The translations under genes were made by a program, and so were the position numbers. A stretch of 64,000 nucleotides of DNA from Bradyrhizobiaceae bacterium PARB1 (GTDB taxonomy: Bacteria > Pseudomonadota > Alphaproteobacteria > Rhizobiales > Xanthobacteraceae): contig NKIY01000004.1 in NCBI GenBank assembly GCA_002256345.1, forward strand, positions 79,876 to 143,875. Reading direction: 5' to 3'. Under the pieces are notes generated by a model. That model ran no database searches. It worked only from the letters and a program-made list of their open reading frames with translations, and had not been told where the DNA came from. Shown piece after piece: positions 1-64,000 of the stretch (position 1 is its first letter; each line of letters begins with the position of its first letter).

Positions 1-385
1 TCGCCACTTCGCGCACCTGTGCAAGATGCGCCATGAGTTCGGCTTGCGTCTGATGCACGGTTTCCACCGGCGCGCCGGAGAGCTCGAACTGCCCGCCCGG
101 CTCCAGCGAGATGGCACCGCCGCCGGTGACATCATAGAGGCCGATGATATTCGGTCCCTCCATGATCGGCTCCCAGCCGAGCAGATGCTTCATGCCATCC
201 AGCAACGCGCCGATGCCGCGCGAGCCTTCGTAAGGCACAGGATGGTGACCATCGAGGGTGAACGGCGTCTTCTCGTGTTCCGTCCCGATGCGGAATTCCG
301 ACACCGGCTTCACGCCCGCTTCCAGCCACGCCACGAGTTCGTCGCGCGACTGCAGCGGCGTCATATCGAGTTGGTCACGCGCCAT
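1..385 (-). CDS. gshA: Glutamate-cysteine ligase, N-terminal part (truncated by window edge)
   Basis: This is read by hand from the minus strand, because the ORF runs off the window and is missing from the track. It encodes about 128 residues of the plant/alphaproteobacterial type of glutamate-cysteine ligase, the cytoplasmic ATP-dependent first step of glutathione synthesis. Recognisable segments are EFRIGTEHEK near residue 35, VPYEGSRGIGALL, and DVTGGGAISLEPGGQFELSG, which belong to the conserved substrate-binding core of this family. The chosen ATG gives MARDQLDMTPLQSRDEL; an internal ATG at 364 (MTPLQS) is an alternative. It lies 96 bp downstream of the marR gene on the same strand and close to a glutathione S-transferase gene, so the three may share a glutathione theme. 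The rest of the gene is outside the window. Confidence 0.88.
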   Translation of the reverse strand, partial: MARDQLDMTPLQSRDELVAWLEAGVKPVSEFRIGTEHEKTPFTLDGHHPVPYEGSRGIGALLDGMKHLLGWEPIMEGPNIIGLYDVTGGGAISLEPGGQFELSGAPVETVHQTQAELMAHLAQVREVA

Positions 386-481
386 GAGAAGTCCAGTCGA
401 AAGGCGCTGCAATCCAATGCGCGCAGTGTCGGGGACGCCGGCCATCCGATGGGGAAGCCGACGCAGAGGGAGTCTGAAACA

Positions 482-979
482 TCATCGCGCCGGAGCGACG
501 TCTTTGGCGACCGGCGCAGAAACGGCCGGCGTGTCATGGCATGCGCAACCGAGCCGGTCCAGCAGGCCGCACAGCTTTGCTGCATCTGCGTCGGTGAGCT
601 TGGAGCCGACATGCTTCTCGATGGCCACCGCGTAGGCGTTGCCCATCTTCTTGTGCAGCTCGCGCCCCGTCGGGGTGATCTCCACGAACAGCCCGCGCTT
701 GTCCATCTTGCATTCGCGCCTGATTGCAAGACCCTCATCCACCAGCCGGTCGATCAGCCGCGAGGTCGAATATTGCGGTATCAGCATCTGCTTTTCGAGC
801 TCGACGGGGCGCAGCTCGCCATTTGGCGAGCGCGACAGCTCCATCAGCGCATCATACCAGGCGAGCGGCGGAAAGCCGGCGCGCTTCAGATCCTGCTCGA
901 CGCCGTCCAGTACGCGGCTCTGCACCCGCATCAGCCGAATCCAGGCGGCGGCCGCTTCGGTGGAAGGTTTACGTTTCAT
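482..979 (-). CDS. MarR-family transcriptional regulator
   Basis: A 165-residue winged-helix regulator. The central segment LRPVELEKQMLIPQYSTSRL with DRLVDEGLAIRRECKMDKRG is the MarR helix-turn-helix plus wing. The track ORF starts at 1030 with TTG, but that extension would run through a perfect palindrome at 1013-1030 that looks like the protein's own operator. The ATG at 979 (MKRKPSTEAAAAWIRL) is therefore the better start. The gene diverges from a glutathione S-transferase gene, which is the usual arrangement for a MarR repressor and its target. The C-terminal tail contains a CAC motif (LGCACHD) that could serve thiol sensing; that is inference only. The ligand is unknown. Confidence 0.85.
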   Translation of the reverse strand: MKRKPSTEAAAAWIRLMRVQSRVLDGVEQDLKRAGFPPLAWYDALMELSRSPNGELRPVELEKQMLIPQYSTSRLIDRLVDEGLAIRRECKMDKRGLFVEITPTGRELHKKMGNAYAVAIEKHVGSKLTDADAAKLCGLLDRLGCACHDTPAVSAPVAKDVAPAR

Positions 980-1012
980 CACACGGTCCAAATGGTGGCC
1001 TATCCTAGCCAC

Positions 1013-1030
1013 TTGATGCATCTGCATCAA
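1013..1030. promoter_or_regulatory. Perfect inverted repeat, probable MarR operator
   Basis: TTGATGCA-TC-TGCATCAA is an 18-bp perfect palindrome in the divergent marR/gst intergenic region. It sits just upstream of a TTGACT hexamer (1033-1038) that could be the -35 of the gst promoter, and 34 bp from the preferred marR start. Its size and symmetry match MarR-family operators. A further half-site (GATGCAT) follows near 1050. Confidence 0.6.
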
Positions 1031-1102
1031 TCTTGACTATTCCATGCCGATGCATTTAGTCACACCCCGGCGTTACCCCAACGTCCTTAAGGAGAAATTT
1101 CG

Positions 1103-1717
1103 ATGAAGCTGTATTATTCGCCCGGCGCCTGCTCGCTGTCGCCGCATATCGCACTTCTCGAAGCAGGCCTGCCCTACGACCTGGTCAAGGTCGATCTCAA
1201 GGCCAAGAAGCTGGAAAGCGGCGACGATTTCCTGGCCGTCAATCCCAAGGGCCAGGTGCCCGCGCTCGGCCTCGACAGCGGCGAGCTTGTCACCGAAGGT
1301 CCGGTGATCGTGCAATACATCGCCGACCATGCCGCCGACAAAAATCTCGCGCCCGCCGATGGCAGCAACGAGCGCCGCAAGCTGCAGGAATTGCTCACCT
1401 TCATCAATGGCGAAGTGCACAAGAACTTTTCACCGCTGTTCCAGCCAGTCTTCAGCGATGAGACGAAAGAATTTTTCCGTACCCGCCTGACCGGCAAGTT
1501 CAAATATCTCGACAGCCTGCTGGCCGGGAACGACTATCTGCTCGGCGGCAACTTCAGCGTGGCTGACGGTTATCTGTTCACCATGCTGCGCTGGGCCGAC
1601 GCCCATAAGCTCGACCTCTCCATGTTCAAGAACCTGATGGCCTATAAGGACCGCGTCGCGGCACGCCCGAAGGTCCAGGAAGCGCTGGAGAAGGAAGGCC
1701 TGATGAAGGCAGCGTAA
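1103..1717 (+). CDS. gst: Glutathione S-transferase, beta-class-like
   Basis: A 204-residue cytosolic glutathione S-transferase, full length for the family. The N-terminal thioredoxin-fold domain begins MKLYYSPGACSLSPHIALLE. It carries the bacterial beta-class Cys (SPGACS), the cis-Pro region NPKGQVPAL, and the glutathione-binding EGPVIVQYIAD. The C-terminal helical domain includes LLGGNFSVADGYLFTML, the conserved N-capping box of GSTs. The ATG is preceded by AAGGAG at 6-7 nt. It is transcribed divergently from a MarR regulator with a palindrome between them and ends at a strong terminator, so it is probably monocistronic and repressed by MarR. The substrate is not predictable; electrophile detoxification is the family role. 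Confidence 0.92.
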   Translation: MKLYYSPGACSLSPHIALLEAGLPYDLVKVDLKAKKLESGDDFLAVNPKGQVPALGLDSGELVTEGPVIVQYIADHAADKNLAPADGSNERRKLQELLTFINGEVHKNFSPLFQPVFSDETKEFFRTRLTGKFKYLDSLLAGNDYLLGGNFSVADGYLFTMLRWADAHKLDLSMFKNLMAYKDRVAARPKVQEALEKEGLMKAA

Positions 1718-1740
1718 GCTGCTCTGCCAAGCCATTCGGA

Positions 1741-1769
1741 AGGGCCGGCAGCAAAAGCCGGCCCTTTTT
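1741..1769 (+). terminator. Rho-independent terminator of gst
   Basis: A 9-bp perfect stem, AGGGCCGGC / GCCGGCCCT, with a 7-nt loop is followed by TTTTT, 23 bp after the gst stop codon. Confidence 0.85.
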
Positions 1770-1844
1770 GTTCTACTACCCTGGCGACCTCCGGGTTCCG
1801 TCTGTGCCCTTTGACTTCGCGCCCTTTGCCCCCACATAGGCCCC

Positions 1845-2840
1845 ATGACCCCATCCCCCGATTACAGCCTCCAGCCCGACACTCCTATGCGCGCGCCATC
1901 TTCCGTCCCGGTGGACGATGCGGTGCTGCCATTCGACGTGGCGCCGCTCGATCTGCGCGGACGGCTGACACGGCTCGGGCCTGCGCTCGATGAGCTCCTG
2001 TCCAAGCACGATTATCCGACGCCGGTGGCGAAACTGCTCGGCGAGGCCATTGTGCTGACCACGTTGCTTGGCTCGGCGTTGAAATTCGACGGCCGCTTCA
2101 TCCTGCAGACCCAGACCGACGGTCCGGTGTCGCTAATGATTGTCGACTTCCGCGCACCGGATCGCATGCGTGCCTATGCGCGCTTCGACACCGAGCGCCT
2201 GAAAGACGGACTGTCGTCGGCAGAACTGCTCGGCAAGGGGCACCTCGCGATGACCGTCGATCAGGGCCCCGACATGAGCCGCTACCAGGGTCTCGTCGCA
2301 CTCGACGGCGGCACGCTGGAAGACGCTGCGCACGAATATTTCCTGCGCTCCGAACAGATCCCGACCAAAGTGCGCATCGCCGTCGGCGAGGAGTGGCGGG
2401 GCGGCGATGGCGGCCCCACCCATGGTTGGCGCGGCGGCGGCATGCTGTTGCAATTCCTGCCCAAAGCATCCCATCGCGCCCAGCGCGATCTCGATGCAGG
2501 CGATGTCCCGGACGGCGCTAAAATCGACGTGGTGCCTGAGGACGACGCCTGGGTCGAAGGCCAGTCGCTGATCTCGACCGTCGAGGATGTCGAGCTGATT
2601 GATCCGGATCTCTCCGGCGAGCGGCTGTTATTCCGCCTCTTTCACGAACGCGGCGTACGCGTCTTCGCCCCGGCGCCGCTGCGCGCGCAATGCTCCTGTT
2701 CGCGCGAGGCAGTGTCCGGCATGCTGAAGGGCTTCGACCCGCAGGATCGCGCCGATATGGTGGAGAACGGCAAGGTCGTCGTGACCTGCGAGTTCTGCTC
2801 ATCGGTCTATGAATTCACGCCGGCAGAGGCTGGCCTCTAG
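1845..2840 (+). CDS. hslO: Redox-regulated chaperone Hsp33
   Basis: A 331-residue Hsp33, a cytoplasmic holdase chaperone activated by oxidation through disulfide formation and zinc release. The body contains FILQTQTDGPVSLMIVDF and the C-terminal redox switch has the expected CxC and CxxC pairs (QCSCSRE near residue 286 and CEFCSS near 317). Both zinc-binding pairs are therefore intact. The length is slightly above E. coli Hsp33 because of a proline-rich N-terminal extension of about 20 residues; an internal ATG (MRAPSS) is an alternative start. It stands alone between a terminator and a convergent apaG gene. Confidence 0.95.
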   Translation: MTPSPDYSLQPDTPMRAPSSVPVDDAVLPFDVAPLDLRGRLTRLGPALDELLSKHDYPTPVAKLLGEAIVLTTLLGSALKFDGRFILQTQTDGPVSLMIVDFRAPDRMRAYARFDTERLKDGLSSAELLGKGHLAMTVDQGPDMSRYQGLVALDGGTLEDAAHEYFLRSEQIPTKVRIAVGEEWRGGDGGPTHGWRGGGMLLQFLPKASHRAQRDLDAGDVPDGAKIDVVPEDDAWVEGQSLISTVEDVELIDPDLSGERLLFRLFHERGVRVFAPAPLRAQCSCSREAVSGMLKGFDPQDRADMVENGKVVVTCEFCSSVYEFTPAEAGL

Positions 2841-2847
2841 GCAGTCG

Positions 2848-2876
2848 CCCGGATCGCGCTTCGCTCCATCCGGGCT
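2848..2876. repeat. REP-like palindrome (GCCCGGAT...ATCCGGGC)
   Basis: An inverted repeat GCCCGGAT / ATCCGGGC with a GC-rich loop sits between the convergent hslO and apaG genes. A longer member of the same family occurs at 11758-11846. It could also act as a weak terminator. Confidence 0.6.
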
Positions 2877-2883
2877 ACTCTAC

Positions 2884-3276
2884 TCAGTTCAGCACCCGCC
2901 TGCTCTCCGGCCCATCCAGCGAGAACAACGGCACGTCGATTTCGAACGGCTCGCCCTGATCGGTCACCATCTGATAGGTGCCCTCCATAAAGCCCGACGA
3001 GGTCGGCAGCGGTACGCCGGACGTGTATTCGAACCGCTCGCCCGGCCCGAGTACGGGCTGTTCGCCGATTACCCCCTCGCCACGCACTTCCTGCATCCGG
3101 CCCGACGCGTCAGTAATGATCCAGTGCCGCGTCTTGAGCTGCACGGTTTCCTTGCCTGCATTGGTGATGACGATCGTATAGGACCAGAAGAACTGCTGCT
3201 TCTCGGCCGATGAGCGCTCCGGCATGAAATTCGGTTCGACGGTAACTTCGATGTGGCGGGTGATGGCGCGGTACAT
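2884..3276 (-). CDS. apaG: ApaG protein
   Basis: A 130-residue ApaG-family protein, a fibronectin-III-like beta-sandwich of full length. The typical elements are VEPNFMPERSSAEKQQFFWSY (residues about 13-33), TVQLKTRHWIITDASG, the glycine-rich GEGVIGEQPVLGPGE, and TSSGFMEGTYQM. Its molecular role is poorly defined. It is linked to the apaH/ksgA cluster and to metal and phosphate effects in enterobacteria, but is often a stand-alone gene in alphaproteobacteria, as here. It is convergent with hslO. Confidence 0.93.
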   Translation of the reverse strand: MYRAITRHIEVTVEPNFMPERSSAEKQQFFWSYTIVITNAGKETVQLKTRHWIITDASGRMQEVRGEGVIGEQPVLGPGERFEYTSGVPLPTSSGFMEGTYQMVTDQGEPFEIDVPLFSLDGPESRRVLN

Positions 3277-3504
3277 AGGGTGTCATCGCTGCGTGAGGCT
3301 GAACCGGCAACATAACGAAAAACAACGGAGCGGCCAAATACCGATGCCCCGCAAATTTGCTACCCCCGTTTGAACACAGTTCGTACCTATCGCGTTCCGG
3401 TCCGCGGCGGATCGCCTCACGAAATCGTCTCGCCATGAATTGACTTGCGGCAGCGCCGCGAAGCGGTTCTTTCTCTTCAGTCGATCTATCATGTGCGGTG
3501 TTGA

Positions 3505-4770
3505 ATGACCTCTGTTGCCGATCCGATCGCCGGACCTGCACATGCCGATGCGGCCAAAGCATCGTCCCACGCAACTGCACATGCGGAGGCGCTGCCCACC
3601 GTGACAGCGGTGAACGAGCGTGAACTGCGCCTCGACCTATTCCGCGGCCTCGCACTGTGGCTGATCTTCATCGATCACCTGCCGCAAAACCTGCTCACCT
3701 GGCTGACCATCCGCAATTACGGCTTCAGCGACGCCACCGAGATTTTCATTTTCATCTCCGGCTACACCGCTGCTTTCGTCTACGGCCGCGCGATGCAGGA
3801 GCAGGGCACGGTGGTCGCCAGTGCGCGCATCCTCAAGCGCGTCTGGCAAATCTATGTGGCCCACGTCTTTCTGTTCACGATCTTTCTCGCAGAAATCTCC
3901 TACGTTGCCACGCGCTTCCAGAATCCGCTCTACACGGAAGAAATGGGCATCCTCGACTTCCTCAAGGAGCCCGACGTCACCATCGTGCAGGCGCTGCTGC
4001 TGCGCTTCCGCCCGGTCAATATGGACGTGCTGCCGCTCTATATCGTGCTGATGCTGTTCCTGCCGCTTATCCTGTGGCTGATGCGACGGCGCGCCGATCT
4101 CACGCTCGGCCTGTCCGTGCTGCTCTACGCGCTGACATGGGAATTTGACCTCCACCTCACCGCTTATCCGAACGGCGCCTGGGCGTTCAATCCATTCGCC
4201 TGGCAACTGCTGTTCGTGTTTGGGGCATGGTGCGCGCTGGGCGGCGCGGTCAGGATGACGCGTATCCTGAATTCACCGATCACGCTCTGGATCTGCGTTG
4301 CCTATCTGCTAGGGGCGTTCTGGGTGACGCTGACCTGGCATATTCCGCAGATCCATCATCTGCTGCCGAAACTGCTTGAGCAGTGGATGTATCCGATCAA
4401 CAAGCCCGATCTGGACGTGCTCCGTTTTGCCCACTTCCTGGCGCTGGCGGCACTCACCGTCCGGTTCCTGCCGAGGGATTGGCCGGCGCTGAAGTCGATC
4501 TGGCTGCGACCAATGGTGCTCTGCGGCCAGCATTCGCTTGAGATTTTCTGCATAGGCGTGTTTCTAGCCTTTGCAGGTCAGTTTTTCCTGGGCGAGATCG
4601 CAGGCGGCGCAATCATGCATGGCCTGGTCAGCCTGGTTGGGATCGTCATCATGTCCGCCGCTGCCTGGGTGTTTTCATGGTACAAGCGTGTCACCGCAAA
4701 GGGCGGGGCGCGCGCCGGGAAAACATCCCAGAACACAACCGACGCCGATCTCGCAGGAGGGGGCGCATGA
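3505..4770 (+). CDS. opgC: OpgC-domain membrane protein (glucan acyl/succinyl transfer)
   Basis: A 421-residue polytopic inner-membrane protein with about ten hydrophobic segments. It opens with the OpgC signature ELRLDLFRGLALWLIFIDH followed by SDATEIFIFISGYTAAFVYG. OpgC proteins modify osmoregulated periplasmic glucans, classically with succinyl groups. The first 35 residues are Ala/His-rich and probably cytoplasmic. Its stop overlaps the next ORF by ATGA, and that ORF overlaps a third, so a membrane acyl-donor transporter and two secreted SGNH-fold proteins are made as one unit. This arrangement resembles acyltransferase/SGNH pairs that modify exported glycans. No strong ribosome site is seen before the start. 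The substrate is inferred from the family only. Confidence 0.85.
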   Translation: MTSVADPIAGPAHADAAKASSHATAHAEALPTVTAVNERELRLDLFRGLALWLIFIDHLPQNLLTWLTIRNYGFSDATEIFIFISGYTAAFVYGRAMQEQGTVVASARILKRVWQIYVAHVFLFTIFLAEISYVATRFQNPLYTEEMGILDFLKEPDVTIVQALLLRFRPVNMDVLPLYIVLMLFLPLILWLMRRRADLTLGLSVLLYALTWEFDLHLTAYPNGAWAFNPFAWQLLFVFGAWCALGGAVRMTRILNSPITLWICVAYLLGAFWVTLTWHIPQIHHLLPKLLEQWMYPINKPDLDVLRFAHFLALAALTVRFLPRDWPALKSIWLRPMVLCGQHSLEIFCIGVFLAFAGQFFLGEIAGGAIMHGLVSLVGIVIMSAAAWVFSWYKRVTAKGGARAGKTSQNTTDADLAGGGA

Positions 4771-5543
4771 TCACCTTGCTGCACGACAGAACGTCGTGGC
4801 GACGCGCGCTGCTGCTGGTCTTGCTGATGGCCGGACCGGCGCAGGCCGAGCCGCCTAAACAGACCTGCGACGTTCCCGCCTATCTTCTGACCAGCGAAAG
4901 CTCTCTGCCGAAAGTACGGGCAACCGTAAAGACTGACGGCAAGCTCAATATTCTGGTGATCGGCAGCCGCTCTGCTGTCATTGGCCTGTCCGACCAGTCG
5001 GCGGCATTTCCCAACCGCCTCCAGGCCTATCTCGCCGACAAACTGCCGGGCGTCTCGGTCAACGTCGCGCTGGAGCTGCAAGTCAAAAAGACCGCAGAGG
5101 AGATGGCCCCCGACCTGGGTAAACTGGTCGAAAGCCACAAGCCGGACCTGGTCGTCTGGCAGACTGGAACCGTCGATGCCATGCGCCAGGTGGATAGCGA
5201 CGATTTTCGCAATGCATTGGACGACGGCGTCACTGCCATGCAAAAGGCCGGAACTGACGTCATTTTAATGAACCTGCAATACAGTCCACGCACCGAGTCC
5301 ATGATTTCCGGCTCGGCCTACCTAGATAATATGCGTGTGGTGGCGCAGCAGCACGATGTTCCGCTGTTTGATCGTTTCGCCATCATGCGCCAGTGGAATG
5401 AGAATGGCGATTTCGACCTGTTCAACCCCGCGCCCGGCATGGAGCTTGCGAAGCGGGTGCATGACTGTCTCGGTCGCGCGCTATCGGCCTTTGTGATCGA
5501 AACAGCGCGTATCAAGACAGAGGATTTAAGGATTCAGCGTTAA
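4767..5543 (+). CDS. Secreted SGNH-fold protein, catalytically degenerate paralog
   Basis: A 258-residue protein with a signal peptide (RRALLLVLLMAGPAQA). The start at 4767 is preferred over the longer ORF because it overlaps the opgC stop (ATGA) and follows AGGAGG. It aligns end to end with the next gene, an SGNH hydrolase-like protein, but every catalytic block is altered. The nucleophile motif GSSS is GSRS here, GTNA (oxyanion Asn) is GTVDA, the Gly-rich block II is absent, and the C-terminal DxxH has no counterpart. It is therefore probably a non-enzymatic binding or partner protein in the periplasm. The pairing with opgC and the active paralog suggests a role in glycan acylation. Confidence 0.7.
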   Translation: MITLLHDRTSWRRALLLVLLMAGPAQAEPPKQTCDVPAYLLTSESSLPKVRATVKTDGKLNILVIGSRSAVIGLSDQSAAFPNRLQAYLADKLPGVSVNVALELQVKKTAEEMAPDLGKLVESHKPDLVVWQTGTVDAMRQVDSDDFRNALDDGVTAMQKAGTDVILMNLQYSPRTESMISGSAYLDNMRVVAQQHDVPLFDRFAIMRQWNENGDFDLFNPAPGMELAKRVHDCLGRALSAFVIETARIKTEDLRIQR

Positions 5544-6460
5544 TGAGTTTCGAAGGTACCCTGCCCCGCCTTGTTATTGTCGCTGCGCTAGCCGTCATGA
5601 CACCCGCACTCACCTCGGTGGCCCACGCCGAGGGATCGCAGGGCGCCGCGCAGGGGCAGACCGACAGCAGGGGCGTGGCCGGCAAGACGATCGACAAGGT
5701 GAAGGACGTCGCCAAGACCGCCACTGATATTCTCAGCCGTGTGCCGTGCCGTCAGCCCAAAGGCGGCATGAAGACACTCGGCGCCCTGCCCCATGTAGCT
5801 GGCAAGCTCGCTGCGCATCAGCCCGTCACCATTATCGCCTTCGGTTCGTCATCGACTCAGGGCTGGGGCTCATCCGCGCCGGAATTCACTTATCCCAATC
5901 GCCTCGCAGCGCAGCTGCACCGCGCCTATCCCGGCGCAAATATCACTGTGCTCAATCGCGGCGTCGGCGGCGAAGACGCGCCGGAGATGATGAAGCGGCT
6001 GCAGACCCAGGTGATCGACGTGAAGCCGGATCTGGTGATCTGGCAGGTCGGCACCAATGCGGTGCTGCGCAATCTCGATCCCGCCGAGACCGGCAAGATG
6101 ATCGAGGATGGCGTCGGCCGAATTCAGGCCGGTGGCGCCGACGTCGTGCTGATCGATCCGCAATACTCTCCGGCGACGACATCGAAGCCGGAAGGCACCA
6201 CCAAGATGCTGTCGCTGATGCACAAGGTGGCCGAGCTACGCAAGGTCGGCATCTTCCCGCGCTTCGAGGTGATGAAAGAGTGGCACGAAGGCCAGCAGAT
6301 GGCATTCGACGCCTTCGTCATCTCCGACGGTCTGCATATGAACGACTGGGGCTATGCCTGCTTCGCGCAATTGCTCGGCGACAACATCATCAAATCCGTC
6401 GGCCAGATCCAGATGGGGACGAACGAACCGGCCGTACAGCAGGCGCAGCGGCCGTTGTAG
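5543..6460 (+). CDS. Secreted SGNH/GDSL-type hydrolase or acyltransferase
   Basis: A 305-residue exported protein with a signal peptide (LVIVAALAVMTPALTSVAHA). After a 60-residue linker come the SGNH blocks: block I FGSSSTQG (nucleophile Ser near residue 103), block II NRGVGGE, block III VGTNAV (oxyanion Asn) and block V DGLHMND (Asp-His). It therefore looks catalytically competent. The start overlaps the stop of the preceding degenerate paralog (TAATG), making a three-gene opgC operon. The likely job is ester cleavage or transfer of an acyl group on a periplasmic glycan; the exact substrate is unknown. Confidence 0.8.
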   Translation: MSFEGTLPRLVIVAALAVMTPALTSVAHAEGSQGAAQGQTDSRGVAGKTIDKVKDVAKTATDILSRVPCRQPKGGMKTLGALPHVAGKLAAHQPVTIIAFGSSSTQGWGSSAPEFTYPNRLAAQLHRAYPGANITVLNRGVGGEDAPEMMKRLQTQVIDVKPDLVIWQVGTNAVLRNLDPAETGKMIEDGVGRIQAGGADVVLIDPQYSPATTSKPEGTTKMLSLMHKVAELRKVGIFPRFEVMKEWHEGQQMAFDAFVISDGLHMNDWGYACFAQLLGDNIIKSVGQIQMGTNEPAVQQAQRPL

Positions 6461-6462
6461 TT

Positions 6463-6582
6463 GTCGTCCCGGCGAATGCCGGGACCCTAAACCTGCGAAG
6501 GCAGGGCCGTGACGAACACGCACCTGCTTTCTTTCCAGAATGATAGTCCGCTGTGTATGCGCCCCGGCTTGCGCCGGGGCGA
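6463..6582. repeat. Palindromic intergenic repeats between convergent genes
   Basis: Two hairpins occur: GTCCCGGC-gaat-GCCGGGAC (6466-6485) and GCCCCGGC-ttgc-GCCGGGGC (6561-6580). They lie between the convergent SGNH gene and metZ. Neither has a T-tract, so they look like REP-type elements more than terminators. Confidence 0.5.
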
Positions 6583-6587
6583 CACGC

Positions 6588-7769
6588 TTACGCCTTGGCC
6601 AGCGCCGCTTCGAAGTCCTCGATCAAATCGTCGCGATGCTCGAGGCCCGCCGAGAAGCGGATAAAGCCTTCCGTGATACCGAGCTCCAGCCGCGCTTCCA
6701 GCGACAGGCGCTGATGCGTCGTCGTCGCTGGATGTGTCACAAGGCTCTTCGCATCGCCGAGATTGTTCGAGATGCGTGCGACCTTCAGCGCATTCAGCAC
6801 GCGGAACGCAGCCTCCTTGCCGCCCTTCACCTCAAAGCCGATCAGTGTCGAGCCGGCGCGCATCTGTTTCTTCACAAGCGCCGCCTGCGGATGATCCTCG
6901 CGACCCGGATAGATCAGGCGTGACACCTTCGGATGCTGCGCCAGCACGTCGGCAACCGCCGCCGCCGTCTGCGTCTGCCGCTCGACGCGGATCGCCAATG
7001 TTTCCAGCCCTTTCACCAGCGTCCACGCATTGAACGGCGAGATCGAGGGACCGGTCTGGCGCAGATAGTTGTGAATGTGCTCGTCGATGAAATCCTTCGA
7101 CGACAGGATGATGCCGCCGAGGCAGCGACCCTGGCCGTCGATATGCTTGGTGGCCGAATAGACGACGACGTCTGCGCCGAGCGCCAGTGGGCTCTGCCAG
7201 ATCGGCGTCGCGAACACATTGTCGACGATCAACCGCGCACCGCCGGCATGGGCGATCTCGGCGATAGCGCCGATATCGAGCACGTCGAGAGTCGGGTTGG
7301 TCGGGCTTTCCAGGAACAGCGACTTGGTGTTCGGCTTCATCGCCTTCTGCCATTGGTCGAGATCAAGACCATCGACCAGCGTGAATTCGATGCCATATCG
7401 CGGCAGCAGTTCCTCGATGACGTAGCGACAGGAGCCGAACAGCGCCTTCGCAGCAACGACATGATCGCCCTGGCGCAGCGGCGCGAGGATCGCGGTGGTG
7501 ACGGCGGCCATGCCGGTAGCAGTGGCGCGCGCGGCTCCCGCGCCTTCGAGGTCGACCATGCGGTTCTCGAACATCGCGGTGTTCGGATTCGAGAAACGCG
7601 AATAGATGAAGCCGGGATCTTCGCCCTTGAACCGCGCCTCGCAGGCCTCGGCCGTCTCGTAGATGAAGCCCTGCGTCAGAAAAAGGGCTTCGGACGTCTC
7701 GTTATATTGCGAGCGCAAGGCACTGGAATGAACGAGGCGGGTTTCGGGGCGGTATGACTTCTCGGACAT
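6588..7769 (-). CDS. metZ: O-succinylhomoserine sulfhydrylase
   Basis: A 393-residue PLP-dependent Cys/Met-metabolism enzyme that makes homocysteine directly from O-succinylhomoserine and sulfide in the cytoplasm. Visible features are SRFSNPNTAMFE near residue 60, the phosphate-binding region ATATGMAAV, VDNVFATPIWQ, and the PLP lysine in YSATKHIDGQG. The start at 7769 (MSEKSYRPETRLVHSS) is chosen over the longer ORF because GGAGGTCC lies directly upstream and the extension would run into the leader hairpins. The leader carries a SAM-II riboswitch and a terminator, so transcription should fall when S-adenosylmethionine is plentiful. The assignment as MetZ rather than MetB or MetC rests on overall resemblance and the riboswitch. 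Confidence 0.9.
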   Translation of the reverse strand: MSEKSYRPETRLVHSSALRSQYNETSEALFLTQGFIYETAEACEARFKGEDPGFIYSRFSNPNTAMFENRMVDLEGAGAARATATGMAAVTTAILAPLRQGDHVVAAKALFGSCRYVIEELLPRYGIEFTLVDGLDLDQWQKAMKPNTKSLFLESPTNPTLDVLDIGAIAEIAHAGGARLIVDNVFATPIWQSPLALGADVVVYSATKHIDGQGRCLGGIILSSKDFIDEHIHNYLRQTGPSISPFNAWTLVKGLETLAIRVERQTQTAAAVADVLAQHPKVSRLIYPGREDHPQAALVKKQMRAGSTLIGFEVKGGKEAAFRVLNALKVARISNNLGDAKSLVTHPATTTHQRLSLEARLELGITEGFIRFSAGLEHRDDLIEDFEAALAKA

Positions 7770-7781
7770 GGGACCTCCAAC

Positions 7782-7802
7782 ATGCCTGCCTGCGGCAGGC
7801 AT
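7782..7802 (-). promoter_or_regulatory. Perfect hairpin next to the metZ ribosome-binding site
   Basis: ATGCCTGC-ctgcg-GCAGGCAT is an 8-bp perfect stem between the leader terminator and the GGAGGTCC ribosome site. It does not sequester the site itself but begins only about 3 nt from it, so it may set the mRNA 5' end after termination readthrough or processing. Confidence 0.45.
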
Positions 7803-7838
7803 AAAAAAACCGGCCTGGACGGACGTCCACAAGCCGGG
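7803..7838 (-). terminator. Leader terminator downstream of the SAM-II aptamer
   Basis: On the minus strand CCCGGCTTGTGGAC / GTCCAGGCCGG forms an imperfect stem followed by TTTTTTT. It lies about 30 nt after the aptamer and before metZ, as expected for riboswitch-controlled attenuation. Confidence 0.75.
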
Positions 7839-7867
7839 TTCACATGCTGGAAGGGCATGATCCGCGG

Positions 7868-7923
7868 CCTGTTTAGCGACTTATTTTACGTGGCTGCAAG
7901 CCGGCCGGCCCAAATCACCACGG
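7868..7923 (-). ncRNA. SAM-II riboswitch (metA motif)
   Basis: The minus strand reads CGTGGTGATTTG, then a G/C-rich stretch, GCTTGCAGCCACG, an A-rich spacer and AAGTCGCTAAA. These are the conserved blocks of the SAM-II aptamer in the right order: the CGTGG/CCACG P1 helix and the pseudoknot strand AAGTCGC. It lies upstream of metZ, a classic location in alphaproteobacteria. Recognised by eye, not by covariance search. Confidence 0.88.
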
Positions 7924-8037
7924 GATAACAGTGTTCCTATTCCCGCTTGCCCTTTCCGTCAAGGCGCGCTTGAAGTAGCCGGTAAAGTTGCGATTTTTCA
8001 GGGTATTGTCCCGGAAAGCCGACCGAAGGACCAGACC

Positions 8038-9144
8038 GTGACGTTCACCCTCGCCCCCGATGCCGATGGAATTCTACCCGACAGCATGATCGAGGCGATG
8101 GCTGAGGCCGGCCTGATCCTGCCCGAATACGACTTCGTCGAAAGCCAGATCCAGCCCGCCAGCCTCGATCTGCGCCTCGGCCCGATCGCCTATCGCGTCC
8201 GCGCCAGCTTTCTGCCCGGACCGAACGTCACGGTCGCCGAGCGCATCGACGAATTGAAGCTGCACGAGATCGATCTCTCCGAAGGCGCAGTGCTCGAAAC
8301 CAACTGTGTCTATATCGTGCCGCTGCTGGAAAGCCTCGCGCTGCCGCCGCACATCTTCGCATCCGCCAATCCGAAGAGCTCGACCGGCCGCCTCGACGTC
8401 TTCACCCGCGTCATCGCCGACGGCACGCGCCGCTTCGATGTGATCGGTGCAGGCTATCATGGCCCGCTCTATGCCGAGATCAGCCCGAAAACCTTCCCTG
8501 TACTGCTGCGCGAAGGCTCACGCCTGTCGCAGGTGCGGTTCCGCGTCGGCAATGCCGCGCTCGACACCGAGGCGCTGGAAGAGCTGCATGCACAGGAGCC
8601 GCTGGTCGATTGCGAGGATGCCGATCTCACGGGCGGCCTTGCTGTCTCCGTCGATCTCTCCGGCGAAAATGCCTCCGGCTTTGTCGGCTATCGCGCCAAG
8701 CGCCACACCGGCGTGGTCGATGTCGATCGCCGATCGGGTTATGCGGTGGAGGATTTCTGGGAACCGATCCATGCGCGTCCGGACCGCACGCTGATCCTCG
8801 ATCCCGGCGAGTTTTATATCCTGGCCTCGAAGGAGGCCGTGCAGGTGCCCCCGGATTACGCCGCCGAGATGGTGCCGTTCGATCCCTTGGTCGGCGAGTT
8901 CCGCGTGCATTACGCCGGCTTCTTCGATCCCGGCTTCGGCCATGGCGGCGCCGGCGGCAAGGGCTCGCGCGCGGTACTGGAAGTGCGCTCGCGCGAAGTG
9001 CCGTTCATCCTCGAACACGGACAGATCGTCGGTCGCCTCGTCTATGAACGCATGCTGGATCGGCCGGATTCGCTTTATGGCCAGCGCATCGGCTCCAACT
9101 ATCAGGGCCAGAATCTGAAACTGTCGAAGCACTTCAAGGTCTGA
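8038..9144 (+). CDS. dcd: 2'-deoxycytidine 5'-triphosphate deaminase, two-domain type
   Basis: A 368-residue protein of the long alphaproteobacterial dCTP deaminase type, about twice the size of E. coli Dcd because the trimeric dUTPase-like fold is repeated. The N-terminal domain has QPASLDLRLG, the nucleotide-binding NPKSSTGRLDVFTRVIAD and GPLYAEISP. The C-terminal domain repeats the pattern (VDVDRRSGY, FEFDP-like FDPLVGEFRVHYAGFFDPG). It converts dCTP to dUTP for thymidylate synthesis in the cytoplasm. The start is GTG at 8038, after GAAGGA. It diverges from metZ and ends at a bidirectional-looking hairpin terminator. Confidence 0.92.
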   Translation: MTFTLAPDADGILPDSMIEAMAEAGLILPEYDFVESQIQPASLDLRLGPIAYRVRASFLPGPNVTVAERIDELKLHEIDLSEGAVLETNCVYIVPLLESLALPPHIFASANPKSSTGRLDVFTRVIADGTRRFDVIGAGYHGPLYAEISPKTFPVLLREGSRLSQVRFRVGNAALDTEALEELHAQEPLVDCEDADLTGGLAVSVDLSGENASGFVGYRAKRHTGVVDVDRRSGYAVEDFWEPIHARPDRTLILDPGEFYILASKEAVQVPPDYAAEMVPFDPLVGEFRVHYAGFFDPGFGHGGAGGKGSRAVLEVRSREVPFILEHGQIVGRLVYERMLDRPDSLYGQRIGSNYQGQNLKLSKHFKV

Positions 9145-9154
9145 GCATCCAACG

Positions 9155-9188
9155 AAAAAAGGCCCGCATAAACATGCGGGCCAGGTTT
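9155..9188. terminator. Terminator between dcd and convergent porin gene
   Basis: GGCCCGCAT-aaac-ATGCGGGCC is a 9-bp perfect stem with AAAAAA on the left and AGGTTTT on the right. It can therefore serve both the plus-strand dcd and the minus-strand porin gene. Confidence 0.8.
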
Positions 9189-9252
9189 TCTGGAGAGTCC
9201 AAGTCGACAGAGGAAGCGACGCCGGCCGTAACCGGCATCGCTTGTCGCAGAG

Positions 9253-9915
9253 TTACTGAACGAAACCGCCGCCCAGATTGCCGAGATTGAAGCGGTAGTT
9301 CAGACCGGCCTTGATGCTGTGCTGGTCGTTCTTGAAATTACCGAAGCCACCAGCCGGCGTAACGAAGTTGACGGTGCCGAAGTCGTAATACTGATACTCG
9401 ATCTTGCCCGACCAGTTCTGGGTGAACAGGTATTCGAGACCGCCACCGACGGTGTAACCGTCGCGACCACCGTCGCCACCGAAACCGTTGCTGAAGCGGG
9501 TATCAGCCCAGGCATAACCGCCCTTGGCGTACAGCAGGGTCGGACCCCAGGTGTAGCCGAGACGGCCGGTCACCGAACCGAGGCCACGATTGTCAATGTT
9601 ACTGTTGGTCGCGAGGAAGCTGTAGCTGGCTTCCAGACCGAGCACCCAGTTCGGCGCGAACTGCATGTCGTAACCGCCCTGCACACCGCCAAGGAACGTG
9701 CCGTCACGGCTGCCAGCGAGCACATTGTCCTCACCTGGGAAACCGCCACCGATGTGACCGCCGATGTAGAAACCGGTCCAGTTATAGATCGGCGTGACGG
9801 GAGCCTGATAGGCCGGCGCCTTGGTGTACGGACGAGCTGCCAGATCGGCTGCAGACGCGGGAGCAGCCAAGGCGACCATGGCAACGGCTGCGGTCGAAAG
9901 CAGATACTTCTTCAT
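9253..9915 (-). CDS. Omp25/Omp31-like outer-membrane beta-barrel protein
   Basis: A 220-residue exported protein. The signal peptide is MKKYLLSTAAVAMVALAAPASAAD, followed by a proline-rich linker and an eight-strand-type barrel opening NWTGFYIGGHIGGG. Alternating hydrophobic strands continue to a C-terminal segment KAGLNYRFNL, typical of porin-like surface proteins of rhizobia and brucellae. The ATG at 9915 is chosen because GAGAGGAAT precedes it; the track ORF adds seven unlikely residues. It is a single-barrel relative of the two double-barrel proteins at 56.6-59.6 kb. Surface structural or adhesion roles are usual for the family; no specific function is visible. Confidence 0.88.
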   Translation of the reverse strand: MKKYLLSTAAVAMVALAAPASAADLAARPYTKAPAYQAPVTPIYNWTGFYIGGHIGGGFPGEDNVLAGSRDGTFLGGVQGGYDMQFAPNWVLGLEASYSFLATNSNIDNRGLGSVTGRLGYTWGPTLLYAKGGYAWADTRFSNGFGGDGGRDGYTVGGGLEYLFTQNWSGKIEYQYYDFGTVNFVTPAGGFGNFKNDQHSIKAGLNYRFNLGNLGGGFVQ

Positions 9916-10205
9916 AGATATTCCTCTCAATCCCAAACTGGATTGATCCGAACCTAGACGATTGCGCGGCGAATGCTGTCACAACCGTGCAACAACGCTT
10001 CAAACGAGTATGGCAGGTTTTGCCGCATTGTCGCGCTTCTGACACATGCGCGCCGCATTCCCGCATAGCAAGGTATCTCTGTGCCAGGAAACATGCATAA
10101 CGATGGGTAAACTTCAACCTGCGCAGCACGGTGCCGAGATGTGCTACTGCTATCGCAGCGGCACAATGACGCCGCCAAAAAGGATACGAGGAAATGAACT
10201 AGGCG

Positions 10206-11750
10206 ATGGCCAACCCGACGGCAGCTGACGCATATGCGCCGCGTACCATCAAACTCAATGCGCACGACAATGTCGCGATCGTGGTGAATGATTTCGGATT
10301 GCCTGCGGGAACCCGGCTCGCCGACGGCATCACGCTGCGTCAATTCGTGCCGCAGGGCCACAAGCTCGCTCTTGTCGAAATCGCGAAGGATCAGCCTATC
10401 ATCCGCTACGGCGAGATCATCGGCTATGCGATCGATGCGATTGCTGCCGGCGACTGGGTCGAAGAAGCGCGCATCCATATGCCAGACGCGCCAGAACTCG
10501 ATCGCCTCGATATCGCAACCGCCATTCCAGCGCCGCAGGAGCCATTGACCGGCTACACGTTCGAAGGCTTTCGCAATCCCGATGGCTCGGTCGGCGTGAA
10601 GAACATTCTCGCCATCAGCACGTCGGTGCAATGCGTCGCCGGCACGCTCGAATTCGCGATCAGGAAGATCAAGACCGAGCTCCTGCCGCGCTATCCCAAT
10701 GTCGATGACGTCGTTGCCGTCACTCATGGCTATGGCTGCGGCGTCGCCATCAATGCGCCGGACGCCTATATCCCGATCCGCACGCTGCAGAACATTGCGA
10801 AGAATCCGAATTTCGGCGGCGAAGTGATGGTGGTGGGCCTCGGCTGCGAGAAGCTCGCGCCCGAGCGACTGCTGCCGACCAACGATCCCGCCAGCATGAT
10901 GCGCCTGCAGGACGAGAGCAATCAAAGCTTCGGCGACATGGTGGACACCATTGTCACCATGGCCGATGCACGCCTCAAAATTCTGAACCAGCGCAAGCGC
11001 GAGACAGTGCCTGCCTCCGAACTCGTGATCGGCCTGCAATGCGGCGGCAGCGATGCCTTCTCCGGCGTCACCGCCAACCCCGCGCTCGGCTTCGCCAGCG
11101 ATCTCCTGGTGCGCGCCGGCGCCACGGTGATGTTCTCCGAAGTCACCGAAGTCCGCGATGCCATCGAACTGCTCACGCGACGCGCCGCGAATGAGGATGT
11201 CGGCCGCGCTCTGGTGCGCGAGATGGATTGGTACGATTCATATTTGGCCCGCGGCGGTGCTGACCGCAGCGCCAATACCACGCCAGGTAACAAGAAAGGC
11301 GGCCTCGCCAATATTGTCGAGAAGTCGCTCGGCTCTATCGTGAAATCCGGATCGTCGGCGATATCAGGCGTGATTGGCCCTGGCGAGCGGGCTACGACGA
11401 AAGGCCTGCTGTTCGCGGCAACACCGGCGAGCGACTTCATCTGCGGCACGCTGCAATTCGCCGCCGGCATGCAGATGCAGATATTCACCACCGGCCGCGG
11501 TACGCCTTATGGCCTCGCGCAAGCACCGGTGATCAAGGTCTCGACGCGCACCGAGCTTGCCAAGCGCTGGCCCGACTTGATCGATTTCGACGCCGGCCGC
11601 ATTGCTTCAGGCGAGATGACAATCGAACAGGCCGGCTGGGAGCTGTTCCAGCTGATCCTCGATATCGCCAGCGGCCGCAAGCAGGTATGGGCGGATAAAT
11701 GGGGCCTGCATAACGATCTTGTGCTGTTCAATCCCGCGCCGGTGACGTGA
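10206..11750 (+). CDS. Galactarate/altronate dehydratase family protein (GarD/UxaA-like)
   Basis: A 514-residue cytoplasmic sugar-acid dehydratase. An N-terminal SAF-like domain (residues about 1-100, with AIVVNDFG and [11 protein letters not shown]) is joined to the main domain. That domain contains [12 protein letters not shown], the Cys/His motif [16 protein letters not shown], and the C-terminal [12 protein letters not shown] signature. The length matches GarD, with both UxaA domains on one chain. It dehydrates galactarate or altronate to a 2-keto-3-deoxy product using a divalent metal. No sugar-acid aldolase or transporter gene is adjacent, so the true substrate is open. A GAGG-containing purine stretch precedes the start. 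Confidence 0.82.
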
Positions 11751-11757
11751 GGCGTTC

Positions 11758-11846
11758 GTAGCCCGGATGGAGCGTAGCGCAATCCGGGAGACGGCGTTTT
11801 AACACGCTCGACATCCCCGCATTACGCTCCGCTCCATGCGGGCTAC
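11758..11846. repeat. Long REP-like inverted repeat
   Basis: GTAGCCCGGATGGAGCGTAG is mirrored by CGCTCCGCTCCATGCGGGCTAC across about 30 bp. It separates the convergent dehydratase and PQQ-dehydrogenase-like genes and is a two-armed version of the element at 2848-2876. Confidence 0.7.
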
Positions 11847-11849
11847 AAA

Positions 11850-13187
11850 CTACTGCAGCGCCGCGGCCTTTGCGCCTGAGGCCGTCACGCGCCAGATTAC
11901 GTTGCCGACATCATCGGCCACCAGCAGCGCGCCCTTGTTGTCGAGTCGTACGCCGACCGGTCGCCCCTGCGCTTCGCCCTTCTCATTCAGGAAGCCTGTC
12001 AGCACATCCTGTGGCTTGCCCGACGGCTTGCCATCGGTGAACGGCACGAAGATCACCTTGTAACCGCTCTGCGGCTTGCGATTCCATGAACCGTGCTGTC
12101 CGATAAAGGCGCCGTTCTTCATGGAAGCGGGAAAGCCTTCGCCCGTATTGAAGGCCAAACCGAGCGACGCCGTATGCGCGCCGAGCGCATAGTCCGGCAC
12201 GATCGCCTTGGCGACGAGTTCCGGCTTCTGCGGCTGCACGCGGACATCCACGTGCTGGCCGTAATAGCTGTAAGGCCAGCCATAGAATCCACCATCCTTC
12301 ACCGAAGTCATGTAGTCCGGCACGAGATCGCTGCCGATCTCGTCGCGCTCGTTGACGACGACCCATAGAGCGCCGCTCTGTGGATTCCAGGCCGGTCCGT
12401 TGGGATTGCGCAGGCCGGACGCGAACACGCGCGAGGTGCCGTTGACGCGGTCGATCTCGAGGATAGCGGCGCGGTTCTTCTCGATATCCATGCCGTTCTC
12501 ACCGACATTGCTGTTTGAGCCGACGGTCGCATAGAGCTTGCTGCCATCGGCGCTGGCGGTGAGATCCTTGGTCCAGTGATGATTGAGGCCGGCCGGCAGA
12601 TCGACGACCTTGGTCGCTGCTGCCGTGATCCTCGTGTCGCCTTCAGTATACGGGAAGGCCACCACCGCATCAGCATTGGCGACATAGAAACGATCGCCGA
12701 CAAGGACCATGCCGAATGGCGAATTCAATCCTTCGAGAAACGGCGCCTTCATCTCGGCGACGCCGTCACCATCGGCATCGCGCAGCAGCGTAATGCGGTT
12801 GGCGGAGGGCGCTCGCGCGCCAGCATAGCCCATCACCTTGGTCATGACCCAGCCACGAATGCTGAAGCCGCTATCCGGCTTGGGCGGCGCATTGCTCTCG
12901 GCCACCAGCACATCGCCATTGGGCAATGTGTAAACCGTACGCGGATGATCGAGGCCGCTGGCGAAGGCGGTGACGACCATGCCCTCCGCCGCTTTCGGCT
13001 TGGCGCCATCCTGCCAGCCCACCGCCTTGGAGACATTCACCGTCGGCAGCAGCGTCTTGTTCGGCTCGACAAGCTTTGGCGTCGGCCCGAAATCCTCGCC
13101 CGAGGCGATCGTTGACTGCTCGTTACATCCCGCCAGTGGCAGCGCCGCGATGAGAAGAACGGTGGAGAGCAGGAATTTTTGGCGCAT
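11850..13187 (-). CDS. PQQ-dependent sugar dehydrogenase / sorbosone dehydrogenase-like lipoprotein
   Basis: A 445-residue beta-propeller protein with a lipoprotein signal ([14 protein letters not shown]), so it is probably anchored in the periplasm. Propeller and PQQ-site-like elements are [56 protein letters not shown] and [16 protein letters not shown]. These match the L-sorbosone/soluble glucose dehydrogenase superfamily. It would oxidise an aldose or similar substrate and pass electrons to the respiratory chain. The substrate cannot be told from sequence. The gene stands alone between the long REP element and a divergent hypothetical gene. Confidence 0.82.
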
Positions 13188-13318
13188 GGAATTTCCTTAC
13201 GATGACGGAACTCAATGCGCCCAATGCAGAAGCGTTCGATCTCCCTGCATGAATTTCATGTGAAGCGGCGCGAAGTCGCAGCTATGGTCGCCATCAACAA
13301 TCATAAGGGATGGAAGCG

Positions 13319-14362
13319 ATGACCGCAGCAAATGACGAAGCTACCTGCAAGCGCTGGCGTGGCGTCGCCGATCTCTATCACGGCACTTTCACAGGCCTGA
13401 TCCTCACCGCCGTCACGCGCCGCGGCACTGCCGATGCGACGGAATTCATGTTTCGCATCTTCCGCCGTCAGCAACAGGAGCGTTTCATCGCCGGACTGGA
13501 CAAGCTGGGATTGTCGCATCTGCCGCCGGCAGTCGCAGCCGCTCAGTATCATTATCTCTCCAACTGGATCGGCGGCGTCTCGGTCGAGTATATGCATGAG
13601 AGCGATCGCAAGGCATGGATCCGCTATCCGCCGCCGCGCTGGATCTGGCGTGGCACGGCGATCTGCGGCATTCCCGGCGAGGTCTCGCGCGCGATGCTGC
13701 GCGGCTGGCACGCCAATAACGGCGTCGCGCTCGGCAATCTCAAGCTTGGCTTCGTCTGCACCAAACAGAGCGTCGATGGGCAGGACGGCCTCGAGGGTTA
13801 TTACTGCGAATACGATCACGAGCTCGACGTGGATCAGCGCCTTGTCTTCGCACGACATCTCGAAGCGCCGCCATTCGATCCGGCCAAGGCGCCTGCACTG
13901 CCGGTCGATAGCTGGCCTAGGCCACGGCTGGAGAAGGCCTACCGCAACTACGCCATGGAATATGTGCGCACCGCCGCGCCGGTCGCCGTGCAATTGTTCG
14001 GCCCTCATGATGCCGGCTATCTGCTGCGCCTCACCGGCAAACTGATCGGCATGCAATATTACGACGAGGTCGCAGCAAGTTTCGGCATGACCCGCGGCGA
14101 TGCCACGACCTTCGCGAACTTCTTCGCAGCCTTGCTCGCCGCGCAGGACGACGAATTCGCCGTCGATAAATCCGCGGGCGCCGTCCGCATCCAGCAAAGG
14201 ACATGGAAACTGATGGACGGCGTCGCCGATGCGCATCCCGCCTGCGCGGACGTGTTGCTCGGCCTGGTCGAAGGCCTCGCCGCCGGCTGTGGACGCAACA
14301 TTCCCATCACCATGACCGCAGAGCGGAACGGTGCGCGGCCATTCACTTGGACGATTGGTTGA
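13319..14362 (+). CDS. Conserved hypothetical protein, 347 residues
   Basis: I do not recognise a family with confidence. The protein has no signal peptide or membrane segment. It is rich in aromatic and charged residues, with WIRYPPPRWIWRG near residue 105, EYDHELD near 190, and a helical C-terminal half containing GYLLRLTGKLIGMQYYDEVA. The C-terminal part loosely recalls small helical domains of the ATC-hydrolase type, but I would not assign that function. The start at 13319 is preferred over 13310 because AAGGG then lies 9 nt upstream. It is divergent from the PQQ-dehydrogenase-like gene and followed by the MATE gene on the same strand after 123 bp. Confidence 0.7.
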   Translation: MTAANDEATCKRWRGVADLYHGTFTGLILTAVTRRGTADATEFMFRIFRRQQQERFIAGLDKLGLSHLPPAVAAAQYHYLSNWIGGVSVEYMHESDRKAWIRYPPPRWIWRGTAICGIPGEVSRAMLRGWHANNGVALGNLKLGFVCTKQSVDGQDGLEGYYCEYDHELDVDQRLVFARHLEAPPFDPAKAPALPVDSWPRPRLEKAYRNYAMEYVRTAAPVAVQLFGPHDAGYLLRLTGKLIGMQYYDEVAASFGMTRGDATTFANFFAALLAAQDDEFAVDKSAGAVRIQQRTWKLMDGVADAHPACADVLLGLVEGLAAGCGRNIPITMTAERNGARPFTWTIG

Positions 14363-14485
14363 ACGACCTCATATTGCAGTGCAATTCGAACAGCGCCCAT
14401 GCACCGGGCGCGTATGGCGCTCGCTGCGAACGATGCTAGGAAAGACTGTGTCCGGCATCCAAGATCGGACCGTCAGGGAGACTGC

Positions 14486-15931
14486 ATGTCCGAGGTCGCG
14501 CTCGCCGAACGCCCACTGGTCGATGGCGAGAAACAGCCGCTTCCCGAACTGACCGCTCCCGCCCGCAATCCGCTGCTCGATCACGCGATCCTGCCGACCC
14601 TGCTGCGCCTCGCCTGGCCGAATGTCGTCGCGCTTTCGGCCGGCACCGTCGTGGTCATCTTCGAGACCACTTATATCGGCCGACTTGGCACCGAGGCGCT
14701 GGCCGCGATGGCGCTGGTGTTTCCCTTCGTGATGCTGACCATGACCATGTCCGGCGGCGCCATGGGCGGCGGTGTATCCTCGGCCATTGCGCGCGCGCTC
14801 GGCGCCGGCGACCGCGAGCGCGCCGATACGCTGGCAGGACATGCACTCCTGATCGCTATCTGCTTCGGCCTCACTTTCACGGTTGCGATGCTGACGTTCG
14901 GCGCCACGCTACTGCAACTGCTCGGGGGCCGCGGCAATGTGCTGAACCAGGCTCTCGCCTACATCACCATCTTCTTCGCCGGCGGCGTCATTCCCTGGCT
15001 GATGAACACTTTTGCAGCGATCCTGCGCGGCACCGGCAATATGAAAGTGCCTTCCGCCATGCAGACCACATCGGCGGGACTACAGATCGTGCTCGGCGGC
15101 ACGCTCGGCCTCGGCCTCGGTCCAATTCCGCAGTTCGGCATGGCCGGCGTCGCAGCGGGCACGCTGACCGCCTTTGCCTTCGGCGCGAGCGTGATGGGCT
15201 GGTATGTGTTTTCCGGCCGCGCCCGGGTGCAGCCGATGTTGAAAGGCTTTCGCATTCAGCGTGGCATGTTCTTTGACATCCTCAAGGTCGGCGCCATCGC
15301 ATGTTTCAACCCGCTGCAGGGCGTTCTGACCCTGCTGATCTTCACCCACATGCTGGCGCATTACGGCACCGAGGTGCTGGCCGGCTACGGCATCGGCGCG
15401 CGCCTCGAATTCATGCTGACGACGCTGGCCTTCGCTGTCGGCATTGCATCGGTACCCATCGTCGGCATGTCGATCGGCGCGGGCCGCATCGACCGCGCGC
15501 GGCGCATCGCCTGGACTGGCTGCGCATTGGCTTTCGTCGTTGTCGGCCTGCTTGGCACGCTGCTCGCTATCTTCCCCCATGTCTGGGTCAATCTCTTCAC
15601 CGACGATCCCGGCGTGCGCACGGCGAGCCGCACCTATCTCGCCACCTGCGCACCGATGTATGCCTTTCTCGGCCTCGCGACGGTCTCCTATTTCTCGTCG
15701 CAGGGCGCCGCGAAGGTGCTCGGCCCCGTACTGGCACAAACGGCGCGGCTCGGCTTCGTCTGCATCGGCGGCTGGTATCTGCTCTCGATCGACGCCGCAG
15801 CCACAAGTTTCTTCCAGCTCGCTGCGGCATCCATGGTGCTGCTCGGCGTGCTCTCCGTGCTGAGCGTGCTGCTGACACGATGGGGGCCGAAATCCGGACC
15901 GGTGCCCGAGGTCCGGCCCGTGCTGTCATAG
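14486..15931 (+). CDS. MATE-family efflux transporter
   Basis: A 481-residue multidrug/toxin exporter of the inner membrane with twelve predicted hydrophobic segments in two related halves. Characteristic features include TLLRLAWPNVVALSAGTVVV and IGRLGTEALAAMALVFP in the first half and IASVPIVGMSIGAGRIDRARR in the second. The start at 14486 (MSEVALAERP, after AGGGAGA) is chosen over the longer ORF, whose extra 29 residues look non-coding. Substrates are cations or drugs coupled to Na+ or H+ in the family. It ends exactly where the convergent SRPBCC fusion gene ends (adjacent bases 15931/15932). A second MATE protein lies at 50.8 kb. Confidence 0.9.
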   Translation: MSEVALAERPLVDGEKQPLPELTAPARNPLLDHAILPTLLRLAWPNVVALSAGTVVVIFETTYIGRLGTEALAAMALVFPFVMLTMTMSGGAMGGGVSSAIARALGAGDRERADTLAGHALLIAICFGLTFTVAMLTFGATLLQLLGGRGNVLNQALAYITIFFAGGVIPWLMNTFAAILRGTGNMKVPSAMQTTSAGLQIVLGGTLGLGLGPIPQFGMAGVAAGTLTAFAFGASVMGWYVFSGRARVQPMLKGFRIQRGMFFDILKVGAIACFNPLQGVLTLLIFTHMLAHYGTEVLAGYGIGARLEFMLTTLAFAVGIASVPIVGMSIGAGRIDRARRIAWTGCALAFVVVGLLGTLLAIFPHVWVNLFTDDPGVRTASRTYLATCAPMYAFLGLATVSYFSSQGAAKVLGPVLAQTARLGFVCIGGWYLLSIDAAATSFFQLAAASMVLLGVLSVLSVLLTRWGPKSGPVPEVRPVLS

Positions 15932-16855
15932 TCAGGTGCGTCTGGCGGCGAACTCCACATCGAGCAGCCACGTTCTGCCATCGTCAGGCGAGGTCTCGCC
16001 GCGCCAGAGAAACGATTGCGTTGTGATATTCGAGAAGCTCCAGCGGATCGGACGCCCTTCACGATCACGGCCGAGCTGCACGATGTCGTTCTCCTCCTTG
16101 CGGCCGATCATAGTGAGGAAATTGGAGATCACCGGATCGCTCCACTGGATCTGCCAAGCATCGATGCGCGGATCATAGACGCGGAGCGTGGTGCCGTAGG
16201 AGAATGCATTCGCTTCAGCGTCACCGTCACGCTGTGCGCCGCGCTTCGGCACAATCCAGACATCTTGAATGGCACGCCCTTCCAGCACCCAGCCGAAATG
16301 CCATTCGCCTTGTCTCCGCCGCTCCTTGCCGTCGGGCATGTAGTGGACGACGTCGAGCTCCCACGCGCCGATGAGCCAGCCATAAAGATCCATGTGGGCG
16401 CCGCGATCAGCCGCGGGACCGCTCGCGCTCAGCGCATCACGGAAGGAACGCGAAGGACACGGATTGTCCTTGAAATGATTCGCCATTGCCGCGAGGCCGA
16501 GATCCATCTGCGTGCTGACATAGCCCGCGATCTCGTTGGGCAGCAGATCCGCTGACCATTCCAGCCGGCAACGATCCGATCCGTCGGCCACGACCAGCAC
16601 CGAAGCGCTATGCTGGGTGATGCGTTCGTTACTGATAGCATAGACGAGCCGACGCCGCGCATGATCGCAATCGACCAGCGTCTCTCGCGCCGCCGTGCCA
16701 TTGCCGAATGTGACGATGCGCGCATCGCCATCGAGCTGTGTGTTCGTGACGAAACCCGGCACCAGTCGCGTATGCAGCGCGCCAAAATCCGCCACCGCTG
16801 CCCAGACCTCGCCAACCGGCGCGTCGAGTGAGACCGTCTTGTAGATAGAAGCCAT
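15932..16855 (-). CDS. SRPBCC (polyketide cyclase-like) domain fused to DUF1579-like domain
   Basis: A 307-residue cytoplasmic protein of two parts. Residues 1-145 are an SRPBCC/START-like ligand pocket (MASIYKTVSLDAPVGEVWAA, then RLEWSADLLPNE). Residues 150-307 form a lipocalin/DUF1579-like domain (HMDLYGWLIGAWELDV, EWHFGWVLEGRAIQDVWIVP). The region around residue 145 is a short hydrophilic linker and there is no frameshift, so this is a true fusion. It is the last gene of a minus-strand set after ogt and araC (33 bp gap), so the AraC protein may control it. No catalytic residues are recognised; a small-molecule binding or modifying role is inferred. Confidence 0.72.
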   Translation of the reverse strand: MASIYKTVSLDAPVGEVWAAVADFGALHTRLVPGFVTNTQLDGDARIVTFGNGTAARETLVDCDHARRRLVYAISNERITQHSASVLVVADGSDRCRLEWSADLLPNEIAGYVSTQMDLGLAAMANHFKDNPCPSRSFRDALSASGPAADRGAHMDLYGWLIGAWELDVVHYMPDGKERRRQGEWHFGWVLEGRAIQDVWIVPKRGAQRDGDAEANAFSYGTTLRVYDPRIDAWQIQWSDPVISNFLTMIGRKEENDIVQLGRDREGRPIRWSFSNITTQSFLWRGETSPDDGRTWLLDVEFAARRT

Positions 16856-16888
16856 GCCCGTCTCCTTGAAAGAGCCGAACCGGACCTA

Positions 16889-17731
16889 TCAATGCAACGC
16901 CAGCCGTTCTTGGAGAATCTTGCGGCTGCCCTTCGATGCCTGCCGGAATGCGCGCGGCGATGCGCCCGCGGCGCGATGGAAGCTGCGCACGAAATTGGAG
17001 AGATCGCCGAAGCCGACATCGAAGGCGATATCGGTGATGGGATTTTCGCTTTCAGCCAGCAGCCGAGCTGCATGGCGCAGCCGCGAGCGCACCAGATATT
17101 GATGCGGCGTCACGCCGAGTGCATCGCGGAACATGCGCAGGAAATGGAACGGGCTGACGCCAGCCTGCTTCGCCGCACCGTCGAGATCGATCGACTCCGC
17201 CGAATGCACCGCGATCCACATGGCGGTTTCCACGGCACGGCGCCGATCACGTGCGCCGATCGTCGCCTGCCTTCGTGCCTTGCCGGAAACCACATTGACA
17301 AGCCGTGCGGCAAAAGCCTGGCCAATCTCGTCAAAGCCGAGATCGCTCTGCCCGCTTGCCACTGCCTGCGCCAATTCTCCCAGTGTCATTAGCTCGGCCA
17401 GTGGCGCGGCGCTGCCCTGCCGCCAGACCGAGACGTCATCGCCGATCAGATCGACCACCTCGGGCGTAAATGCAAAGGACAGGCATTCGTCGCCGCCCGC
17501 ATGATGCTCGTGATGGCAGACATATTCTTCACCGGGCGCACCGATCAGAACGGCGCCGGCGACCAGCTCATGTGCTCGCCCGCGACAGCGGCAGCCGAAA
17601 CTGCCCTTGCGCACATAGGAGATGGAGTGGCTGGCATGCTGTTCGGCAAATGGCGCATCATCCGGACCCGCCGCACAGCGATAGTCCGTCACACTGATGC
17701 CGCCGCTTTGGAAAAGCGTTCTCGCTTGCAT
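16889..17731 (-). CDS. AraC-family transcriptional regulator
   Basis: A 280-residue regulator. The C-terminal 100 residues hold the paired AraC helix-turn-helix ([20 protein letters not shown] and [20 protein letters not shown]). The N-terminal half is a cupin-like sensing domain unusually rich in Cys and His: GCRCRG, then [13 protein letters not shown]. This could bind a metal or react with an electrophile. It sits 9 bp downstream of a DNA alkyltransferase gene and upstream of the SRPBCC fusion gene, all on the minus strand. That order suggests it regulates its own cluster. Confidence 0.85.
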
Positions 17732-17740
17732 GCACGAAGG

Positions 17741-18343
17741 CTACCCCTGCGGGCGCGGCGGGGCAACCGGGAGCAGCGCATCGAACAGGTTGGTGGCCCG
17801 CCCCGCCAGCGCGCCTTCGATCGACAGCAGTCGCGATTTGGTGACGATTCCCGCATTGCCGGCAAAGCCGGATGTCCGGCCGGCTGCTGCCAGTGCGCGA
17901 TGGCACGGCACGATGATCGCAAACGGATTGCGCGCCACTGCATTGGACACCGCATTGATGGCGCCGCTCACGTAAAGATGGATCGCGATCTCTGCATAGG
18001 TGCGGGTTTCGCCGCGCGGAATCCGGCGGATCGCCTCATAGACCCGGCAGTTGAAATCCGGAATATCATAGGTATCGAGCGCGATATCGGAGAGATCGAC
18101 AGCCTTGCCGTTCAGCAGCGCCACAATGCCATCGATGGCAACTTGCACATCGCCAGGCGGCAGCAATTCGCGCGCATCGGGATACTGCTGCAGCAGGCGC
18201 CGCCGCGTCTCCAACTCCCGCGCTTCCGGCAACTGGACGCCAACGATCCCGGCCTGGCCCCATGCGATACCGCACCGGCCGACCGAGGTGTCGAAGGTCG
18301 TGTATCCCAGCCCTGCCATCCCGGACGCGATGTTAGCAGGCAA
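17741..18343 (-). CDS. ogt: Methylated-DNA-[protein]-cysteine S-methyltransferase
   Basis: A 200-residue O6-alkylguanine-DNA alkyltransferase. The active-site motif IVPCHRAL (acceptor Cys) and the DNA-binding helix region RIPRGETRTYAEIA are intact, and the length is near the Ogt norm. It repairs O6-methylguanine by one-step transfer to its own cysteine. The usual AVG before the PCHR box is AVARNPFAIIVPCHR here, which is normal. It is followed after 9 bp by an AraC regulator, so the pair resembles the two halves of Ada encoded separately, but the AraC partner has no Ada zinc domain. Confidence 0.9.
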   Translation of the reverse strand: MPANIASGMAGLGYTTFDTSVGRCGIAWGQAGIVGVQLPEARELETRRRLLQQYPDARELLPPGDVQVAIDGIVALLNGKAVDLSDIALDTYDIPDFNCRVYEAIRRIPRGETRTYAEIAIHLYVSGAINAVSNAVARNPFAIIVPCHRALAAAGRTSGFAGNAGIVTKSRLLSIEGALAGRATNLFDALLPVAPPRPQG

Positions 18344-18669
18344 ACGGGTTTCGCCAACCGTAAATTGCAGATGAGTGAATGCTCCATTATCTGGCGCGCA
18401 CTTGATATCGGCGCCCCCCGAACAACGCCTCTAAACAACCCACTCGCCGTCGCACAAGAACCGGCAGCCCGCTGCCATGCACTCGTTCAAAACTCCACCG
18501 AACGGATTTGCCAAGCAACAGGCGACGCTTCATCAAGCTGATCGGTGGCGTAGTGCTCTGTTCCGAAAATAATCCCTCGACTCTCGTAGATTCAACTTGA
18601 TGATGTAACGATATATCGATACATAAATCGCGGCGCCGCATAAGGATGATTGATCCATAGGAGAGCAAA
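18344..18669. other. Non-coding, AT-richer spacer before orphan gene
   Basis: A gap of about 326 bp. The right part (18595-18660) is noticeably AT-rich for this genome and includes ACGATATATCGATACATAAA, which contains a CGATATATCG palindrome and promoter-like TA-rich boxes. A ribosome site (AGGAGA) follows at the end. No convincing ORF is seen. Confidence 0.5.
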
Positions 18670-19248
18670 ATGATGCCCCAGATTAATGTATCGCCCGCTT
18701 TGTTCACCCAACTCCAGACTATCGCCGAGCCGTTCGTGGATACGCCGGAGAGCGTCATTCAGAAATGTGTAGAGTTCTATCTCTCTAACGCTACGGGCCA
18801 TAGCTCAGTGCCAAAGGCCCCTGATAGCTGCGCACCCGCCAACGCTGGTTACATGACCGTCCACGCCGATTCGCCGCCCGACCTGACCTTCACCCGTCCG
18901 ATGTCGATCGAGCTGGAAGGCAAGAGCTTCGACAAGGGCGCGCTTTACTGGAACCCACTCCTGTTCGAACTGGTCCGCATTGCAGGCTCCAAAGGAGTCA
19001 AAGGCGACAAGCTCAAGGAGATGCTGCTCTGTAACTACGTCGATGGCGAAGCCAACGCGCAACAAGGCTACCGCTTCATCAAGGAGGCTGGCCTATCAGT
19101 GCAGGGCCAGGCGGCCAACCCCGCCTGGAAGACGATTTACCACCTCGTGAAGACCCTAGGCCTGTCCCTGGACGTCGTCTTCATCTGGGAAGACAAGCCG
19201 AAGGCCGCACATCCGGGCAAGACCGCTCGCATGCGGTACGCTCCTTGA
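18670..19248 (+). CDS. Orphan hypothetical protein, 192 residues
   Basis: The protein has no signal peptide or membrane segment. The first 45 residues (INVSPALFTQLQTIAEPFVD, then TPESVIQKCVEFYL) resemble a short dimerisation or ribbon-type N-terminal module such as that of SeqA-like proteins; this is a weak resemblance. The C-terminal part (KGALYWNPLLFELVRIAGSK, EAGLSVQGQAANPAWKTIYH, and AAHPGKTARM) looks like a conserved domain of unknown function. AGGAGA precedes the start. Base composition upstream is lower in GC than the neighbours, and the gene lies between ogt and a tRNA gene, so it may have been acquired. I do not know its function. Confidence 0.7.
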   Translation: MMPQINVSPALFTQLQTIAEPFVDTPESVIQKCVEFYLSNATGHSSVPKAPDSCAPANAGYMTVHADSPPDLTFTRPMSIELEGKSFDKGALYWNPLLFELVRIAGSKGVKGDKLKEMLLCNYVDGEANAQQGYRFIKEAGLSVQGQAANPAWKTIYHLVKTLGLSLDVVFIWEDKPKAAHPGKTARMRYAP

Positions 19249-19260
19249 CGAAATGGCGGT

Positions 19261-19303
19261 GCTATACCCATCACCACCGGTGCTCCGCCGTGATGGGTAT
19301 AGC
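19261..19303. repeat. 14-bp perfect hairpin repeat beside tRNA-Gly
   Basis: GCTATACCCATCAC / GTGATGGGTATAGC are perfect inverted arms with a 15-nt loop, 12 bp after the orphan gene. The flank (TTCGCTCGACCC) makes it a relative of the GGGTATCGCTGCGCTC element at 43391-43457. No T-tract follows. Confidence 0.65.
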
Positions 19304-19369
19304 TTCGCTCGACCCATCCTGCGATCGAGCCTTGAGAGAGCGTCCATCCTCGGCTAGATCAGAGAGCGT

Positions 19370-19443
19370 GCGGGCGTAGTTCAATGGTAGAACGGCAGCT
19401 TCCCAAGCTGCATACGAGGGTTCGATTCCCTTCGCCCGCTCCA
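19370..19443 (+). tRNA. tRNA-Gly (anticodon CCC)
   Basis: A full cloverleaf is readable: acceptor GCGGGCG / CGCCCGC, D-arm GTTC..GAAC, anticodon stem GCAGC / GCTGC with loop TTCCCAA, T-arm AGGG TTCGATT CCCT, discriminator T and an encoded CCA. Anticodon CCC reads GGG glycine codons. Confidence 0.95.
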
Positions 19444-19450
19444 GTCCCCC

Positions 19451-20902
19451 TCAGATCGGATAGTGCTGCGGACCAGTTTCGATCGTGATCCAGCGCAGTT
19501 CCGTGAATTCCGCGATACCGGCCTTGCCGCCAAACCGGCCATAGCCTGACGATTTGGTCCCGCCGAACGGCATCTGCGCCTCGTCATGAACCGTGGCGCC
19601 GTTGATGTGGCAGATCCCGGATTCGATCCGCTTTGCCACCGCCATCGCACGGGCGATGTCTCTGCCGAAGACGGCGGCCGACAGGCCGTATTCGGTATCG
19701 TTGGCAACCCGTACAGCTTCATCGACACCGTCCACCCGCACCACCGTCACGATCGGGCCGAACGACTCCTCGCTATAGATCCGCATCGACGAAGTGACGT
19801 GATCGAGCGCCGTGGCGGACATCAAGGTCCCCTCCACGCGCCCACCAGCGACGACCCGCGCGCCCTTGCTCACCGCGTCCTTGATCAGCGCCTGCATGCG
19901 ATCGGCGGCACTGGCATCGATCAACGATCCCAGCGGTGTATTGCCCTGACGCGGATCGCCGGCCACGAGCTGTTCGGCCTTCATGGCAAGCTTGACGACG
20001 AATGGCTCAGCGATCTTGCGATCGACGACGAGGCGTTCGGTGGACATGCAGATTTGCCCCTGGTTCATGAACGCGCCGAATGCCGAAGCCGCGACGGCCG
20101 CATCGAGATCGGCATCCTCCAGCACGACCAGCGGCGCCTTGCCGCCGAGCTCGAGCAGCACCGGCTTAAGATGCGTCGCGGCGGTCTGCGCGATGAGGCG
20201 GCCGACGCGCGTCGAACCCGTGAAATTTATCCGCCGCACGGCAGGATGTGCGATCAGTGCCTCGATCAGCGCTGGCGCATCTTCCGGCGCATTGGTGATC
20301 ACGTTCATGACGCCCGGCGGCAAGCCTGCCTCACGAAGACACTCCGCGATCAGACGATGGGTGCCGGGGCAGATTTCCGAGGCTTTCAGGATCACGGTAT
20401 TGCCGCAGGCCAGCGGCAACGCGATCGCGCGGGCGCCGAGAATGACCGGCGCATTCCAGGGCGCGATGCTCAGCACCACGCCGGCCGGCTGGCGGATCGC
20501 CATCGAGATGCAGCCAGGCTTGTCCGATGGAATGACCTCGCCCGAGATCTGCGTCGTCATCGCCGCCGCTTCGCGCAACATGCCCGAGGCGAGATGCACG
20601 TTGAAACCGGCCCAGGCTGCGGTCGCACCGGTTTCCGCGGCCATCAAGGCAATGAATTCGGCGGCTCGACCGGCCAGGATATCGGCCGCCTTGAGCAGGA
20701 TTGCACGGCGCGTCGCCGGCCCGGTGCCAGACCAGGCGGGGAACGCTGCAGCGGCCGCATCCGCGGCGCGCTTGGCATCAGCGATCGTCGCCGCCGCAGC
20801 CCGCGACGCAACATCGCCGGTGATCGGATTGAGGCGGTCGAACGTGGCCCCGCCGCCTGCTTGCACGTCTTCGTTTTCGATCAGGAGGTTGATGATGTTC
20901 AT
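19451..20902 (-). CDS. Aldehyde dehydrogenase (vanillin/benzaldehyde dehydrogenase-like)
   Basis: A 483-residue NAD(P)-dependent aldehyde dehydrogenase. The active-site Glu segment LLELGGKAPL and the catalytic Cys in NQGQICMSTERLVVD are both present. The cofactor loop NFTGSTRVG and the terminal INGATVHDEAQMPFGGTKSSGYGRFGG region are also intact. The overall look is closest to the aromatic aldehyde (vanillin, salicylaldehyde) group. The start at 20902 (MNIINLLIENEDVQ) has GAGGA about 7 nt upstream. It lies 43 bp downstream of livF on the same strand, so it probably belongs to the transporter operon and oxidises the imported compound or its derivative. Confidence 0.88.
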   Translation of the reverse strand: MNIINLLIENEDVQAGGGATFDRLNPITGDVASRAAAATIADAKRAADAAAAAFPAWSGTGPATRRAILLKAADILAGRAAEFIALMAAETGATAAWAGFNVHLASGMLREAAAMTTQISGEVIPSDKPGCISMAIRQPAGVVLSIAPWNAPVILGARAIALPLACGNTVILKASEICPGTHRLIAECLREAGLPPGVMNVITNAPEDAPALIEALIAHPAVRRINFTGSTRVGRLIAQTAATHLKPVLLELGGKAPLVVLEDADLDAAVAASAFGAFMNQGQICMSTERLVVDRKIAEPFVVKLAMKAEQLVAGDPRQGNTPLGSLIDASAADRMQALIKDAVSKGARVVAGGRVEGTLMSATALDHVTSSMRIYSEESFGPIVTVVRVDGVDEAVRVANDTEYGLSAAVFGRDIARAMAVAKRIESGICHINGATVHDEAQMPFGGTKSSGYGRFGGKAGIAEFTELRWITIETGPQHYPI

Positions 20903-20945
20903 GGTCATGTCCTCGGTTGCTTGGCAGATGAATAAAGACGGCGCT

Positions 20946-21659
20946 CTAGGTGAGGCCGCCGAGATAGGCACGGCGCACGGAATCGCTGGATTGCAGTTCG
21001 GCGGCGGAGCCACTTCCGGAGACTTTCCCGTTGGCGATGACATAGCCGCGGTCGGCGATGCGCAGGCTCTCGCGCGCATTCTGCTCGACCATCAACAGTC
21101 CCATTCCCGTCTCGCGAATGCCGCGAATAGCGGCAAAAAGCTCCCGGACCAACAGCGGCGACAGGCCAAGCGACGGCTCGTCCAGCAGCAGCATCTCCGG
21201 ATTGGACATCAGCGCGCGGCCGATCGCGACCATCTGCTGTTCGCCGCCGCTCATGGTGCGAACCACCTGCCGCATCCGCTCGCCGAGACGTGGAAACAGC
21301 GTCAGCACCCGGTCGCGCTGCGCGGCCTCGATGGAACGCGCCCGCTTCGGATTGGCGCCCAGCATCAGGTTCTCGGCGACGGTCAGTTCACCGAACACAC
21401 CGCGCCCTTCGGGCACCAGCGCCAGTCCGCTTTCGACGATCAGATGCGCGGGAAGCGATGAAAGATCGCGCCCGTCGAGTTTGACCTGCTTTCCCGGTCC
21501 GCATTTGACGAGACCCGCAATCGCTTTCAGCAGCGAGGACTTGCCGGCTCCGTTGGCGCCAAGAATCACCACGATCTCGCCGCGCGACAACGAGAGCGCG
21601 GCATCGCTGAGCGCACGATGCTGCCCGAAACTGACATTGATGCCGGAAACCTCAAGCAT
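20946..21659 (-). CDS. livF: Branched-chain-amino-acid-type ABC transporter ATP-binding protein LivF
   Basis: A 237-residue ATPase of the hydrophobic amino acid uptake (HAAT) importers. Walker A is GANGAGKSS, the signature is TMSGGEQQMVAIGRAL and Walker B is MLLLDEPSLGLSP. The start MLEVSGINVSFGQH at 21659 overlaps the end of livG by 8 bp; the track's extension (MKPISERLN) reads into livG. It forms the cytoplasmic ATPase pair with LivG for the LivH/LivM channel. Confidence 0.93.
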   Translation of the reverse strand: MLEVSGINVSFGQHRALSDAALSLSRGEIVVILGANGAGKSSLLKAIAGLVKCGPGKQVKLDGRDLSSLPAHLIVESGLALVPEGRGVFGELTVAENLMLGANPKRARSIEAAQRDRVLTLFPRLGERMRQVVRTMSGGEQQMVAIGRALMSNPEMLLLDEPSLGLSPLLVRELFAAIRGIRETGMGLLMVEQNARESLRIADRGYVIANGKVSGSGSAAELQSSDSVRRAYLGGLT

Positions 21660-22389
21660 GTTCAGGCGCTCCGAGATAGGCTTCAATCACAGCGGGGTCG
21701 TTCAACACTGTATCGGTCGCACCATCGGCAATGCGGCGTCCGCTGCTCATGACCACGCATCGGCTGCACAGCGACCGGATCGCCTCCATCACATGCTCGA
21801 CCATCAGGATGGAGAGCCCTTCCTCTTTCAGCGAACGGATCAGTGCGATGCCGACCTGCAATTCGGACGGATTGAGGCCGGCGAGCCATTCGTCCAGCAG
21901 CAGCACACGCGGGCGCAACGCGAGCGCGCGCGCCAGTTCGAGCCGTTTGCGGTCGATATAAGTGAGCTCGGCCGCCGGACGGCTGCTGCAATCGGCGAGG
22001 CCAACGCGTGCAAGAAGGGCTTCGATCGACGCACCATTCTCATCGCGCGAACGATGATTGAAGGCGAGCCCCGATTTTACATTCTCGCCGCAGGTCATGC
22101 CATCGAGGACGCGTACCAGCTGGAACGTGCGCGCCACGCCGAGCCGCGCAATCCTGAAAGTGGGCCATCCCGCGATGTCGGTGCCGTCGAGAACGACGCT
22201 GCCCGCATCGGGACGCAACACGCCGGAGATCAGATTGATCGCCGTGGTCTTGCCCGATCCGTTCGGCCCGAGCAGGCCGACGATTTCGCCGGCATGGATG
22301 GTGAAGCCCATGTCGTTGACCGCAACGAGACCGCCAAAGCGTCGCGTCAGGCCGCTGACCTCAAGAACAGGTGCACTTGCGGACATCAT
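21652..22389 (-). CDS. livG: Branched-chain-amino-acid-type ABC transporter ATP-binding protein LivG
   Basis: A 245-residue ATPase. Walker A GPNGSGKTT and Walker B VLLLDEWLAGLNP are present, but the ABC signature is divergent: ELTYIDRKRLELARAL stands where LSGGQ is expected. The same spelling seems to recur in a LivG subgroup, so the protein is likely functional, although this weakens a simple match. The ATG overlaps the livM stop (ATGATG). It pairs with LivF. Confidence 0.88.
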   Translation of the reverse strand: MMSASAPVLEVSGLTRRFGGLVAVNDMGFTIHAGEIVGLLGPNGSGKTTAINLISGVLRPDAGSVVLDGTDIAGWPTFRIARLGVARTFQLVRVLDGMTCGENVKSGLAFNHRSRDENGASIEALLARVGLADCSSRPAAELTYIDRKRLELARALALRPRVLLLDEWLAGLNPSELQVGIALIRSLKEEGLSILMVEHVMEAIRSLCSRCVVMSSGRRIADGATDTVLNDPAVIEAYLGAPEHA

Positions 22390-23330
22390 GCGCCGCTCCC
22401 ATCCGTTGCCGGACTTCGGCGGAGCAGCCGAAGCCTGTCGATCAAACCGACCACACCGGACGGCAGGGCATAGACGATGAGGAGGAACACCACGCCCATG
22501 ATCAGTGTCGACGTGCTGGGAAACCGTGCCGCCAGGAGCTCGAACAGCAACGTGAGCGGAATAGCGCCCAGAGCCGGTCCCCAGAACCGATGCGCGCCGC
22601 CAAGCAACGCCATGATCACCACTTCGAAGGAGATCGTCGCATTGAAGGCGATGGACGGCTCGATATAGGTCCATCGCGGGGCCATGATCGCGCCGACCAA
22701 TGTCATGAAGACGGCCGAGATCACGAACAGCGCGACCTTGGCAAAGGTGACATTGATGCCGCAATGGCGTGCCACCGTCTCGTCCTCACCGATGATCCTC
22801 AGTGCGAAGCCGAGCCGCGAGCGGGCGATTAGCCAGCCTGTCGCGAATACGATCACCGCCAGCGCCAGTAGCTGCCAATAGATCTCCTGCTGGGTGATAT
22901 CGAGGAAGATATAGCGGCCGAGCACGCGGCTCTTGTTGACCTCGAACCACACCACGAGTTGTTTCACCAGCTCGGCCAGGCCGAAAGTGAAGATCACAAA
23001 ATGCACGCCGCTGAGGCGCAAGGTCGAGAGGCCCACAATGGCCGAAGTGACCGCACCGATTACTGCGGCCACCGCGAGCACCAGCGGCCACGGCAATTGC
23101 TCGCCGAGCACGGCCACCGTGTAAGCACCCACACCGAAGAACGCTGTCGTCGCCAGCGAGACATAACGCGTCGGGCCGGAGAACATGCCCCACGCGGTGG
23201 CGAGGATGGTGAATTGCAACAGCGTGATGCCGAGCGCGAGATGATAGGCATCGACGAGGGACGGCAGGACCGCGAGACCGGCAATGGCTGCGAGGCCCAA
23301 GGCGCCGATCAGAAGCTGGGATGCGCTCAT
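22386..23330 (-). CDS. livM: Branched-chain-amino-acid-type ABC transporter permease LivM
   Basis: A 314-residue inner-membrane permease with about nine to ten hydrophobic segments. It has the LivM hallmarks LGITLLQFTILATAWGMFSG (the N-terminal helices) and the cytoplasmic EAA-like loop GWLIARSRLGFALRIIGEDE, which contacts the ATPases. It is coupled by ATGA overlaps both to livH upstream and to livG downstream. Confidence 0.92.
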   Translation of the reverse strand: MSASQLLIGALGLAAIAGLAVLPSLVDAYHLALGITLLQFTILATAWGMFSGPTRYVSLATTAFFGVGAYTVAVLGEQLPWPLVLAVAAVIGAVTSAIVGLSTLRLSGVHFVIFTFGLAELVKQLVVWFEVNKSRVLGRYIFLDITQQEIYWQLLALAVIVFATGWLIARSRLGFALRIIGEDETVARHCGINVTFAKVALFVISAVFMTLVGAIMAPRWTYIEPSIAFNATISFEVVIMALLGGAHRFWGPALGAIPLTLLFELLAARFPSTSTLIMGVVFLLIVYALPSGVVGLIDRLRLLRRSPATDGSGA

Positions 23331-24196
23331 CGGCCGACCCTTCCGAAAATGCCGGCGGGTCGCACGAGCAGAACAGCGAGAAACAACGCGAAATTGACGG
23401 CGATGGTCAGACCGGGATCGATATAGGTCGCAACCAGCGCCTCGCTCAGGCCGAGCAGGACGCCGGCAACGAGGCAGCCCATCAGATTGCCGATGCCGCC
23501 CATGACAACGACGATCAGCGCCTTCATCGTGAAGACGACGCCTGAGGTCGCACTGAAAGTCAGGAACATGCTGATCAGCACGCCAGCAGAAGCGACCAGT
23601 GCACCACCGACAGCAAACGCTAACGCCGAAAGTTGCGGCACATTGATCGCCACCAGCGGCGCCGATGCGGGATCGACAGCGACGGCGCGGATCGATGTGC
23701 CGATGCGCGTGCGCGTGAGCAGCAGATACAGCACCGTGCCGAGCACAACAGCGAGGGCAAAGGCCACCAGGCGATTCATCGCCAGCACTTCGCCAACGAC
23801 AGTCACCGGAATGGCCAGAAACGAATAGCTGAAATAGGCACCGCCGAACATTGTGAGTAAGATGCCCTGCACGATGAACATCAGGCCGAACGTGGCGAGA
23901 ATGCTGTCCACCTCCAGCGCATCGCGCGTGCGGGCACGGCGCACCAAAGGCGTCAGGAAGATCTTGTAGAGCAGCAAGCTCGCCACGAAGCTGATGGGCA
24001 CGACGACCGCCAGTCCGACCAGCGGATTGACCGCCCAGCCCGTGAACAGCAAGTAGGACGCAAAGGCCGAGCCGATCAGGAATTCGCCGTAAGCGAGATT
24101 CATGATCCGCGCCACGCCATATTGCAGGGTCAGCCCCATAGCGATGAGCGCATACATTCCGCCCAGCACGAGGCCGGTGAGCACCGCGTTCGTCAT
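23327..24196 (-). CDS. livH: Branched-chain-amino-acid-type ABC transporter permease LivH
   Basis: A 289-residue permease with about eight hydrophobic helices. The typical LivH opening is VLTGLVLGGMYALIAMGLTL and the ATPase-contact loop is LLLTRTRIGTSIRAVAVDP. The start MTNAVLTG at 24196 replaces the longer track ORF, whose N-terminus would be hydrophilic and outside the family pattern. It follows the binding-protein gene after 85 bp containing a palindromic repeat. Confidence 0.92.
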   Translation of the reverse strand: MTNAVLTGLVLGGMYALIAMGLTLQYGVARIMNLAYGEFLIGSAFASYLLFTGWAVNPLVGLAVVVPISFVASLLLYKIFLTPLVRRARTRDALEVDSILATFGLMFIVQGILLTMFGGAYFSYSFLAIPVTVVGEVLAMNRLVAFALAVVLGTVLYLLLTRTRIGTSIRAVAVDPASAPLVAINVPQLSALAFAVGGALVASAGVLISMFLTFSATSGVVFTMKALIVVVMGGIGNLMGCLVAGVLLGLSEALVATYIDPGLTIAVNFALFLAVLLVRPAGIFGRVGR

Positions 24197-24215
24197 TTCA
24201 TCATTCCGGATTGCA

Positions 24216-24264
24216 GGAGCATGATCCCGGCGACGCCGCTGGTGAGCGGCTGAGATCATGCTCC
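24216..24264. repeat. GGAGCATGATC palindrome between binding-protein gene and livH
   Basis: GGAGCATGATC / GATCATGCTCC are perfect 11-bp arms. The element belongs to the same family as the repeat at 46502-46552. Inside the operon it may stabilise the upstream mRNA and lower permease expression relative to the binding protein. Confidence 0.6.
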
Positions 24265-24281
24265 GATCAAGCGTGTCGCGA

Positions 24282-25550
24282 TTACTGCGTCTTCCAGGCC
24301 GGCTTCGGCAGGATCGGCTGGCGCGCGCCCTGATTGGCCGACGGCGCGACGCCGTAGAATTCGCCGCCCTGCCACTGGCCCACCCACCAGTAATTGGTCG
24401 GCATGTTGTTCTCGAACTTCACCTTGCCGATGACAGTATCGAAGCTGCCGGTCTGCAGGTCCTTGATGACCGCAGCACGATCGACCTTGCCGACCCGCTC
24501 GATCGCCTGCTGCAGCATCTGCAGGCTCGCGAAGGTGACGGCACTGGCCCAGCGATCCGGCTCGGCGCCGTTCACAGCGGAAGCCTTGTGGCGGGCGAGG
24601 TAGTCCTTGATGGCCGGGCTGTCGCCGCTCCAGCCGCCGATGCCCATCACGCCTTCCGCATTGGCAGCAAATTTCTGCTTGAAGAGCGGAAATGCCGTGC
24701 CGACACCGGTGTAATAGACCTTCGGATTGAAACCCGAGATGCGCGCCTGTTCGGTGATCGCAATCGTGTCCGGCGGATAGCTGAAGGCGATGAACGTATC
24801 GGGATTGAGCGCCTTCACTTCATTGACGATCGGGCCGAGATCCTGCGTGCCGACCGGATAGGTCTTGTCATAAGCGAGCTTGAACTTTGCCGCGGCCAAT
24901 GCCGGGCGCGCTGCAGCGGAGAGATCGATGCCGAAGCCATCGGCGATACTCACCATGGCCACCGTGTCGCCGATCTTGCCCTCGCCGCGCAGTTTCACCA
25001 GCAGCTCGACCAAGGTCTTCGATGCATCGGCGCTGGTGCCGAGCAGCCAGAAACTGTTCGGCCAGCGCTTTGCCAGTTCCGGCGCACGGTCGGTGACGGC
25101 GGTGGAGGCGAGATGCGGATAGCCGGCCTTGTTGAGGATCGGGCCGACCGCGAGGTTCAGACCGGTGCCCCAGGGCGGCAGGATGAAATCGACCTTGTCC
25201 TGGTTGATCAGCCGCTCCAGCGCCTTGGCCGCCTCCTCGGCGCTCGAGCGGTCGTCATATTGCACGACCTCGATGGGCACGCGCTTGTCGCCGAGCTTGA
25301 GGCCGCCGGCGGCATTCACTTCCTTGACCCACAATTCGTAATTCGGAATCGACGTCACCGCTGCGCCACCGGCCGCTGGACCCGTGCGCGAGATCGCATA
25401 GCCGATCTTGACCGAGGTCTGGGCTTGCGCCGCCCCGCTCCACAGCGTCCCCGCACCGGCCATTACCGCCAGTCCGAGAGCGAGTCCCATGGCCTGATGC
25501 TTGATTGCCGACCTGCGATCGATAGCCGCACCCTTGGTAACCGTACTCAT
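24282..25550 (-). CDS. ABC transporter periplasmic substrate-binding protein (LivK/HAAT type)
   Basis: A 422-residue exported binding protein. The start at 25550 follows GGAGGCAG, and the N-terminus DRRSAIKHQAMGLALGLAVM ending GAAQAQ is a signal peptide with a twin Arg. The mature part opens VKIGYAISRTGPAAGG, the standard type I periplasmic binding fold. It is the first gene of the operon binding protein-livH-livM-livG-livF-aldehyde dehydrogenase. The ligand is not necessarily an amino acid; with the adjacent aldehyde dehydrogenase, an aromatic or other small acid is plausible. Confidence 0.9.
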   Translation of the reverse strand: MSTVTKGAAIDRRSAIKHQAMGLALGLAVMAGAGTLWSGAAQAQTSVKIGYAISRTGPAAGGAAVTSIPNYELWVKEVNAAGGLKLGDKRVPIEVVQYDDRSSAEEAAKALERLINQDKVDFILPPWGTGLNLAVGPILNKAGYPHLASTAVTDRAPELAKRWPNSFWLLGTSADASKTLVELLVKLRGEGKIGDTVAMVSIADGFGIDLSAAARPALAAAKFKLAYDKTYPVGTQDLGPIVNEVKALNPDTFIAFSYPPDTIAITEQARISGFNPKVYYTGVGTAFPLFKQKFAANAEGVMGIGGWSGDSPAIKDYLARHKASAVNGAEPDRWASAVTFASLQMLQQAIERVGKVDRAAVIKDLQTGSFDTVIGKVKFENNMPTNYWWVGQWQGGEFYGVAPSANQGARQPILPKPAWKTQ

Positions 25551-25718
25551 GTCTGCCTCCCCTGTGATGCTGTGACGGCGCTTTTGCAGCGCTCGAACGA
25601 GGCGGAGACTAGTTGAGCACTGGGGCGCGTGAATTGGACGCATCCGGGGAAAGATTGCACCAAACCGTGCAACACGATTGAATGCGCGCGACGGATTGTC
25701 CCATGCCGAGGCCAGACC

Positions 25719-26621
25719 ATGTTCGACGATGCGATAGATCTGGCCGGGAAATCCGCAGCACTCCACGTCGAGCGCTTCAGACCGGGGCTCGCGCTGCGCA
25801 ACTGGTCGATCCGCCAATCGGGGCAGCGGCGATCGCATCTGCTCGCGCTCGAAAGCCGCGGCGGCACCGCGAACATGCGCGGCACCGCGATCGCATTCGG
25901 ATCGCCCACATTGCTGTGGCTACCTTGCGACCATGACGGAAGCCTGCAGGTCGAGGCTGGCGCCCAAGGCTATCTGGTGGCCGTGAGCGACGACCTGCTG
26001 ACCCAAACCATCGCCGGCTCGGCCGAGGCGCTGCATCTCCGCCGGACAATCGACCGCCTCGTGCTGCTGGAAGGCGCCAAGACATCGGAAGGCTTTGCAG
26101 CGATTGCGGCCTCATGCAGCATGCTGGTGGGCGAACTGGCCATACCTGGCCGCGGCAGTGCCACGATGCTGTCCACCCATCTGCTGCTGACGTGCCTGCA
26201 TCTGTGGCGCGCGCTGATCGCGGAAGAACCGGTCGATGACATCACGCTCCGCGGCGATGGCCCACGGCTGGTCGGCAATTTCCTGCAAATGGTCGAACTG
26301 CATTACCGTGATGGCTGGCCGATCGCGCGCTATGCAGCGGCGCTCGGTGTCACCGACGACAAGCTCCATGCTCATTGCAAGCGGGAAACCGGCGTCAGTC
26401 CGCGCGCCGTCTTGCATCAGCGTCTGATCCGTGAGGCCTGCACCCGGTTGCGCCAGCTCGATCTTCCCGTGGAACAGATCGCCTACGGCCTCGGTTTCCA
26501 CGACCCCGGCTATTTCAACCGCTTCTTCCGCAAGCATCAGAACGAATCGCCGGGAACCTACAGGCGGCGCGTGAGGCTCAGTCCGGGGCGTCACGGGCCG
26601 TCTTATGCGGCCTGGCCGTGA
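25719..26621 (+). CDS. AraC/XylS-family transcriptional regulator
   Basis: A 300-residue regulator. The C-terminal DNA-binding domain has two HTH units (IARYAAALGVTDDKLHAHCK and VEQIAYGLGFHDPGYFNRFF), ending HQNESPGTYRRR. The N-terminal half is a ligand-binding/dimerisation domain of the XylS/FeaR-like kind. The start at 25719 is preferred to the longer ORF, whose first 30 residues look random. It is divergent from the ABC/aldehyde dehydrogenase operon across a 168-bp spacer, so it is the likely activator of that operon. Its far side marks the left border of the copper island. Confidence 0.85.
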   Translation: MFDDAIDLAGKSAALHVERFRPGLALRNWSIRQSGQRRSHLLALESRGGTANMRGTAIAFGSPTLLWLPCDHDGSLQVEAGAQGYLVAVSDDLLTQTIAGSAEALHLRRTIDRLVLLEGAKTSEGFAAIAASCSMLVGELAIPGRGSATMLSTHLLLTCLHLWRALIAEEPVDDITLRGDGPRLVGNFLQMVELHYRDGWPIARYAAALGVTDDKLHAHCKRETGVSPRAVLHQRLIREACTRLRQLDLPVEQIAYGLGFHDPGYFNRFFRKHQNESPGTYRRRVRLSPGRHGPSYAAWP

Positions 26622-26670
26622 TCGCCCGAACAAAACGCCTTCGTGATCGGCTCCAAGAAGGGTTGCGACC

Positions 26671-26689
26671 TATACCGCATAGGGGTATA
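26671..26689. promoter_or_regulatory. Probable CsoR operator
   Basis: TATACC-N7-GGTATA is an inverted repeat with an embedded GGGG run (AGGGGTATA), the look of copper-responsive CsoR operators. It touches the first ATG of the csoR ORF, so CsoR would block its own transcription. Confidence 0.6.
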
Positions 26690-26973
26690 TGAGACGCATG
26701 CGTGAAGACATCAAGACATCCGTGACGAAGCGCCTCGGCAGGATCGAGGGGCAGGTGCGCGGTCTGTCGAAAATGATCGACGAGGACCGTTACTGCATCG
26801 ATGTCGTGACCCAGATCTCCGCCGTGCGCGCGGCACTCCGCCGCGTCGAGGAGGAGATTCTCAAGGTCCACGTGTCGCACTGCGTCGAGCACGCCATCGC
26901 GAGCGGTGACAAAGCCGAACAGCGGCAGAAGATCGCCGAGCTCATGGCAGTCGTCGGAAGGGCCGAGCGATGA
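26689..26973 (+). CDS. csoR: Copper-sensing repressor CsoR
   Basis: A 94-residue all-helical repressor of the CsoR/RcnR/FrmR family. The Cu(I) triad is visible as Cys in RYCIDVV and His/Cys in VSHCVEHA. The family opener VTKRLGRIEGQVRGLSKMI is present. The Cys-His-Cys pattern points to copper rather than nickel or formaldehyde sensing. Two starts are possible: ATG 26689 (inside the operator) or ATG 26698 (MREDIKTS), and the operator position slightly favours the second. It heads a long plus-strand copper resistance cluster and, with copper bound, should release that promoter. Confidence 0.88.
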   Translation: MRRMREDIKTSVTKRLGRIEGQVRGLSKMIDEDRYCIDVVTQISAVRAALRRVEEEILKVHVSHCVEHAIASGDKAEQRQKIAELMAVVGRAER

Positions 26974-27064
26974 GGCATGTTGCTGACAGCTCCAGCTTGG
27001 CTTCCGCGGATTTCGCACATACGGTCTGCGCAGAGAATCGCATGATCGAAGGCAATCGATAGCA

Positions 27065-27514
27065 ATGCTCGTCAGGCTCGCCAGGGACCAGCGGAAGAAG
27101 GCGGGGTGGATCGTCGCCCTCGTCTATCTGCTGTGCATCATGGCGCCGACGCTGTCATACGCCATGCCCGGCAAGCAGGCCGTTTCGGACTGCATGACCA
27201 TCGAGGGGGTCGCGGCAGGATCGATGCATATGCACGACCTGTCAGCCCCAACGATCACCGCCCATGTCGACGAGGCGGCGCACGATCACGCACAGGCCCA
27301 ACCGGCCGCGATGTCCGACGAGGACTCCCCTTCCAAGAAGGGACCGCACACCACCAGCGGGCAGTGCTGCGCGCTGATGTGCATCGGTGCCATGCCGGCT
27401 CCGCTCATGGAGATCGCATCCCCGTCGGCGCCGACTGTCGTCCGCATCACGACGAGCTATCGTGCGACGGCCGACAACGCGCCCGACGTCCACTACCGCC
27501 CCCCCATCGCCTGA
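27065..27514 (+). CDS. Secreted Cys/Met/His-rich copper-cluster protein
   Basis: A 149-residue protein with an N-terminal hydrophobic segment (GWIVALVYLLCIMAPTLSYA) that should direct export. The mature part is rich in metal ligands: SMHMHD, DEAAHDHAQAQ, and the Cys cluster GQCCALMCIGAMPAP. It loosely resembles the DUF2946 group found in copper loci. Position two in the copper island suggests a periplasmic or membrane-tethered copper buffer. A second Cys-rich secreted protein at 33.7 kb may be a distant partner. The function is inferred from composition and context. Confidence 0.72.
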   Translation: MLVRLARDQRKKAGWIVALVYLLCIMAPTLSYAMPGKQAVSDCMTIEGVAAGSMHMHDLSAPTITAHVDEAAHDHAQAQPAAMSDEDSPSKKGPHTTSGQCCALMCIGAMPAPLMEIASPSAPTVVRITTSYRATADNAPDVHYRPPIA

Positions 27515-27590
27515 TCTGATCGCCTAGACGCTGCGCCGCCCCGGGGAGGGTGCGTGCGCCTGTGGTCCATCGTCAGTTCAGGAAATCAAT

Positions 27591-27881
27591 ATGTTTGCGC
27601 TTATTGGGGCGAAGATTGCCGCCGTTCGTTCGGTGGCCACGAGACTATTCGACAAGAGACCAGTGGCATTGGCCGCGGCGACAACGGCAACGCTGGCGCT
27701 CGGAGGCTGCCTGCCGGTCACGGCGCCGCTGCGCGCCGATCCGGCCGATCCAACCGTTCCCGTCGCGCCGGCGAGCTACCGTTCGACGGTGGCTCCCTAT
27801 ACGTCGATGCGGCCGGTCTCGCCGTCCGCATGGCGGCAGCGGAATGACGACGTCTCCCCCTCTTCGAAGTCCAGCAGGTAG
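27591..27881 (+). CDS. Small predicted lipoprotein in copper cluster
   Basis: A 96-residue protein whose hydrophobic stretch ends in the lipobox LALGGCLP, so it is probably a membrane-anchored lipoprotein after an unusually long 25-residue n-region. The remainder is Pro/Ser-rich and low complexity. AGGAAA lies 7 nt before the ATG, and the gene ends 8 bp before the TolC-family gene. It may be an accessory of the efflux assembly. No family recognised. Confidence 0.6.
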   Translation: MFALIGAKIAAVRSVATRLFDKRPVALAAATTATLALGGCLPVTAPLRADPADPTVPVAPASYRSTVAPYTSMRPVSPSAWRQRNDDVSPSSKSSR

Positions 27882-27889
27882 AGGGCGGC

Positions 27890-29344
27890 ATGTCGAACAT
27901 GAACCGATCGTTTCGGATTCACTCCGGACGTCGCAGCCTGACGCGTTCGGGCGTCACTGTGACGGCGCTTCTGCTGCTCTCCGGCTGCGCGAGCTTCTCG
28001 CCCGACAAGGGAATGAGCGTGGTCGCCGGCGTCACCGACGCCGCGATCCGCAAGGATGTCATCTCCATCCGGTCCGACGACGACGCCCGCTTCGCCGATG
28101 AGACCGTCGGCAAGCTGAAAGCCCGCACGCTCACGGTGGACACCGCCGTGCAGATCGCCCTCCTCAACAACCGGGGACTTCAGGCCGCCTACAACGAGCT
28201 TGCGCTCGCCGAAGCGGACATGGTCGCTGACAGCCTGCCGCCCAATCCGTCGTTCTCCGTGTCGCGCAGCGTCAGCGGCGGAACGGTCGAAATCTCGCGC
28301 CAGGTCGCGGGCGACATCCTCGCCATCGCCACGCTGCCATTCCGTTCCGAGATCGCACGCGAGCGCTTCAAGAGGGCGCAGCTTGCCGCCGCCGAACAGA
28401 CCTTGCGTCTGGCCGCCGATGTCAGGGACGCCTTCTACCGCGCCGCGGCTGCGAACGAACTCGTCGCTGTGCTGACGGAGGCGAAGACGATCGCCGAAAC
28501 CACCGCGCAGCTCGCCACGAAGCTGGGCGAAACGGGTTCGCTCAACAAGCTGGACCAGGCCCGCCAGCAGGCCTTCTACGCCGAGACCACGGCGGATCTG
28601 GCGGCGGCCAGGCAGGAGGCCGCGAGTTCACGCGAACGCCTGATAAGGCTGCTCGGCCTGTGGGGACGCGACACCAACATCAAGCTGCCCCGCACCCTGC
28701 CGCAGCTTCCGCGCAAGCCGCAGACGCTGCCGCTCATCGAGGTGCAGGCCGTCGAACGCAGGCTCGACCTCCAGATGGCGCGCATCGATCTTCTGGCGCT
28801 CGCCAAGTCGCTCGAACTCACGCAGGCCACCCGCTTCGTGACGCTGCTCGACATGTCGGGCTCGCAGAGCAAGGAGCTCGGAAGTCCGAACCGCAGCCGC
28901 AGCGTCGGCATCGACTTCCAGATTCCGATCTTCGACGGCGGCGAGGTGCGCGTGCGGCAATCCGCCGAGATCTACAATCAGGCGTTCAATCTGCTGACCG
29001 AGAAGGCGATCAACGTCCGCTCCGAGGCGAGGAACGCCTTCCAGGTGTACCGGTCGACCTACGACATCGCGCTTCAGTATCAGCGCGAGGTGCTGCCGCT
29101 TCGTCAGGTCATCTCCGAAGAGATGCAGCTTCGCTATTCGAGCATGCAGATCGATGTGTTCGCGCTGGTGGTCGAGGCCACCGCGAGGATCGCCGCCCAG
29201 CGCGCGGGGGTCGCCGCCAAGCGCGACTTCTGGCTCGCAAACTCCGCGCTGCAGACCGCCGTGAATGGTGGCGGCCGCGGTGAATCCCCATCCCAAACGA
29301 CGGGCACGACGACCGTACAGGCGTCGGCCGGCGGAGGTCACTGA
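27890..29344 (+). CDS. TolC-family outer-membrane efflux lipoprotein
   Basis: A 484-residue outer-membrane factor with a lipoprotein signal (LLLLSGCASF) and the long helical repeats of TolC proteins. The first half contains TVDTAVQIALLNNRGLQAAY and the second VGIDFQIPIFDGGEVRVRQS, the typical paired motifs. It would form the trans-periplasmic duct for the CusB/CusA pump encoded at 34.5-39.1 kb. It is separated from them by the copA-copD genes, unlike E. coli cusCFBA where they are contiguous. Its stop overlaps the copA start (TGATG). Confidence 0.88.
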   Translation: MSNMNRSFRIHSGRRSLTRSGVTVTALLLLSGCASFSPDKGMSVVAGVTDAAIRKDVISIRSDDDARFADETVGKLKARTLTVDTAVQIALLNNRGLQAAYNELALAEADMVADSLPPNPSFSVSRSVSGGTVEISRQVAGDILAIATLPFRSEIARERFKRAQLAAAEQTLRLAADVRDAFYRAAAANELVAVLTEAKTIAETTAQLATKLGETGSLNKLDQARQQAFYAETTADLAAARQEAASSRERLIRLLGLWGRDTNIKLPRTLPQLPRKPQTLPLIEVQAVERRLDLQMARIDLLALAKSLELTQATRFVTLLDMSGSQSKELGSPNRSRSVGIDFQIPIFDGGEVRVRQSAEIYNQAFNLLTEKAINVRSEARNAFQVYRSTYDIALQYQREVLPLRQVISEEMQLRYSSMQIDVFALVVEATARIAAQRAGVAAKRDFWLANSALQTAVNGGGRGESPSQTTGTTTVQASAGGGH

Positions 29345-30729
29345 TGAGCGATCCGATCCTGTCCAGACGCAACTTCCTCGGCACCGCGACGGCTCTCGCC
29401 AGCGCAGCGGCAATCTCCGGTCGCGCCCAGGCCGCGAGCATTCCGGAAGCTCCCACGATGGAGAAGACCTCGATGCAGCCGCCGCTGCATCCGACCTCGG
29501 GGCCGGACTACAACCCCGTCGTCACCCTCAACGGCTGGACGTTGCCGTGGCGCATGAATGGCGACTGGAAGGAATTCCACCTAGTCGCCGAGCCCGTGGT
29601 GCGCGAATTCGCCGAGGGCATGAAGGCCCATCTCTGGGGATATAACGGTCAGTCTCCAGGCCCCACCATCGAGGTCGTCGAGGGGGACAAGGTCCGCATC
29701 TTCGTGACCAACAAGTTGCCCGAGGCAACCACCGTGCATTGGCACGGCGTCATCCTGCCATGCGGCATGGACGGCGTCGGCGGGCTGTCCCAGCCCCACA
29801 TCCCGGTCGGAAAGACCTTCGTCTACGAATTCGAGATGAAGCATAGCGGGACCTTCATGTACCACCCGCATTCGGACGAGATGGTCCAGATGGCGATGGG
29901 CATGATGGGCATGATCGTCGTGCATCCACGCGACCGCAACTTCCGGCCCGTCGATCGCGATTTCGTCTTCATCATGAGCAGCTATCTCATCGACCCCGGC
30001 ACCTATCTGCCGAAGGTCACCGAGATGACCGACTTCAACATGTGGACCTGGAACAGCCGCGTGTTCCCCGGCATCGATGTCCTTCCGGTGCGCCTCGGCG
30101 ACAAGGTGCGCGTCAGGGTCGGCAACCTGACGATGACCAACCATCCGATACATCTGCACGGACACAAGTTCGCTGTGAGTTGCACCGACGGCGGCTGGGT
30201 ACCGGAGAGCGCCGCCTGGCCCGAGACGACAACCGACATCCCGGTCGGGGCGATCCGCGCGTTCGACTTCCTTGCCGACAATCCCGGCGACTGGGCGTTC
30301 CACTGCCACAAGTCGCATCACACCATGAACGCCATGGGCCACGACATGGTGAACCTGATCGGCGTGTCCAAGAAGGACATCGCGAAAGCGCTCGGCAAGG
30401 TCGCGCCCGACGGGATGGCGATGGGATCGACCGGCATGGCGATGGGCGAAATGGAGATGCCGCTGCCCGACAACACGCTTCCGATGATGACCGGTACCGG
30501 CCAGTTCGGACCGATCGAGATGGGCGGCATGTTCACCGTCTTGAAGATCCGCGAAGGACTGGCGCGGGACGATTACCGGGATCCCGGCCCCTATCAGTTT
30601 CCGAAGGGAACGGTGGCCTACGAAGTCGAGGCACCGCAGGCCGCACCTGTGCGACAGGAAACCGGGAAGCCTGCAGCCACCAAGGAAATGCCCAAGGCCA
30701 TGAAGCACAAGGGAATGAAGGGGATGTGA
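29344..30729 (+). CDS. copA: Multicopper oxidase, copper resistance CopA-like
   Basis: A 461-residue periplasmic multicopper oxidase exported by Tat (SRRNFLGTATALASAAAISG). All four copper motifs are seen: HWHG (TVHWHGVILP), HPHSDEM (FMYHPHSDEM), HLHGH (HPIHLHGHKF) and HCHKSHHTMNAM, so the type 1, 2 and 3 sites appear complete. The tail has a Met-rich run (MAMGSTGMAMGEMEM), typical of cuprous oxidases. It probably oxidises Cu(I) to less toxic Cu(II). It is shorter than Pseudomonas CopA. Confidence 0.93.
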   Translation: MSDPILSRRNFLGTATALASAAAISGRAQAASIPEAPTMEKTSMQPPLHPTSGPDYNPVVTLNGWTLPWRMNGDWKEFHLVAEPVVREFAEGMKAHLWGYNGQSPGPTIEVVEGDKVRIFVTNKLPEATTVHWHGVILPCGMDGVGGLSQPHIPVGKTFVYEFEMKHSGTFMYHPHSDEMVQMAMGMMGMIVVHPRDRNFRPVDRDFVFIMSSYLIDPGTYLPKVTEMTDFNMWTWNSRVFPGIDVLPVRLGDKVRVRVGNLTMTNHPIHLHGHKFAVSCTDGGWVPESAAWPETTTDIPVGAIRAFDFLADNPGDWAFHCHKSHHTMNAMGHDMVNLIGVSKKDIAKALGKVAPDGMAMGSTGMAMGEMEMPLPDNTLPMMTGTGQFGPIEMGGMFTVLKIREGLARDDYRDPGPYQFPKGTVAYEVEAPQAAPVRQETGKPAATKEMPKAMKHKGMKGM

Positions 30730-30761
30730 TCCCCCGCCCGAACCTGAAGAAGGAGAGACAC

Positions 30762-31253
30762 GTGAAACGACTACTCGAACTGCGGGCAGCGGTGATCGCC
30801 GCAGCCCTTGTATCGGCAGGCGCGGCACTCGCGGCCAGCGAACATGCCGGTCATGCGCAGCACACGGAGACCTATTCGACCGGCGAGCCGGCCGATGCGA
30901 AGAAGCCCGCACGTATCGTGCAGGTCTCCATGACCGAAGCGAACGGCAAGATGCTGTTCGCTCCGGCGAAGATCGAGGTCCGCAAGGACGAACAGATCAG
31001 GTTCGTGCTTCGCAACGGCGGACAACTCGAGCACGAATTCGTCCTCGGGACGACCGAGGAGAATCTCAAGCATGCAGCATCCATGGCGAAGAATCCCGAC
31101 ATGGAGCACGACGACCCGAACGCCAGAAAGCTCGATCCGAACAAGACGGGAGATCTCGTCTGGAAGTTCAGCAAGGCGGGCGAGTTCGAATTTGCGTGCC
31201 TGATACCCGGCCACCGCGAAGCGGGAATGGTCGGCACCGTCGTCGTCAAATAG
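30762..31253 (+). CDS. Cupredoxin (plastocyanin-like) copper protein
   Basis: A 163-residue secreted blue-copper-type protein. The GTG start at 30762 follows AAGGAGA, and a signal peptide (AAVIAAALVSAGAALAAS) leads to an N-terminal HAGHAQH metal-binding tail. The type 1 copper ligands are present: His in LEHEFVLG, then Cys, His and Met in FACLIPGHREAGM. It probably accepts electrons or copper in the periplasm next to the multicopper oxidase, 32 bp downstream of it. Similar proteins are common in copper loci of alphaproteobacteria. Confidence 0.9.
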   Translation: MKRLLELRAAVIAAALVSAGAALAASEHAGHAQHTETYSTGEPADAKKPARIVQVSMTEANGKMLFAPAKIEVRKDEQIRFVLRNGGQLEHEFVLGTTEENLKHAASMAKNPDMEHDDPNARKLDPNKTGDLVWKFSKAGEFEFACLIPGHREAGMVGTVVVK

Positions 31254-31273
31254 CAACTGAAAGGACAGAACAG

Positions 31274-31573
31274 ATGAACACCAGCAGACTCGCCGCCGCG
31301 ATCGTCGCGCTCTCGATCGCGATGCCCTCGGCCAGCTTCGCGCAGGACGCGATGATCAACGGAGAAGTGAAGAAGGTCGACGAAGCCGCCAAGAAGATCA
31401 CACTGAAGCACGGCCCGATCAAGCGCCTGGGCATGGACGAGGGCATGACGATGGTCTTCCGCGTTCAGGATCCAGCGATGCTCAAGCAGGTCAAGGCCGG
31501 CGACAAAGTGCAGTTCGTCGCCGAGCGCGGCAATGACGGCATCGCCATCACGAAGATCCAGAAGAGCAAGTAA
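31274..31573 (+). CDS. cusF: CusF-like periplasmic copper-binding protein
   Basis: A 99-residue protein with a signal peptide (AAAIVALSIAMPSASFAQ) and an OB-fold CusF_Ec domain. The metal motif region is LKHGPIKRLGMDEGMTMVF. His and two Met ligands match CusF, but the conserved Trp that caps Cu(I) in E. coli CusF is missing (a Met or Asp takes its place). It would hand Cu(I)/Ag(I) to CusB. AAAGGACAG gives a good ribosome site and the gene follows the cupredoxin after 20 bp. Confidence 0.85.
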   Translation: MNTSRLAAAIVALSIAMPSASFAQDAMINGEVKKVDEAAKKITLKHGPIKRLGMDEGMTMVFRVQDPAMLKQVKAGDKVQFVAERGNDGIAITKIQKSK

Positions 31574-31704
31574 AGCCAACGCTCCTGGCGTCCCCCGCCG
31601 AGCGGCGGGATGCCGGCGGCAGCACCGATCGGCAAAACGATTCGATCGCGAAGCAAGACTTTCAACCGACCATTCCCACCTCGATTCCGGATAAAGGAAG
31701 ACCG

Positions 31705-32064
31705 ATGTCGAAGATCTCCATCTCCACATTCGTGGCTGCAGTGTTCGCGTCCGGTGCGGCGCTCGCGCATCCCGAATTCCAGTCCGCCGAGCCACCCGCC
31801 GGAAAAACTTCGGCGCCCCCCAGTCAGATCCGCATCCTGTTCAACGAGAGCGTCATCCCGCAATTTTCGGGGATCGAACTCAAGGACCAGTCGGGCAAGA
31901 AGATCGCGACCGGCAAAGCGACGGTCGATCCGTCCAACAAGAAGATGATGATCGTCCCGCTCAAGGACCAGCTTGCTCCCGGCGACTACAAAGTCCAATG
32001 GTATGCGGTGTCCGACGATACCCACAAGGTGAAGGGCAGCTATTCATTCGGCGTGGCGCAGTGA
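31705..32064 (+). CDS. copC: Copper-binding protein CopC
   Basis: A 119-residue periplasmic CopC with signal peptide cleavage leaving His as the first residue (LA-HPEFQSAEPP), the N-terminal Cu(II) brace. The second His sits in DDTHKVKGSYSF and the body has LFNESVIPQFSGIELKD. It therefore has the Cu(II) site but few of the Met ligands of the Pseudomonas Cu(I) site. It binds copper in the periplasm for delivery to CopD. The stop overlaps copD (TGATG). A 131-bp spacer precedes it and may hold a secondary promoter. Confidence 0.92.
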   Translation: MSKISISTFVAAVFASGAALAHPEFQSAEPPAGKTSAPPSQIRILFNESVIPQFSGIELKDQSGKKIATGKATVDPSNKKMMIVPLKDQLAPGDYKVQWYAVSDDTHKVKGSYSFGVAQ

Positions 32065-32990
32065 TGATCGACTTTGGCCTCGTCCTGTCCCGCTTCCTGC
32101 ACTATGCGGCATCGACGACGCTTGCCGGCGCGGCGTTCTTTCCCCTCTACGCTTACGCAGCCACCGAGCCCGAGAGGCTGGTCCGCTGGCGTGGACGCGT
32201 CCTGCTCTGCTCGGCAATCCTCGCTTTGGTCGGCTGTGTTGGATGGTTCGCCTTTTCGGTGGCCCAGATGAGCGGCGGACTTGCGGACGTGATCGATCCC
32301 GAGGTCGTCGGGGCCGTCGTCCACCACACCGGCTTCGGCGTGGTGTGGATGACCCGCATGGCCGTCGCGGCGGGGCTTGTCGCCATCACGGTCATGCTGC
32401 CGTCGCGGAGTTCGATGGGGCGCAATCTGCTCATCGCGGTCCTCGCCGCCGGACTGCTGGCCTCCCTGGCCGGCGCCGGCCATGCGCAAATGAAAGATGG
32501 TTGGGAGGGCGCGTTGCATGTCACGGCCGACGCCGCGCATCTGCTCGCCGCCGGGGCATGGCTTGGAGGATTGCTCCCGCTCGGGGTTATCCTGCTCGGC
32601 AGCCGCGCGACGCGCATGGACGCCGTCACCATCGATGTCGAGAGTGTGCTGACGCGTTTCTCGGGAATGGGCTATGCGGCCGTGGCGACGCTCATTGGCA
32701 CCGGTCTGATCAATAGCTGGTTCCTGGTCGGATCGGTGTCGAACCTGTTCGAAAGCACTTACGGATGGATATTGATGGTGAAGCTGGCGTGCTTCGCCGG
32801 GATGCTCGGACTTGCCACGGCCAACAGGTTCTGGCTGATGCCGGCGCTCGAGGCAGCCGGACGCGTCGGCACTACGGACGCCTGGAAGAAACAGCTGCGT
32901 ATCCATGTGCTGGGCGAGCAGGGTCTCGGCCTGCTCGTCCTGCTCTGCGTGAGCATCATCGGAACGATCCGCCCGGCGATCGGACAATGA
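32064..32990 (+). CDS. copD: Copper resistance/import membrane protein CopD
   Basis: A 308-residue inner-membrane protein with about eight helices. The CopD features are FLHYAASTTLAGAAFFPLYA at the start, VHHTGFGVVWMTRM, the conserved ADAAHLLAAGAWLGGLLPL, and LINSWFLVG. It is usually associated with copper movement into the cytoplasm together with CopC. The start at 32064 overlaps the copC stop; GTG 32061 is an alternative. Confidence 0.9.
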   Translation: MIDFGLVLSRFLHYAASTTLAGAAFFPLYAYAATEPERLVRWRGRVLLCSAILALVGCVGWFAFSVAQMSGGLADVIDPEVVGAVVHHTGFGVVWMTRMAVAAGLVAITVMLPSRSSMGRNLLIAVLAAGLLASLAGAGHAQMKDGWEGALHVTADAAHLLAAGAWLGGLLPLGVILLGSRATRMDAVTIDVESVLTRFSGMGYAAVATLIGTGLINSWFLVGSVSNLFESTYGWILMVKLACFAGMLGLATANRFWLMPALEAAGRVGTTDAWKKQLRIHVLGEQGLGLLVLLCVSIIGTIRPAIGQ

Positions 32991-33097
32991 CGGGCGACTT
33001 GCCTGCCATCATTTATCTCCCGTTCGTCATGGCACATATCCCGCGTAGCAACACCGAAGCGCTCTCTGGCCAACGAGATTAACAAGAGGAGTTTTCC

Positions 33098-33574
33098 ATG
33101 CTCAAGATTGATGTCCCGACGCGCCGCGGCGTACTGGCGCTGCTCGCCGCCGGCCTGATATTTCCGTCGCGGTCGCTGCGTGCCGAGACTCCCGCCATGC
33201 ATGTTCACAAGGATCCGGACTGCGGCTGCTGCGGGGGATGGGTGGATCACTTGCGAAGCGCCGGCTTCGCAGTGACCGTCGATGAAACGTCGGAGCTCAC
33301 GGCGATCCGCACGCGGCTCCGCGTCCCACCCGCGCTGTCGTCTTGCCACACGGCTGAAGTTGCCGGATACGCGATCGAGGGGCATGTGCCTGCCGAAGCG
33401 ATACGGCGATTGCTGGAGACCCGCCCCACCGCATTTGGCCTGGCGGTGCCCGGCATGCCAACCGGATCGCCCGGCATGGAAGGCGGCACCCCGGTGGCCT
33501 ATGACGTTATCCTCTTCGCGGCCGGCGGGCAGCGCCCCTTCATGCGCTTCATCGGCACGAAAAGCATCGGCTGA
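33098..33574 (+). CDS. DUF411 metal-binding protein (CopG-like)
   Basis: A 158-residue exported protein with a signal peptide beginning TRRGVLALLAAGLIF. The DUF411 motif is MHVHKDPDCGCCGGWVDHL, a Cys-rich copper-binding site, and LSSCHTAEVAGYAIEGHVPA is the second conserved block. Such proteins accompany copper and silver resistance genes and act in the periplasm. An AAGAGGAG ribosome site is present and a 107-bp spacer separates it from copD. Confidence 0.9.
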   Translation: MLKIDVPTRRGVLALLAAGLIFPSRSLRAETPAMHVHKDPDCGCCGGWVDHLRSAGFAVTVDETSELTAIRTRLRVPPALSSCHTAEVAGYAIEGHVPAEAIRRLLETRPTAFGLAVPGMPTGSPGMEGGTPVAYDVILFAAGGQRPFMRFIGTKSIG

Positions 33575-33675
33575 CCTCGCTCGCGGGGTGACGGCCCCAT
33601 CGCCCGGTTAACGTAGTGGCGAACATGTGAAGTGCAGGCACTTTCCGGCCGCTTCTCACCGTGGGATGATGCGGC

Positions 33676-34029
33676 ATGTTGATGCGTGACTTCATCGCAC
33701 GGTTTTTGGCGGTCTTTCTGATCGTTGGTCTCGTCGCGCCACCGCTGGTGTCGCCGGCGGCGGCGAAACCGATGTCCGCGTCGCAGATGACTAACGCCGA
33801 TATGTCGGCAGACATGCCCTGTTGTCCGGACGATCCGAAGAGCACTTCGTGCCCGGACTGCCCGCTCGTCGCGATGTGTATCTTCAAGGTCACCCTCGAC
33901 GGGCCATCGTTAGCGGAAGCAATGCCGCTGCGGGTACCAGCCAGGACGGTGCATGGGGTCCGCAACGACGAGCCCTCCCGGGACCTCGACCGACCACCTC
34001 CCGACCAGCCTCCCCGAATCTCGATCTGA
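33676..34029 (+). CDS. Secreted Cys-rich small protein of copper cluster
   Basis: A 117-residue protein. The N-terminal hydrophobic stretch (FLAVFLIVGLVAPPLVSPAA) predicts export. Six Cys occur in a short window: MPCCPDDPKSTSCPDCPLVA then MC, plus Met-rich flanks (MSASQMTNADMSADM). This composition suggests soft-metal binding. The layout (export signal, Met-rich, CC..C..C..MC) is reminiscent of the protein at 27.1 kb. The tail is Pro-rich and disordered. No family is assigned; a copper scavenging role is inferred. Confidence 0.68.
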   Translation: MLMRDFIARFLAVFLIVGLVAPPLVSPAAAKPMSASQMTNADMSADMPCCPDDPKSTSCPDCPLVAMCIFKVTLDGPSLAEAMPLRVPARTVHGVRNDEPSRDLDRPPPDQPPRISI

Positions 34030-34120
34030 CGGGCGCGCAAGCGCCGATGGGCTCCGTGCGTGCCGCGCACGGACGAGCATGCAGCTATTGCGGCATGCAA
34101 GGTCAATCGAGAACAGGAAC

Positions 34121-34528
34121 ATGGCTATGGATACTATTTCGCGCGCGATCCGGATCGCGATCACCGCTGCTGCCTTCGGCGTCCCGATCAACTCTGCCTC
34201 TGCGGACATCAAGGACTACAGGTTCGAACTGGTCGACAACCAACTTCAGGCAGGTCCGGACCGGACCATTACCGTCCGCCTTCTGAATGCGAAGACCGGG
34301 AAGACCGTCCCGGATGCGGTCATATTCGCGACCCGCCTGGATATGGCTCCCGACGGCATGCAGGAAATGGCGACGAAAATCGTGCCAGTCCCTGGCGCCG
34401 AGCCCGGCAGCTACCGCTTCAAGGCAACGCTCGGCATGGCGGGACGGTGGCAGTTCTCCCTCGCCGCCAAGGTTCAGGGCGAAACGGGCACCGTCGAAGA
34501 CAAGCTCGTCGTCACGGTGCGGAAATGA
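34121..34528 (+). CDS. FixH/YtkA-like periplasmic protein
   Basis: A 135-residue exported protein with a short signal peptide (IRIAITAAAFGVPINSASA). The rest is an immunoglobulin-like beta domain of the YtkA/FixH type, with YRFELVDNQLQAGPDRTITV, DMAPDGMQEM (Met ligands) and PGSYRFKATLGMAGRWQFSL. Proteins of this kind often sit before metal RND adaptors. Its stop overlaps the cusB start (ATGA), so the two are translationally coupled. It may be a periplasmic metal or adaptor chaperone. Confidence 0.78.
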   Translation: MAMDTISRAIRIAITAAAFGVPINSASADIKDYRFELVDNQLQAGPDRTITVRLLNAKTGKTVPDAVIFATRLDMAPDGMQEMATKIVPVPGAEPGSYRFKATLGMAGRWQFSLAAKVQGETGTVEDKLVVTVRK

Positions 34529-35943
34529 CACGCCCGTTCGCGGCAGGTGCGGCCGCAGCGTTGATCGCTGCGGCCGGCGCATTCGTGCTCACCGAAACGA
34601 AGCCACCTTTGGAACAGGTCTTTCCAGTCATCACTGCCGCTACCGCGGATACGTCCGCGGCGACCATCTACTATCGGGATCCCGACGGCAGGCCGACCTA
34701 CTCCTCGACACCAAAGAAGACATCAGACGGCAGAGCGTTTCGTCCGGTACGCGCGAGCGAGGATATCCGTTTCGACGACGATTCCACCGAGGAGACACCC
34801 GCCGTCGCGAGCACGGCCGGTAGCTCAGGAGAAAGGCGCATCAAGTTCTACAGGAATCCCATGGGTCTGCCCGATACCTCGTCGACGCCGAAGAAGGACT
34901 CGATGGGGATGGATTACATCCCGGTCTATGATGACGAAGATGCGGACGACGGGTCGGTGAAGCTCACGCCAGGAAAGATCCAGCGTACCGGTGTCAGGTC
35001 CGAACCGGCGGCGCTTCGCTCGATAGAAGCGCTCATCCGCGCCCCCGGCACGATCCAGCTCGATGAACGGCGGGTGTCCGTCATCTCGATGCGCTCCGAG
35101 ACCTGGGTGCAGAAGGTCGCCGACGTCACCACGGGCACCCGCGTCCGCAAGGGCCAGCACCTCATGGACGTCTACAGTCCGTCGGTCTCGTCCGCTGCCG
35201 CCGAATTCGTCGCGGCCATCTCGTCCAGGCAAGCAGCAGCGGACAGCAACATCGGACGCGGCGCGCGTCAACGCATCCTGAATCTCGATGTTCCGGAGCC
35301 CGTCATCGCCGAGATGGAGCGGAGCCGTACCGCGCCGCTCGTCATTGGATGGCTCGCGCCGCGCGACGGCGTGATCCTCGAGCGCAACGCTGTCGAGGGC
35401 ATGCGTGCACAGCCGGGCGATGTTCTGTTTCGCGTCGCCGACATCTCCGTCGTCTGGGCGATCGTTGACGTCGCCGAACGCGACCTCGGCATGCTCGCTG
35501 TCGGTCAACCCGTGACGATCAGAGCCCGCGGCCTTGCTGGACGGTCGTTTCCTGGAAGGATTGATGTGATTTATCCGCAGGTGAACCGCGAGACACGCAC
35601 GGCACGCGCGCGTATCCAGCTCGACAATCCCGGTTTCGCACTCCTTCCCGACATGTATGTCGATGCCTCAATCGACACAGGCACGCTCGACCAGGTCGTC
35701 TCCGTGCCGGAGAGCGCTCTCCTCGATACCGGTGGCAAACAAGTGGTGCTCGTCGACCGGGGTGAAGGCCGGTTCGAACCGCGGGACGTCAAGGTCGGCC
35801 GCCGAGGTGCCGGATATGTCGCAATCTCGGAAGGCATTGCGGAAGGCGAGAATGTCGTGGTCGCAGCCAACTTCCTGATCGACGCCGAGAGCAATCTGAA
35901 GGCCGCGCTCAAGAGCTTCTCAAGTGCGGAAGCTCCACAATGA
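34525..35943 (+). CDS. cusB: RND efflux periplasmic adaptor CusB with two HMBD repeats
   Basis: A 472-residue membrane-fusion protein of the Cu/Ag pump, with one N-terminal membrane or signal segment. Before the adaptor core come two heavy-metal-binding (YHS-like) repeats. The second (FYRNPMGLPDTSS..DSMGMDYIP, about residues 105-132) has the normal Met ligands. The first (YYRDPDGRPTYSS..TSDGRAFRP, about 50-77) has lost them. The core has the lipoyl/barrel pattern (VRAPGTIQL-like IRAPGTIQLDERRVSV, APRDGVILERNAVEGM, VVSVPESALLDTGGKQVV). It joins CusA and the TolC protein. Starts and stops overlap its neighbours by ATGA. Confidence 0.9.
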   Translation: MTRPFAAGAAAALIAAAGAFVLTETKPPLEQVFPVITAATADTSAATIYYRDPDGRPTYSSTPKKTSDGRAFRPVRASEDIRFDDDSTEETPAVASTAGSSGERRIKFYRNPMGLPDTSSTPKKDSMGMDYIPVYDDEDADDGSVKLTPGKIQRTGVRSEPAALRSIEALIRAPGTIQLDERRVSVISMRSETWVQKVADVTTGTRVRKGQHLMDVYSPSVSSAAAEFVAAISSRQAAADSNIGRGARQRILNLDVPEPVIAEMERSRTAPLVIGWLAPRDGVILERNAVEGMRAQPGDVLFRVADISVVWAIVDVAERDLGMLAVGQPVTIRARGLAGRSFPGRIDVIYPQVNRETRTARARIQLDNPGFALLPDMYVDASIDTGTLDQVVSVPESALLDTGGKQVVLVDRGEGRFEPRDVKVGRRGAGYVAISEGIAEGENVVVAANFLIDAESNLKAALKSFSSAEAPQ

Positions 35944-38900
35944 TTTCGCACATCATCTCGTGGTCCGCACGCAACCTGCTGCTGACGCTGCTCGGCACCG
36001 GCTTCGCCGCGGCCGCTGGCCTCTACGCATTGCTGCATCTGCCGCTCGACGCCATCCCGGACCTCTCCGATACGCAGGTCATCGTCTACACCGAATATCC
36101 GGGGCAGGCCCCTCAGGTCATTGAGGATCAGGTCACCTATCCGCTCACCGCGGCGATGCTGACGGTGCCGAAGTCCAAGGTCGTCCGCGGCTTCTCGTTC
36201 TTCGGCGCGTCTTTCGTCTACGTCATCTTCGAGGACGGCACCGACATCTACTGGGCGCGGTCGCGTGTCCTCGAATTCCTGAACGGTGCAACATCCAGGC
36301 TCCCCGCCGGCGTCTCTCCGACCATCGGACCTGACGCCACGGGCGTTGGTTGGGTGTATCAGTACGCCGTGATGTCTAGGGAGCTGAACCTGTCGGACAC
36401 ACGGGCGATCCAGGATTGGAACCTGAAATTCGCGCTCGCCAAGGCGGAAGGCGTCGCCGAGGTCGCAAGCGTCGGCGGCTTCGTTCGGCAATACAACGTG
36501 ATCCTCGATCCGCTCCGGATGCGCGATCTCGGCATCACCATGCAGAAGATGCGGGAGGCGATCCGCGCGAGCAATGCCGACGTGGGCGGCCGCACCGTCG
36601 AGCTGTCCGAGTTCGAATACGTCATTCGCGGCAGGGGCTATCTGAAGTCGATCGACGATTTGGGAAATATCGTCCTGAAATCCAGCAACGGCACGCCGGT
36701 CCTGCTGCGCGATGTGGCCCGGGTTGAAATCGGCCCGGACGAGAGACGCGGCATCACCGAGCTCAACGGTGAGGGCGAAGTCGCAAGCGGCATCGTGGTT
36801 CAGCGTTTCGGCGCCGGTGCGCTCGATGTCATCGAGAACGTCAAAAGACGATTCAAGGAGATCGCAAGCAGCCTGCCCGGATCGGTCGATATTGTCGCGG
36901 TCTACGACCGGTCGAACCTGATACACGCCGCCATTGCGACGCTCAAACACACGTTGCTCGAGGAGAGCGTCGTCGTGGCTCTTGTCTGCATCGTCTTCCT
37001 GCTCCACGTCCGCAGCGCTCTGGTGGCAATCCTGATGTTGCCGGTCGGTGTACTGATGGCTTTCCTGGCGATGAAGCTGCTCGGGCTGGGCTCGAATATC
37101 ATGAGCCTCGGCGGGATCGCCATCGCCATCGGCGCGATGGTCGACGCCGCCATCGTCATGATCGAGAACGCCCACAAACATCTCGAGCGGGCGTCGCCCG
37201 ACAAGCCACGCGTCGAGGTCCTGATCGAGGCCGCGACCGAAGTGGGGCCAGCACTGTTCTTCAGCCTGCTGATCATCACCGTCTCGTTCATGCCAATCTT
37301 CACGCTGGAGTCCCAGGAGGGCCGGCTGTTCAGCCCGCTCGCCTTCACCAAGACGTTCGCCATGGCGGCGGCGGCGATCCTGTCCGTGACGCTGGTGCCC
37401 GCGCTCATGATCCTTTTCGTCCGCGGGCGGATCATTCCGGAGCACCGCAATCCCATCAACCGCTTCCTGATCTGGATCTACAGGCCTGTGATCGAACGCG
37501 TGATGCGCGCGAAGACCCTGGTCGTCCTGCTCGCCATGGCGGTGCTCGCGGCGAGCGTCTGGCCTGCCAGCCGGCTCGGCACTGAATTCATGCCGAGCCT
37601 GAACGAGGGCACGCTCATGTACATGCCGACGACGCTGCCCGGCATTTCCGTGACCAAGGCCGCCGAACTGATGCAGACGCAGAACAGGATCATCAAATCC
37701 TTCCCCGAAGTCGCCTCGGTGTTCGGCAAGGCCGGCCGTGCTGCGACGGCGACAGATCCCGCGCCTTCGGAGATGTTCGAGACGATCGTCAACCTGAAGC
37801 CGAAGGAGGAATGGCGGCCCGGGCTCACGGTCGACGCGCTGATCGCCGAAATGGACAAGGCGCTGCAGTTTCCGGGCGTCTCCAATGCCTGGACGATGCC
37901 CATCAAGGCGCGCATCGACATGTTGTCGACCGGCATCCGCACGCCGGTCGGCGTCAAGGTCATCGGCACCGATCTCATTGAGATCGATCGGCTCGCCAAG
38001 CAGATCGAACGAATCCTGAAGACCGTCCCCGGGACCTCATCGGCTTACGCGGAGCGCGGTATCGGCGGCTACTATCTTGACGTGACGCCCGACCGCGACG
38101 CACTCGCGCGCTATGGCATCATGATCCAGGACGTGCAGGACGTGATCGCGACGGCGCTCGGCGGCCAGACCGTGACGACCACCGTCGAGGGCCGCCAACG
38201 CTTCACGGTCAACATGCGCTATCCCCGCGATCTCCGCGACAGTCCGCAGGCGATCGCGCGCGACGTGCTGGTGCCCATGCCGGCTGGCGGCGCCGTCCCG
38301 CTCGGAGAGGTGGCGAAGATTGCGCCCACGCGCGGCCCAACGTCGATACGCACCGAGAACGGTCAGCTGGCTGCGTATATCTATGTCGATATCCGGGACC
38401 GCGACCTCGGCGGTTTCGTCGCCGACGCGCGCCACGCGGTGCAGGCCGGCGTCAAGTTTCCGCCCGGCTATTACGTGATGTGGAGCGGCCAATACGAATA
38501 TCTCGAACGTGCGGCAGCGCGTCTGAAGATCGTCGTTCCGGTGACGCTCCTCATCATCTTCCTGCTGCTCTACGTGAACTTCCGGTCGCTGACCGAGACC
38601 ATGATCGTGATGCTGTCGTTGCCGTTCGCGCTGGTCGGCGGGCTCTGGCTGATGTGGTGGCTTGGCTTCAATCTCTCGGTGGCAGTGGCGGTCGGCTTCA
38701 TTGCGCTGGCCGGCGTCGCCGCCGAGACCGGCGTCGTGATGCTGATGTATTTGAACCAGGCCCTGGCATCGGTGCAGGCCCGGCGCGATCTCGAAGGCCG
38801 GCAACTGTCCCGGACCGACCTTTACGATGCGGTGATGGAAGGCGCGGTGGAACGTGTCCGTCCGAAGATGATGACCGTGGTGGCGATCATGGCCGGCCTG

Positions 38901-39104
38901 CTGCCGATCATGTGGAGCACCGGTACCGGTTCGGAGATCATGCAGCGCATCGCGGTGCCGATGATCGGCGGCATGATCTCCTCGACGCTGCTCACGCTCA
39001 TCGTCATCCCGGCGATCTTCGCACTACTGAAAGGATACGGACTGCCGCAGCATTCCCTCCCTGCGCCGCACGAAGAGGGGAGCGGCATCGGACATGCGGC
39101 GTAA
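35940..39104 (+). CDS. cusA: Cu/Ag-type heavy metal RND transporter CusA
   Basis: A 1054-residue inner-membrane RND pump, full length. N-terminal helix WSARNLLLTLLGTG and the HME-type segment DLSDTQVIVYTEYPGQAPQ are present. The Met ligands that define Cu(I)/Ag(I) CusA are all recognisable: YMPTTLPGIS, SEMFETIVNLKP and RIDMLSTGIRTP. Charged transmembrane residues are in place (GGIAIAIGAMVDAAIVMIEN). It overlaps cusB by ATGA and is the last plus-strand gene of the island. It exports Cu(I)/Ag(I) with CusB and the TolC protein. Confidence 0.95.
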   Translation: MISHIISWSARNLLLTLLGTGFAAAAGLYALLHLPLDAIPDLSDTQVIVYTEYPGQAPQVIEDQVTYPLTAAMLTVPKSKVVRGFSFFGASFVYVIFEDGTDIYWARSRVLEFLNGATSRLPAGVSPTIGPDATGVGWVYQYAVMSRELNLSDTRAIQDWNLKFALAKAEGVAEVASVGGFVRQYNVILDPLRMRDLGITMQKMREAIRASNADVGGRTVELSEFEYVIRGRGYLKSIDDLGNIVLKSSNGTPVLLRDVARVEIGPDERRGITELNGEGEVASGIVVQRFGAGALDVIENVKRRFKEIASSLPGSVDIVAVYDRSNLIHAAIATLKHTLLEESVVVALVCIVFLLHVRSALVAILMLPVGVLMAFLAMKLLGLGSNIMSLGGIAIAIGAMVDAAIVMIENAHKHLERASPDKPRVEVLIEAATEVGPALFFSLLIITVSFMPIFTLESQEGRLFSPLAFTKTFAMAAAAILSVTLVPALMILFVRGRIIPEHRNPINRFLIWIYRPVIERVMRAKTLVVLLAMAVLAASVWPASRLGTEFMPSLNEGTLMYMPTTLPGISVTKAAELMQTQNRIIKSFPEVASVFGKAGRAATATDPAPSEMFETIVNLKPKEEWRPGLTVDALIAEMDKALQFPGVSNAWTMPIKARIDMLSTGIRTPVGVKVIGTDLIEIDRLAKQIERILKTVPGTSSAYAERGIGGYYLDVTPDRDALARYGIMIQDVQDVIATALGGQTVTTTVEGRQRFTVNMRYPRDLRDSPQAIARDVLVPMPAGGAVPLGEVAKIAPTRGPTSIRTENGQLAAYIYVDIRDRDLGGFVADARHAVQAGVKFPPGYYVMWSGQYEYLERAAARLKIVVPVTLLIIFLLLYVNFRSLTETMIVMLSLPFALVGGLWLMWWLGFNLSVAVAVGFIALAGVAAETGVVMLMYLNQALASVQARRDLEGRQLSRTDLYDAVMEGAVERVRPKMMTVVAIMAGLLPIMWSTGTGSEIMQRIAVPMIGGMISSTLLTLIVIPAIFALLKGYGLPQHSLPAPHEEGSGIGHAA

Positions 39105-39131
39105 CGGCATGCATTGGACGAAATACCTGAT

Positions 39132-39557
39132 TCAGGACGCTTCGAGTTCCTTGATCATGTCCGGATGACGATTGAGCAGCGTGATGAGCTGGACAGTCGG
39201 TCCGCTCGGTTCGATCAGTCCCCGCTCATATTTGTCGAACGCCTTGGGGCCGACGCGGAATATCGCGCCGGCCCGGCGTTGCGACAGACCGAGCTTGGTG
39301 CGGAACTTGCGGATCGTCTCAGGCGTCGGGATTCCGTCCACCTGCTCTTTCAACATACGGAGCGCAGCATCGACGATACTCATGTCATTTCCGACATGCA
39401 CACCGTCGCCCTTACCCTTGGGATAGTAACCCGGCAGTTTCACGGTAACGCTCTTTCCCTTGTAAAAGACCTTAAAGGGACGTGAGGCTCTGGTGAGCGT
39501 TTCACCAGTCTCTGGAGAGGGCATCGTTCTCGGGAGAGTGGCCACCTTCGATGCCAT
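39132..39557 (-). CDS. mqsA: MqsA-like antitoxin, zinc-domain degenerate
   Basis: A 141-residue protein. Its C-terminal half matches the MqsA XRE DNA-binding domain (FRTKLGLSQRRAGAIFRVGP, then AFDKYERGLIEPS). The N-terminal half aligns with the E. coli MqsA zinc domain (FKVFYKGKSVTVKLPGYYP) but all four zinc cysteines are replaced (MPSPETG and YYPKGKG where CPVC and YCVHC are expected). It probably still folds and neutralises MqsR. It follows the toxin gene with a 2-bp gap, the toxin-first order of mqsRA. It converges on cusA. Confidence 0.85.
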   Translation of the reverse strand: MASKVATLPRTMPSPETGETLTRASRPFKVFYKGKSVTVKLPGYYPKGKGDGVHVGNDMSIVDAALRMLKEQVDGIPTPETIRKFRTKLGLSQRRAGAIFRVGPKAFDKYERGLIEPSGPTVQLITLLNRHPDMIKELEAS

Positions 39558-39559
39558 GA

Positions 39560-39868
39560 CTACTTCTCCTTGAAGGACACGACAGTGAACGCCGTTACGA
39601 CGTTCGCCTGGAATTTGACATAAAGCATTTGTCCGTCTCCGGCCGGCACGTGGTAGACATCCTGCCAGATCTTGTGATCGGCATTGGTCGTCATCGACTT
39701 GTAGAACATGGTCCGGTCGATGGTCTTGATCGTCTGCGCGACCGCATTGCGATCGAAGCCGAGAGCTACAGCATCCCGCAGCGCGCTGGACGTCATCGAG
39801 AGCGTATCAACCCTACCCATCGCAGCTTTGATCGCAGCGAGCGCGTAGGTCGGTTTGCGCTTATCCAT
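39560..39868 (-). CDS. mqsR: MqsR-family toxin (type II TA)
   Basis: A 102-residue mRNA-interferase toxin of the MqsR type. The opening MDKRKPTYALAAIKAAMG, the central IDRTMFYKSMTTNADHKIWQDVYHV and the end QMLYVKFQ match MqsR closely. E. coli MqsR cleaves mRNA at GCU. The start at 39868 (MDKRKPT) is chosen; the track ORF adds 15 residues not in the family. It is followed immediately by its antitoxin. The pair sits at the right edge of the copper island and may have been carried with it. Confidence 0.87.
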   Translation of the reverse strand: MDKRKPTYALAAIKAAMGRVDTLSMTSSALRDAVALGFDRNAVAQTIKTIDRTMFYKSMTTNADHKIWQDVYHVPAGDGQMLYVKFQANVVTAFTVVSFKEK

Positions 39869-39943
39869 ACGAATACACCGCCCCCATAATGGTGGCAAGC
39901 CGAACCACGCCACCCATCGCCGTTACGTCGAGCATCAAGGCAA

Positions 39944-39959
39944 TTAACCCTTCATTAAC
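39944..39959. promoter_or_regulatory. CtrA-like binding site
   Basis: TTAA-CCCTTCA-TTAAC is an exact TTAA-N7-TTAAC match, the full CtrA consensus of alphaproteobacteria. It lies about 75 bp upstream of mqsR in divergent orientation and about 70 bp before an orphan terminator hairpin. Confidence 0.5.
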
Positions 39960-40028
39960 CATCCAGGTTCAGCCTTCGGATGTGCGACGGAACCGGACGA
40001 CTTTTGGGGACCGGCAGCCGCATCGAAG

Positions 40029-40060
40029 AGCCGTCCGGCGTAACGCCCGGACGGCTTTTT
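40029..40060 (+). terminator. Orphan rho-independent terminator (no plus-strand gene)
   Basis: AGCCGTCCGG-N8-CCGGACGGCT is a 10-bp perfect stem followed by TTTTT on the plus strand. No plus-strand coding gene lies nearby (the neighbours mqsR and the FAD dehydrogenase are both on the minus strand), so it may end a small RNA of about 50-90 nt. The minus strand has no T-tract here. Confidence 0.7.
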
Positions 40061-40070
40061 GCCGGGATCG

Positions 40071-41726
40071 CTACACTGCCTTGGCCGCGGCCCTGCCCGC
40101 CGTTCTCCCGGAGAACAGGCAGCCGCCGAGGAAGGTTCCTTCCAGCGAGCGGTAGCCGTGCATGCCGCCGCCGCCGAAACCGGCGGCTTCGCCCACCGCA
40201 TAGAGCCCGGGAATGATCCGATGATCGGCGCCGAACACGCGCGCATCGAGATCGGTCTCGAAACCGCCCAGTGTCTTGCGCGTCAGGATGTTCAGCCGCA
40301 CGGCGATCAGCGGGCCCTTGTCCGGATCGAGAATGCGATGCGGCTTCGCGGTGCGGATGAGCTTGTCGCCGATATATTTGCGCGCATTGTGCAGGTTCAT
40401 CACCTGCGCGTCCTTCACATAGGGATTGGCAAGCGTGCGGTCGCGCGCCTCGATCTGTTCCTTGATGCGATCGAGCTTCAGCAAATCGCTGCCGGCCAGT
40501 TCGTTCATCGCCTTGACGAGATCACCGAGATTGTCGCGCACGATGAAATCCGCCCCGTGCTCCTTGAAGGCCTCCACCGGCGCCGGCGCGCCCTTGTTGG
40601 TGGCACGGCGCGCGGTCTGCAGCCAGCTTTTGCCCGTCAGATCCGGATTCTGCTCCGAGCCTGACAGCGCGAATTCCTTCTTGATGATCGCCTGCGTCAG
40701 GATGAACCAGGAATAGTCGTAGCCGGTGGACTGGATATATTGCAGCTGTCCGAGCGTATCGGAGCCTGGAAACAACGGCGCCGGCAGCCGTTCGCCTGTT
40801 GCATCGAACCACATCGAGGATGGCCCAGGCAGGATGCGGATGCCATGCTTCGGCCAGATCGGATTCCAGTTCTCGATGCCCTCCACATAGTGCCACATGC
40901 GGTCGCGATTGATCAGCCGCGCGCCGGCCGCCTCCGTGATGCCGATCATGCGGCCATCCACATGCGCGGGCACGCCGGAAATCATCCGCTGCGGCGGTGC
41001 ACCCAGACGCTGTGGCCAGTTCTGCCGGACGAGGTCGTGATTGCCGCCGATACCGCCGGAGGCCACGATCACTGCCTGTGCGTGCAGCGAGAACTCGCCG
41101 ATCGACCGCCGCGGCGAACTCTCGCCCCGTTCGTTATTTGCCGGCTCGAGAATCGTGCCACTCACGCCATCGACATTGCCATTCGTCACGCTGAGCGCAT
41201 CGACGCGGTGACGGAACCTGAAGCTCAGCAATCCCTTTGCGACAGCCTCGCGCGCGCGGCGTTCGAACGGCTCGACGATGCCCGGCCCCGTTCCCCATGT
41301 GATGTGAAAGCGCGGCACCGAATTGCCATGACCCATGGCGTCGTAACCGCCGCGTTCCGCCCAGCCAACGATGGGAAACACGCGATGTCCCATCGCGCGC
41401 AGCCAGTCGCGCTTCTCGCCGGCGGCAAAAGCAAGATACGCTTCCGCCCAGCGACGCGGCCAGTGATCTTCCTCGCGGTCGAAACCGGCCGAGCCCATCC
41501 AGTCCTGATGTGCGAGATCGAAACTGTCCTTGATGCCGAGCCGGCGCTGTTCCGGCGAATCGATGAAAAACAGGCCGCCGAACGACCAGAACGCCTGGCC
41601 GCCAAGATTCTGTTCGCCTTCCTGATCGAGCACGATCACGCGTTTGCCCGCATCGGCAACTTCCGTTGCGGCCACGAGCCCGGCAAGGCCAGCACCCACC
41701 ACGATGACATCCGCATCGACCGCCAT
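40071..41726 (-). CDS. FAD-binding dehydrogenase (succinate dehydrogenase/KstD-like flavoprotein)
   Basis: A 551-residue flavoprotein. The N-terminal dinucleotide-binding motif is ADVIVVGAGLAGLVAATEVA. Further family features are LGGQAFWSFGGLF, VIVASGGIGGN, and the C-terminal FAD-binding block LYAVGEAAGFGGGGMHGYRS ending GTFLGGCLFSGRTAG. This is the stand-alone 'FAD-binding dehydrogenase' subfamily related to fumarate reductase and 3-ketosteroid dehydrogenase. The electron acceptor and substrate are unknown. No partner gene is next to it: divergent on one side, separated by an orphan terminator on the other. Confidence 0.87.
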   Translation of the reverse strand: MAVDADVIVVGAGLAGLVAATEVADAGKRVIVLDQEGEQNLGGQAFWSFGGLFFIDSPEQRRLGIKDSFDLAHQDWMGSAGFDREEDHWPRRWAEAYLAFAAGEKRDWLRAMGHRVFPIVGWAERGGYDAMGHGNSVPRFHITWGTGPGIVEPFERRAREAVAKGLLSFRFRHRVDALSVTNGNVDGVSGTILEPANNERGESSPRRSIGEFSLHAQAVIVASGGIGGNHDLVRQNWPQRLGAPPQRMISGVPAHVDGRMIGITEAAGARLINRDRMWHYVEGIENWNPIWPKHGIRILPGPSSMWFDATGERLPAPLFPGSDTLGQLQYIQSTGYDYSWFILTQAIIKKEFALSGSEQNPDLTGKSWLQTARRATNKGAPAPVEAFKEHGADFIVRDNLGDLVKAMNELAGSDLLKLDRIKEQIEARDRTLANPYVKDAQVMNLHNARKYIGDKLIRTAKPHRILDPDKGPLIAVRLNILTRKTLGGFETDLDARVFGADHRIIPGLYAVGEAAGFGGGGMHGYRSLEGTFLGGCLFSGRTAGRAAAKAV

Positions 41727-41973
41727 CGTCCTCTCCCCATCATTTCGTTAAGGGAGATTGAATGGTGCGCGGGAACTTTGGTCAACGAAAATTGCGGAAT
41801 TCGCATTCGCTTGTTCCACAGTGGTGGGCACTGCATCCCGCGCGCAACACTCGTGTCGAATCGTCGTAGCGTCGCGAGGTCCAGCTAGACAAAAACCCAT
41901 TTCGCCAACACGCTGACATGGTTCTGCACGATCAGGGCAGACGGATTCGGCATCACAGGTTTCGGGGCAGAGC

Positions 41974-42459
41974 ATGAAGTTCGTGACAGGCTTGCTGGCG
42001 GCGGTTCTGTTGGTTGCAGGCGTCGGCGCGAGCCATGCCGTGGTGCGCATCGCCGACGATCGCGGCGGTCGCATCGGAACCTATGTCGATAAGTATCAGG
42101 GCCTGCGTTCCTCCGGCGAAACCGTCGTGATCGACGGCCTGTGTGCCTCGGCCTGTACCATCGTGCTCGGCGCCGTGCCGCATGACCGCATCTGCGTGAC
42201 GCCGAATGCAACGCTCGGCTTCCATGCCGCCTGGGACATGGGCAATAACGGCCGCGCCGTCACCAATCGCGAAGCCACGAAGATGCTGTATTCGATGTAT
42301 CCGTCGAATATCCGCCGCTGGATTTCCAAGCGCGGGGGCCTCAAGCCGCAAATGGTGTTCCTGCGCGGCCCGCAGCTCGCAAGCATGTACAAGCCCTGTT
42401 ACATGAATGCCCGCGCATCTGCGGCCTATGACAGCTCACCCACCTTGCGCGGCGAGTGA
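41974..42459 (+). CDS. Secreted protein with ClpP/crotonase-like motifs
   Basis: A 161-residue exported protein with a signal peptide (MKFVTGLLAAVLLVAGVGAS). The mature part has VVIDGLCASACTIVLGA followed by CVTPNATLGFHAAWD. This resembles the Ser-containing oxyanion region and the His region of the ClpP/crotonase fold (SAC..H), as in other small periplasmic ClpP-like proteins. Several Cys could form disulfides. Full catalytic competence is not shown, since the third residue of the triad is not obvious. It stands alone. Confidence 0.65.
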   Translation: MKFVTGLLAAVLLVAGVGASHAVVRIADDRGGRIGTYVDKYQGLRSSGETVVIDGLCASACTIVLGAVPHDRICVTPNATLGFHAAWDMGNNGRAVTNREATKMLYSMYPSNIRRWISKRGGLKPQMVFLRGPQLASMYKPCYMNARASAAYDSSPTLRGE

Positions 42460-42589
42460 CACTTCGCCCCCGCTCCCCATCACTTGATCGCTGCGACCCC
42501 GCCGACGCTTGCCCGAAGCGTCATCTCGGCCTATCTGGAACCTGAATGCAGGTACTCTCTCATGGGTGCCTGCGGATCGAGGTTCGTCC

Positions 42590-42766
42590 ATGCAGCCGGT
42601 ATCTGACCATGTGGCATCGCAGCCCTCGCGCGCAGCGACGCTGATCGTCGGCGCGGCGGCGGGGTTTGCCGGCCTGCTCGTGATCGGCGCGATCGGCCTG
42701 TGGGCCTGGTACGGTACCGCCGTCTTTTTCGAGATGGTGAAGACCGGCATCGCCGCCTGCATGTGA
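42590..42766 (+). CDS. Small single-pass membrane protein upstream of Sco1
   Basis: A 58-residue ORF (MQPVSDHVASQPS start) with one strong transmembrane helix (ATLIVGAAAGFAGLLVIGAIGL) and a C-terminal WYGTAVFFEM tail. It ends 17 bp before sco1. It is shorter than the track ORF, whose first 27 residues look non-coding. The close spacing to the copper chaperone gene suggests a cytochrome-oxidase assembly helper, but this is inference. Confidence 0.6.
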   Translation: MQPVSDHVASQPSRAATLIVGAAAGFAGLLVIGAIGLWAWYGTAVFFEMVKTGIAACM

Positions 42767-42783
42767 ATTTCAGAAAGAAGCAA

Positions 42784-43374
42784 ATGAATAGCTCCACCCG
42801 CCCGCTGGTCATCATCGCGGCTTTCGCCGGCAGCCTCGCCGCAGGCCTGCTGCTGGTGCTCTGGCTATCCGGCGGTTTCCGCGGCGTCGCGGCGCCTGCG
42901 GCGATCGGCGGCCCGTTCCAGCTCACTGATCAATCCGGTGCACGGGTCACCGAGCAGAATCTGAAGGGCAAGCCGTCGCTGATCTTCTTCGGTTTCACCC
43001 ATTGCCCGGATATCTGCCCGACATCCCTTTTCGAGATGTCCGAGGTGCTGCGCGCGCTCGGCAAGGATGCCGACAAGCTCAACACCTATTTCGTTTCCGT
43101 CGATCCCGAGCGCGACACCGCGCCGATCATGAAGGACTACCTGTCCTCGTTCGATCCGCATCTGAAAGGCCTCACCGGTACGCCCGACGAAGTGGCGAAA
43201 ATGATCACCGGCTATCGTGTTTACGCCAAAAAGATTCCGACCAAGGACGGCGACTACACGATGGATCACACCGCGCTGATCTATCTGATGGACAAGGACG
43301 GCAGGTTCATCGCCCCGTTTAATCTCAAGCGCACGCCGGAAGAAGCGGCGACGGATTTGAAACGGTACCTGTGA
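42784..43374 (+). CDS. sco1: SCO1/SenC-family copper chaperone
   Basis: A 196-residue protein. An N-terminal membrane anchor (PLVIIAAFAGSLAAGLLLVL) is followed by a thioredoxin-fold periplasmic domain. The CxxxC copper motif is intact (FTHCPDICPTSL) and the conserved distal His is in MDHTALIYLMD. SCO proteins deliver copper or electrons to the CuA centre of cytochrome c oxidase. Its full length and ligand set suggest function. It is separate from the copper resistance island, 3.7 kb away. Confidence 0.93.
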   Translation: MNSSTRPLVIIAAFAGSLAAGLLLVLWLSGGFRGVAAPAAIGGPFQLTDQSGARVTEQNLKGKPSLIFFGFTHCPDICPTSLFEMSEVLRALGKDADKLNTYFVSVDPERDTAPIMKDYLSSFDPHLKGLTGTPDEVAKMITGYRVYAKKIPTKDGDYTMDHTALIYLMDKDGRFIAPFNLKRTPEEAATDLKRYL

Positions 43375-43390
43375 GCGCCGAAGCGTGGGA

Positions 43391-43457
43391 TGGGTTGAGC
43401 GCAGCGATACCCATCGATCCCATGCATGAAAGATGACGGGTATCGCTGCGCTCACCC
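43391..43457. repeat. GGGTATCGCTGCGCTC inverted repeat between convergent genes
   Basis: GAGCGCAGCGATACCC / GGGTATCGCTGCGCTC form a 16-bp perfect stem. The right arm supplies the stop codon of the glycosyltransferase gene. The element is related to the repeat at 19261-19303. Confidence 0.7.
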
Positions 43458-45428
43458 CACCTTACGATATTGCCGCATCGCCTTGCTCCGCCGCGACACC
43501 GCATGTTGCGTCTTCTCCCAGCGATGCGGTTCGCGCAGCAGCTGCCATAGCGCACGCCACGCCGCGATCGACAGCAGGCCCCAATAAAGGGGCGCCAGCA
43601 GCAGGATCCAGGCGTGCCGCATCTGCCTGCGTCGTGCGAGCCCCATCAGGCCGATGACAGCGGTGGACAGGTAGCCCGCCGAGATCGCCGCGAGATGCAA
43701 CGGCATCAGCATGTTCTGCAGAAGATCAGACGCGCTCCCTACCAGCCCCGCTCGCATGGCGAACAACGCAATCTCGACAAGCAGCAACGGATAGACGAGC
43801 GCCGTCAACACATTGCCGCCCGCTATGAGCGCAACGCCAAGCGATTTCACCGGGCCGACCTCCCGCCACAGGCGCCACGGCCGGCGCAGATGCACGCCGG
43901 CCGTTTGCATCCAGCCCTTCATCCAGCGCGACCGTTGCCGCAGCCATGGCCCGAAACGCACCGGCGCTTCTTCATAGGTCGTCGAGGAAAAGGTGACGCA
44001 GCGATAGCCGAACCGCGCGAGGCGGATGCCGAGATCGGCATCCTCGGTAACGTTCCAGGCATCCCAGCCGCCGACATTGCGCAGCACGTCGGCACGGAAA
44101 TGATTCGACGACCCGCCGAGCGGGAGCGGCAGATGCAGCGCCGCCAGTCCTGGCAGCAGCACATCGAATTGCCCGGCATATTCCGCCGCAAACATCCGCG
44201 ACAGCAGGCTTTCCGATGCGTTGTCGATGCACAGGCTGGCCTGCACGCAGGCGATATCAGTGCCGTGATGGTCGAACGCATCCAGCGCCGCACGCAATTG
44301 CCCGGGCTCGGGCCGGTCCTCCGCATCGAACACCGCGACATAGCTGCCGCGGGCAAACGGCAACGCATAATTCAGCGCCTTCGGCTTGGTCTGCGGGCCG
44401 ATGGCCGGCACCGTGAGCACCTGCACATACGGCATCGGCAGCAGCCGCGCGATAGCCTGCCGGGTGGCGTCGTCATCGGCCTCGGTGATCAGGATGACAT
44501 CCAGCTTTTCGCGGGGATAATCGAGATCGGCGATCGCCTGCAGCAGTGGTGCCACCGAGGTGGCCTCGCGATAAAGCGCGATCATCACGGTATAGATCGG
44601 CAGTTCCACATCTGGCAGATGCCTGCGCTTCGGCTCAGGCAAACGCGGCGCGAGAGCGCCCAGAAAGCGGAAACCGGCAAAGACAAGAAAGGCGGTCGTC
44701 AAGACACCGGTCCAGATCACCTCGTCGAGCAGCGAGGGCACCGTGATTGCAGCCACGACACCGAGAATGATCAGCGTTCGCTCCAGCTGCTGCCGCCAGG
44801 TCGTGGCATGCGACGCGGCGGACAAGTCCGGCCAGCGTCGCTGGAGCCCTTCTGCAGCCAGTTGCGCCAAGGTATCGCCTGCATGTTCCGCGAGGAAGCG
44901 ATTGAAATCATCCGTCGTCGCAAGCTCGAAGCTCGCGATCAGTTCGGGTCGCGTGCCAGCGAGCTCGCTGAGCCTGCGGGCACATAACAGGCGTGAAGCG
45001 ATGACGAAACGCAGGCCTTCATCGCGTCGGATCGGAAACAGTCCGTGTCTCGCAGCCAGCCCATATTGCTCTGGCGATAACAGGCATCGGTCGCGGTCGG
45101 CAGAACTCAGGCTCGCCACGCGGATGCCGAGATATACGGCTAACCGTCCGAGATAGGCCGTCTCACTGATGACACCCCAGTCGATCAGAACGCGGTCGGC
45201 GCCGATCCCCAGTCTGCTGCCGCGATTGGTCGCTGCCTGCAGTGTAAGCGCGGCGACATGGCCGCGCAGGCAGCGGAGTTCAGCGGCGATCGGCGAGGCC
45301 TGCTCGGGACGGCGAAGATCGTGCTCCAATGGGCGCCGCCGGCGCTCCGGCGCCAACGCGTGGGCGCTGACAAGCGCCTCCCCGCAGACAAACGGCTCCG
45401 GATCCCCGCCATGGTCCAACAGGGCCAT
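43452..45428 (-). CDS. Membrane glycosyltransferase 2 with N-terminal GspE_N-like domain
   Basis: A 658-residue protein. Residues 50-170 resemble the type II secretion ATPase N-terminal domain (GVISETAYLGRLAVYLGIRV, YGLAARHGLFPIRR), a domain that can bind c-di-GMP (MshEN type). After two helices comes a processive GT2 core with VILITEADDD, the DXD-like FDAEDRPEPGQL, the TEDADLG acceptor motif and QRSRWMKGW (QxxRW). C-terminal helices follow. It is thus like cellulose/chitin-type synthases. The start at 45428 (MALLDHGG) is chosen; the track ORF's longer N-terminus is antisense to a solute-binding gene. The product is unknown. Confidence 0.85.
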   Translation of the reverse strand: MALLDHGGDPEPFVCGEALVSAHALAPERRRRPLEHDLRRPEQASPIAAELRCLRGHVAALTLQAATNRGSRLGIGADRVLIDWGVISETAYLGRLAVYLGIRVASLSSADRDRCLLSPEQYGLAARHGLFPIRRDEGLRFVIASRLLCARRLSELAGTRPELIASFELATTDDFNRFLAEHAGDTLAQLAAEGLQRRWPDLSAASHATTWRQQLERTLIILGVVAAITVPSLLDEVIWTGVLTTAFLVFAGFRFLGALAPRLPEPKRRHLPDVELPIYTVMIALYREATSVAPLLQAIADLDYPREKLDVILITEADDDATRQAIARLLPMPYVQVLTVPAIGPQTKPKALNYALPFARGSYVAVFDAEDRPEPGQLRAALDAFDHHGTDIACVQASLCIDNASESLLSRMFAAEYAGQFDVLLPGLAALHLPLPLGGSSNHFRADVLRNVGGWDAWNVTEDADLGIRLARFGYRCVTFSSTTYEEAPVRFGPWLRQRSRWMKGWMQTAGVHLRRPWRLWREVGPVKSLGVALIAGGNVLTALVYPLLLVEIALFAMRAGLVGSASDLLQNMLMPLHLAAISAGYLSTAVIGLMGLARRRQMRHAWILLLAPLYWGLLSIAAWRALWQLLREPHRWEKTQHAVSRRSKAMRQYRKVG

Positions 45429-45485
45429 GCTACGCCCCTCAACGCCACAAACGATGCGACAAACGCCCCTCGCGTCTCCGGCGGG

Positions 45486-46457
45486 ATGGTCTATAACACC
45501 GCGTCCGGACACGCCCGCATGCAACCACAGATGGTTAATTTCAGCAATCGAATACCGCATCGTGCCGCGCACGCAACCTTGCGGGCGCTGTGTCTCGTCA
45601 CGGCATTGCTGCCATGGAGAGTGGATGCGCAGACCCAGCCCGTGCCGCCGCTGGCACCAAATCTGTCGCTGCAATCCGGCAGCCAGCCCGGCGCGCAGGC
45701 CGTCCCCGGCTTCTGGGACCCGCGCCGCCGGCCGGAACGGCCGGACCTGTCGCGCCTGACGGTGATCCGCTTCCTCACCGAGACCGACTATCCGCCGTTC
45801 AACTATACCGGGCCTGACGGCAATCCGGCCGGCTTCAATGTCGATCTCGCCCGCGCGCTCTGCGAGGAGATAAAGGTCACTTGCACGATCCAGATGCGCC
45901 GCTTCGAGACGCTGCTGGATGCCATCGCCAGCAATCGCGGCGACGCCATCATCGCCTCCATGGCGGTGACGCCAGCGATCCGCGCCCGCGTCGATTTCAC
46001 CGATCCCTATTACCGCGCCCCCGGCCGCTTCGTGGCGCGCAAGGATGCGGTGCTGAAGGAGATGCGGCCGGAATATCTCGAAGGCAGGAAGATCGGCGTC
46101 ATCGCCGGCACCGCGCATGAAGCTTTTCTCAAGGCAATGTTCACCGATGCCACGCTGCTCACTTTCCAGAGTGACGACGCCCTGCGGCAGGCGCTCCGCA
46201 AAGGCGAGGTCGATGTCATCTTCGGCGATGCCATCGCGCTAGCCTTCTGGGTCAACGGCACCGATTCCGGCGATTGCTGCGCCTTCAGCGGCGGCCCGTT
46301 CATCGAGAGCCGCTTCTTCGGCGAAGGCATCGGCATCGCCGTCCGCAGGGGCAACGACACCTTGCGCCAGGCCTTGAACTGGGCGCTGTTCCGCACCTGG
46401 GAAAAAGGCCGCTATACCGACCTGTGGCTGAAATACTTTTCCATCAGCCCATTCTGA
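45486..46457 (+). CDS. Periplasmic amino-acid-type solute-binding protein
   Basis: A 323-residue type II solute-binding protein (bacterial extracellular family 3). A signal-like segment (ATLRALCLVTALLPWRVDA) is followed by a Pro-rich linker and the domain opening LTVIRFLTETDYPPFNYTGP. Standard blocks follow: GFNVDLARALC, VTPAIRARVDFTDPYY, and KIGVIAGTAHEAFL. Three in-frame starts (45486, 45519, 45531) are possible and no clear ribosome site decides among them. It is divergent from the glycosyltransferase gene across 58 bp. No ABC permease is adjacent, so it could be a free binding protein. Confidence 0.8.
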   Translation: MVYNTASGHARMQPQMVNFSNRIPHRAAHATLRALCLVTALLPWRVDAQTQPVPPLAPNLSLQSGSQPGAQAVPGFWDPRRRPERPDLSRLTVIRFLTETDYPPFNYTGPDGNPAGFNVDLARALCEEIKVTCTIQMRRFETLLDAIASNRGDAIIASMAVTPAIRARVDFTDPYYRAPGRFVARKDAVLKEMRPEYLEGRKIGVIAGTAHEAFLKAMFTDATLLTFQSDDALRQALRKGEVDVIFGDAIALAFWVNGTDSGDCCAFSGGPFIESRFFGEGIGIAVRRGNDTLRQALNWALFRTWEKGRYTDLWLKYFSISPF

Positions 46458-46501
46458 TTTTCACCATCACCTGCGGTTTGGCATTTCGGTGCGGAGCCGC
46501 T

Positions 46502-46552
46502 AGAGCATGGTCCCGAAAAGTGGCTGCCGGTTTTCGGATAAGACCATGCTCT
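46502..46552. repeat. AGAGCATGGTC palindrome
   Basis: AGAGCATGGTC / GACCATGCTCT are perfect 11-bp arms around CCGAAAAGTGG..CCGGTTTTCGG, an inner second stem. It is a cruciform-like element of the Nitrobacteraceae type and lies just before lysK. It is related to 24216-24264. Confidence 0.7.
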
Positions 46553-46588
46553 GATTAAAAGAATCCGCGGCCCGGAGGCCTTCTGACG

Positions 46589-48232
46589 ATGTCTACTGCT
46601 GAAACCACCATGAGCCCGAGCGAGCTGCGTGCACTCGCCGAAAATTCCAACGCCTGGCCGTTCGAGCAGGCGAAGGCGCTGGTGAACAGGCTGAAGAAAT
46701 CGCCGAAGGACGAAGTGCTGTTCGAGACCGGCTACGGCCCCTCGGGCCTGCCGCATATCGGCACCTTCGGCGAAGTGGCGCGCACCACCATGGTGCGCCA
46801 CGCCTTCCGCGTGCTGACCGAGGACAAGATCAAGACCCGCCTGCTCGCCTTCTCCGACGACATGGACGGCTTCCGCAAGGTGCCGGACAATGTGCCGAAC
46901 AAGGACATGCTGGCCGCTCATCTCGGCAAGCCGCTGACCCGCGTGCCGGATCCGTTCTCGAACGAATATCCGTCATTCGGCGCCGCGAACAATGCACGCC
47001 TGCGCACCTTCCTCGATCACTTCGGCTTCGACTACGAATTCGCATCGAGCACCGACTACTACACATCCGGCCGCTTCGACGCGACGCTGCTGAAGATGCT
47101 GGAGGTCTACGACAAGGTGATGGCCATCATCCTGCCGACCCTCGGTCCGGATCGCCGCGCCACCTATTCGCCGTTCTTGCCGATCTCGAAGACCACCGGC
47201 GTGGTGTTGCAGGTGCCGATGATCCGCCGCGACGTGAAGGCCGGCACCGTCACCTACATCGATCCCGACACCAATGAGGAAGTCGAGACCCCGGTCACCG
47301 GCGGCGCGGTGAAGTGCCAGTGGAAGGCCGACTGGGCGCTGCGCTGGGCCGCGCTCGGCGTCGATTATGAAATGGCCGGCAAGGACCTGATCGATTCCGT
47401 CAAACTCTCCGGCAAGATTTGCGCGGCCCTCGGCGGCACGCCGCCGGAAGGTTTCAACTACGAGCTCTTCCTCGACGAGAACGGCGGCAAGATCTCGAAG
47501 TCGAAGGGCAACGGCCTGACCATCGACGAATGGCTGCGCTATGCCTCGCCGGAATCGCTGTCGCTGTTCATGTATCGCGAGCCGAAGGCGGCAAAGCGCC
47601 TGTTCTTCGACGTCATCCCGCGCAATGTCGATGAGTACCAGCAATTCCTCGACGGCTATAGCCGTCAGGACGCCAAGCAGCGCCTGTCCAATCCGGTCTG
47701 GCATCTGCATGCCGGCAATCCGCCTGTCGTGGACATGCCGGTCACGTTTCAGCTCCTGCTGACGCTGGTATCGTCGTCGAACGCGGAGAATGCCGACACA
47801 TTGTGGGGCTTCATCGGCCGCTACCGTCCGGGCGTCACCGCGCATACGCATCCGAAGCTCGACGCGATGGTCGGCTACGCCATCAACTACTATCGCGATT
47901 TCGTTGCGCCCACGAAAACCTTCCGCGAGCCCACCGAGATCGAACGCGTGGCCCTGCAGGATCTGCGCGATGCCCTGTCAGGCCTCGCCGCAGACGCGAG
48001 CGCCGAGGACATCCAGAACACGGTCTACGAGATCGGCCGCCGCGAACCGTTTCTCGATCACAAGAAGCCGGCCAAGGACGGCCGTCCCGGCGTGTCGCTG
48101 GACTGGTTCAACATGCTGTATCAGGTGCTGCTCGGCCAGGAGAAGGGCCCGCGCTTCGGCTCCTTCGTCGCCGTCTACGGCGTGCAGAATGCGATCAACA
48201 TGATCGACGGCGCGCTGGCACGGAGCGCTTAA
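46589..48232 (+). CDS. lysK: Lysyl-tRNA synthetase, class I
   Basis: A 547-residue class I (archaeal-type) lysyl-tRNA synthetase. The HIGH-like motif is [10 protein letters not shown] and the KMSKS-like motif is GGKISKSKG, with the Rossmann-type core between them. The length fits LysK. It charges tRNA-Lys in the cytoplasm; class I replaces the common class II enzyme in many alphaproteobacteria. GGAGG lies upstream of the ATG. It is followed by a long repeat. Confidence 0.96.
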
Positions 48233-48240
48233 GGCGCGAC

Positions 48241-48412
48241 GTTCTTCCTTCTCCCCTTGTGGGAGAAGGTGGCTTCGCGAAGCGAAGACGGATGAGGGGT
48301 GCGACTAGGCTCGGAGTTTGTGGCCCCCCTCACCCGTCTCGACCACTGAAGCGGTCGATCCACCCTCTCCCACCCTGCACAGCTTCGCTGTGTTTGGGGG
48401 AAAGGGAAATAA
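48241..48412. repeat. Long intergenic repeat with hairpin arms
   Basis: CTTCTCCCCTTGTGGGAGAA and CCTCTCCCACCCTGCACAGC-type segments, with the inner TCGCGAAGCGA palindrome, form a 170-bp structured element between lysK and the convergent repressor gene. This is a common dispersed repeat style in rhizobial genomes. Confidence 0.55.
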
Positions 48413-48417
48413 GAGCC

Positions 48418-49047
48418 TTACTGACTCGCCCACACGATTCGCGCGATCCACTCGATATCCTGCACGGCGAAGCTCCGGTCCGCATGGCTCGGATTCAGCG
48501 ATTGCAACTCCAGCAGCTTTGTCGTCCGCCGCTTCAGCTCCTTCGCCATCACCTCGCCGTCCCTGGTCTTCACCACCACGCGATCGCCCTTGCGGATCTG
48601 CGCGCTCGGCGACACCACGATGATGTCGCCGTCGCGATAAGCCGGCTTCATCGAGTCGCCGGAGATCGTCAGTGCATAGGCATGCTCGTCATTCACCGAC
48701 GGCAGTCCGACTTCGTCCCAGCCCTTGCTGCCGACCGGGAAACCGGCATCGTCGAAGAACCCGCCCTGCCCCGCTTGCGCGAAGCCGAGCAGCGGCACCG
48801 ACTGCACGATCTTGCGCGTGCCCTCGATCAGCGACACGAAGGTGTCGATCGGCACATTGGTCGCGGCCAGCGCCTTCGACACCGACTCGGTGGACGGCCA
48901 GCGCTCGCGCCCCTCATTGGTGATGCGCTTGGATTTGTTGAATGTGGTGGCGTCCAGTCCCGCTTTCTTGGCCAGCGCTGACGGTGTCATGCCGTTGCGT
49001 TCGGCGAGCAGGTCGAGTGCGTTCCAGATCTGGGCGTGGGTCAGCAT
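48418..49047 (-). CDS. XRE-family repressor with S24 LexA-like peptidase domain
   Basis: A 209-residue transcription factor. The N-terminal HTH (MTPSALAKKAGLDATTFNKS) precedes a C-terminal S24 domain with the catalytic Ser (TISGDSMKP) and Lys (GDRVVVKT). An Ala-Gly (FAQAGQ) before the peptidase domain is a candidate self-cleavage site. It looks like a CI/LexA-type repressor but no phage genes are near it. The start at 49047 is preferred because the extra residues of the track ORF are not typical. It may act in a stress response through RecA-stimulated cleavage; that is inferred from the family. Confidence 0.87.
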   Translation of the reverse strand: MLTHAQIWNALDLLAERNGMTPSALAKKAGLDATTFNKSKRITNEGRERWPSTESVSKALAATNVPIDTFVSLIEGTRKIVQSVPLLGFAQAGQGGFFDDAGFPVGSKGWDEVGLPSVNDEHAYALTISGDSMKPAYRDGDIIVVSPSAQIRKGDRVVVKTRDGEVMAKELKRRTTKLLELQSLNPSHADRSFAVQDIEWIARIVWASQ

Positions 49048-49301
49048 GGTCTCGTCCCTTTTCGTCCTTCGGCAATACTCTTGGCCCGGCATGCCGCGAG
49101 CCCACTGAATCGTGGCAGAACTAGGAATTATTGCCGTGGTTCCGCGATTTGCGCAACTGGCATCTGAAAAAAATGTGCGGCCTTGAGTTGAGGAAGCACC
49201 GCCGATACGGTCGGCCGCCGACACCCGCCATAAGAGACTCATGGGGGTTGTCCGTATGCCTCCAGGAACAACGTCGACGACAACCGGGAAAGTCTGGGCG
49301 A

Positions 49302-49643
49302 TTGCGCAGCATCTATAAAATCTGTTCGGCGCCGCAATGGCGCGAAGCCGAGCGCCAAGGCACCTATCGCGGCAGCGCCGACGACATTCGGGACGGCTTC
49401 ATCCATTTTTCCACCGCCGCGCAGCTGGAAGGCACCCTTGCCAAGCACTATGCCGGCCAGAGCGGCCTGTTTCTGATCGCTGTGGACCGCGACGCACTCG
49501 GCGACGAGCTGCGCTGGGAGCCCTCGCGCGGCGGCGACCTGTTTCCGCATCTCTATGGCGATCTCGATCTCGGCACTGTGACTGCCGTCATGGACCTGCG
49601 CCTGCGCGCCGACGGCAGCCATGTCATTCCGGAGTTGTCTTAA
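49302..49643 (+). CDS. DUF952 family protein
   Basis: A 113-residue cytoplasmic protein of the DUF952 family (IYKICSAPQWREAERQGTYR, then DGFIHFSTAAQL and FPHLYGDL). The function of the family is unknown. A TTG start at 49302 is needed because the protein aligns from RSIYKIC onward and no closer ATG exists; GGGAAAG lies upstream. It is next to pyrD, whose GTG start directly follows the stop codon. This DUF952-pyrD pairing seems typical in alphaproteobacteria. Confidence 0.85.
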   Translation: MRSIYKICSAPQWREAERQGTYRGSADDIRDGFIHFSTAAQLEGTLAKHYAGQSGLFLIAVDRDALGDELRWEPSRGGDLFPHLYGDLDLGTVTAVMDLRLRADGSHVIPELS

Positions 49644-50738
49644 GTGATCCGTGCCTTCGATGCCTTCTCCCTGCCGATGCTGCGCATGCTGGACCCGGAA
49701 GACGCCCACCGCCTCGCCATCCGCGGCCTGAAACTGCTGCCTTATGCGAAGCCGCGACCGGACGATCCAAAGCTCGCCGTGCGCGCCTTCGGCCTGAACT
49801 TCCCCAATCCCGTCGGCATCGCTGCCGGCTTCGACAAGCACGCCGAAGCACCCGACGCCTTGCTGCGTCTCGGCTTCGGCTTCGCCGAGATCGGCACGGT
49901 CACGCCGAAGCCGCAGCCCGGCAATCCGCGCCCGCGCCTGTTTCGGCTCGAGCGCGACGAGGCTGTCATCAACCGTTTCGGATTCAATAGCGAAGGCGCT
50001 GAGCCTGTGCTGGCGCGCCTTGCGGCGCGTGCGCAGCGCGGCGGCATCGTCGGCGTCAATGTCGGCGCCAACAAGGACTCCACCGATCGCACCCAGGACT
50101 ATGTGAAGCTGATCGAGACCTTCGCGCCGGTGGCGAGCTACTTCACCGTCAATGTCTCATCGCCGAACACGCCCGGCCTGCGCAACCTGCAGCAGGCGAG
50201 CGAACTCGACGATCTCCTCGCCCGCGTCATCGAGGCGCGCGACCGCGTCCGCAAGACCGCCGGCGACTCGCCGGTGCTGCTGAAGATTGCCCCCGATCTC
50301 GGCCTCGCTGATCTCGACGATGTCGTGCATGTCGCGCGCTCACGCGGCGTCGATGGCATGATCGTCGCCAACACCACTATCGGCCGTCCGTCATCCTTGC
50401 GTGAACAGACCAAGGCGAAGGAAACCGGCGGTCTTTCGGGACGTCCGCTGTTTCGCCTCTCGACCCGCATGGTGGCGGAAACCTTCGTGCGCGTGGAGGG
50501 CGCCTTCCCGCTGATCGGCGCCGGCGGCATCGACAGCGGCGGCGCCGCGCTCACCAAGATCCGCGCCGGCGCGAGCCTGATCCAGGTCTATTCGTCGCTG
50601 GTCTATAAGGGCCTTGGGCTGGTCGATGCGATCAAGACGGATCTGTCCTCGACGCTGCTGCGCACGGGCCGGGATTCGCTATCGGAGATCGTTGGCGCGG
50701 ACGCCGCAACGATCACGGCCGAGGATTGGCCGATTTAA
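49644..50738 (+). CDS. pyrD: Dihydroorotate dehydrogenase (quinone), class 2
   Basis: A 364-residue membrane-associated flavoenzyme of pyrimidine synthesis that passes electrons to quinone. Class 2 features are the N-terminal helical extension ([20 protein letters not shown]) and the catalytic Ser region [17 protein letters not shown]-binding blocks such as [11 protein letters not shown] and [11 protein letters not shown] are also present. GTG is the start, directly abutting the DUF952 stop codon. It is full length. Confidence 0.96.
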
Positions 50739-50747
50739 ACTCTTTTG

Positions 50748-50832
50748 TCGTCACCCGGCTTGACCGGGTGACCCAGTAAGCACCGCAGCTCTGGAGTTTA
50801 CTGGATCGCCCGGTCAAGCCGGGCGATGACAG
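50748..50832. repeat. GTCACCCGG / GCCCGGTCAAGCC inverted repeats
   Basis: GTCACCCGGCTTGACCGGGT and CGCCCGGTCAAGCCGGGCGA form two hairpins joined by CAGTAAGCACCGCAGCTCTG. The element sits between pyrD and the convergent MATE gene and resembles the copies at 52713 and 62440. Confidence 0.65.
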
Positions 50833-50838
50833 AGAGCG

Positions 50839-52173
50839 TTACCCAAACGTCTGCCTCATCAAGGCCGGGTACCGCAACGCCTGCAATCCGCCGCGTGCCA
50901 CATAATGCACCAGCAATGCCGCCCACAGCCCGGCATTGCCCCACGACCGCAGCGCGAACCACGCCGCCAGAAAACACAGCAGCGACAGAACCATCAGATT
51001 GCGCATGTCACGCGCCCAGGTGGCGCCGATGAACACACCGTCATAGGCGAAGGCGAACACGCCGAGCACCGGCGCCAGCGCCACCAGCCACAGAAACTCG
51101 CGCGCCAGCACCCGCACATCCGCGCTCGCCGTCATCGCATCGATCAGCGCAGCGCCGCCAAGCGCATAGATCGCGCTGAGCACGACGGCGAAGCCGAACC
51201 CCCATTGCACCACCAGCCTGACAGCACTGGCAAAGCCGACGCGATTGCGCGCGCCATAGGCCCGGCCGCACAATTGCTCGGCTGCAGTGGCGAGACCGTC
51301 CAGAAAGAACGAGGAGATCAGCAGGAAATTGTTGAGCACCGCATTGGCGGCGAGAATCTGGTCGCCGGCCCGCGCGCCCTGCGCCGTAAAGAACAGGAAT
51401 GCCGCGATCAGCGCCGCAGTGCGGATCATGATGTCACGATTGACCGCCATCGTATGCTTGAGCTTGTCGCGCTCCAGCAGCACGGACCATGGCATCGTGA
51501 GTTTGCCGCCGGTGATGCGCCATGCAATCACGACGCCGAGCACGAAACCCGTCCCTTCGGCGATGATAGCCGCCAGCGCAGCGCCCGTGATGCCCATGTC
51601 GAGCATGAGCACCAGCAGCAGCGTCGCCGCCATGCTGACGACATTGATGACGATCTGCACCGCCAGGGCCAGACTCGCGCGCGCCTGACCGACCAGCCAG
51701 CCGACCATGACGAAATTCGACAACACCAGCGGCGCCGACCAGATGCGGATGGTGAAATAGCGCTGCGCCGCATCGGTCACGCCTTCACTGCCGCCCATAG
51801 CGGTCAGCAATGCGAGGGCGATCGGCACCTGCAGCAAAATCAGAATACCGCCGATGGCGCCTGAGATGATGAAGCCACGCGGCAGCAACGCACGCAGCTC
51901 CTGCCTGTCACCAGCGCCCAGCGCCTGCGCGGTGAAGGCAACCGTGCTCATGCGCAGGAAACCGAACAGCCAGAACACGCAATCGAACAACACCGAGGCC
52001 ATCGCCACGCCGCCGAGCAGCGTGGCATCGCCGAGCCGCCCGATCGCCATGGTGGCGACGATGCCGAGCATCGGCGTAGTGAGATTGGCCAGCATCGCCG
52101 GCCCCGCGATGGCGAAGATGTCGCGGGTGGTGGCGGGATGGAAGGATTGGGAGGGGGAGACGACGTCGTTCAT
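50839..52173 (-). CDS. MATE-family efflux transporter (DinF-like)
   Basis: A 444-residue membrane exporter with about twelve helices. The opening TRDIFAIAGPAMLANLTTPM and IGRLGDATLLGGVAMASVLF, plus KHTMAVNRDIMIRTAALIAA at the start of the second half, fit the DinF branch of MATE proteins. The start at 52173 is chosen because the extra residues of the track ORF (MAGTSPAMTSNK) come from a repeat. It is distinct from the MATE protein at 14.5 kb. Confidence 0.88.
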   Translation of the reverse strand: MNDVVSPSQSFHPATTRDIFAIAGPAMLANLTTPMLGIVATMAIGRLGDATLLGGVAMASVLFDCVFWLFGFLRMSTVAFTAQALGAGDRQELRALLPRGFIISGAIGGILILLQVPIALALLTAMGGSEGVTDAAQRYFTIRIWSAPLVLSNFVMVGWLVGQARASLALAVQIVINVVSMAATLLLVLMLDMGITGAALAAIIAEGTGFVLGVVIAWRITGGKLTMPWSVLLERDKLKHTMAVNRDIMIRTAALIAAFLFFTAQGARAGDQILAANAVLNNFLLISSFFLDGLATAAEQLCGRAYGARNRVGFASAVRLVVQWGFGFAVVLSAIYALGGAALIDAMTASADVRVLAREFLWLVALAPVLGVFAFAYDGVFIGATWARDMRNLMVLSLLCFLAAWFALRSWGNAGLWAALLVHYVARGGLQALRYPALMRQTFG

Positions 52174-52185
52174 TTTATTTGACGT

Positions 52186-52268
52186 CATGGCCGGGCTTGT
52201 CCCGGCCATCCACGTCTTTTCTTTCGTTCGGCTAAGACGTGGATACCCGGCAATAGCCGGGCATGACG
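52186..52268. repeat. ATGGCCGGGCTTGTCCCGGCCAT repeat
   Basis: ATGGCCGGG / CCCGGCCAT plus CACGTCTT..AAGACGTG and GCCCGGCTATTGCCGGG-type arms occur here. Its left arm lies at the upstream edge of the MATE gene. Confidence 0.65.
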
Positions 52269-52278
52269 GAGAAGAACA

Positions 52279-52611
52279 TCACCGCCGCGGCGAGCTGAGC
52301 AGCCGCGAGATGAACCAGATCGGCACCACGATCACGGCGCCGAGCAGGAAATAGCGCCACAGCCCGTTGATGGCGTCGTAGCCGAAATCATAGACCCACT
52401 GGAACAGGCGCCGAATGCTGTAGACGATGTTCCACGGATCGAAGCCGATGGCGGCGAGTACCACGCCGACCAGCACCGACAGCAGCACGAGGCGGCCGAG
52501 CACGGCCAGCGGCGATCCGCCGAGGAAACGTGACAGGCCGTCATTCTCCGCCGGCAGGCTGCGGCCGGGCGAAGCATTGCCCGAAGCGTCGCGAGTCTCG
52601 TTTGGCTGCAT
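52279..52611 (-). CDS. Small inner-membrane protein, DUF6460-like
   Basis: A 110-residue protein with two or three hydrophobic segments (LGRLVLLSVLVGVVLAAIGF, WRYFLLGAVIVVPIWFISRL) and an amphipathic YSIRRLFQWVYDFGYDAING in between. The N-terminus is hydrophilic and repeat-like. The start at 52611 is chosen because GGAGACCACG precedes it. It is of unknown function; proteins of this size and shape are conserved in Nitrobacteraceae. Family assignment is tentative. Confidence 0.65.
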   Translation of the reverse strand: MQPNETRDASGNASPGRSLPAENDGLSRFLGGSPLAVLGRLVLLSVLVGVVLAAIGFDPWNIVYSIRRLFQWVYDFGYDAINGLWRYFLLGAVIVVPIWFISRLLSSPRR

Positions 52612-52712
52612 CGTGGTCTCCTGCGCAGGGTGCGCTGCCATCATAAGGGTTATGGGGGAGATGGGGAACAGGGGAGCGGCGTCAAGATAGTCTGGCGATA
52701 TGCTCCCACCTG

Positions 52713-52832
52713 TCGTCGCCCGGCCGTGCGCGCAATTGCGCGCCAGGACCGGGCAATCCAGTAAACACCACCGTTCGAGATTGAGCCGAATGGCCGGCGT
52801 CTACCGGATCCCTGCTTTCGCAGGGATGGCAA
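52713..52832. repeat. Palindromic intergenic repeat before DNA ligase
   Basis: The segment contains GTCGCCCGGCCGTGCGCGCA and GGACCGGGCAATCCAGTAAA, plus TTTCGCAGGGATGGC, the same type as the elements at 50748 and 62440. Confidence 0.5.
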
Positions 52833-52844
52833 TCGCAGAGGACC

Positions 52845-54530
52845 TCACCCGACCTCCGCCTTCAACATCCGTTCCAGCGTCTCCAGCCGGTCCGCCTCGC
52901 GCGGCGGCTTATCCCAGCGCAGCCGGCTGATGCGCGGAAACCGCATCGCGACGCCCGACTTGTGCCGCGGCGACCGCGCCAGCCCCTCAAAGGCGACTTC
53001 CAGCACCAGCCCCTTGTCCGGTTCATGAGTGACATGGCGGACCGGGCCGAATTTCTCGGTGGTATTACGGCGCACGAAGCGGTCGATCTGCAGCAGCTCC
53101 TCATCGGTGAAACCGAAATACGCCTTTCCCACCGGGACCAGCCGGTCGCCCTCCTCGCCGTCGGTCCAGACGCCGAACGTGTAGTCCGAGTAATAGGACG
53201 AGCGCTTGCCATGCCCGCGCTGGGCATACATCAGCACGGCATCGATGATGTGCGGATCGCGTTTCCACTTCCACCATTGGCCCTTCGGCCGCCCCGGCAG
53301 ATAGGCACTGTCGCGCCGCTTCAGCATTACGCCCTCGACAGCTTCGGCATCCTCGCCGGCGCCCGCGCTGGCCGGATCGGCGCGGGCAGCGGCTAGCGCG
53401 TCCCAATCGGCGAAGACGATCTGCTCGGACAGGTCGATGCGATCGTCATCGAGCTGGGCGACGAAAACTTCTAGCTTCTTTCGTCGCTCCTCGAACGGCA
53501 ATTCGCGCAGATCCATCTCGCCATCGCCGAGCAGGTCATAGGCGCGCAGATGAATCGGATAGTCCTTCATCAGCTTCGGCGTCACGCTCTTGCGGTTGAG
53601 CCGCTGCTGCAACACGTTGAACGACTGCACGCGCCTGTCCCGCAGCACCAGCAGCTCGCCATCGATGGCGCCGGGCAGACGCAGCGACGGCACGAGATCG
53701 GGGAAGCTCGCAGTGATATCCTCGCCGCTGCGCGAATAGAGCCGCGTGACGAGCCTGCCGTCATCGCCGACGCCTGACGTCGCCTGCACGCGAATGCCAT
53801 CCCATTTCCATTCGGCCGTAAAATCCGCCGCATCGAGCGTGGCAAGATCGCCATCCTCGACCGCATGCGCCAGCATCACCGGCCGGAACGGCGCGGGATC
53901 GCGATTGACGGGCTTGTCGGCCCGCCCTTCGAGCCACGCAAACAACTCGCCATAGGGCGGCACGAGGCCGGGCCAGATCAGTTCGACATCATGCGGGTCC
54001 TTGTCGCCGAGCATCGCCGCGGCGATCTTGGCGAGCCGCGCGGAAATGCCGATGCGCAGCGCGCCGGTGACGAGTTTTAGCAGCGCCCAGCGCCCGGTCT
54101 CGTCCAGCTCGTCGAGCCAGCGCATGAGCTGGGCGGGGAGTTCGGATTTGCCGAGGGTGCGCAGCGTAGTGACGACTTCAGTGAGTGTCGGCGGCGGCGG
54201 ATTGTTGTGGCCCGGATCGATGGGGTCGCGCGCACGGATGCTCTCTCCCTGCCCCTCCCCCTTCGGCCACATCAACGCGACGGTCTCCGAGAGGTCGCCG
54301 ACATAATCGTAGGACAGCTCGAACAGCACCGGATCGGCGCGCGACGCGATGAGATCGCGGATCAGCCCCGCTTTCGCGTATTTGAACGACAGCGCGCCCG
54401 TCAGCGCTGCCAGCGCATAGCCGCGATCGGGATCGGGCACTTCGCGAAAATAGCCGACCAGCAGCCGAAGCTTGTTGTTGCGACCGGGTTCATAAGCGAG
54501 ACGATCGAGCAATTCGGCAAAGCGATTCAT
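52845..54530 (-). CDS. ATP-dependent DNA ligase (ligase-associated repair set)
   Basis: A 561-residue ATP-dependent DNA ligase. The N-terminal helical domain (residues 1-200) precedes the adenylation domain, whose active-site Lys is in TAEWKWDGIRVQ (KxDG). The motif III-IV region IDGELLVLRD and motif V GVMLKRRDSAYLPG follow, then the OB domain with WKWKRD. This type of ligase (LigB-like in actinobacterial and proteobacterial LhrC-ligase-exonuclease sets) travels with an MBL nuclease. The start overlaps the exonuclease stop by ATGA. It seals DNA breaks after processing. Confidence 0.9.
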   Translation of the reverse strand: MNRFAELLDRLAYEPGRNNKLRLLVGYFREVPDPDRGYALAALTGALSFKYAKAGLIRDLIASRADPVLFELSYDYVGDLSETVALMWPKGEGQGESIRARDPIDPGHNNPPPPTLTEVVTTLRTLGKSELPAQLMRWLDELDETGRWALLKLVTGALRIGISARLAKIAAAMLGDKDPHDVELIWPGLVPPYGELFAWLEGRADKPVNRDPAPFRPVMLAHAVEDGDLATLDAADFTAEWKWDGIRVQATSGVGDDGRLVTRLYSRSGEDITASFPDLVPSLRLPGAIDGELLVLRDRRVQSFNVLQQRLNRKSVTPKLMKDYPIHLRAYDLLGDGEMDLRELPFEERRKKLEVFVAQLDDDRIDLSEQIVFADWDALAAARADPASAGAGEDAEAVEGVMLKRRDSAYLPGRPKGQWWKWKRDPHIIDAVLMYAQRGHGKRSSYYSDYTFGVWTDGEEGDRLVPVGKAYFGFTDEELLQIDRFVRRNTTEKFGPVRHVTHEPDKGLVLEVAFEGLARSPRHKSGVAMRFPRISRLRWDKPPREADRLETLERMLKAEVG

Positions 54531-55573
54531 GCGTCCTCGCTCTCGCCGGGCGGCAATGCCTCCTCTTCCTCCTCATCGCCGTAACCGACCAGCGCCAGCG
54601 GCCGCGCTATCAGGCCCCTGCTCTGGCACCAGTGCACCAGGGCATCCTCCTGCCCATGCGTGACCCAGATCTCGCCAGCGCCCGTGGCACTGATGGTGGC
54701 GCAGAGCCCGTCCCAATCCGCATGATCGGAAATCACCAGCGGCAGTTCGACGCCACGCTGCCTGGCCCGCGCCCGCACGCGCATCCAACCGGATGCAAAG
54801 GCCGTGACCGGATCTGGAAAGCGCCGCGTCCACAGATCGGATGTCGCCGACGGCGGCGCCAGCGTGATGGTGCCCGCAAGCTCGGCCTTCTTCACGCCCT
54901 TCACCGGTCGCAGTTCGCCAAGACCGATGCCGCGCTGCTGATAATAGGAAGTGATCTTTTCCATCGCGCCATGAAGATAGATCGGCGCGTCATAGCCGGC
55001 CTCGCGGATCAGCTTGATCACCCGCTGCGCCTTGCCGAGCGAATAGGCGCCGACGAGATGCGCCCGCTCCGGAAACAGCGCGACCGATGCAAGCAGCTTC
55101 CGCACTTCATCGCTCGCATCGCCGTGCCGAAACACGGGCAAGCCAAATGTCGCTTCGGTGATGAAGACATCGCACGGCACCACCTCGAACGGCGTGCAGG
55201 TCGGATCATACGCGTCCTTGTAGTCGCCGGATGCAACGATGCAGGTGCCCTTGCAGGTCACCGCGATCTGCGCCGAGCCCAGCACATGACCGGCGGGATG
55301 ACAGGAGATCGTGACATCGCCGAGCTTGAGCGTTTCGCCGTAGGAAATCGCCTGCGTGCTGCCGGCAAAATTCTCCCCATAGCGCAGCCGCATCATGTCC
55401 AGCGTCTCCCGCGTCGCCAGCACGGCGCCATGGCCGGGACGGGCGTGGTCGGAGTGGCCGTGGGTGATGACCGCGCGATCGACCGGTCTGACCGGATCGA
55501 TATGGAAGCCACCGGGTTTGCAGAGCAGGCCGGCGGGTTCCGGGATCAGGATGTCTTGCGGACGCATGTTCAT
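54527..55573 (-). CDS. Ligase-associated DNA exonuclease, metallo-beta-lactamase fold
   Basis: A 348-residue nuclease of the beta-CASP/SNM1-related group. The MBL motif is THGHSDHA (HxHxDH). The second metal block is SCHPAGHVLGSAQI and the third is VASGDYKDAY. The C-terminal part has LPLVISDHADWDGL, also typical. The tail (GDEEEEEALPPGESEDA) is acidic. It is translationally coupled to the ligase gene, and both belong with the DEXH helicase located at 62.6 kb in this window. Start sites MNMRPQ (55573) or MRPQ (55567) are near-equivalent. Confidence 0.9.
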   Translation of the reverse strand: MNMRPQDILIPEPAGLLCKPGGFHIDPVRPVDRAVITHGHSDHARPGHGAVLATRETLDMMRLRYGENFAGSTQAISYGETLKLGDVTISCHPAGHVLGSAQIAVTCKGTCIVASGDYKDAYDPTCTPFEVVPCDVFITEATFGLPVFRHGDASDEVRKLLASVALFPERAHLVGAYSLGKAQRVIKLIREAGYDAPIYLHGAMEKITSYYQQRGIGLGELRPVKGVKKAELAGTITLAPPSATSDLWTRRFPDPVTAFASGWMRVRARARQRGVELPLVISDHADWDGLCATISATGAGEIWVTHGQEDALVHWCQSRGLIARPLALVGYGDEEEEEALPPGESEDA

Positions 55574-55639
55574 GATATAGGCCCGCACGGGGCCGATTGG
55601 AGTCCTCGTGCGAACGCCCCTCGCTTTGTCCGGTTCCCT

Positions 55640-56563
55640 ATGGCGCATATGTTCATATCATCCGGCGAAATGATCGCCGACCGTCGTTTCGATTATGGAC
55701 GTGATCTGGAACTCCGCGGCGACCTCGCGGGAGCTGCCGACCTGTTCATGCAGGCGATCGAGCTGGCGCCGGATTTCGCTTCCGCTTGGTTCGCGCTCGG
55801 CGATGTCCGGGAGCGGCAGGGTGACAAAGCCGGTGCAATTGACGCTTTTAGGCGCGCAAAAGCGGCAAATAGCGTCGATTTTCTTGGGGCAGACTTGCGG
55901 CTGTTGCGGCTCACCGGCGGCAGCCTTGCGGCAATGTCGCGGCACTACGTCACCACGCTGTACGACCAATACGCTCCGAAATTCGAGCAATCCCTGGTCG
56001 GCGAACTCGGCTATTGCGGACCGGTGCTGTTGTTCGACGCGGTGTCGGCGGCGTGCGAGACCAATAGCCGAGCATTGCGGTTTCATCGCTGCATCGATCT
56101 CGGCTGCGGCACCGGCCTTGCCGCGCGCGCCTTCGCAGACTTCGTGGAGGAGTTCATCGGCATCGATCTGTCGGCCGAGATGATCAAGCGCGCGCGCGCG
56201 ACAGGGCTCTACGCGGCGCTGGCGACGGCCGACGCAATCGAAGGGTTACGCAAGCAAGCGGATGCGAGCGCCGATCTCGTCATCGCCGCCGACATGATGA
56301 TCTATATTCATGACCTCGCGCCGCTCTTCGGCGAAATAGCACGCGTATTGAAGCACGGCGGATTGTTCGCCTTTACGGCAGAGACTCATGACGGTGATGG
56401 CGTCACGCTCGGCGCCGGACTTCGCTTTGCGCAAAGCGCAGCGCATCTGCGCGAATTGCTCGACACTGCCGCCTTCATCGTCGAACGCATCGACAACGCC
56501 TCGATCCGCACCGAACGCGAAGTGCCGGTGCCAAGCCTCGTGATGGTGGCGTCGAAATCCTGA
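55640..56563 (+). CDS. TPR-containing SAM-dependent methyltransferase
   Basis: A 307-residue cytoplasmic protein. Residues 15-85 form two tetratricopeptide-like repeats (LRGDLAGAADLFMQAIELAP and LGDVRERQGDKAGAIDAFRR). Residues 130-300 are a class I methyltransferase with motif I CIDLGCGTGLAARAF and EFIGIDLSAEMIKRA. The acceptor is unknown; similar fusions are annotated as trans-aconitate or tetrapyrrole-like methyltransferases without proof. The start at 55640 (MAHMFISS) is preferred over the 643-residue track ORF, which is antisense to the exonuclease gene. Confidence 0.86.
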   Translation: MAHMFISSGEMIADRRFDYGRDLELRGDLAGAADLFMQAIELAPDFASAWFALGDVRERQGDKAGAIDAFRRAKAANSVDFLGADLRLLRLTGGSLAAMSRHYVTTLYDQYAPKFEQSLVGELGYCGPVLLFDAVSAACETNSRALRFHRCIDLGCGTGLAARAFADFVEEFIGIDLSAEMIKRARATGLYAALATADAIEGLRKQADASADLVIAADMMIYIHDLAPLFGEIARVLKHGGLFAFTAETHDGDGVTLGAGLRFAQSAAHLRELLDTAAFIVERIDNASIRTEREVPVPSLVMVASKS

Positions 56564-56582
56564 TCCTGCACCACGCGCAAAC

Positions 56583-56615
56583 AAAAAAACCCGGCCGTTT
56601 GGCCGGGGTTTTTCC
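56583..56615 (-). terminator. Terminator of first double-barrel porin gene
   Basis: On the minus strand CCCGGCC-aaac-GGCCGGG is followed by TTTTTTT. On the plus strand GTTTTT follows the same stem, so it can serve the methyltransferase gene too. Confidence 0.8.
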
Positions 56616-56637
56616 GTTTGACGCTTTGTTATCGTGA

Positions 56638-58026
56638 TCAATACTTCGCGACGACCGGGGTGTTGAAGTGATAGTTCAGGCCGGTGCGGAAGATGTGTTC
56701 CTTGACGTTCGACGTCACCGCAATGGCGCGGTTTCCTGCGATCAGGGCATCGGTGGTGGAGCCAAGATCGACATAGAGATATTCGCTCTTGCTGGTCCAG
56801 TTCGCCCCGAACATGCCGAAGAACTTGAACGGCCGCTCAATGCCGCCGCCGACGGTCCAGCCGCTGCGGCTCGAAGAGAACGTGGTGTCGATGGCCGGGC
56901 CATTGCCGACGGCGGTGATGCGCGTCTTCACACCGCCATAGGCATAGCCGGCGGTGCCGTACAGCAAAGTCGAGCCGATCGAATAGCCGAGGCGACCACG
57001 GACGGTGCCGAGCCACGGAAGCTTGGCATCGAAAGATGAGTTCTGAGTAACGAGGCAGCGCGTGATGCAGGCGTCATTGTCGCGCTGCGTGGAGCCCTGG
57101 ATATCGGCCTCGACACCAGCCACCCAATTGGCCGCCTGCCAGTTATAGCCGATCTGGCCGCCACCGATGAAACCATCCGGCGACAGGTTGAAGAACTCGT
57201 TGGCGCCGGAGCCGACGAACGAACTACGGTTGCGCGCCGAGGCTCCGCCGGCATTGCCACCGAGATAGAGTCCAGCCCAATTCGCCGGCGCAGGCGGCAC
57301 GTAAGCGCCGGTGCCGCCGATGCGATAATTCAAGCCGACGCGATAGATCCGCTCGCGGATCTGGCTATTGAGCGTCTGGTCGCCATTGTCGAAAACGTCG
57401 GTCTTGTTGCCGAGATTAACATACAGCGCCTCGACCTTGGCGGACCAGTTGCCGCCGAGCGCAGCCTCGACGCCGCCGCCATACGTCCAGCCATGCTGAA
57501 TGCGATCGAAGGTGAAGCTGCCGACGCCGCCCTGATTGAGCGTGGTCTTCACATTGCCATAAGCGTAGCCGGCGGTGGCGTAGCTGAAGACCGGACCATC
57601 CGCGCGACCGATACGGCCGCGAACGGTACCAAACCAGTCGAGCCGCTGGTCATAGGCAGTGGTTTCGCCGATGCGCAGGCTGGTGAAATCATCGCGCATG
57701 CCCGAGCCCTGGATATCGGCCTCGACGCCCAGTATCAGCGGTCCGAACATGGAGCCGGTTTGCCAGTTGTAGCCGATCTGGCCGCCGCCGATCGCACCCT
57801 GAGGTCCGAGATGCGTGGTATTCAATGATGCACCGCCGAAGCCAGCCAGCTCAGTCTTGTTGCGACCAAGACCGACGCCGGCATTGGCGCCGATATAGAA
57901 GCCGGTCCAGTCATAGACCGATGCCACCGGCGCTTTGAGATAGGGCGTCTTGACGGCCATATCGGCAGCCTGCGCTGCAATGGTGGCGCCAAGCAACACT
58001 GCAGTCGTAACAAGAAGATGCTTCAA
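56638..58026 (-). CDS. Double-barrel outer-membrane protein (tandem Omp25-like domains)
   Basis: A 462-residue exported protein with a signal peptide (MKHLLVTTAVLLGATIAAQA). Two consecutive barrel domains of about 220 residues each begin with the same motif: DWTGFYIGANAGVGLGRNKT (near residue 40) and NWAGLYLGGNAGGASARNRS (near 265). Each half contains GTVRGR(L/I)G, a GYAYG block, a GWT..GGG(V/I)E block and an ending R(V/T)GLNY. The C-terminus NYHFNTPVVAKY is shared with the neighbouring paralog. It probably forms two barrels or one large one in the outer membrane. The gene is tandemly duplicated with the next one. Confidence 0.88.
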   Translation of the reverse strand: MKHLLVTTAVLLGATIAAQAADMAVKTPYLKAPVASVYDWTGFYIGANAGVGLGRNKTELAGFGGASLNTTHLGPQGAIGGGQIGYNWQTGSMFGPLILGVEADIQGSGMRDDFTSLRIGETTAYDQRLDWFGTVRGRIGRADGPVFSYATAGYAYGNVKTTLNQGGVGSFTFDRIQHGWTYGGGVEAALGGNWSAKVEALYVNLGNKTDVFDNGDQTLNSQIRERIYRVGLNYRIGGTGAYVPPAPANWAGLYLGGNAGGASARNRSSFVGSGANEFFNLSPDGFIGGGQIGYNWQAANWVAGVEADIQGSTQRDNDACITRCLVTQNSSFDAKLPWLGTVRGRLGYSIGSTLLYGTAGYAYGGVKTRITAVGNGPAIDTTFSSSRSGWTVGGGIERPFKFFGMFGANWTSKSEYLYVDLGSTTDALIAGNRAIAVTSNVKEHIFRTGLNYHFNTPVVAKY

Positions 58027-58138
58027 GATAGCCCCCGGATCGGATCTGGGCCGGAGTTATCATCGATCGCAGTCCGAAAAGCTGTAGCGGCGCAGGTACA
58101 GTCACCGAGATACCGCCATGCTGAGACACCAGATCAAA

Positions 58139-58168
58139 CAAAAACCCCGGCTTTCCAGCCGGGGTTTT
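58139..58168 (-). terminator. Terminator of second double-barrel porin gene
   Basis: CCCCGGCT-GGAA-AGCCGGGG (minus strand) is followed by TTTTTGT. Flanking bases (CTTTGTTATCG) are shared with the terminator at 56583, showing that the duplication included the 3' end of the gene. Confidence 0.8.
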
Positions 58169-58192
58169 CTTCGTTTGACGCTTTGTTATCGA

Positions 58193-59551
58193 TTAGTACT
58201 TCGCGATGACCGGGGTGTTGAAGTGATAGTTCAGGCCGGTGCGGAAGATGTGTTCGGTGACAGAGGTGCTGTTGACCACGCCGCCGCCAAGGTCGTTGGT
58301 CTTACGACCCAGATCGACATAGAGATATTCGGTCTTGCTGGTCCACTGCGGTCCGAACAGGCCAAGCAGCTTGAACGGGGTCTCAATGCCGGCGCCGGCG
58401 GTCCAGCCACCTTGGGTGTTGTTGAAGCTGGCGAGCTGAACGCCAGTCGTCGGATTGTTGATCGTGGTCTTCACGCCGCCGTAGGCGTAACCGCCGGTGA
58501 CGTAGAACAGGGACGAACCGACCGAGTAGCCGAGACGGCCACGAACGGTGCCGAACCAAGGCAGCTTGTGATCGTAGTTGGCAAGGCCGCCGAGAACGGT
58601 GGTCTTGTTGTCGCGCTGGCTGGAAGCCTGGATGTCGGCTTCAAGACCGTAAACCCAGTTGGCTGCCTGCCAGTTGTAACCGATCTGGCCGCCACCATTG
58701 ATGCCATCCGGATTCAGGCTGAAAGTTTCCGGAACGGCAGTGACGCCGCTGAGCGTGGTGCGATCGCGACCGGTGCCGGAGCCGACGTTGCCGCCGAGAT
58801 ACCAGCCTGTCCAGTTGGCAGCAGCCACCGGGGTGTAGGTGCTGTTGCCGCCGATGCGATAGTTCAGACCGACGCGGAAAAGGTTGTCACGCAGTTCGGT
58901 GTTGGCAAGCTGAGCCGGCGGGCCGAAAGCGGTGCCGTAACGGTTGCCGAGATTCAGATAGAGATATTCGATCTTGCCGGTCCAGTTGCCGCCCAGCGCA
59001 GCTTCGACGCCGCTACCGATGGTCCAGCCGGTCGCTGTGCGATCGCTGGTGAAGGTACCGACACCGGCTTCGGTGATCGTGCTCTTGACGTTGCCGTAAG
59101 CGAAACCGCCGGTGAAGTAGCTGAGTACCGGACCCGTGGCGAGACCGACGCGACCACGCACGGTACCGAACCAGTCCGAGCTCGTGCTGTAAGAGGTCTG
59201 CGAAATGCCCACGACATTCGCGCCGCCGCCGCTGAGGCCGGCGCCCTGGATGTCGGCTTCGAGACCGTAGACGATCGGCCCGAGCAGCGAATCGGCCTGC
59301 CAGTTCCAGCCGATCTGAACGCCACCGAAGCCACCCTGCGGCGAACGATAGATCGAGTCACCGGTGTAGCTGTGGGTAATGCGGTCGCGGCCGATGCCAA
59401 CGCCGGCATTCACGCCCATGTAGAAGCCGGTCCAGTTGTAGACGGCCATCACGGGCGCTTTGTAGACGGGGGCCTTCACGGCCATGTCAGCGGCCTGCGC
59501 GGTGACGGCGGTTCCGATCAGCGCGGCGCTGGCGAGAAGAATACGTTTCAT
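58193..59551 (-). CDS. Double-barrel outer-membrane protein, tandem paralog
   Basis: A 452-residue paralog of the gene at 56638-58026, with signal MKRILLASAALIGTAVTAQA. The two barrel starts are NWTGFYMGVNAGVGIGRDRI and NWTGWYLGGNVGSGTGRDRT; the C-terminus NYHFNTPVIAKY is nearly identical to that of its sister. Variable loops between strands differ more than the strands, as for surface-exposed regions. The start at 59551 is chosen, since the track adds only MGST. A 166-bp spacer separates the two genes, so each may have its own promoter. Omp25-like proteins serve as structural or adhesion porins. Confidence 0.88.
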   Translation of the reverse strand: MKRILLASAALIGTAVTAQAADMAVKAPVYKAPVMAVYNWTGFYMGVNAGVGIGRDRITHSYTGDSIYRSPQGGFGGVQIGWNWQADSLLGPIVYGLEADIQGAGLSGGGANVVGISQTSYSTSSDWFGTVRGRVGLATGPVLSYFTGGFAYGNVKSTITEAGVGTFTSDRTATGWTIGSGVEAALGGNWTGKIEYLYLNLGNRYGTAFGPPAQLANTELRDNLFRVGLNYRIGGNSTYTPVAAANWTGWYLGGNVGSGTGRDRTTLSGVTAVPETFSLNPDGINGGGQIGYNWQAANWVYGLEADIQASSQRDNKTTVLGGLANYDHKLPWFGTVRGRLGYSVGSSLFYVTGGYAYGGVKTTINNPTTGVQLASFNNTQGGWTAGAGIETPFKLLGLFGPQWTSKTEYLYVDLGRKTNDLGGGVVNSTSVTEHIFRTGLNYHFNTPVIAKY

Positions 59552-59888
59552 GGTGGACCCCATTTGAACTGTTCCGCCACGATACGGGAGTCGACTCCAT
59601 CTGGCTGTATCCGGGCAGCCACACCTGATCAGATTGCAACAAATGGCCTAGCACGCAAAAAGTGCGGTTAAGTAAGTGTTTAGTGACGGTTAGCCGACAT
59701 TGCGTGATACGGCATATCATCGCCCATGACGCTTCTCCGGCCCCCGCTCGCGAAGATGCCGCGACCGTGAAGGGATTGCCAAGCCTCCCGCGCCCGCACA
59801 GGATGCATGCCGGCCGACAGACCGCGAACAGACGCGGCGGCTCAAGCACGCCCGCAAGAGGCGGGCGATCCAAGGGAGAAACGACGAA
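59552..59888. other. Divergent intergenic region, no gene recognised
   Basis: A 337-bp spacer between the minus-strand porin gene and the plus-strand binding-protein gene. It must hold two promoters. It has AT-rich portions (ACGCAAAAAGTGCGGTTAAG, a short hairpin GCAaaaaGTGC-like element). No ORF with coding signs is seen, and a GGGAGAA ribosome site ends it. Confidence 0.4.
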
Positions 59889-61109
59889 ATGCCTTCACGT
59901 CATCATTCCGCCCTCACACTCGCGGCCGGTGCCGCGATGCTCGCGGCCGTCGCCACGACGGCTCTCGGGGCGGACAAGAAATACGATCCGGGCGCCAGCG
60001 ACAGCGAAATCAAGCTCGGACAGACCATTCCGCATAGCGGCGCCGGTTCGCTCTATGGGGTCATTGGCCGAACCCAGGCCGCCTATTTCCAGATGCTGAA
60101 CGAAAAGGGCGGCATTAACGGCCGCAAGATCAACTTCCAGTCCCTCGACGATGCCTACAGCGCCCCCAAGGCCGTCGAGGCGACGCGCCGGCTGGTGGAG
60201 CAGGACGAAGTGCTCGCGCTATTCGGCTCGCTCGGCACGGCGCCGCAATCAGCGGTGCAGAAATATCTCAACACCAAGAAGGTGCCGCAGCTTCTGCTGA
60301 ACACCGGCGCGTCGCGTTGGAACAATCCGAAGGAGTTCAAGTGGACGACGCCGGGACTGCCTATCTATTCAACTGAAGGCCGCATCATCGCGCGCTATCT
60401 GACCCAGACGAAGCCCGAGGCCAAAGTTGCGATCCTTTACCAGAACGATGAGTTCGGAAAGGATTTCATGAATTCGTTCAAAGAGATCCTGGCTGAGGCC
60501 GGCGGCAAGACGAAGGTGGTGGCGGAAGCTTCCTATGACCTCACAGATCCGACCATCGATTCGCAGCTGATCAACCTGTCGAAGTCTGGCGCCGACACCT
60601 TCTTCAACATCTCCACGGGCAAGGCGACCTCGCAATCGATCCGCAAGGTGGCCGAACTCGGCTGGAAGCCGCTGCACCTTCTGGTCTCCACCTCGAGCGG
60701 CCGCTCGATCCTCAACGCCGCCGGCGCCGACAATGCCAAGGGCATCGTGGCGATGAGCTACACCAAGGAAGTCGGCAGCGAGAAATGGAAGGACGATGCC
60801 GACGTCGTCGCCTTCCAGGAACTCCGCAAGAAGTATCTGCCGAATGTCGATCCCGACAACACCATCGCCTTCCAGGGCTATTCGCAGGCCGTGACGATGG
60901 CGGAAATCCTGCGCCGCTGCGGCGACGAGCTGACGCGCGAGAATGTGCTGAAGCACGCGACCAATCTCGACGGCTATCGCGCGCCGGTGTTCCTGCCGGG
61001 CATCACCTATGGCTTTACGCCGACGGACTACACCACCATCAAGGCGCTCTATGTCGGCACCTTCAACGGCTCCGACTGGGACCTGTCGGAGAAGCCGGTG
61101 AGCCAGTAG
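59889..61109 (+). CDS. LivK-type ABC substrate-binding protein (paralog 1)
   Basis: A 406-residue periplasmic binding protein with a signal peptide (ALTLAAGAAMLAAVATTALG). The mature domain opens KKYDPGASDSEIKLGQTIPH and continues with NEKGGINGRKINFQSLDDAY and KVAILYQNDEFGKDF, the type I fold used by HAAT systems. It is about 70% identical by eye to the next gene. GGGAGAA precedes the ATG. No permease or ATPase gene is close; the nearest Liv system is at 21-25 kb. The ligand is unknown, possibly an aromatic acid or amino acid. Confidence 0.9.
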   Translation: MPSRHHSALTLAAGAAMLAAVATTALGADKKYDPGASDSEIKLGQTIPHSGAGSLYGVIGRTQAAYFQMLNEKGGINGRKINFQSLDDAYSAPKAVEATRRLVEQDEVLALFGSLGTAPQSAVQKYLNTKKVPQLLLNTGASRWNNPKEFKWTTPGLPIYSTEGRIIARYLTQTKPEAKVAILYQNDEFGKDFMNSFKEILAEAGGKTKVVAEASYDLTDPTIDSQLINLSKSGADTFFNISTGKATSQSIRKVAELGWKPLHLLVSTSSGRSILNAAGADNAKGIVAMSYTKEVGSEKWKDDADVVAFQELRKKYLPNVDPDNTIAFQGYSQAVTMAEILRRCGDELTRENVLKHATNLDGYRAPVFLPGITYGFTPTDYTTIKALYVGTFNGSDWDLSEKPVSQ

Positions 61110-61126
61110 GCACGTACTAAGGACAA

Positions 61127-61150
61127 CTCCCCGGCGGTGACGCCGGGGAG
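61127..61150. repeat. 10-bp perfect hairpin between paralogous binding-protein genes
   Basis: CTCCCCGGCG-gtga-CGCCGGGGAG has no T-tract. It lies 17 bp after the first gene. It may protect the upstream mRNA or act as a weak intergenic attenuator. Confidence 0.6.
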
Positions 61151-61208
61151 CGGACGACCAAATCGGACTCGCAAAGAGCCGAACCAACAATTTCAGGGAG
61201 AGACCGTC

Positions 61209-62423
61209 ATGACCAAGGGGACAATTGCGTCCGCGTTGATCGCCGCCGTTGCCATCCTGCCATTCGCTGCCGATTCTGCCTTTGCCCAGAAGAAATACGA
61301 TCCCGGCGCCAGCGATACTGAAATCAAGCTCGGCCAGACCGTGCCGCATAGCGGCCCCGGCTCGCTCTATGGCGTGCTCGGCCGCGTCGGCGAAGCCTAT
61401 TTCCAGATGCTGAACGAAAAGGGCGGCATCAATGGCCGCAAGGTGAAATTCCTCACGCTGGACGACGCCTATAGTGCGCCGAAGGCGGTGGAAGCGACGC
61501 GACGCCTCGTCGAGCAGGAAGAAGTGCTCGCACTCTATGGCTCGCTCGGCACCGCGCCGCAGACAGCCGTGCACAAATATCTCAATTCCAAGGGCGTGCC
61601 GCAGCTCTTGCTCAACACCGGCGCATCGAAGTGGAACGACCCGAAGAACTTCAAATGGACCATGGCCGGCTTGCCGCTCTATCCCACCGAGGCCCGCATC
61701 CTCGCCAAGCATGTCGTCAGCGTGAAGCCGAATGCCAAGGTCGGCATCCTCTATCAGAACGACGACTTCGGAAGAGATTTTCTGGGCCCCTTCAAGGACG
61801 AACTCGCCAAGGCCGGCGGCACCGCGAAGGTGATTGCGGAGGTCACCTATGACCTCACCGACCCGACGATCGATTCGCAGCTCATCAATCTCGCGAAATC
61901 CGGCGCGGACGTTTTCTATAACATCACCACCGGCAAGGCGACGTCGCAGTCGATCCGCAAGGTCGCCGAACTCGGCTGGAAGCCGCTCCACCTGCTCTCG
62001 GCCGGCTCGACCGGCCGCTCGATCCTCAATGCCGCCGGCATCGAGAATGCCAAGGGTATCGTGGCGATCCGCTATGCAAAGGAAGTCGGCGTGCCGCAAT
62101 TCGAGAAGGATCCGGAAGTGATGGCCTTCGAGGAGTTGCGCAAGAAGTACCTGCCGAGTGTGGATCCCGACAACACCATCGCCTATGCGGGCTACGGCCA
62201 GGCGGTCGCCATGGCCGAAATCCTGCGCCGCTGCGGCGATAACTTGACGCGGGAGAATGTGCTGAAGCAAGCCCAGAACCTCGCCGGCTTCCACTCCCCC
62301 TACATGCTGGACGGCGTCACCTACAGCTACACGCCGGACAATTATACGCCGATGAAGACGCTCTATATCTCGGTGTTCAACGGCAAGGATTGGGATATTT
62401 CCGAGAAGCCGATGACGGAGTGA
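61209..62423 (+). CDS. LivK-type ABC substrate-binding protein (paralog 2)
   Basis: A 404-residue binding protein starting at ATG 61209 after AGGGAGAG. The signal is TIASALIAAVAILPFAADSA. The mature protein opens KKYDPGASDTEIKLGQTVPH and matches paralog 1 across its length (LLNTGASKWNDPKNFKW, LILY-like ILYQNDDFGRDFLGP). A 99-bp spacer with a hairpin separates the two genes, so they may be co-transcribed. Two adjacent binding proteins of one type suggest recognition of two related ligands by one importer encoded elsewhere. Confidence 0.9.
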   Translation: MTKGTIASALIAAVAILPFAADSAFAQKKYDPGASDTEIKLGQTVPHSGPGSLYGVLGRVGEAYFQMLNEKGGINGRKVKFLTLDDAYSAPKAVEATRRLVEQEEVLALYGSLGTAPQTAVHKYLNSKGVPQLLLNTGASKWNDPKNFKWTMAGLPLYPTEARILAKHVVSVKPNAKVGILYQNDDFGRDFLGPFKDELAKAGGTAKVIAEVTYDLTDPTIDSQLINLAKSGADVFYNITTGKATSQSIRKVAELGWKPLHLLSAGSTGRSILNAAGIENAKGIVAIRYAKEVGVPQFEKDPEVMAFEELRKKYLPSVDPDNTIAYAGYGQAVAMAEILRRCGDNLTRENVLKQAQNLAGFHSPYMLDGVTYSYTPDNYTPMKTLYISVFNGKDWDISEKPMTE

Positions 62424-62439
62424 GGCAACTCCAATCTCT

Positions 62440-62550
62440 CCACGTCATGGCCGGGCCGGGCCCGACCCGGTCATCCATCTTGAACCTCGCGTTCGGCACT
62501 AGAGATGGATACGCAGGTCAAGCCCGCGCATGACGAGAGAGAGCGAGAGA
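62440..62550. repeat. ATGGCCGGG-type repeat before helicase gene
   Basis: CACGTCATGGCCGGGCCGGG, CCCGACCCGGTCATCC, and GGTCAAGCCCGCGCATGACG form imperfect hairpins, the same family as at 52186. Confidence 0.55.
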
Positions 62551-62598
62551 GGAGACTAGCGCCTCGCAATCGGGGCTCCGAAGACCTAAATTGAGCCG

Positions 62599-64000
62599 GT
62601 GCCGCCGCGTAAATCCATTGCCAAAACCGATCTTCTGCCGACCACCTTCACCCGCTGGTTCACCCAGCGGGGCTGGTCGCCGCGCGCACATCAGCTTGCG
62701 TTGTTGGAAAAAGCGCACGCCGATCTCTCCGCATTGCTGATCGCGCCAACCGGCGCGGGCAAGACGCTGGCAGGTTTTCTGCCGACACTGGTGGAGCTGA
62801 GCGAAAAGGCAGCCACTGTCCGTTCCACCGGCCGCGACGTGCAGCGAACCGGCGGACTGCACACGCTCTACATCTCCCCGCTCAAGGCCCTCGCCGTCGA
62901 TATCGCGCGCAATCTGGAAGCTCCGATCGCCGAGATGAAACTGCCCATCAAGGTGGAGACCCGGACCGGCGACACACCGGTGTCGCGGCGCACGCGGCAG
63001 CGGAAATATCCGCCGGACATCCTGCTCACCACACCGGAGCAACTGGCGCTGCTGCTGTCGTCGGATGATGCGCCGTTCCTGTTCTCGTCATTGAAGCGCG
63101 TGGTTCTGGACGAGCTGCATGCGCTGGTGACGTCGAAGCGTGGCGATCTGCTGTCGCTCGGGCTCGCAAGACTGTGGAAACTGGCTCCGCAGATGCGCGC
63201 CATCGGCCTCTCTGCGACCGTAGCCAAGCCGGAATCCCTCGCACGCTTCCTCGTGCCGCAACCTGTCGGCATGAATGTCGCCGCGGATATCGTCGTTGCC
63301 GGCGGCGCAGCGGAGCCGGTGGTCGAGATGCTCGACACCAAAGAGCGCCTGCCCTGGGCCGGGCACTCCGCGCGCCATGCGCTCGGCGAAATCTACGATC
63401 TCATTAAAACCAACAAGACCACCCTCGTCTTCGTCAACACCCGTAGCCAGGCCGAGATGCTGTTCCAGGATCTCTGGCGCGTGAATGACGACGGCCTCGC
63501 CATTGCCCTGCATCACGGCTCCCTGGATGTCGGCCAGCGTCGCAAGGTCGAGGACGCCATGACTGCCGGGAGGCTACGCGGCGTGGTGTGCACATCGTCG
63601 CTCGATCTCGGCATCGACTGGGGCGATGTCGATCTCGTGGTCAATGTCGGTGCACCGAAGGGATCGTCGCGGCTGATGCAGCGGATCGGCCGCGCCAATC
63701 ACCGCATTGATGTGCCGTCGCGCGCGGTGCTGGTACCGGCCAATCGCTTCGAAGTGCTGGAATGCCGCGCCGCCATCGACGCCGTCGCCGAGAACGCACA
63801 GGACACGCCGCCACTGCGCACGGGCGCGCTCGATGTCCTCGCACAGCATGTGCTGGGCTGCGCCTGCGGTGCGCCGTTCCTCGCGGATGAACTCTATGAC
63901 GAGATCCGCTCGGCCGCTCCCTATGCGGAACTCTCGCGCACCGATTTCGACGACACCGTCGATTTCGTCGCCTTCGGGGGCTATGCGCTGAAGACCTATG
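62599..64000 (+). CDS. Ligase-associated DEXH-box helicase, Lhr-like (truncated by window edge)
   Basis: This was read by hand, as the gene runs off the window and is absent from the track. It starts at GTG 62599 (MPPRKSIAKTDLLPTTFTRW). The N-terminal helicase domain has Walker A APTGAGKTLAG, motif Ib-type TTPEQLALLL, the DEXH-type Walker B LDELHAL, and motif III GLSATVAKPESL. The C-terminal half contains LVFVNTRSQAEMLFQDLW, SLDLGIDWGDVDLV and QRIGRANHRI (motif VI). Lhr-family helicases that accompany ATP-dependent ligases and MBL exonucleases act in DNA repair. The visible part is 467 codons of a usually 800-residue protein. Confidence 0.9.
   Translation, partial: MPPRKSIAKTDLLPTTFTRWFTQRGWSPRAHQLALLEKAHADLSALLIAPTGAGKTLAGFLPTLVELSEKAATVRSTGRDVQRTGGLHTLYISPLKALAVDIARNLEAPIAEMKLPIKVETRTGDTPVSRRTRQRKYPPDILLTTPEQLALLLSSDDAPFLFSSLKRVVLDELHALVTSKRGDLLSLGLARLWKLAPQMRAIGLSATVAKPESLARFLVPQPVGMNVAADIVVAGGAAEPVVEMLDTKERLPWAGHSARHALGEIYDLIKTNKTTLVFVNTRSQAEMLFQDLWRVNDDGLAIALHHGSLDVGQRRKVEDAMTAGRLRGVVCTSSLDLGIDWGDVDLVVNVGAPKGSSRLMQRIGRANHRIDVPSRAVLVPANRFEVLECRAAIDAVAENAQDTPPLRTGALDVLAQHVLGCACGAPFLADELYDEIRSAAPYAELSRTDFDDTVDFVAFGGYALKTY

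Follow-up and report, generated by a model that had tools for sequence, protein, structure and literature searches.

The window, a stretch of 64,000 nucleotides from Bradyrhizobiaceae bacterium PARB1, contains three overlapping genes on the forward strand, namely an opgC-type gene for a membrane protein and two genes for SGNH proteins that are here called S1 and S2:

3505-4770, + strand: opgC, OpgC_C/acyltransferase-3 (AT3)-type membrane protein of 421 aa, putative inner-membrane acyl donor (PF10129, 470 bits; PF01757, 37.6 bits)
4767-4770, + strand: ATGA overlap of the opgC stop and the S1 start, read from the sequence
4767-5543, + strand: S1, SGNH-fold pseudoenzyme of 258 aa, predicted to be exported, Pfam NonGDSL (PF25182, 287.5 bits)
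5541-5545, + strand: TAATG overlap of the S1 stop and the S2 start, read from the sequence
5543-6460, + strand: S2, SGNH protein of 305 aa with an intact catalytic set, predicted to be exported, putative acyltransferase or esterase (PF13472, 67.8 bits; PF25182, 181.4 bits)

Both overlaps that an earlier note on this DNA had read as coupling the three genes are present. The same 4-base ATGA overlap joins opgC and S1 in 59 of 82 loci of the family, and the 1-base TAATG overlap joins S1 and S2 in 34 loci of the same junction survey, which points to translational coupling. A promoter scan gave no signal above chance. The opgC product scores above the curated cut-off of the OpgC_C profile and matches it from end to end (positions 1-358 of 358). 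The operon differs from the AT3-SGNH fusions in that opgC, S1 and S2 are separate overlapping frames, and from the MBOAT-SGNH systems (Alg, Pat, Dlt) in that its sole membrane protein is of the OpgC_C/AT3 type by Pfam. A metZ-like gene (6588-7832, - strand) comes after S2, with a SAM_alpha riboswitch (Rfam RF00521, 82.8 bits; 7852-7931, - strand) upstream of it.

Alignment of S1 with S2 upholds the claim that S1 has lost the nucleophile Ser, the oxyanion Asn and the catalytic His. The GSSS of S2 (G101-S102-S103-S104) is GSRS in S1 (G66-S67-R68-S69), the GTNA of S2 (G170-T171-N172-A173) is GTVDA in S1 (G134-T135-V136-D137-A138), and no C-terminal DxxH stands in S1 at the position of S2 D262/H265:

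4968-4970, + strand: S1 codon R68 at the nucleophile-Ser position, aligned with S2 S103; R, G, A, T, S, F, V or L in 82 sequences
5172-5174, + strand: S1 codon V136 at the oxyanion-Asn position, aligned with S2 N172; Asn in 1 of 82
5433-5444, + strand: S1 P223-E226, aligned where S2 has D262-x-x-H265; DxxH absent in 82 of 82

The block II Gly has gone as well (S2 G140 is L104 in S1), a loss absent from the earlier note, and S1 therefore lacks all four elements of the SGNH/GDSL enzyme set (Ser I, Gly II, Asn III, DxxH V). The alpha/beta/alpha fold of the superfamily is nevertheless retained in the AlphaFold model of S1 (pLDDT 93.2, pTM 0.86), for which Foldseek returned TesA, LAE5 and Axe2 with probability 1.00. 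Both SGNH proteins exceed the NonGDSL cut-off of 80 bits, S1 by the wider margin. S1 has also kept its length, as had been noted: the catalytic domains of S1 and S2 are similar in size, and S2 is longer through an extra N-terminal region. By eye, both proteins have the signal ascribed to them, a hydrophobic N-terminal stretch followed by an AxA-type site (AQA/EPP and AHA/EGS), and both would presumably be exported to the periplasm. A PDB sequence search with S1 gave weak SGNH matches only, and a text search for NonGDSL found no paper under that name and no account of an operon role.

A survey of 150 genomes sampled from the same family detected S1 in 145 of them and in all 47 genera, with a cut-off that lets in S2-like matches in a few genomes. 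The earlier note had considered that orthologs might retain the catalytic Ser and His; they do not, as 79 of the 82 S1 sequences from family loci lack Ser, Asn and DxxH, two have Ser only, one has Asn only and none has DxxH. The three elements are likewise missing from S1 in all 80 loci of named organisms (Bradyrhizobium, Rhodopseudomonas, Nitrobacter, Tardiphaga), a set that partly overlaps with the 150-genome sample, and DxxH is also absent from S1 in 21 loci of other alphaproteobacterial families. The closest relatives of S1 are mostly from Tardiphaga, with identities of up to 88%. Mean pairwise dN/dS within the genus is 0.138 for S1, against 0.104 for opgC and 0.164 for S2, and S1 is therefore under purifying selection about as firm as that on its two neighbours. 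In one genus, two genomes (G044 and G097) have no S1 match and a third (G075, locus L063) has opgC-S1 without an adjacent S2, a pattern that is possibly loss in progress.

Column conservation in S1 follows that in S2 (r 0.64) and departs from it at the active site. Among 242 columns, the largest drops in conservation from S2 to S1 include H265 (rank 1), N138 (3), N172 (4), G140 (7) and S103 (8), while a further 25 positions are conserved in both proteins with the identical residue. Conserved S1/S2 pairs include C34/C69, C234/C273, W131/W167, Q132/Q168, Q171/Q207, R203/R240 and W210/W247, of which the cysteines likely form a disulfide. Other residues are conserved specifically in S1 (D137, S173, R175, D202, D217, F147, R190 and F216). 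The conserved residues of S1 gather at the ends of strands on the face that once held the active site, which we defined from the predicted secondary structure (22 of 41 versus 40 of 170, p 4e-4). The cleft apparently still has a use, one that does not involve the old chemistry.

Orthologs of S2 retain Ser, Asn and DxxH without exception (76 of 76) and G140 is invariant, so that the SGNH/GDSL enzyme set is complete. Foldseek matched its AlphaFold model (pLDDT 86.5) to CEX, LAE5 and AlAXEase, the closest solved structures being carbohydrate esterases and thioesterases. A live S2-like SGNH gene that lies away from opgC occurs in the same genome and in one relative (L144, L145), and its product has an unusual block II, GRNAD rather than GxGGE.

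An operon of this make-up recurs in hundreds of alphaproteobacterial genomes. The order opgC-S1-S2 has counts of 77 of 81 for the family loci and 78 of 80 for the loci of named genomes, usually within the neighbourhood hslO-apaG-[opgC-S1-S2]-metZ-dcd. About ten deep-branching loci lack hslO-apaG and metZ-dcd, and there opgC and S1 are still together, nearly always with S2; a link to the neighbouring metZ, through O-succinylhomoserine, was accordingly rejected as a neighbourhood effect. Wherever the operon lies, opgC is immediately 5' of S1 in every locus examined. In other families the S1-type gene directly follows opgC in the loci seen and S2 is adjacent in part of them only, and locus L064 has the tandem opgC-S1-opgC-S1-S2, in which the pair is doubled and S2 is single. 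As the linkage to opgC is kept where S2 is not adjacent and the pair opgC-S1 has been duplicated as such, S1 belongs first to OpgC.

Many further families of the Alphaproteobacteria have S1-type proteins, and there too Asn and DxxH have gone. Several of these proteins keep Ser, and His and Asn were therefore probably lost before Ser. In a tree of SGNH proteins built with the catalytic columns left out, the S1 proteins of the family and of the class form one clade (SH-aLRT 98). Further dead SGNH genes adjoining opgC fall outside this clade, among live enzymes (L132, L133, L135; L153; L156, L157; L136, L164). The AU test rejects a common origin for all the dead proteins (p 0.0005), with four live/dead changes on the tree, and three live/dead row pairs are set apart by well-supported branches. 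In L132, L133 and L135, opgC is followed by a dead gene from outside the S1 clade and then by a live one. Judged from this tree, dead SGNH genes beside opgC arose more than once, and the order opgC-dead-live in these three loci was reached independently of the S1 operons. Every dead SGNH protein examined is encoded directly 3' of opgC, an association that is descriptive since the loci from other families were partly fetched through OpgC and since independent pairs for setting dead state against opgC linkage across the tree were too few. The operon offers a recurrent natural experiment in how an SGNH enzyme becomes a subunit without catalysis.

OpgC has the donor motif of AT3-type proteins in TMH1 (R/K-X10-H) and looks like a working acyl donor, because R47 and H58 are invariant in all 82 OpgC sequences. 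A second feature sets the OpgC of S1 operons apart:

3919-4023, + strand: OpgC residues 139-173, TMH3-TMH4 loop, for which hydropathy and the positive-inside rule predict a periplasmic position, with N140, E145, M147, F152, A163, F168 and M173

At the strictest setting, eight positions separate OpgC of S1 operons (82 family and 20 other sequences) from 58 OpgC proteins without SGNH neighbours, and seven of the eight lie within residues 139-173 (Fisher p 2.5e-7), a contrast to which shared ancestry may contribute and for which the loop bounds were set after the positions were known. Control contrasts among groups of stand-alone OpgC placed 1 of 30 and 0 of 6 positions in this segment. Scored over the eight positions, the OpgC proteins of the family have 6-8, those of other S1 operons 4-8 and those standing alone 0-1 in 50 of 58 cases. 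A 2020 study described residues of the TMH3-4 loop whose conservation is confined to AT3-SGNH fusions and which show covariation with the SGNH domain (PMC7448272); this loop had already been connected with the docking of SGNH domains in enzymes of the OafA/OafB type. A Tyr specific to S1-linked OpgC, as a candidate acyl-Tyr carrier, was sought and not found, Y117 and Y179 being conserved in stand-alone OpgC too.

The genome encodes at least seven strong OpgC_C proteins including that of the operon, the six further paralogs lying at C26:519975, C17:343009, C11:286239, C26:776348, C12:100956 and C26:274425. A genome-wide SGNH search placed no SGNH gene beside any of these six, and no OpgG/MdoG was found in the genome. 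The name opgC, which rests on the Pfam OpgC_C assignment, should therefore be used with care. One GH17 frame elsewhere in the genome could be part of a beta-1,3/1,6-glucan pathway.

The earlier note had suggested that a membrane acyl donor, an active and an inactive SGNH protein might make up a glycan-modification machine in which the pseudoenzyme serves as a binding or scaffold subunit. Of this idea, the part that stands is that a conserved and selected operon of acyl donor, pseudoenzyme and live SGNH protein is best explained as one glycan-acylation unit; we infer the contacts among the three proteins, transfer rather than removal, the type of acyl group and the acceptor. On balance we lean, by a modest degree, towards a single periplasmic machine made up of OpgC, S1 docked on it as a non-catalytic subunit and S2 as the transferase. 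OpgC would take an acyl group from an acyl-CoA in the cytosol and carry it to the periplasmic face. S1, without a catalytic site of a known type, would dock on OpgC, probably at the TMH3-4 loop, and its retained cleft face would hold the acceptor glycan, seat S2 or do both; of S2, the Ser103 would accept the acyl group and then pass it to the sugar. The roles of S1 and S2 are drawn by analogy with known systems, in which AT3 domains hand the acyl group to the Ser of an SGNH domain and from there to the sugar, as in OatA and OafB (PMC12148441, PMC12423673), and in which the stand-alone WecH partners the soluble PatB (PMC9558356). There are also points against the machine. Most OpgC_C proteins, including the paralogs in the same genome, have no SGNH neighbour, and OpgC chemistry in general therefore needs none; the loop signature may in part mirror the common ancestry of these OpgC proteins; and S2 could strip acyl groups rather than add them.

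The strongest rival, which we still consider unlikely, is that S1 is a glycan-binding subunit whose old cleft, in the manner of a lectin, presents the periplasmic glucan to OpgC and S2 without any scaffolding. The S1-specific D137, S173, R175, D202 and D217 at the strand ends of the former active-site face, accompanied there by the shared W131, Q132, Q171 and R203, would suit such a role, and related SGNH proteins act on carbohydrates. However, opgC and S1 are tightly linked and OpgC has its loop signature, both of which speak for contact between proteins, and the non-enzymatic AlgF of the alginate system serves contacts between proteins and not the binding of the polymer (PMC10641220).

Quite unlikely, in our estimate, is a division of labour in which OpgC alone adds the acyl groups and S2 is an esterase that trims them, with S1 as a regulatory partner and the operon setting the level of substitution. 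The structures nearest to S2 agree with this, as does the stand-alone OpgC/MdoC, which is regarded as succinylating glucans unaided (PMC9558356), but OpgC of the S1 operons has a loop signature of its own, and in known AT3-SGNH systems it is the SGNH part that does the transfer (PMC7448272, PMC12148441). We give a similarly small chance to S1 being an acyl relay or gate, the old cleft of which would bind OpgC at its acylated carrier residue or loop and hand the group to S2, in a role that evolved repeatedly beside opgC; a dead enzyme would then be an obligatory component of a catalytic cycle.

That S1 works as a novel type of enzyme, with a cleft rebuilt by residues such as S69, D137, R175, R203, D217 and H232 to carry or hydrolyse an acyl group, seems very improbable. 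All 82 S1 sequences of the family have H232, position 137 is occupied by D or E throughout and S69 persists in 74 of 82, yet Tyr, Phe, Gln or Glu often occupies the H232 position in deep-branching S1 of other families and Tyr271 occupies it in S2, so that H232 is not a catalytic residue across the class and a rebuilt Ser-His enzyme acting through it is weakened; nor is any alternative Ser-His-Asp set conserved class-wide. Decay of a duplicate or an error in sequencing, for which the disappearance of every canonical catalytic motif from S1 might speak, has a negligible probability and can be ruled out, the same loss being shared by all orthologs across dozens of genera, with open frames, a dN/dS of 0.14 and invariant residues of their own.

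S1 and S2 are likely the partners still missing for a membrane enzyme that has been regarded as acting by itself. On the question of how a stand-alone acyltransferase-3 protein hands its acyl group over to a sugar, the operon gives OpgC two candidate partners, and its presence in culturable organisms such as Rhodopseudomonas, Nitrobacter and Bradyrhizobium comes with a candidate docking loop to mutate. A literature text search, which left subscription journals mostly outside, returned no paper that joins OpgC to SGNH partners like these.

Among the known systems, the OafB/OafA and OatA fusions share with the operon a ten-helix AT3-type donor with R/K-X10-H, an SGNH domain and SGNH-specific TMH3-4 residues (PMC7448272), whereas here there are three separate proteins, an OpgC_C membrane part and an extra dead SGNH protein. 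The alginate system AlgI-AlgJ-AlgX-AlgF, and with it the cellulose Wss system, likewise combines a membrane acyl donor, two SGNH-type proteins and a non-enzymatic subunit, but AlgI is an MBOAT protein, AlgJ and AlgX are circularly permuted proteins, each with a catalytic triad, and AlgF is a beta-sandwich protein rather than a dead SGNH (PMC9487903, PMC10641220). In PatA/PatB and DltB/DltD a periplasmic SGNH enzyme is also separate from the membrane donor; these differ in having an MBOAT donor, a single SGNH protein and a motif with a shuttling Tyr, placed in DltX or at the C-terminal end of the MBOAT protein (PMC12148441). OpgC of Rhodobacter sphaeroides, MdoC of Escherichia coli and the Brucella and Dickeya OpgC homologues are OpgC/AT3-type glucan succinyltransferases as well, described as standing alone without SGNH partners (PMC9558356), and a 2023 paper allows for an as yet unidentified partner of such stand-alone proteins (PMC9833829). 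In an arrangement that is apparently unreported, opgC-S1-S2 would be a variant within the known kind of system that pairs an acyl donor with SGNH proteins.
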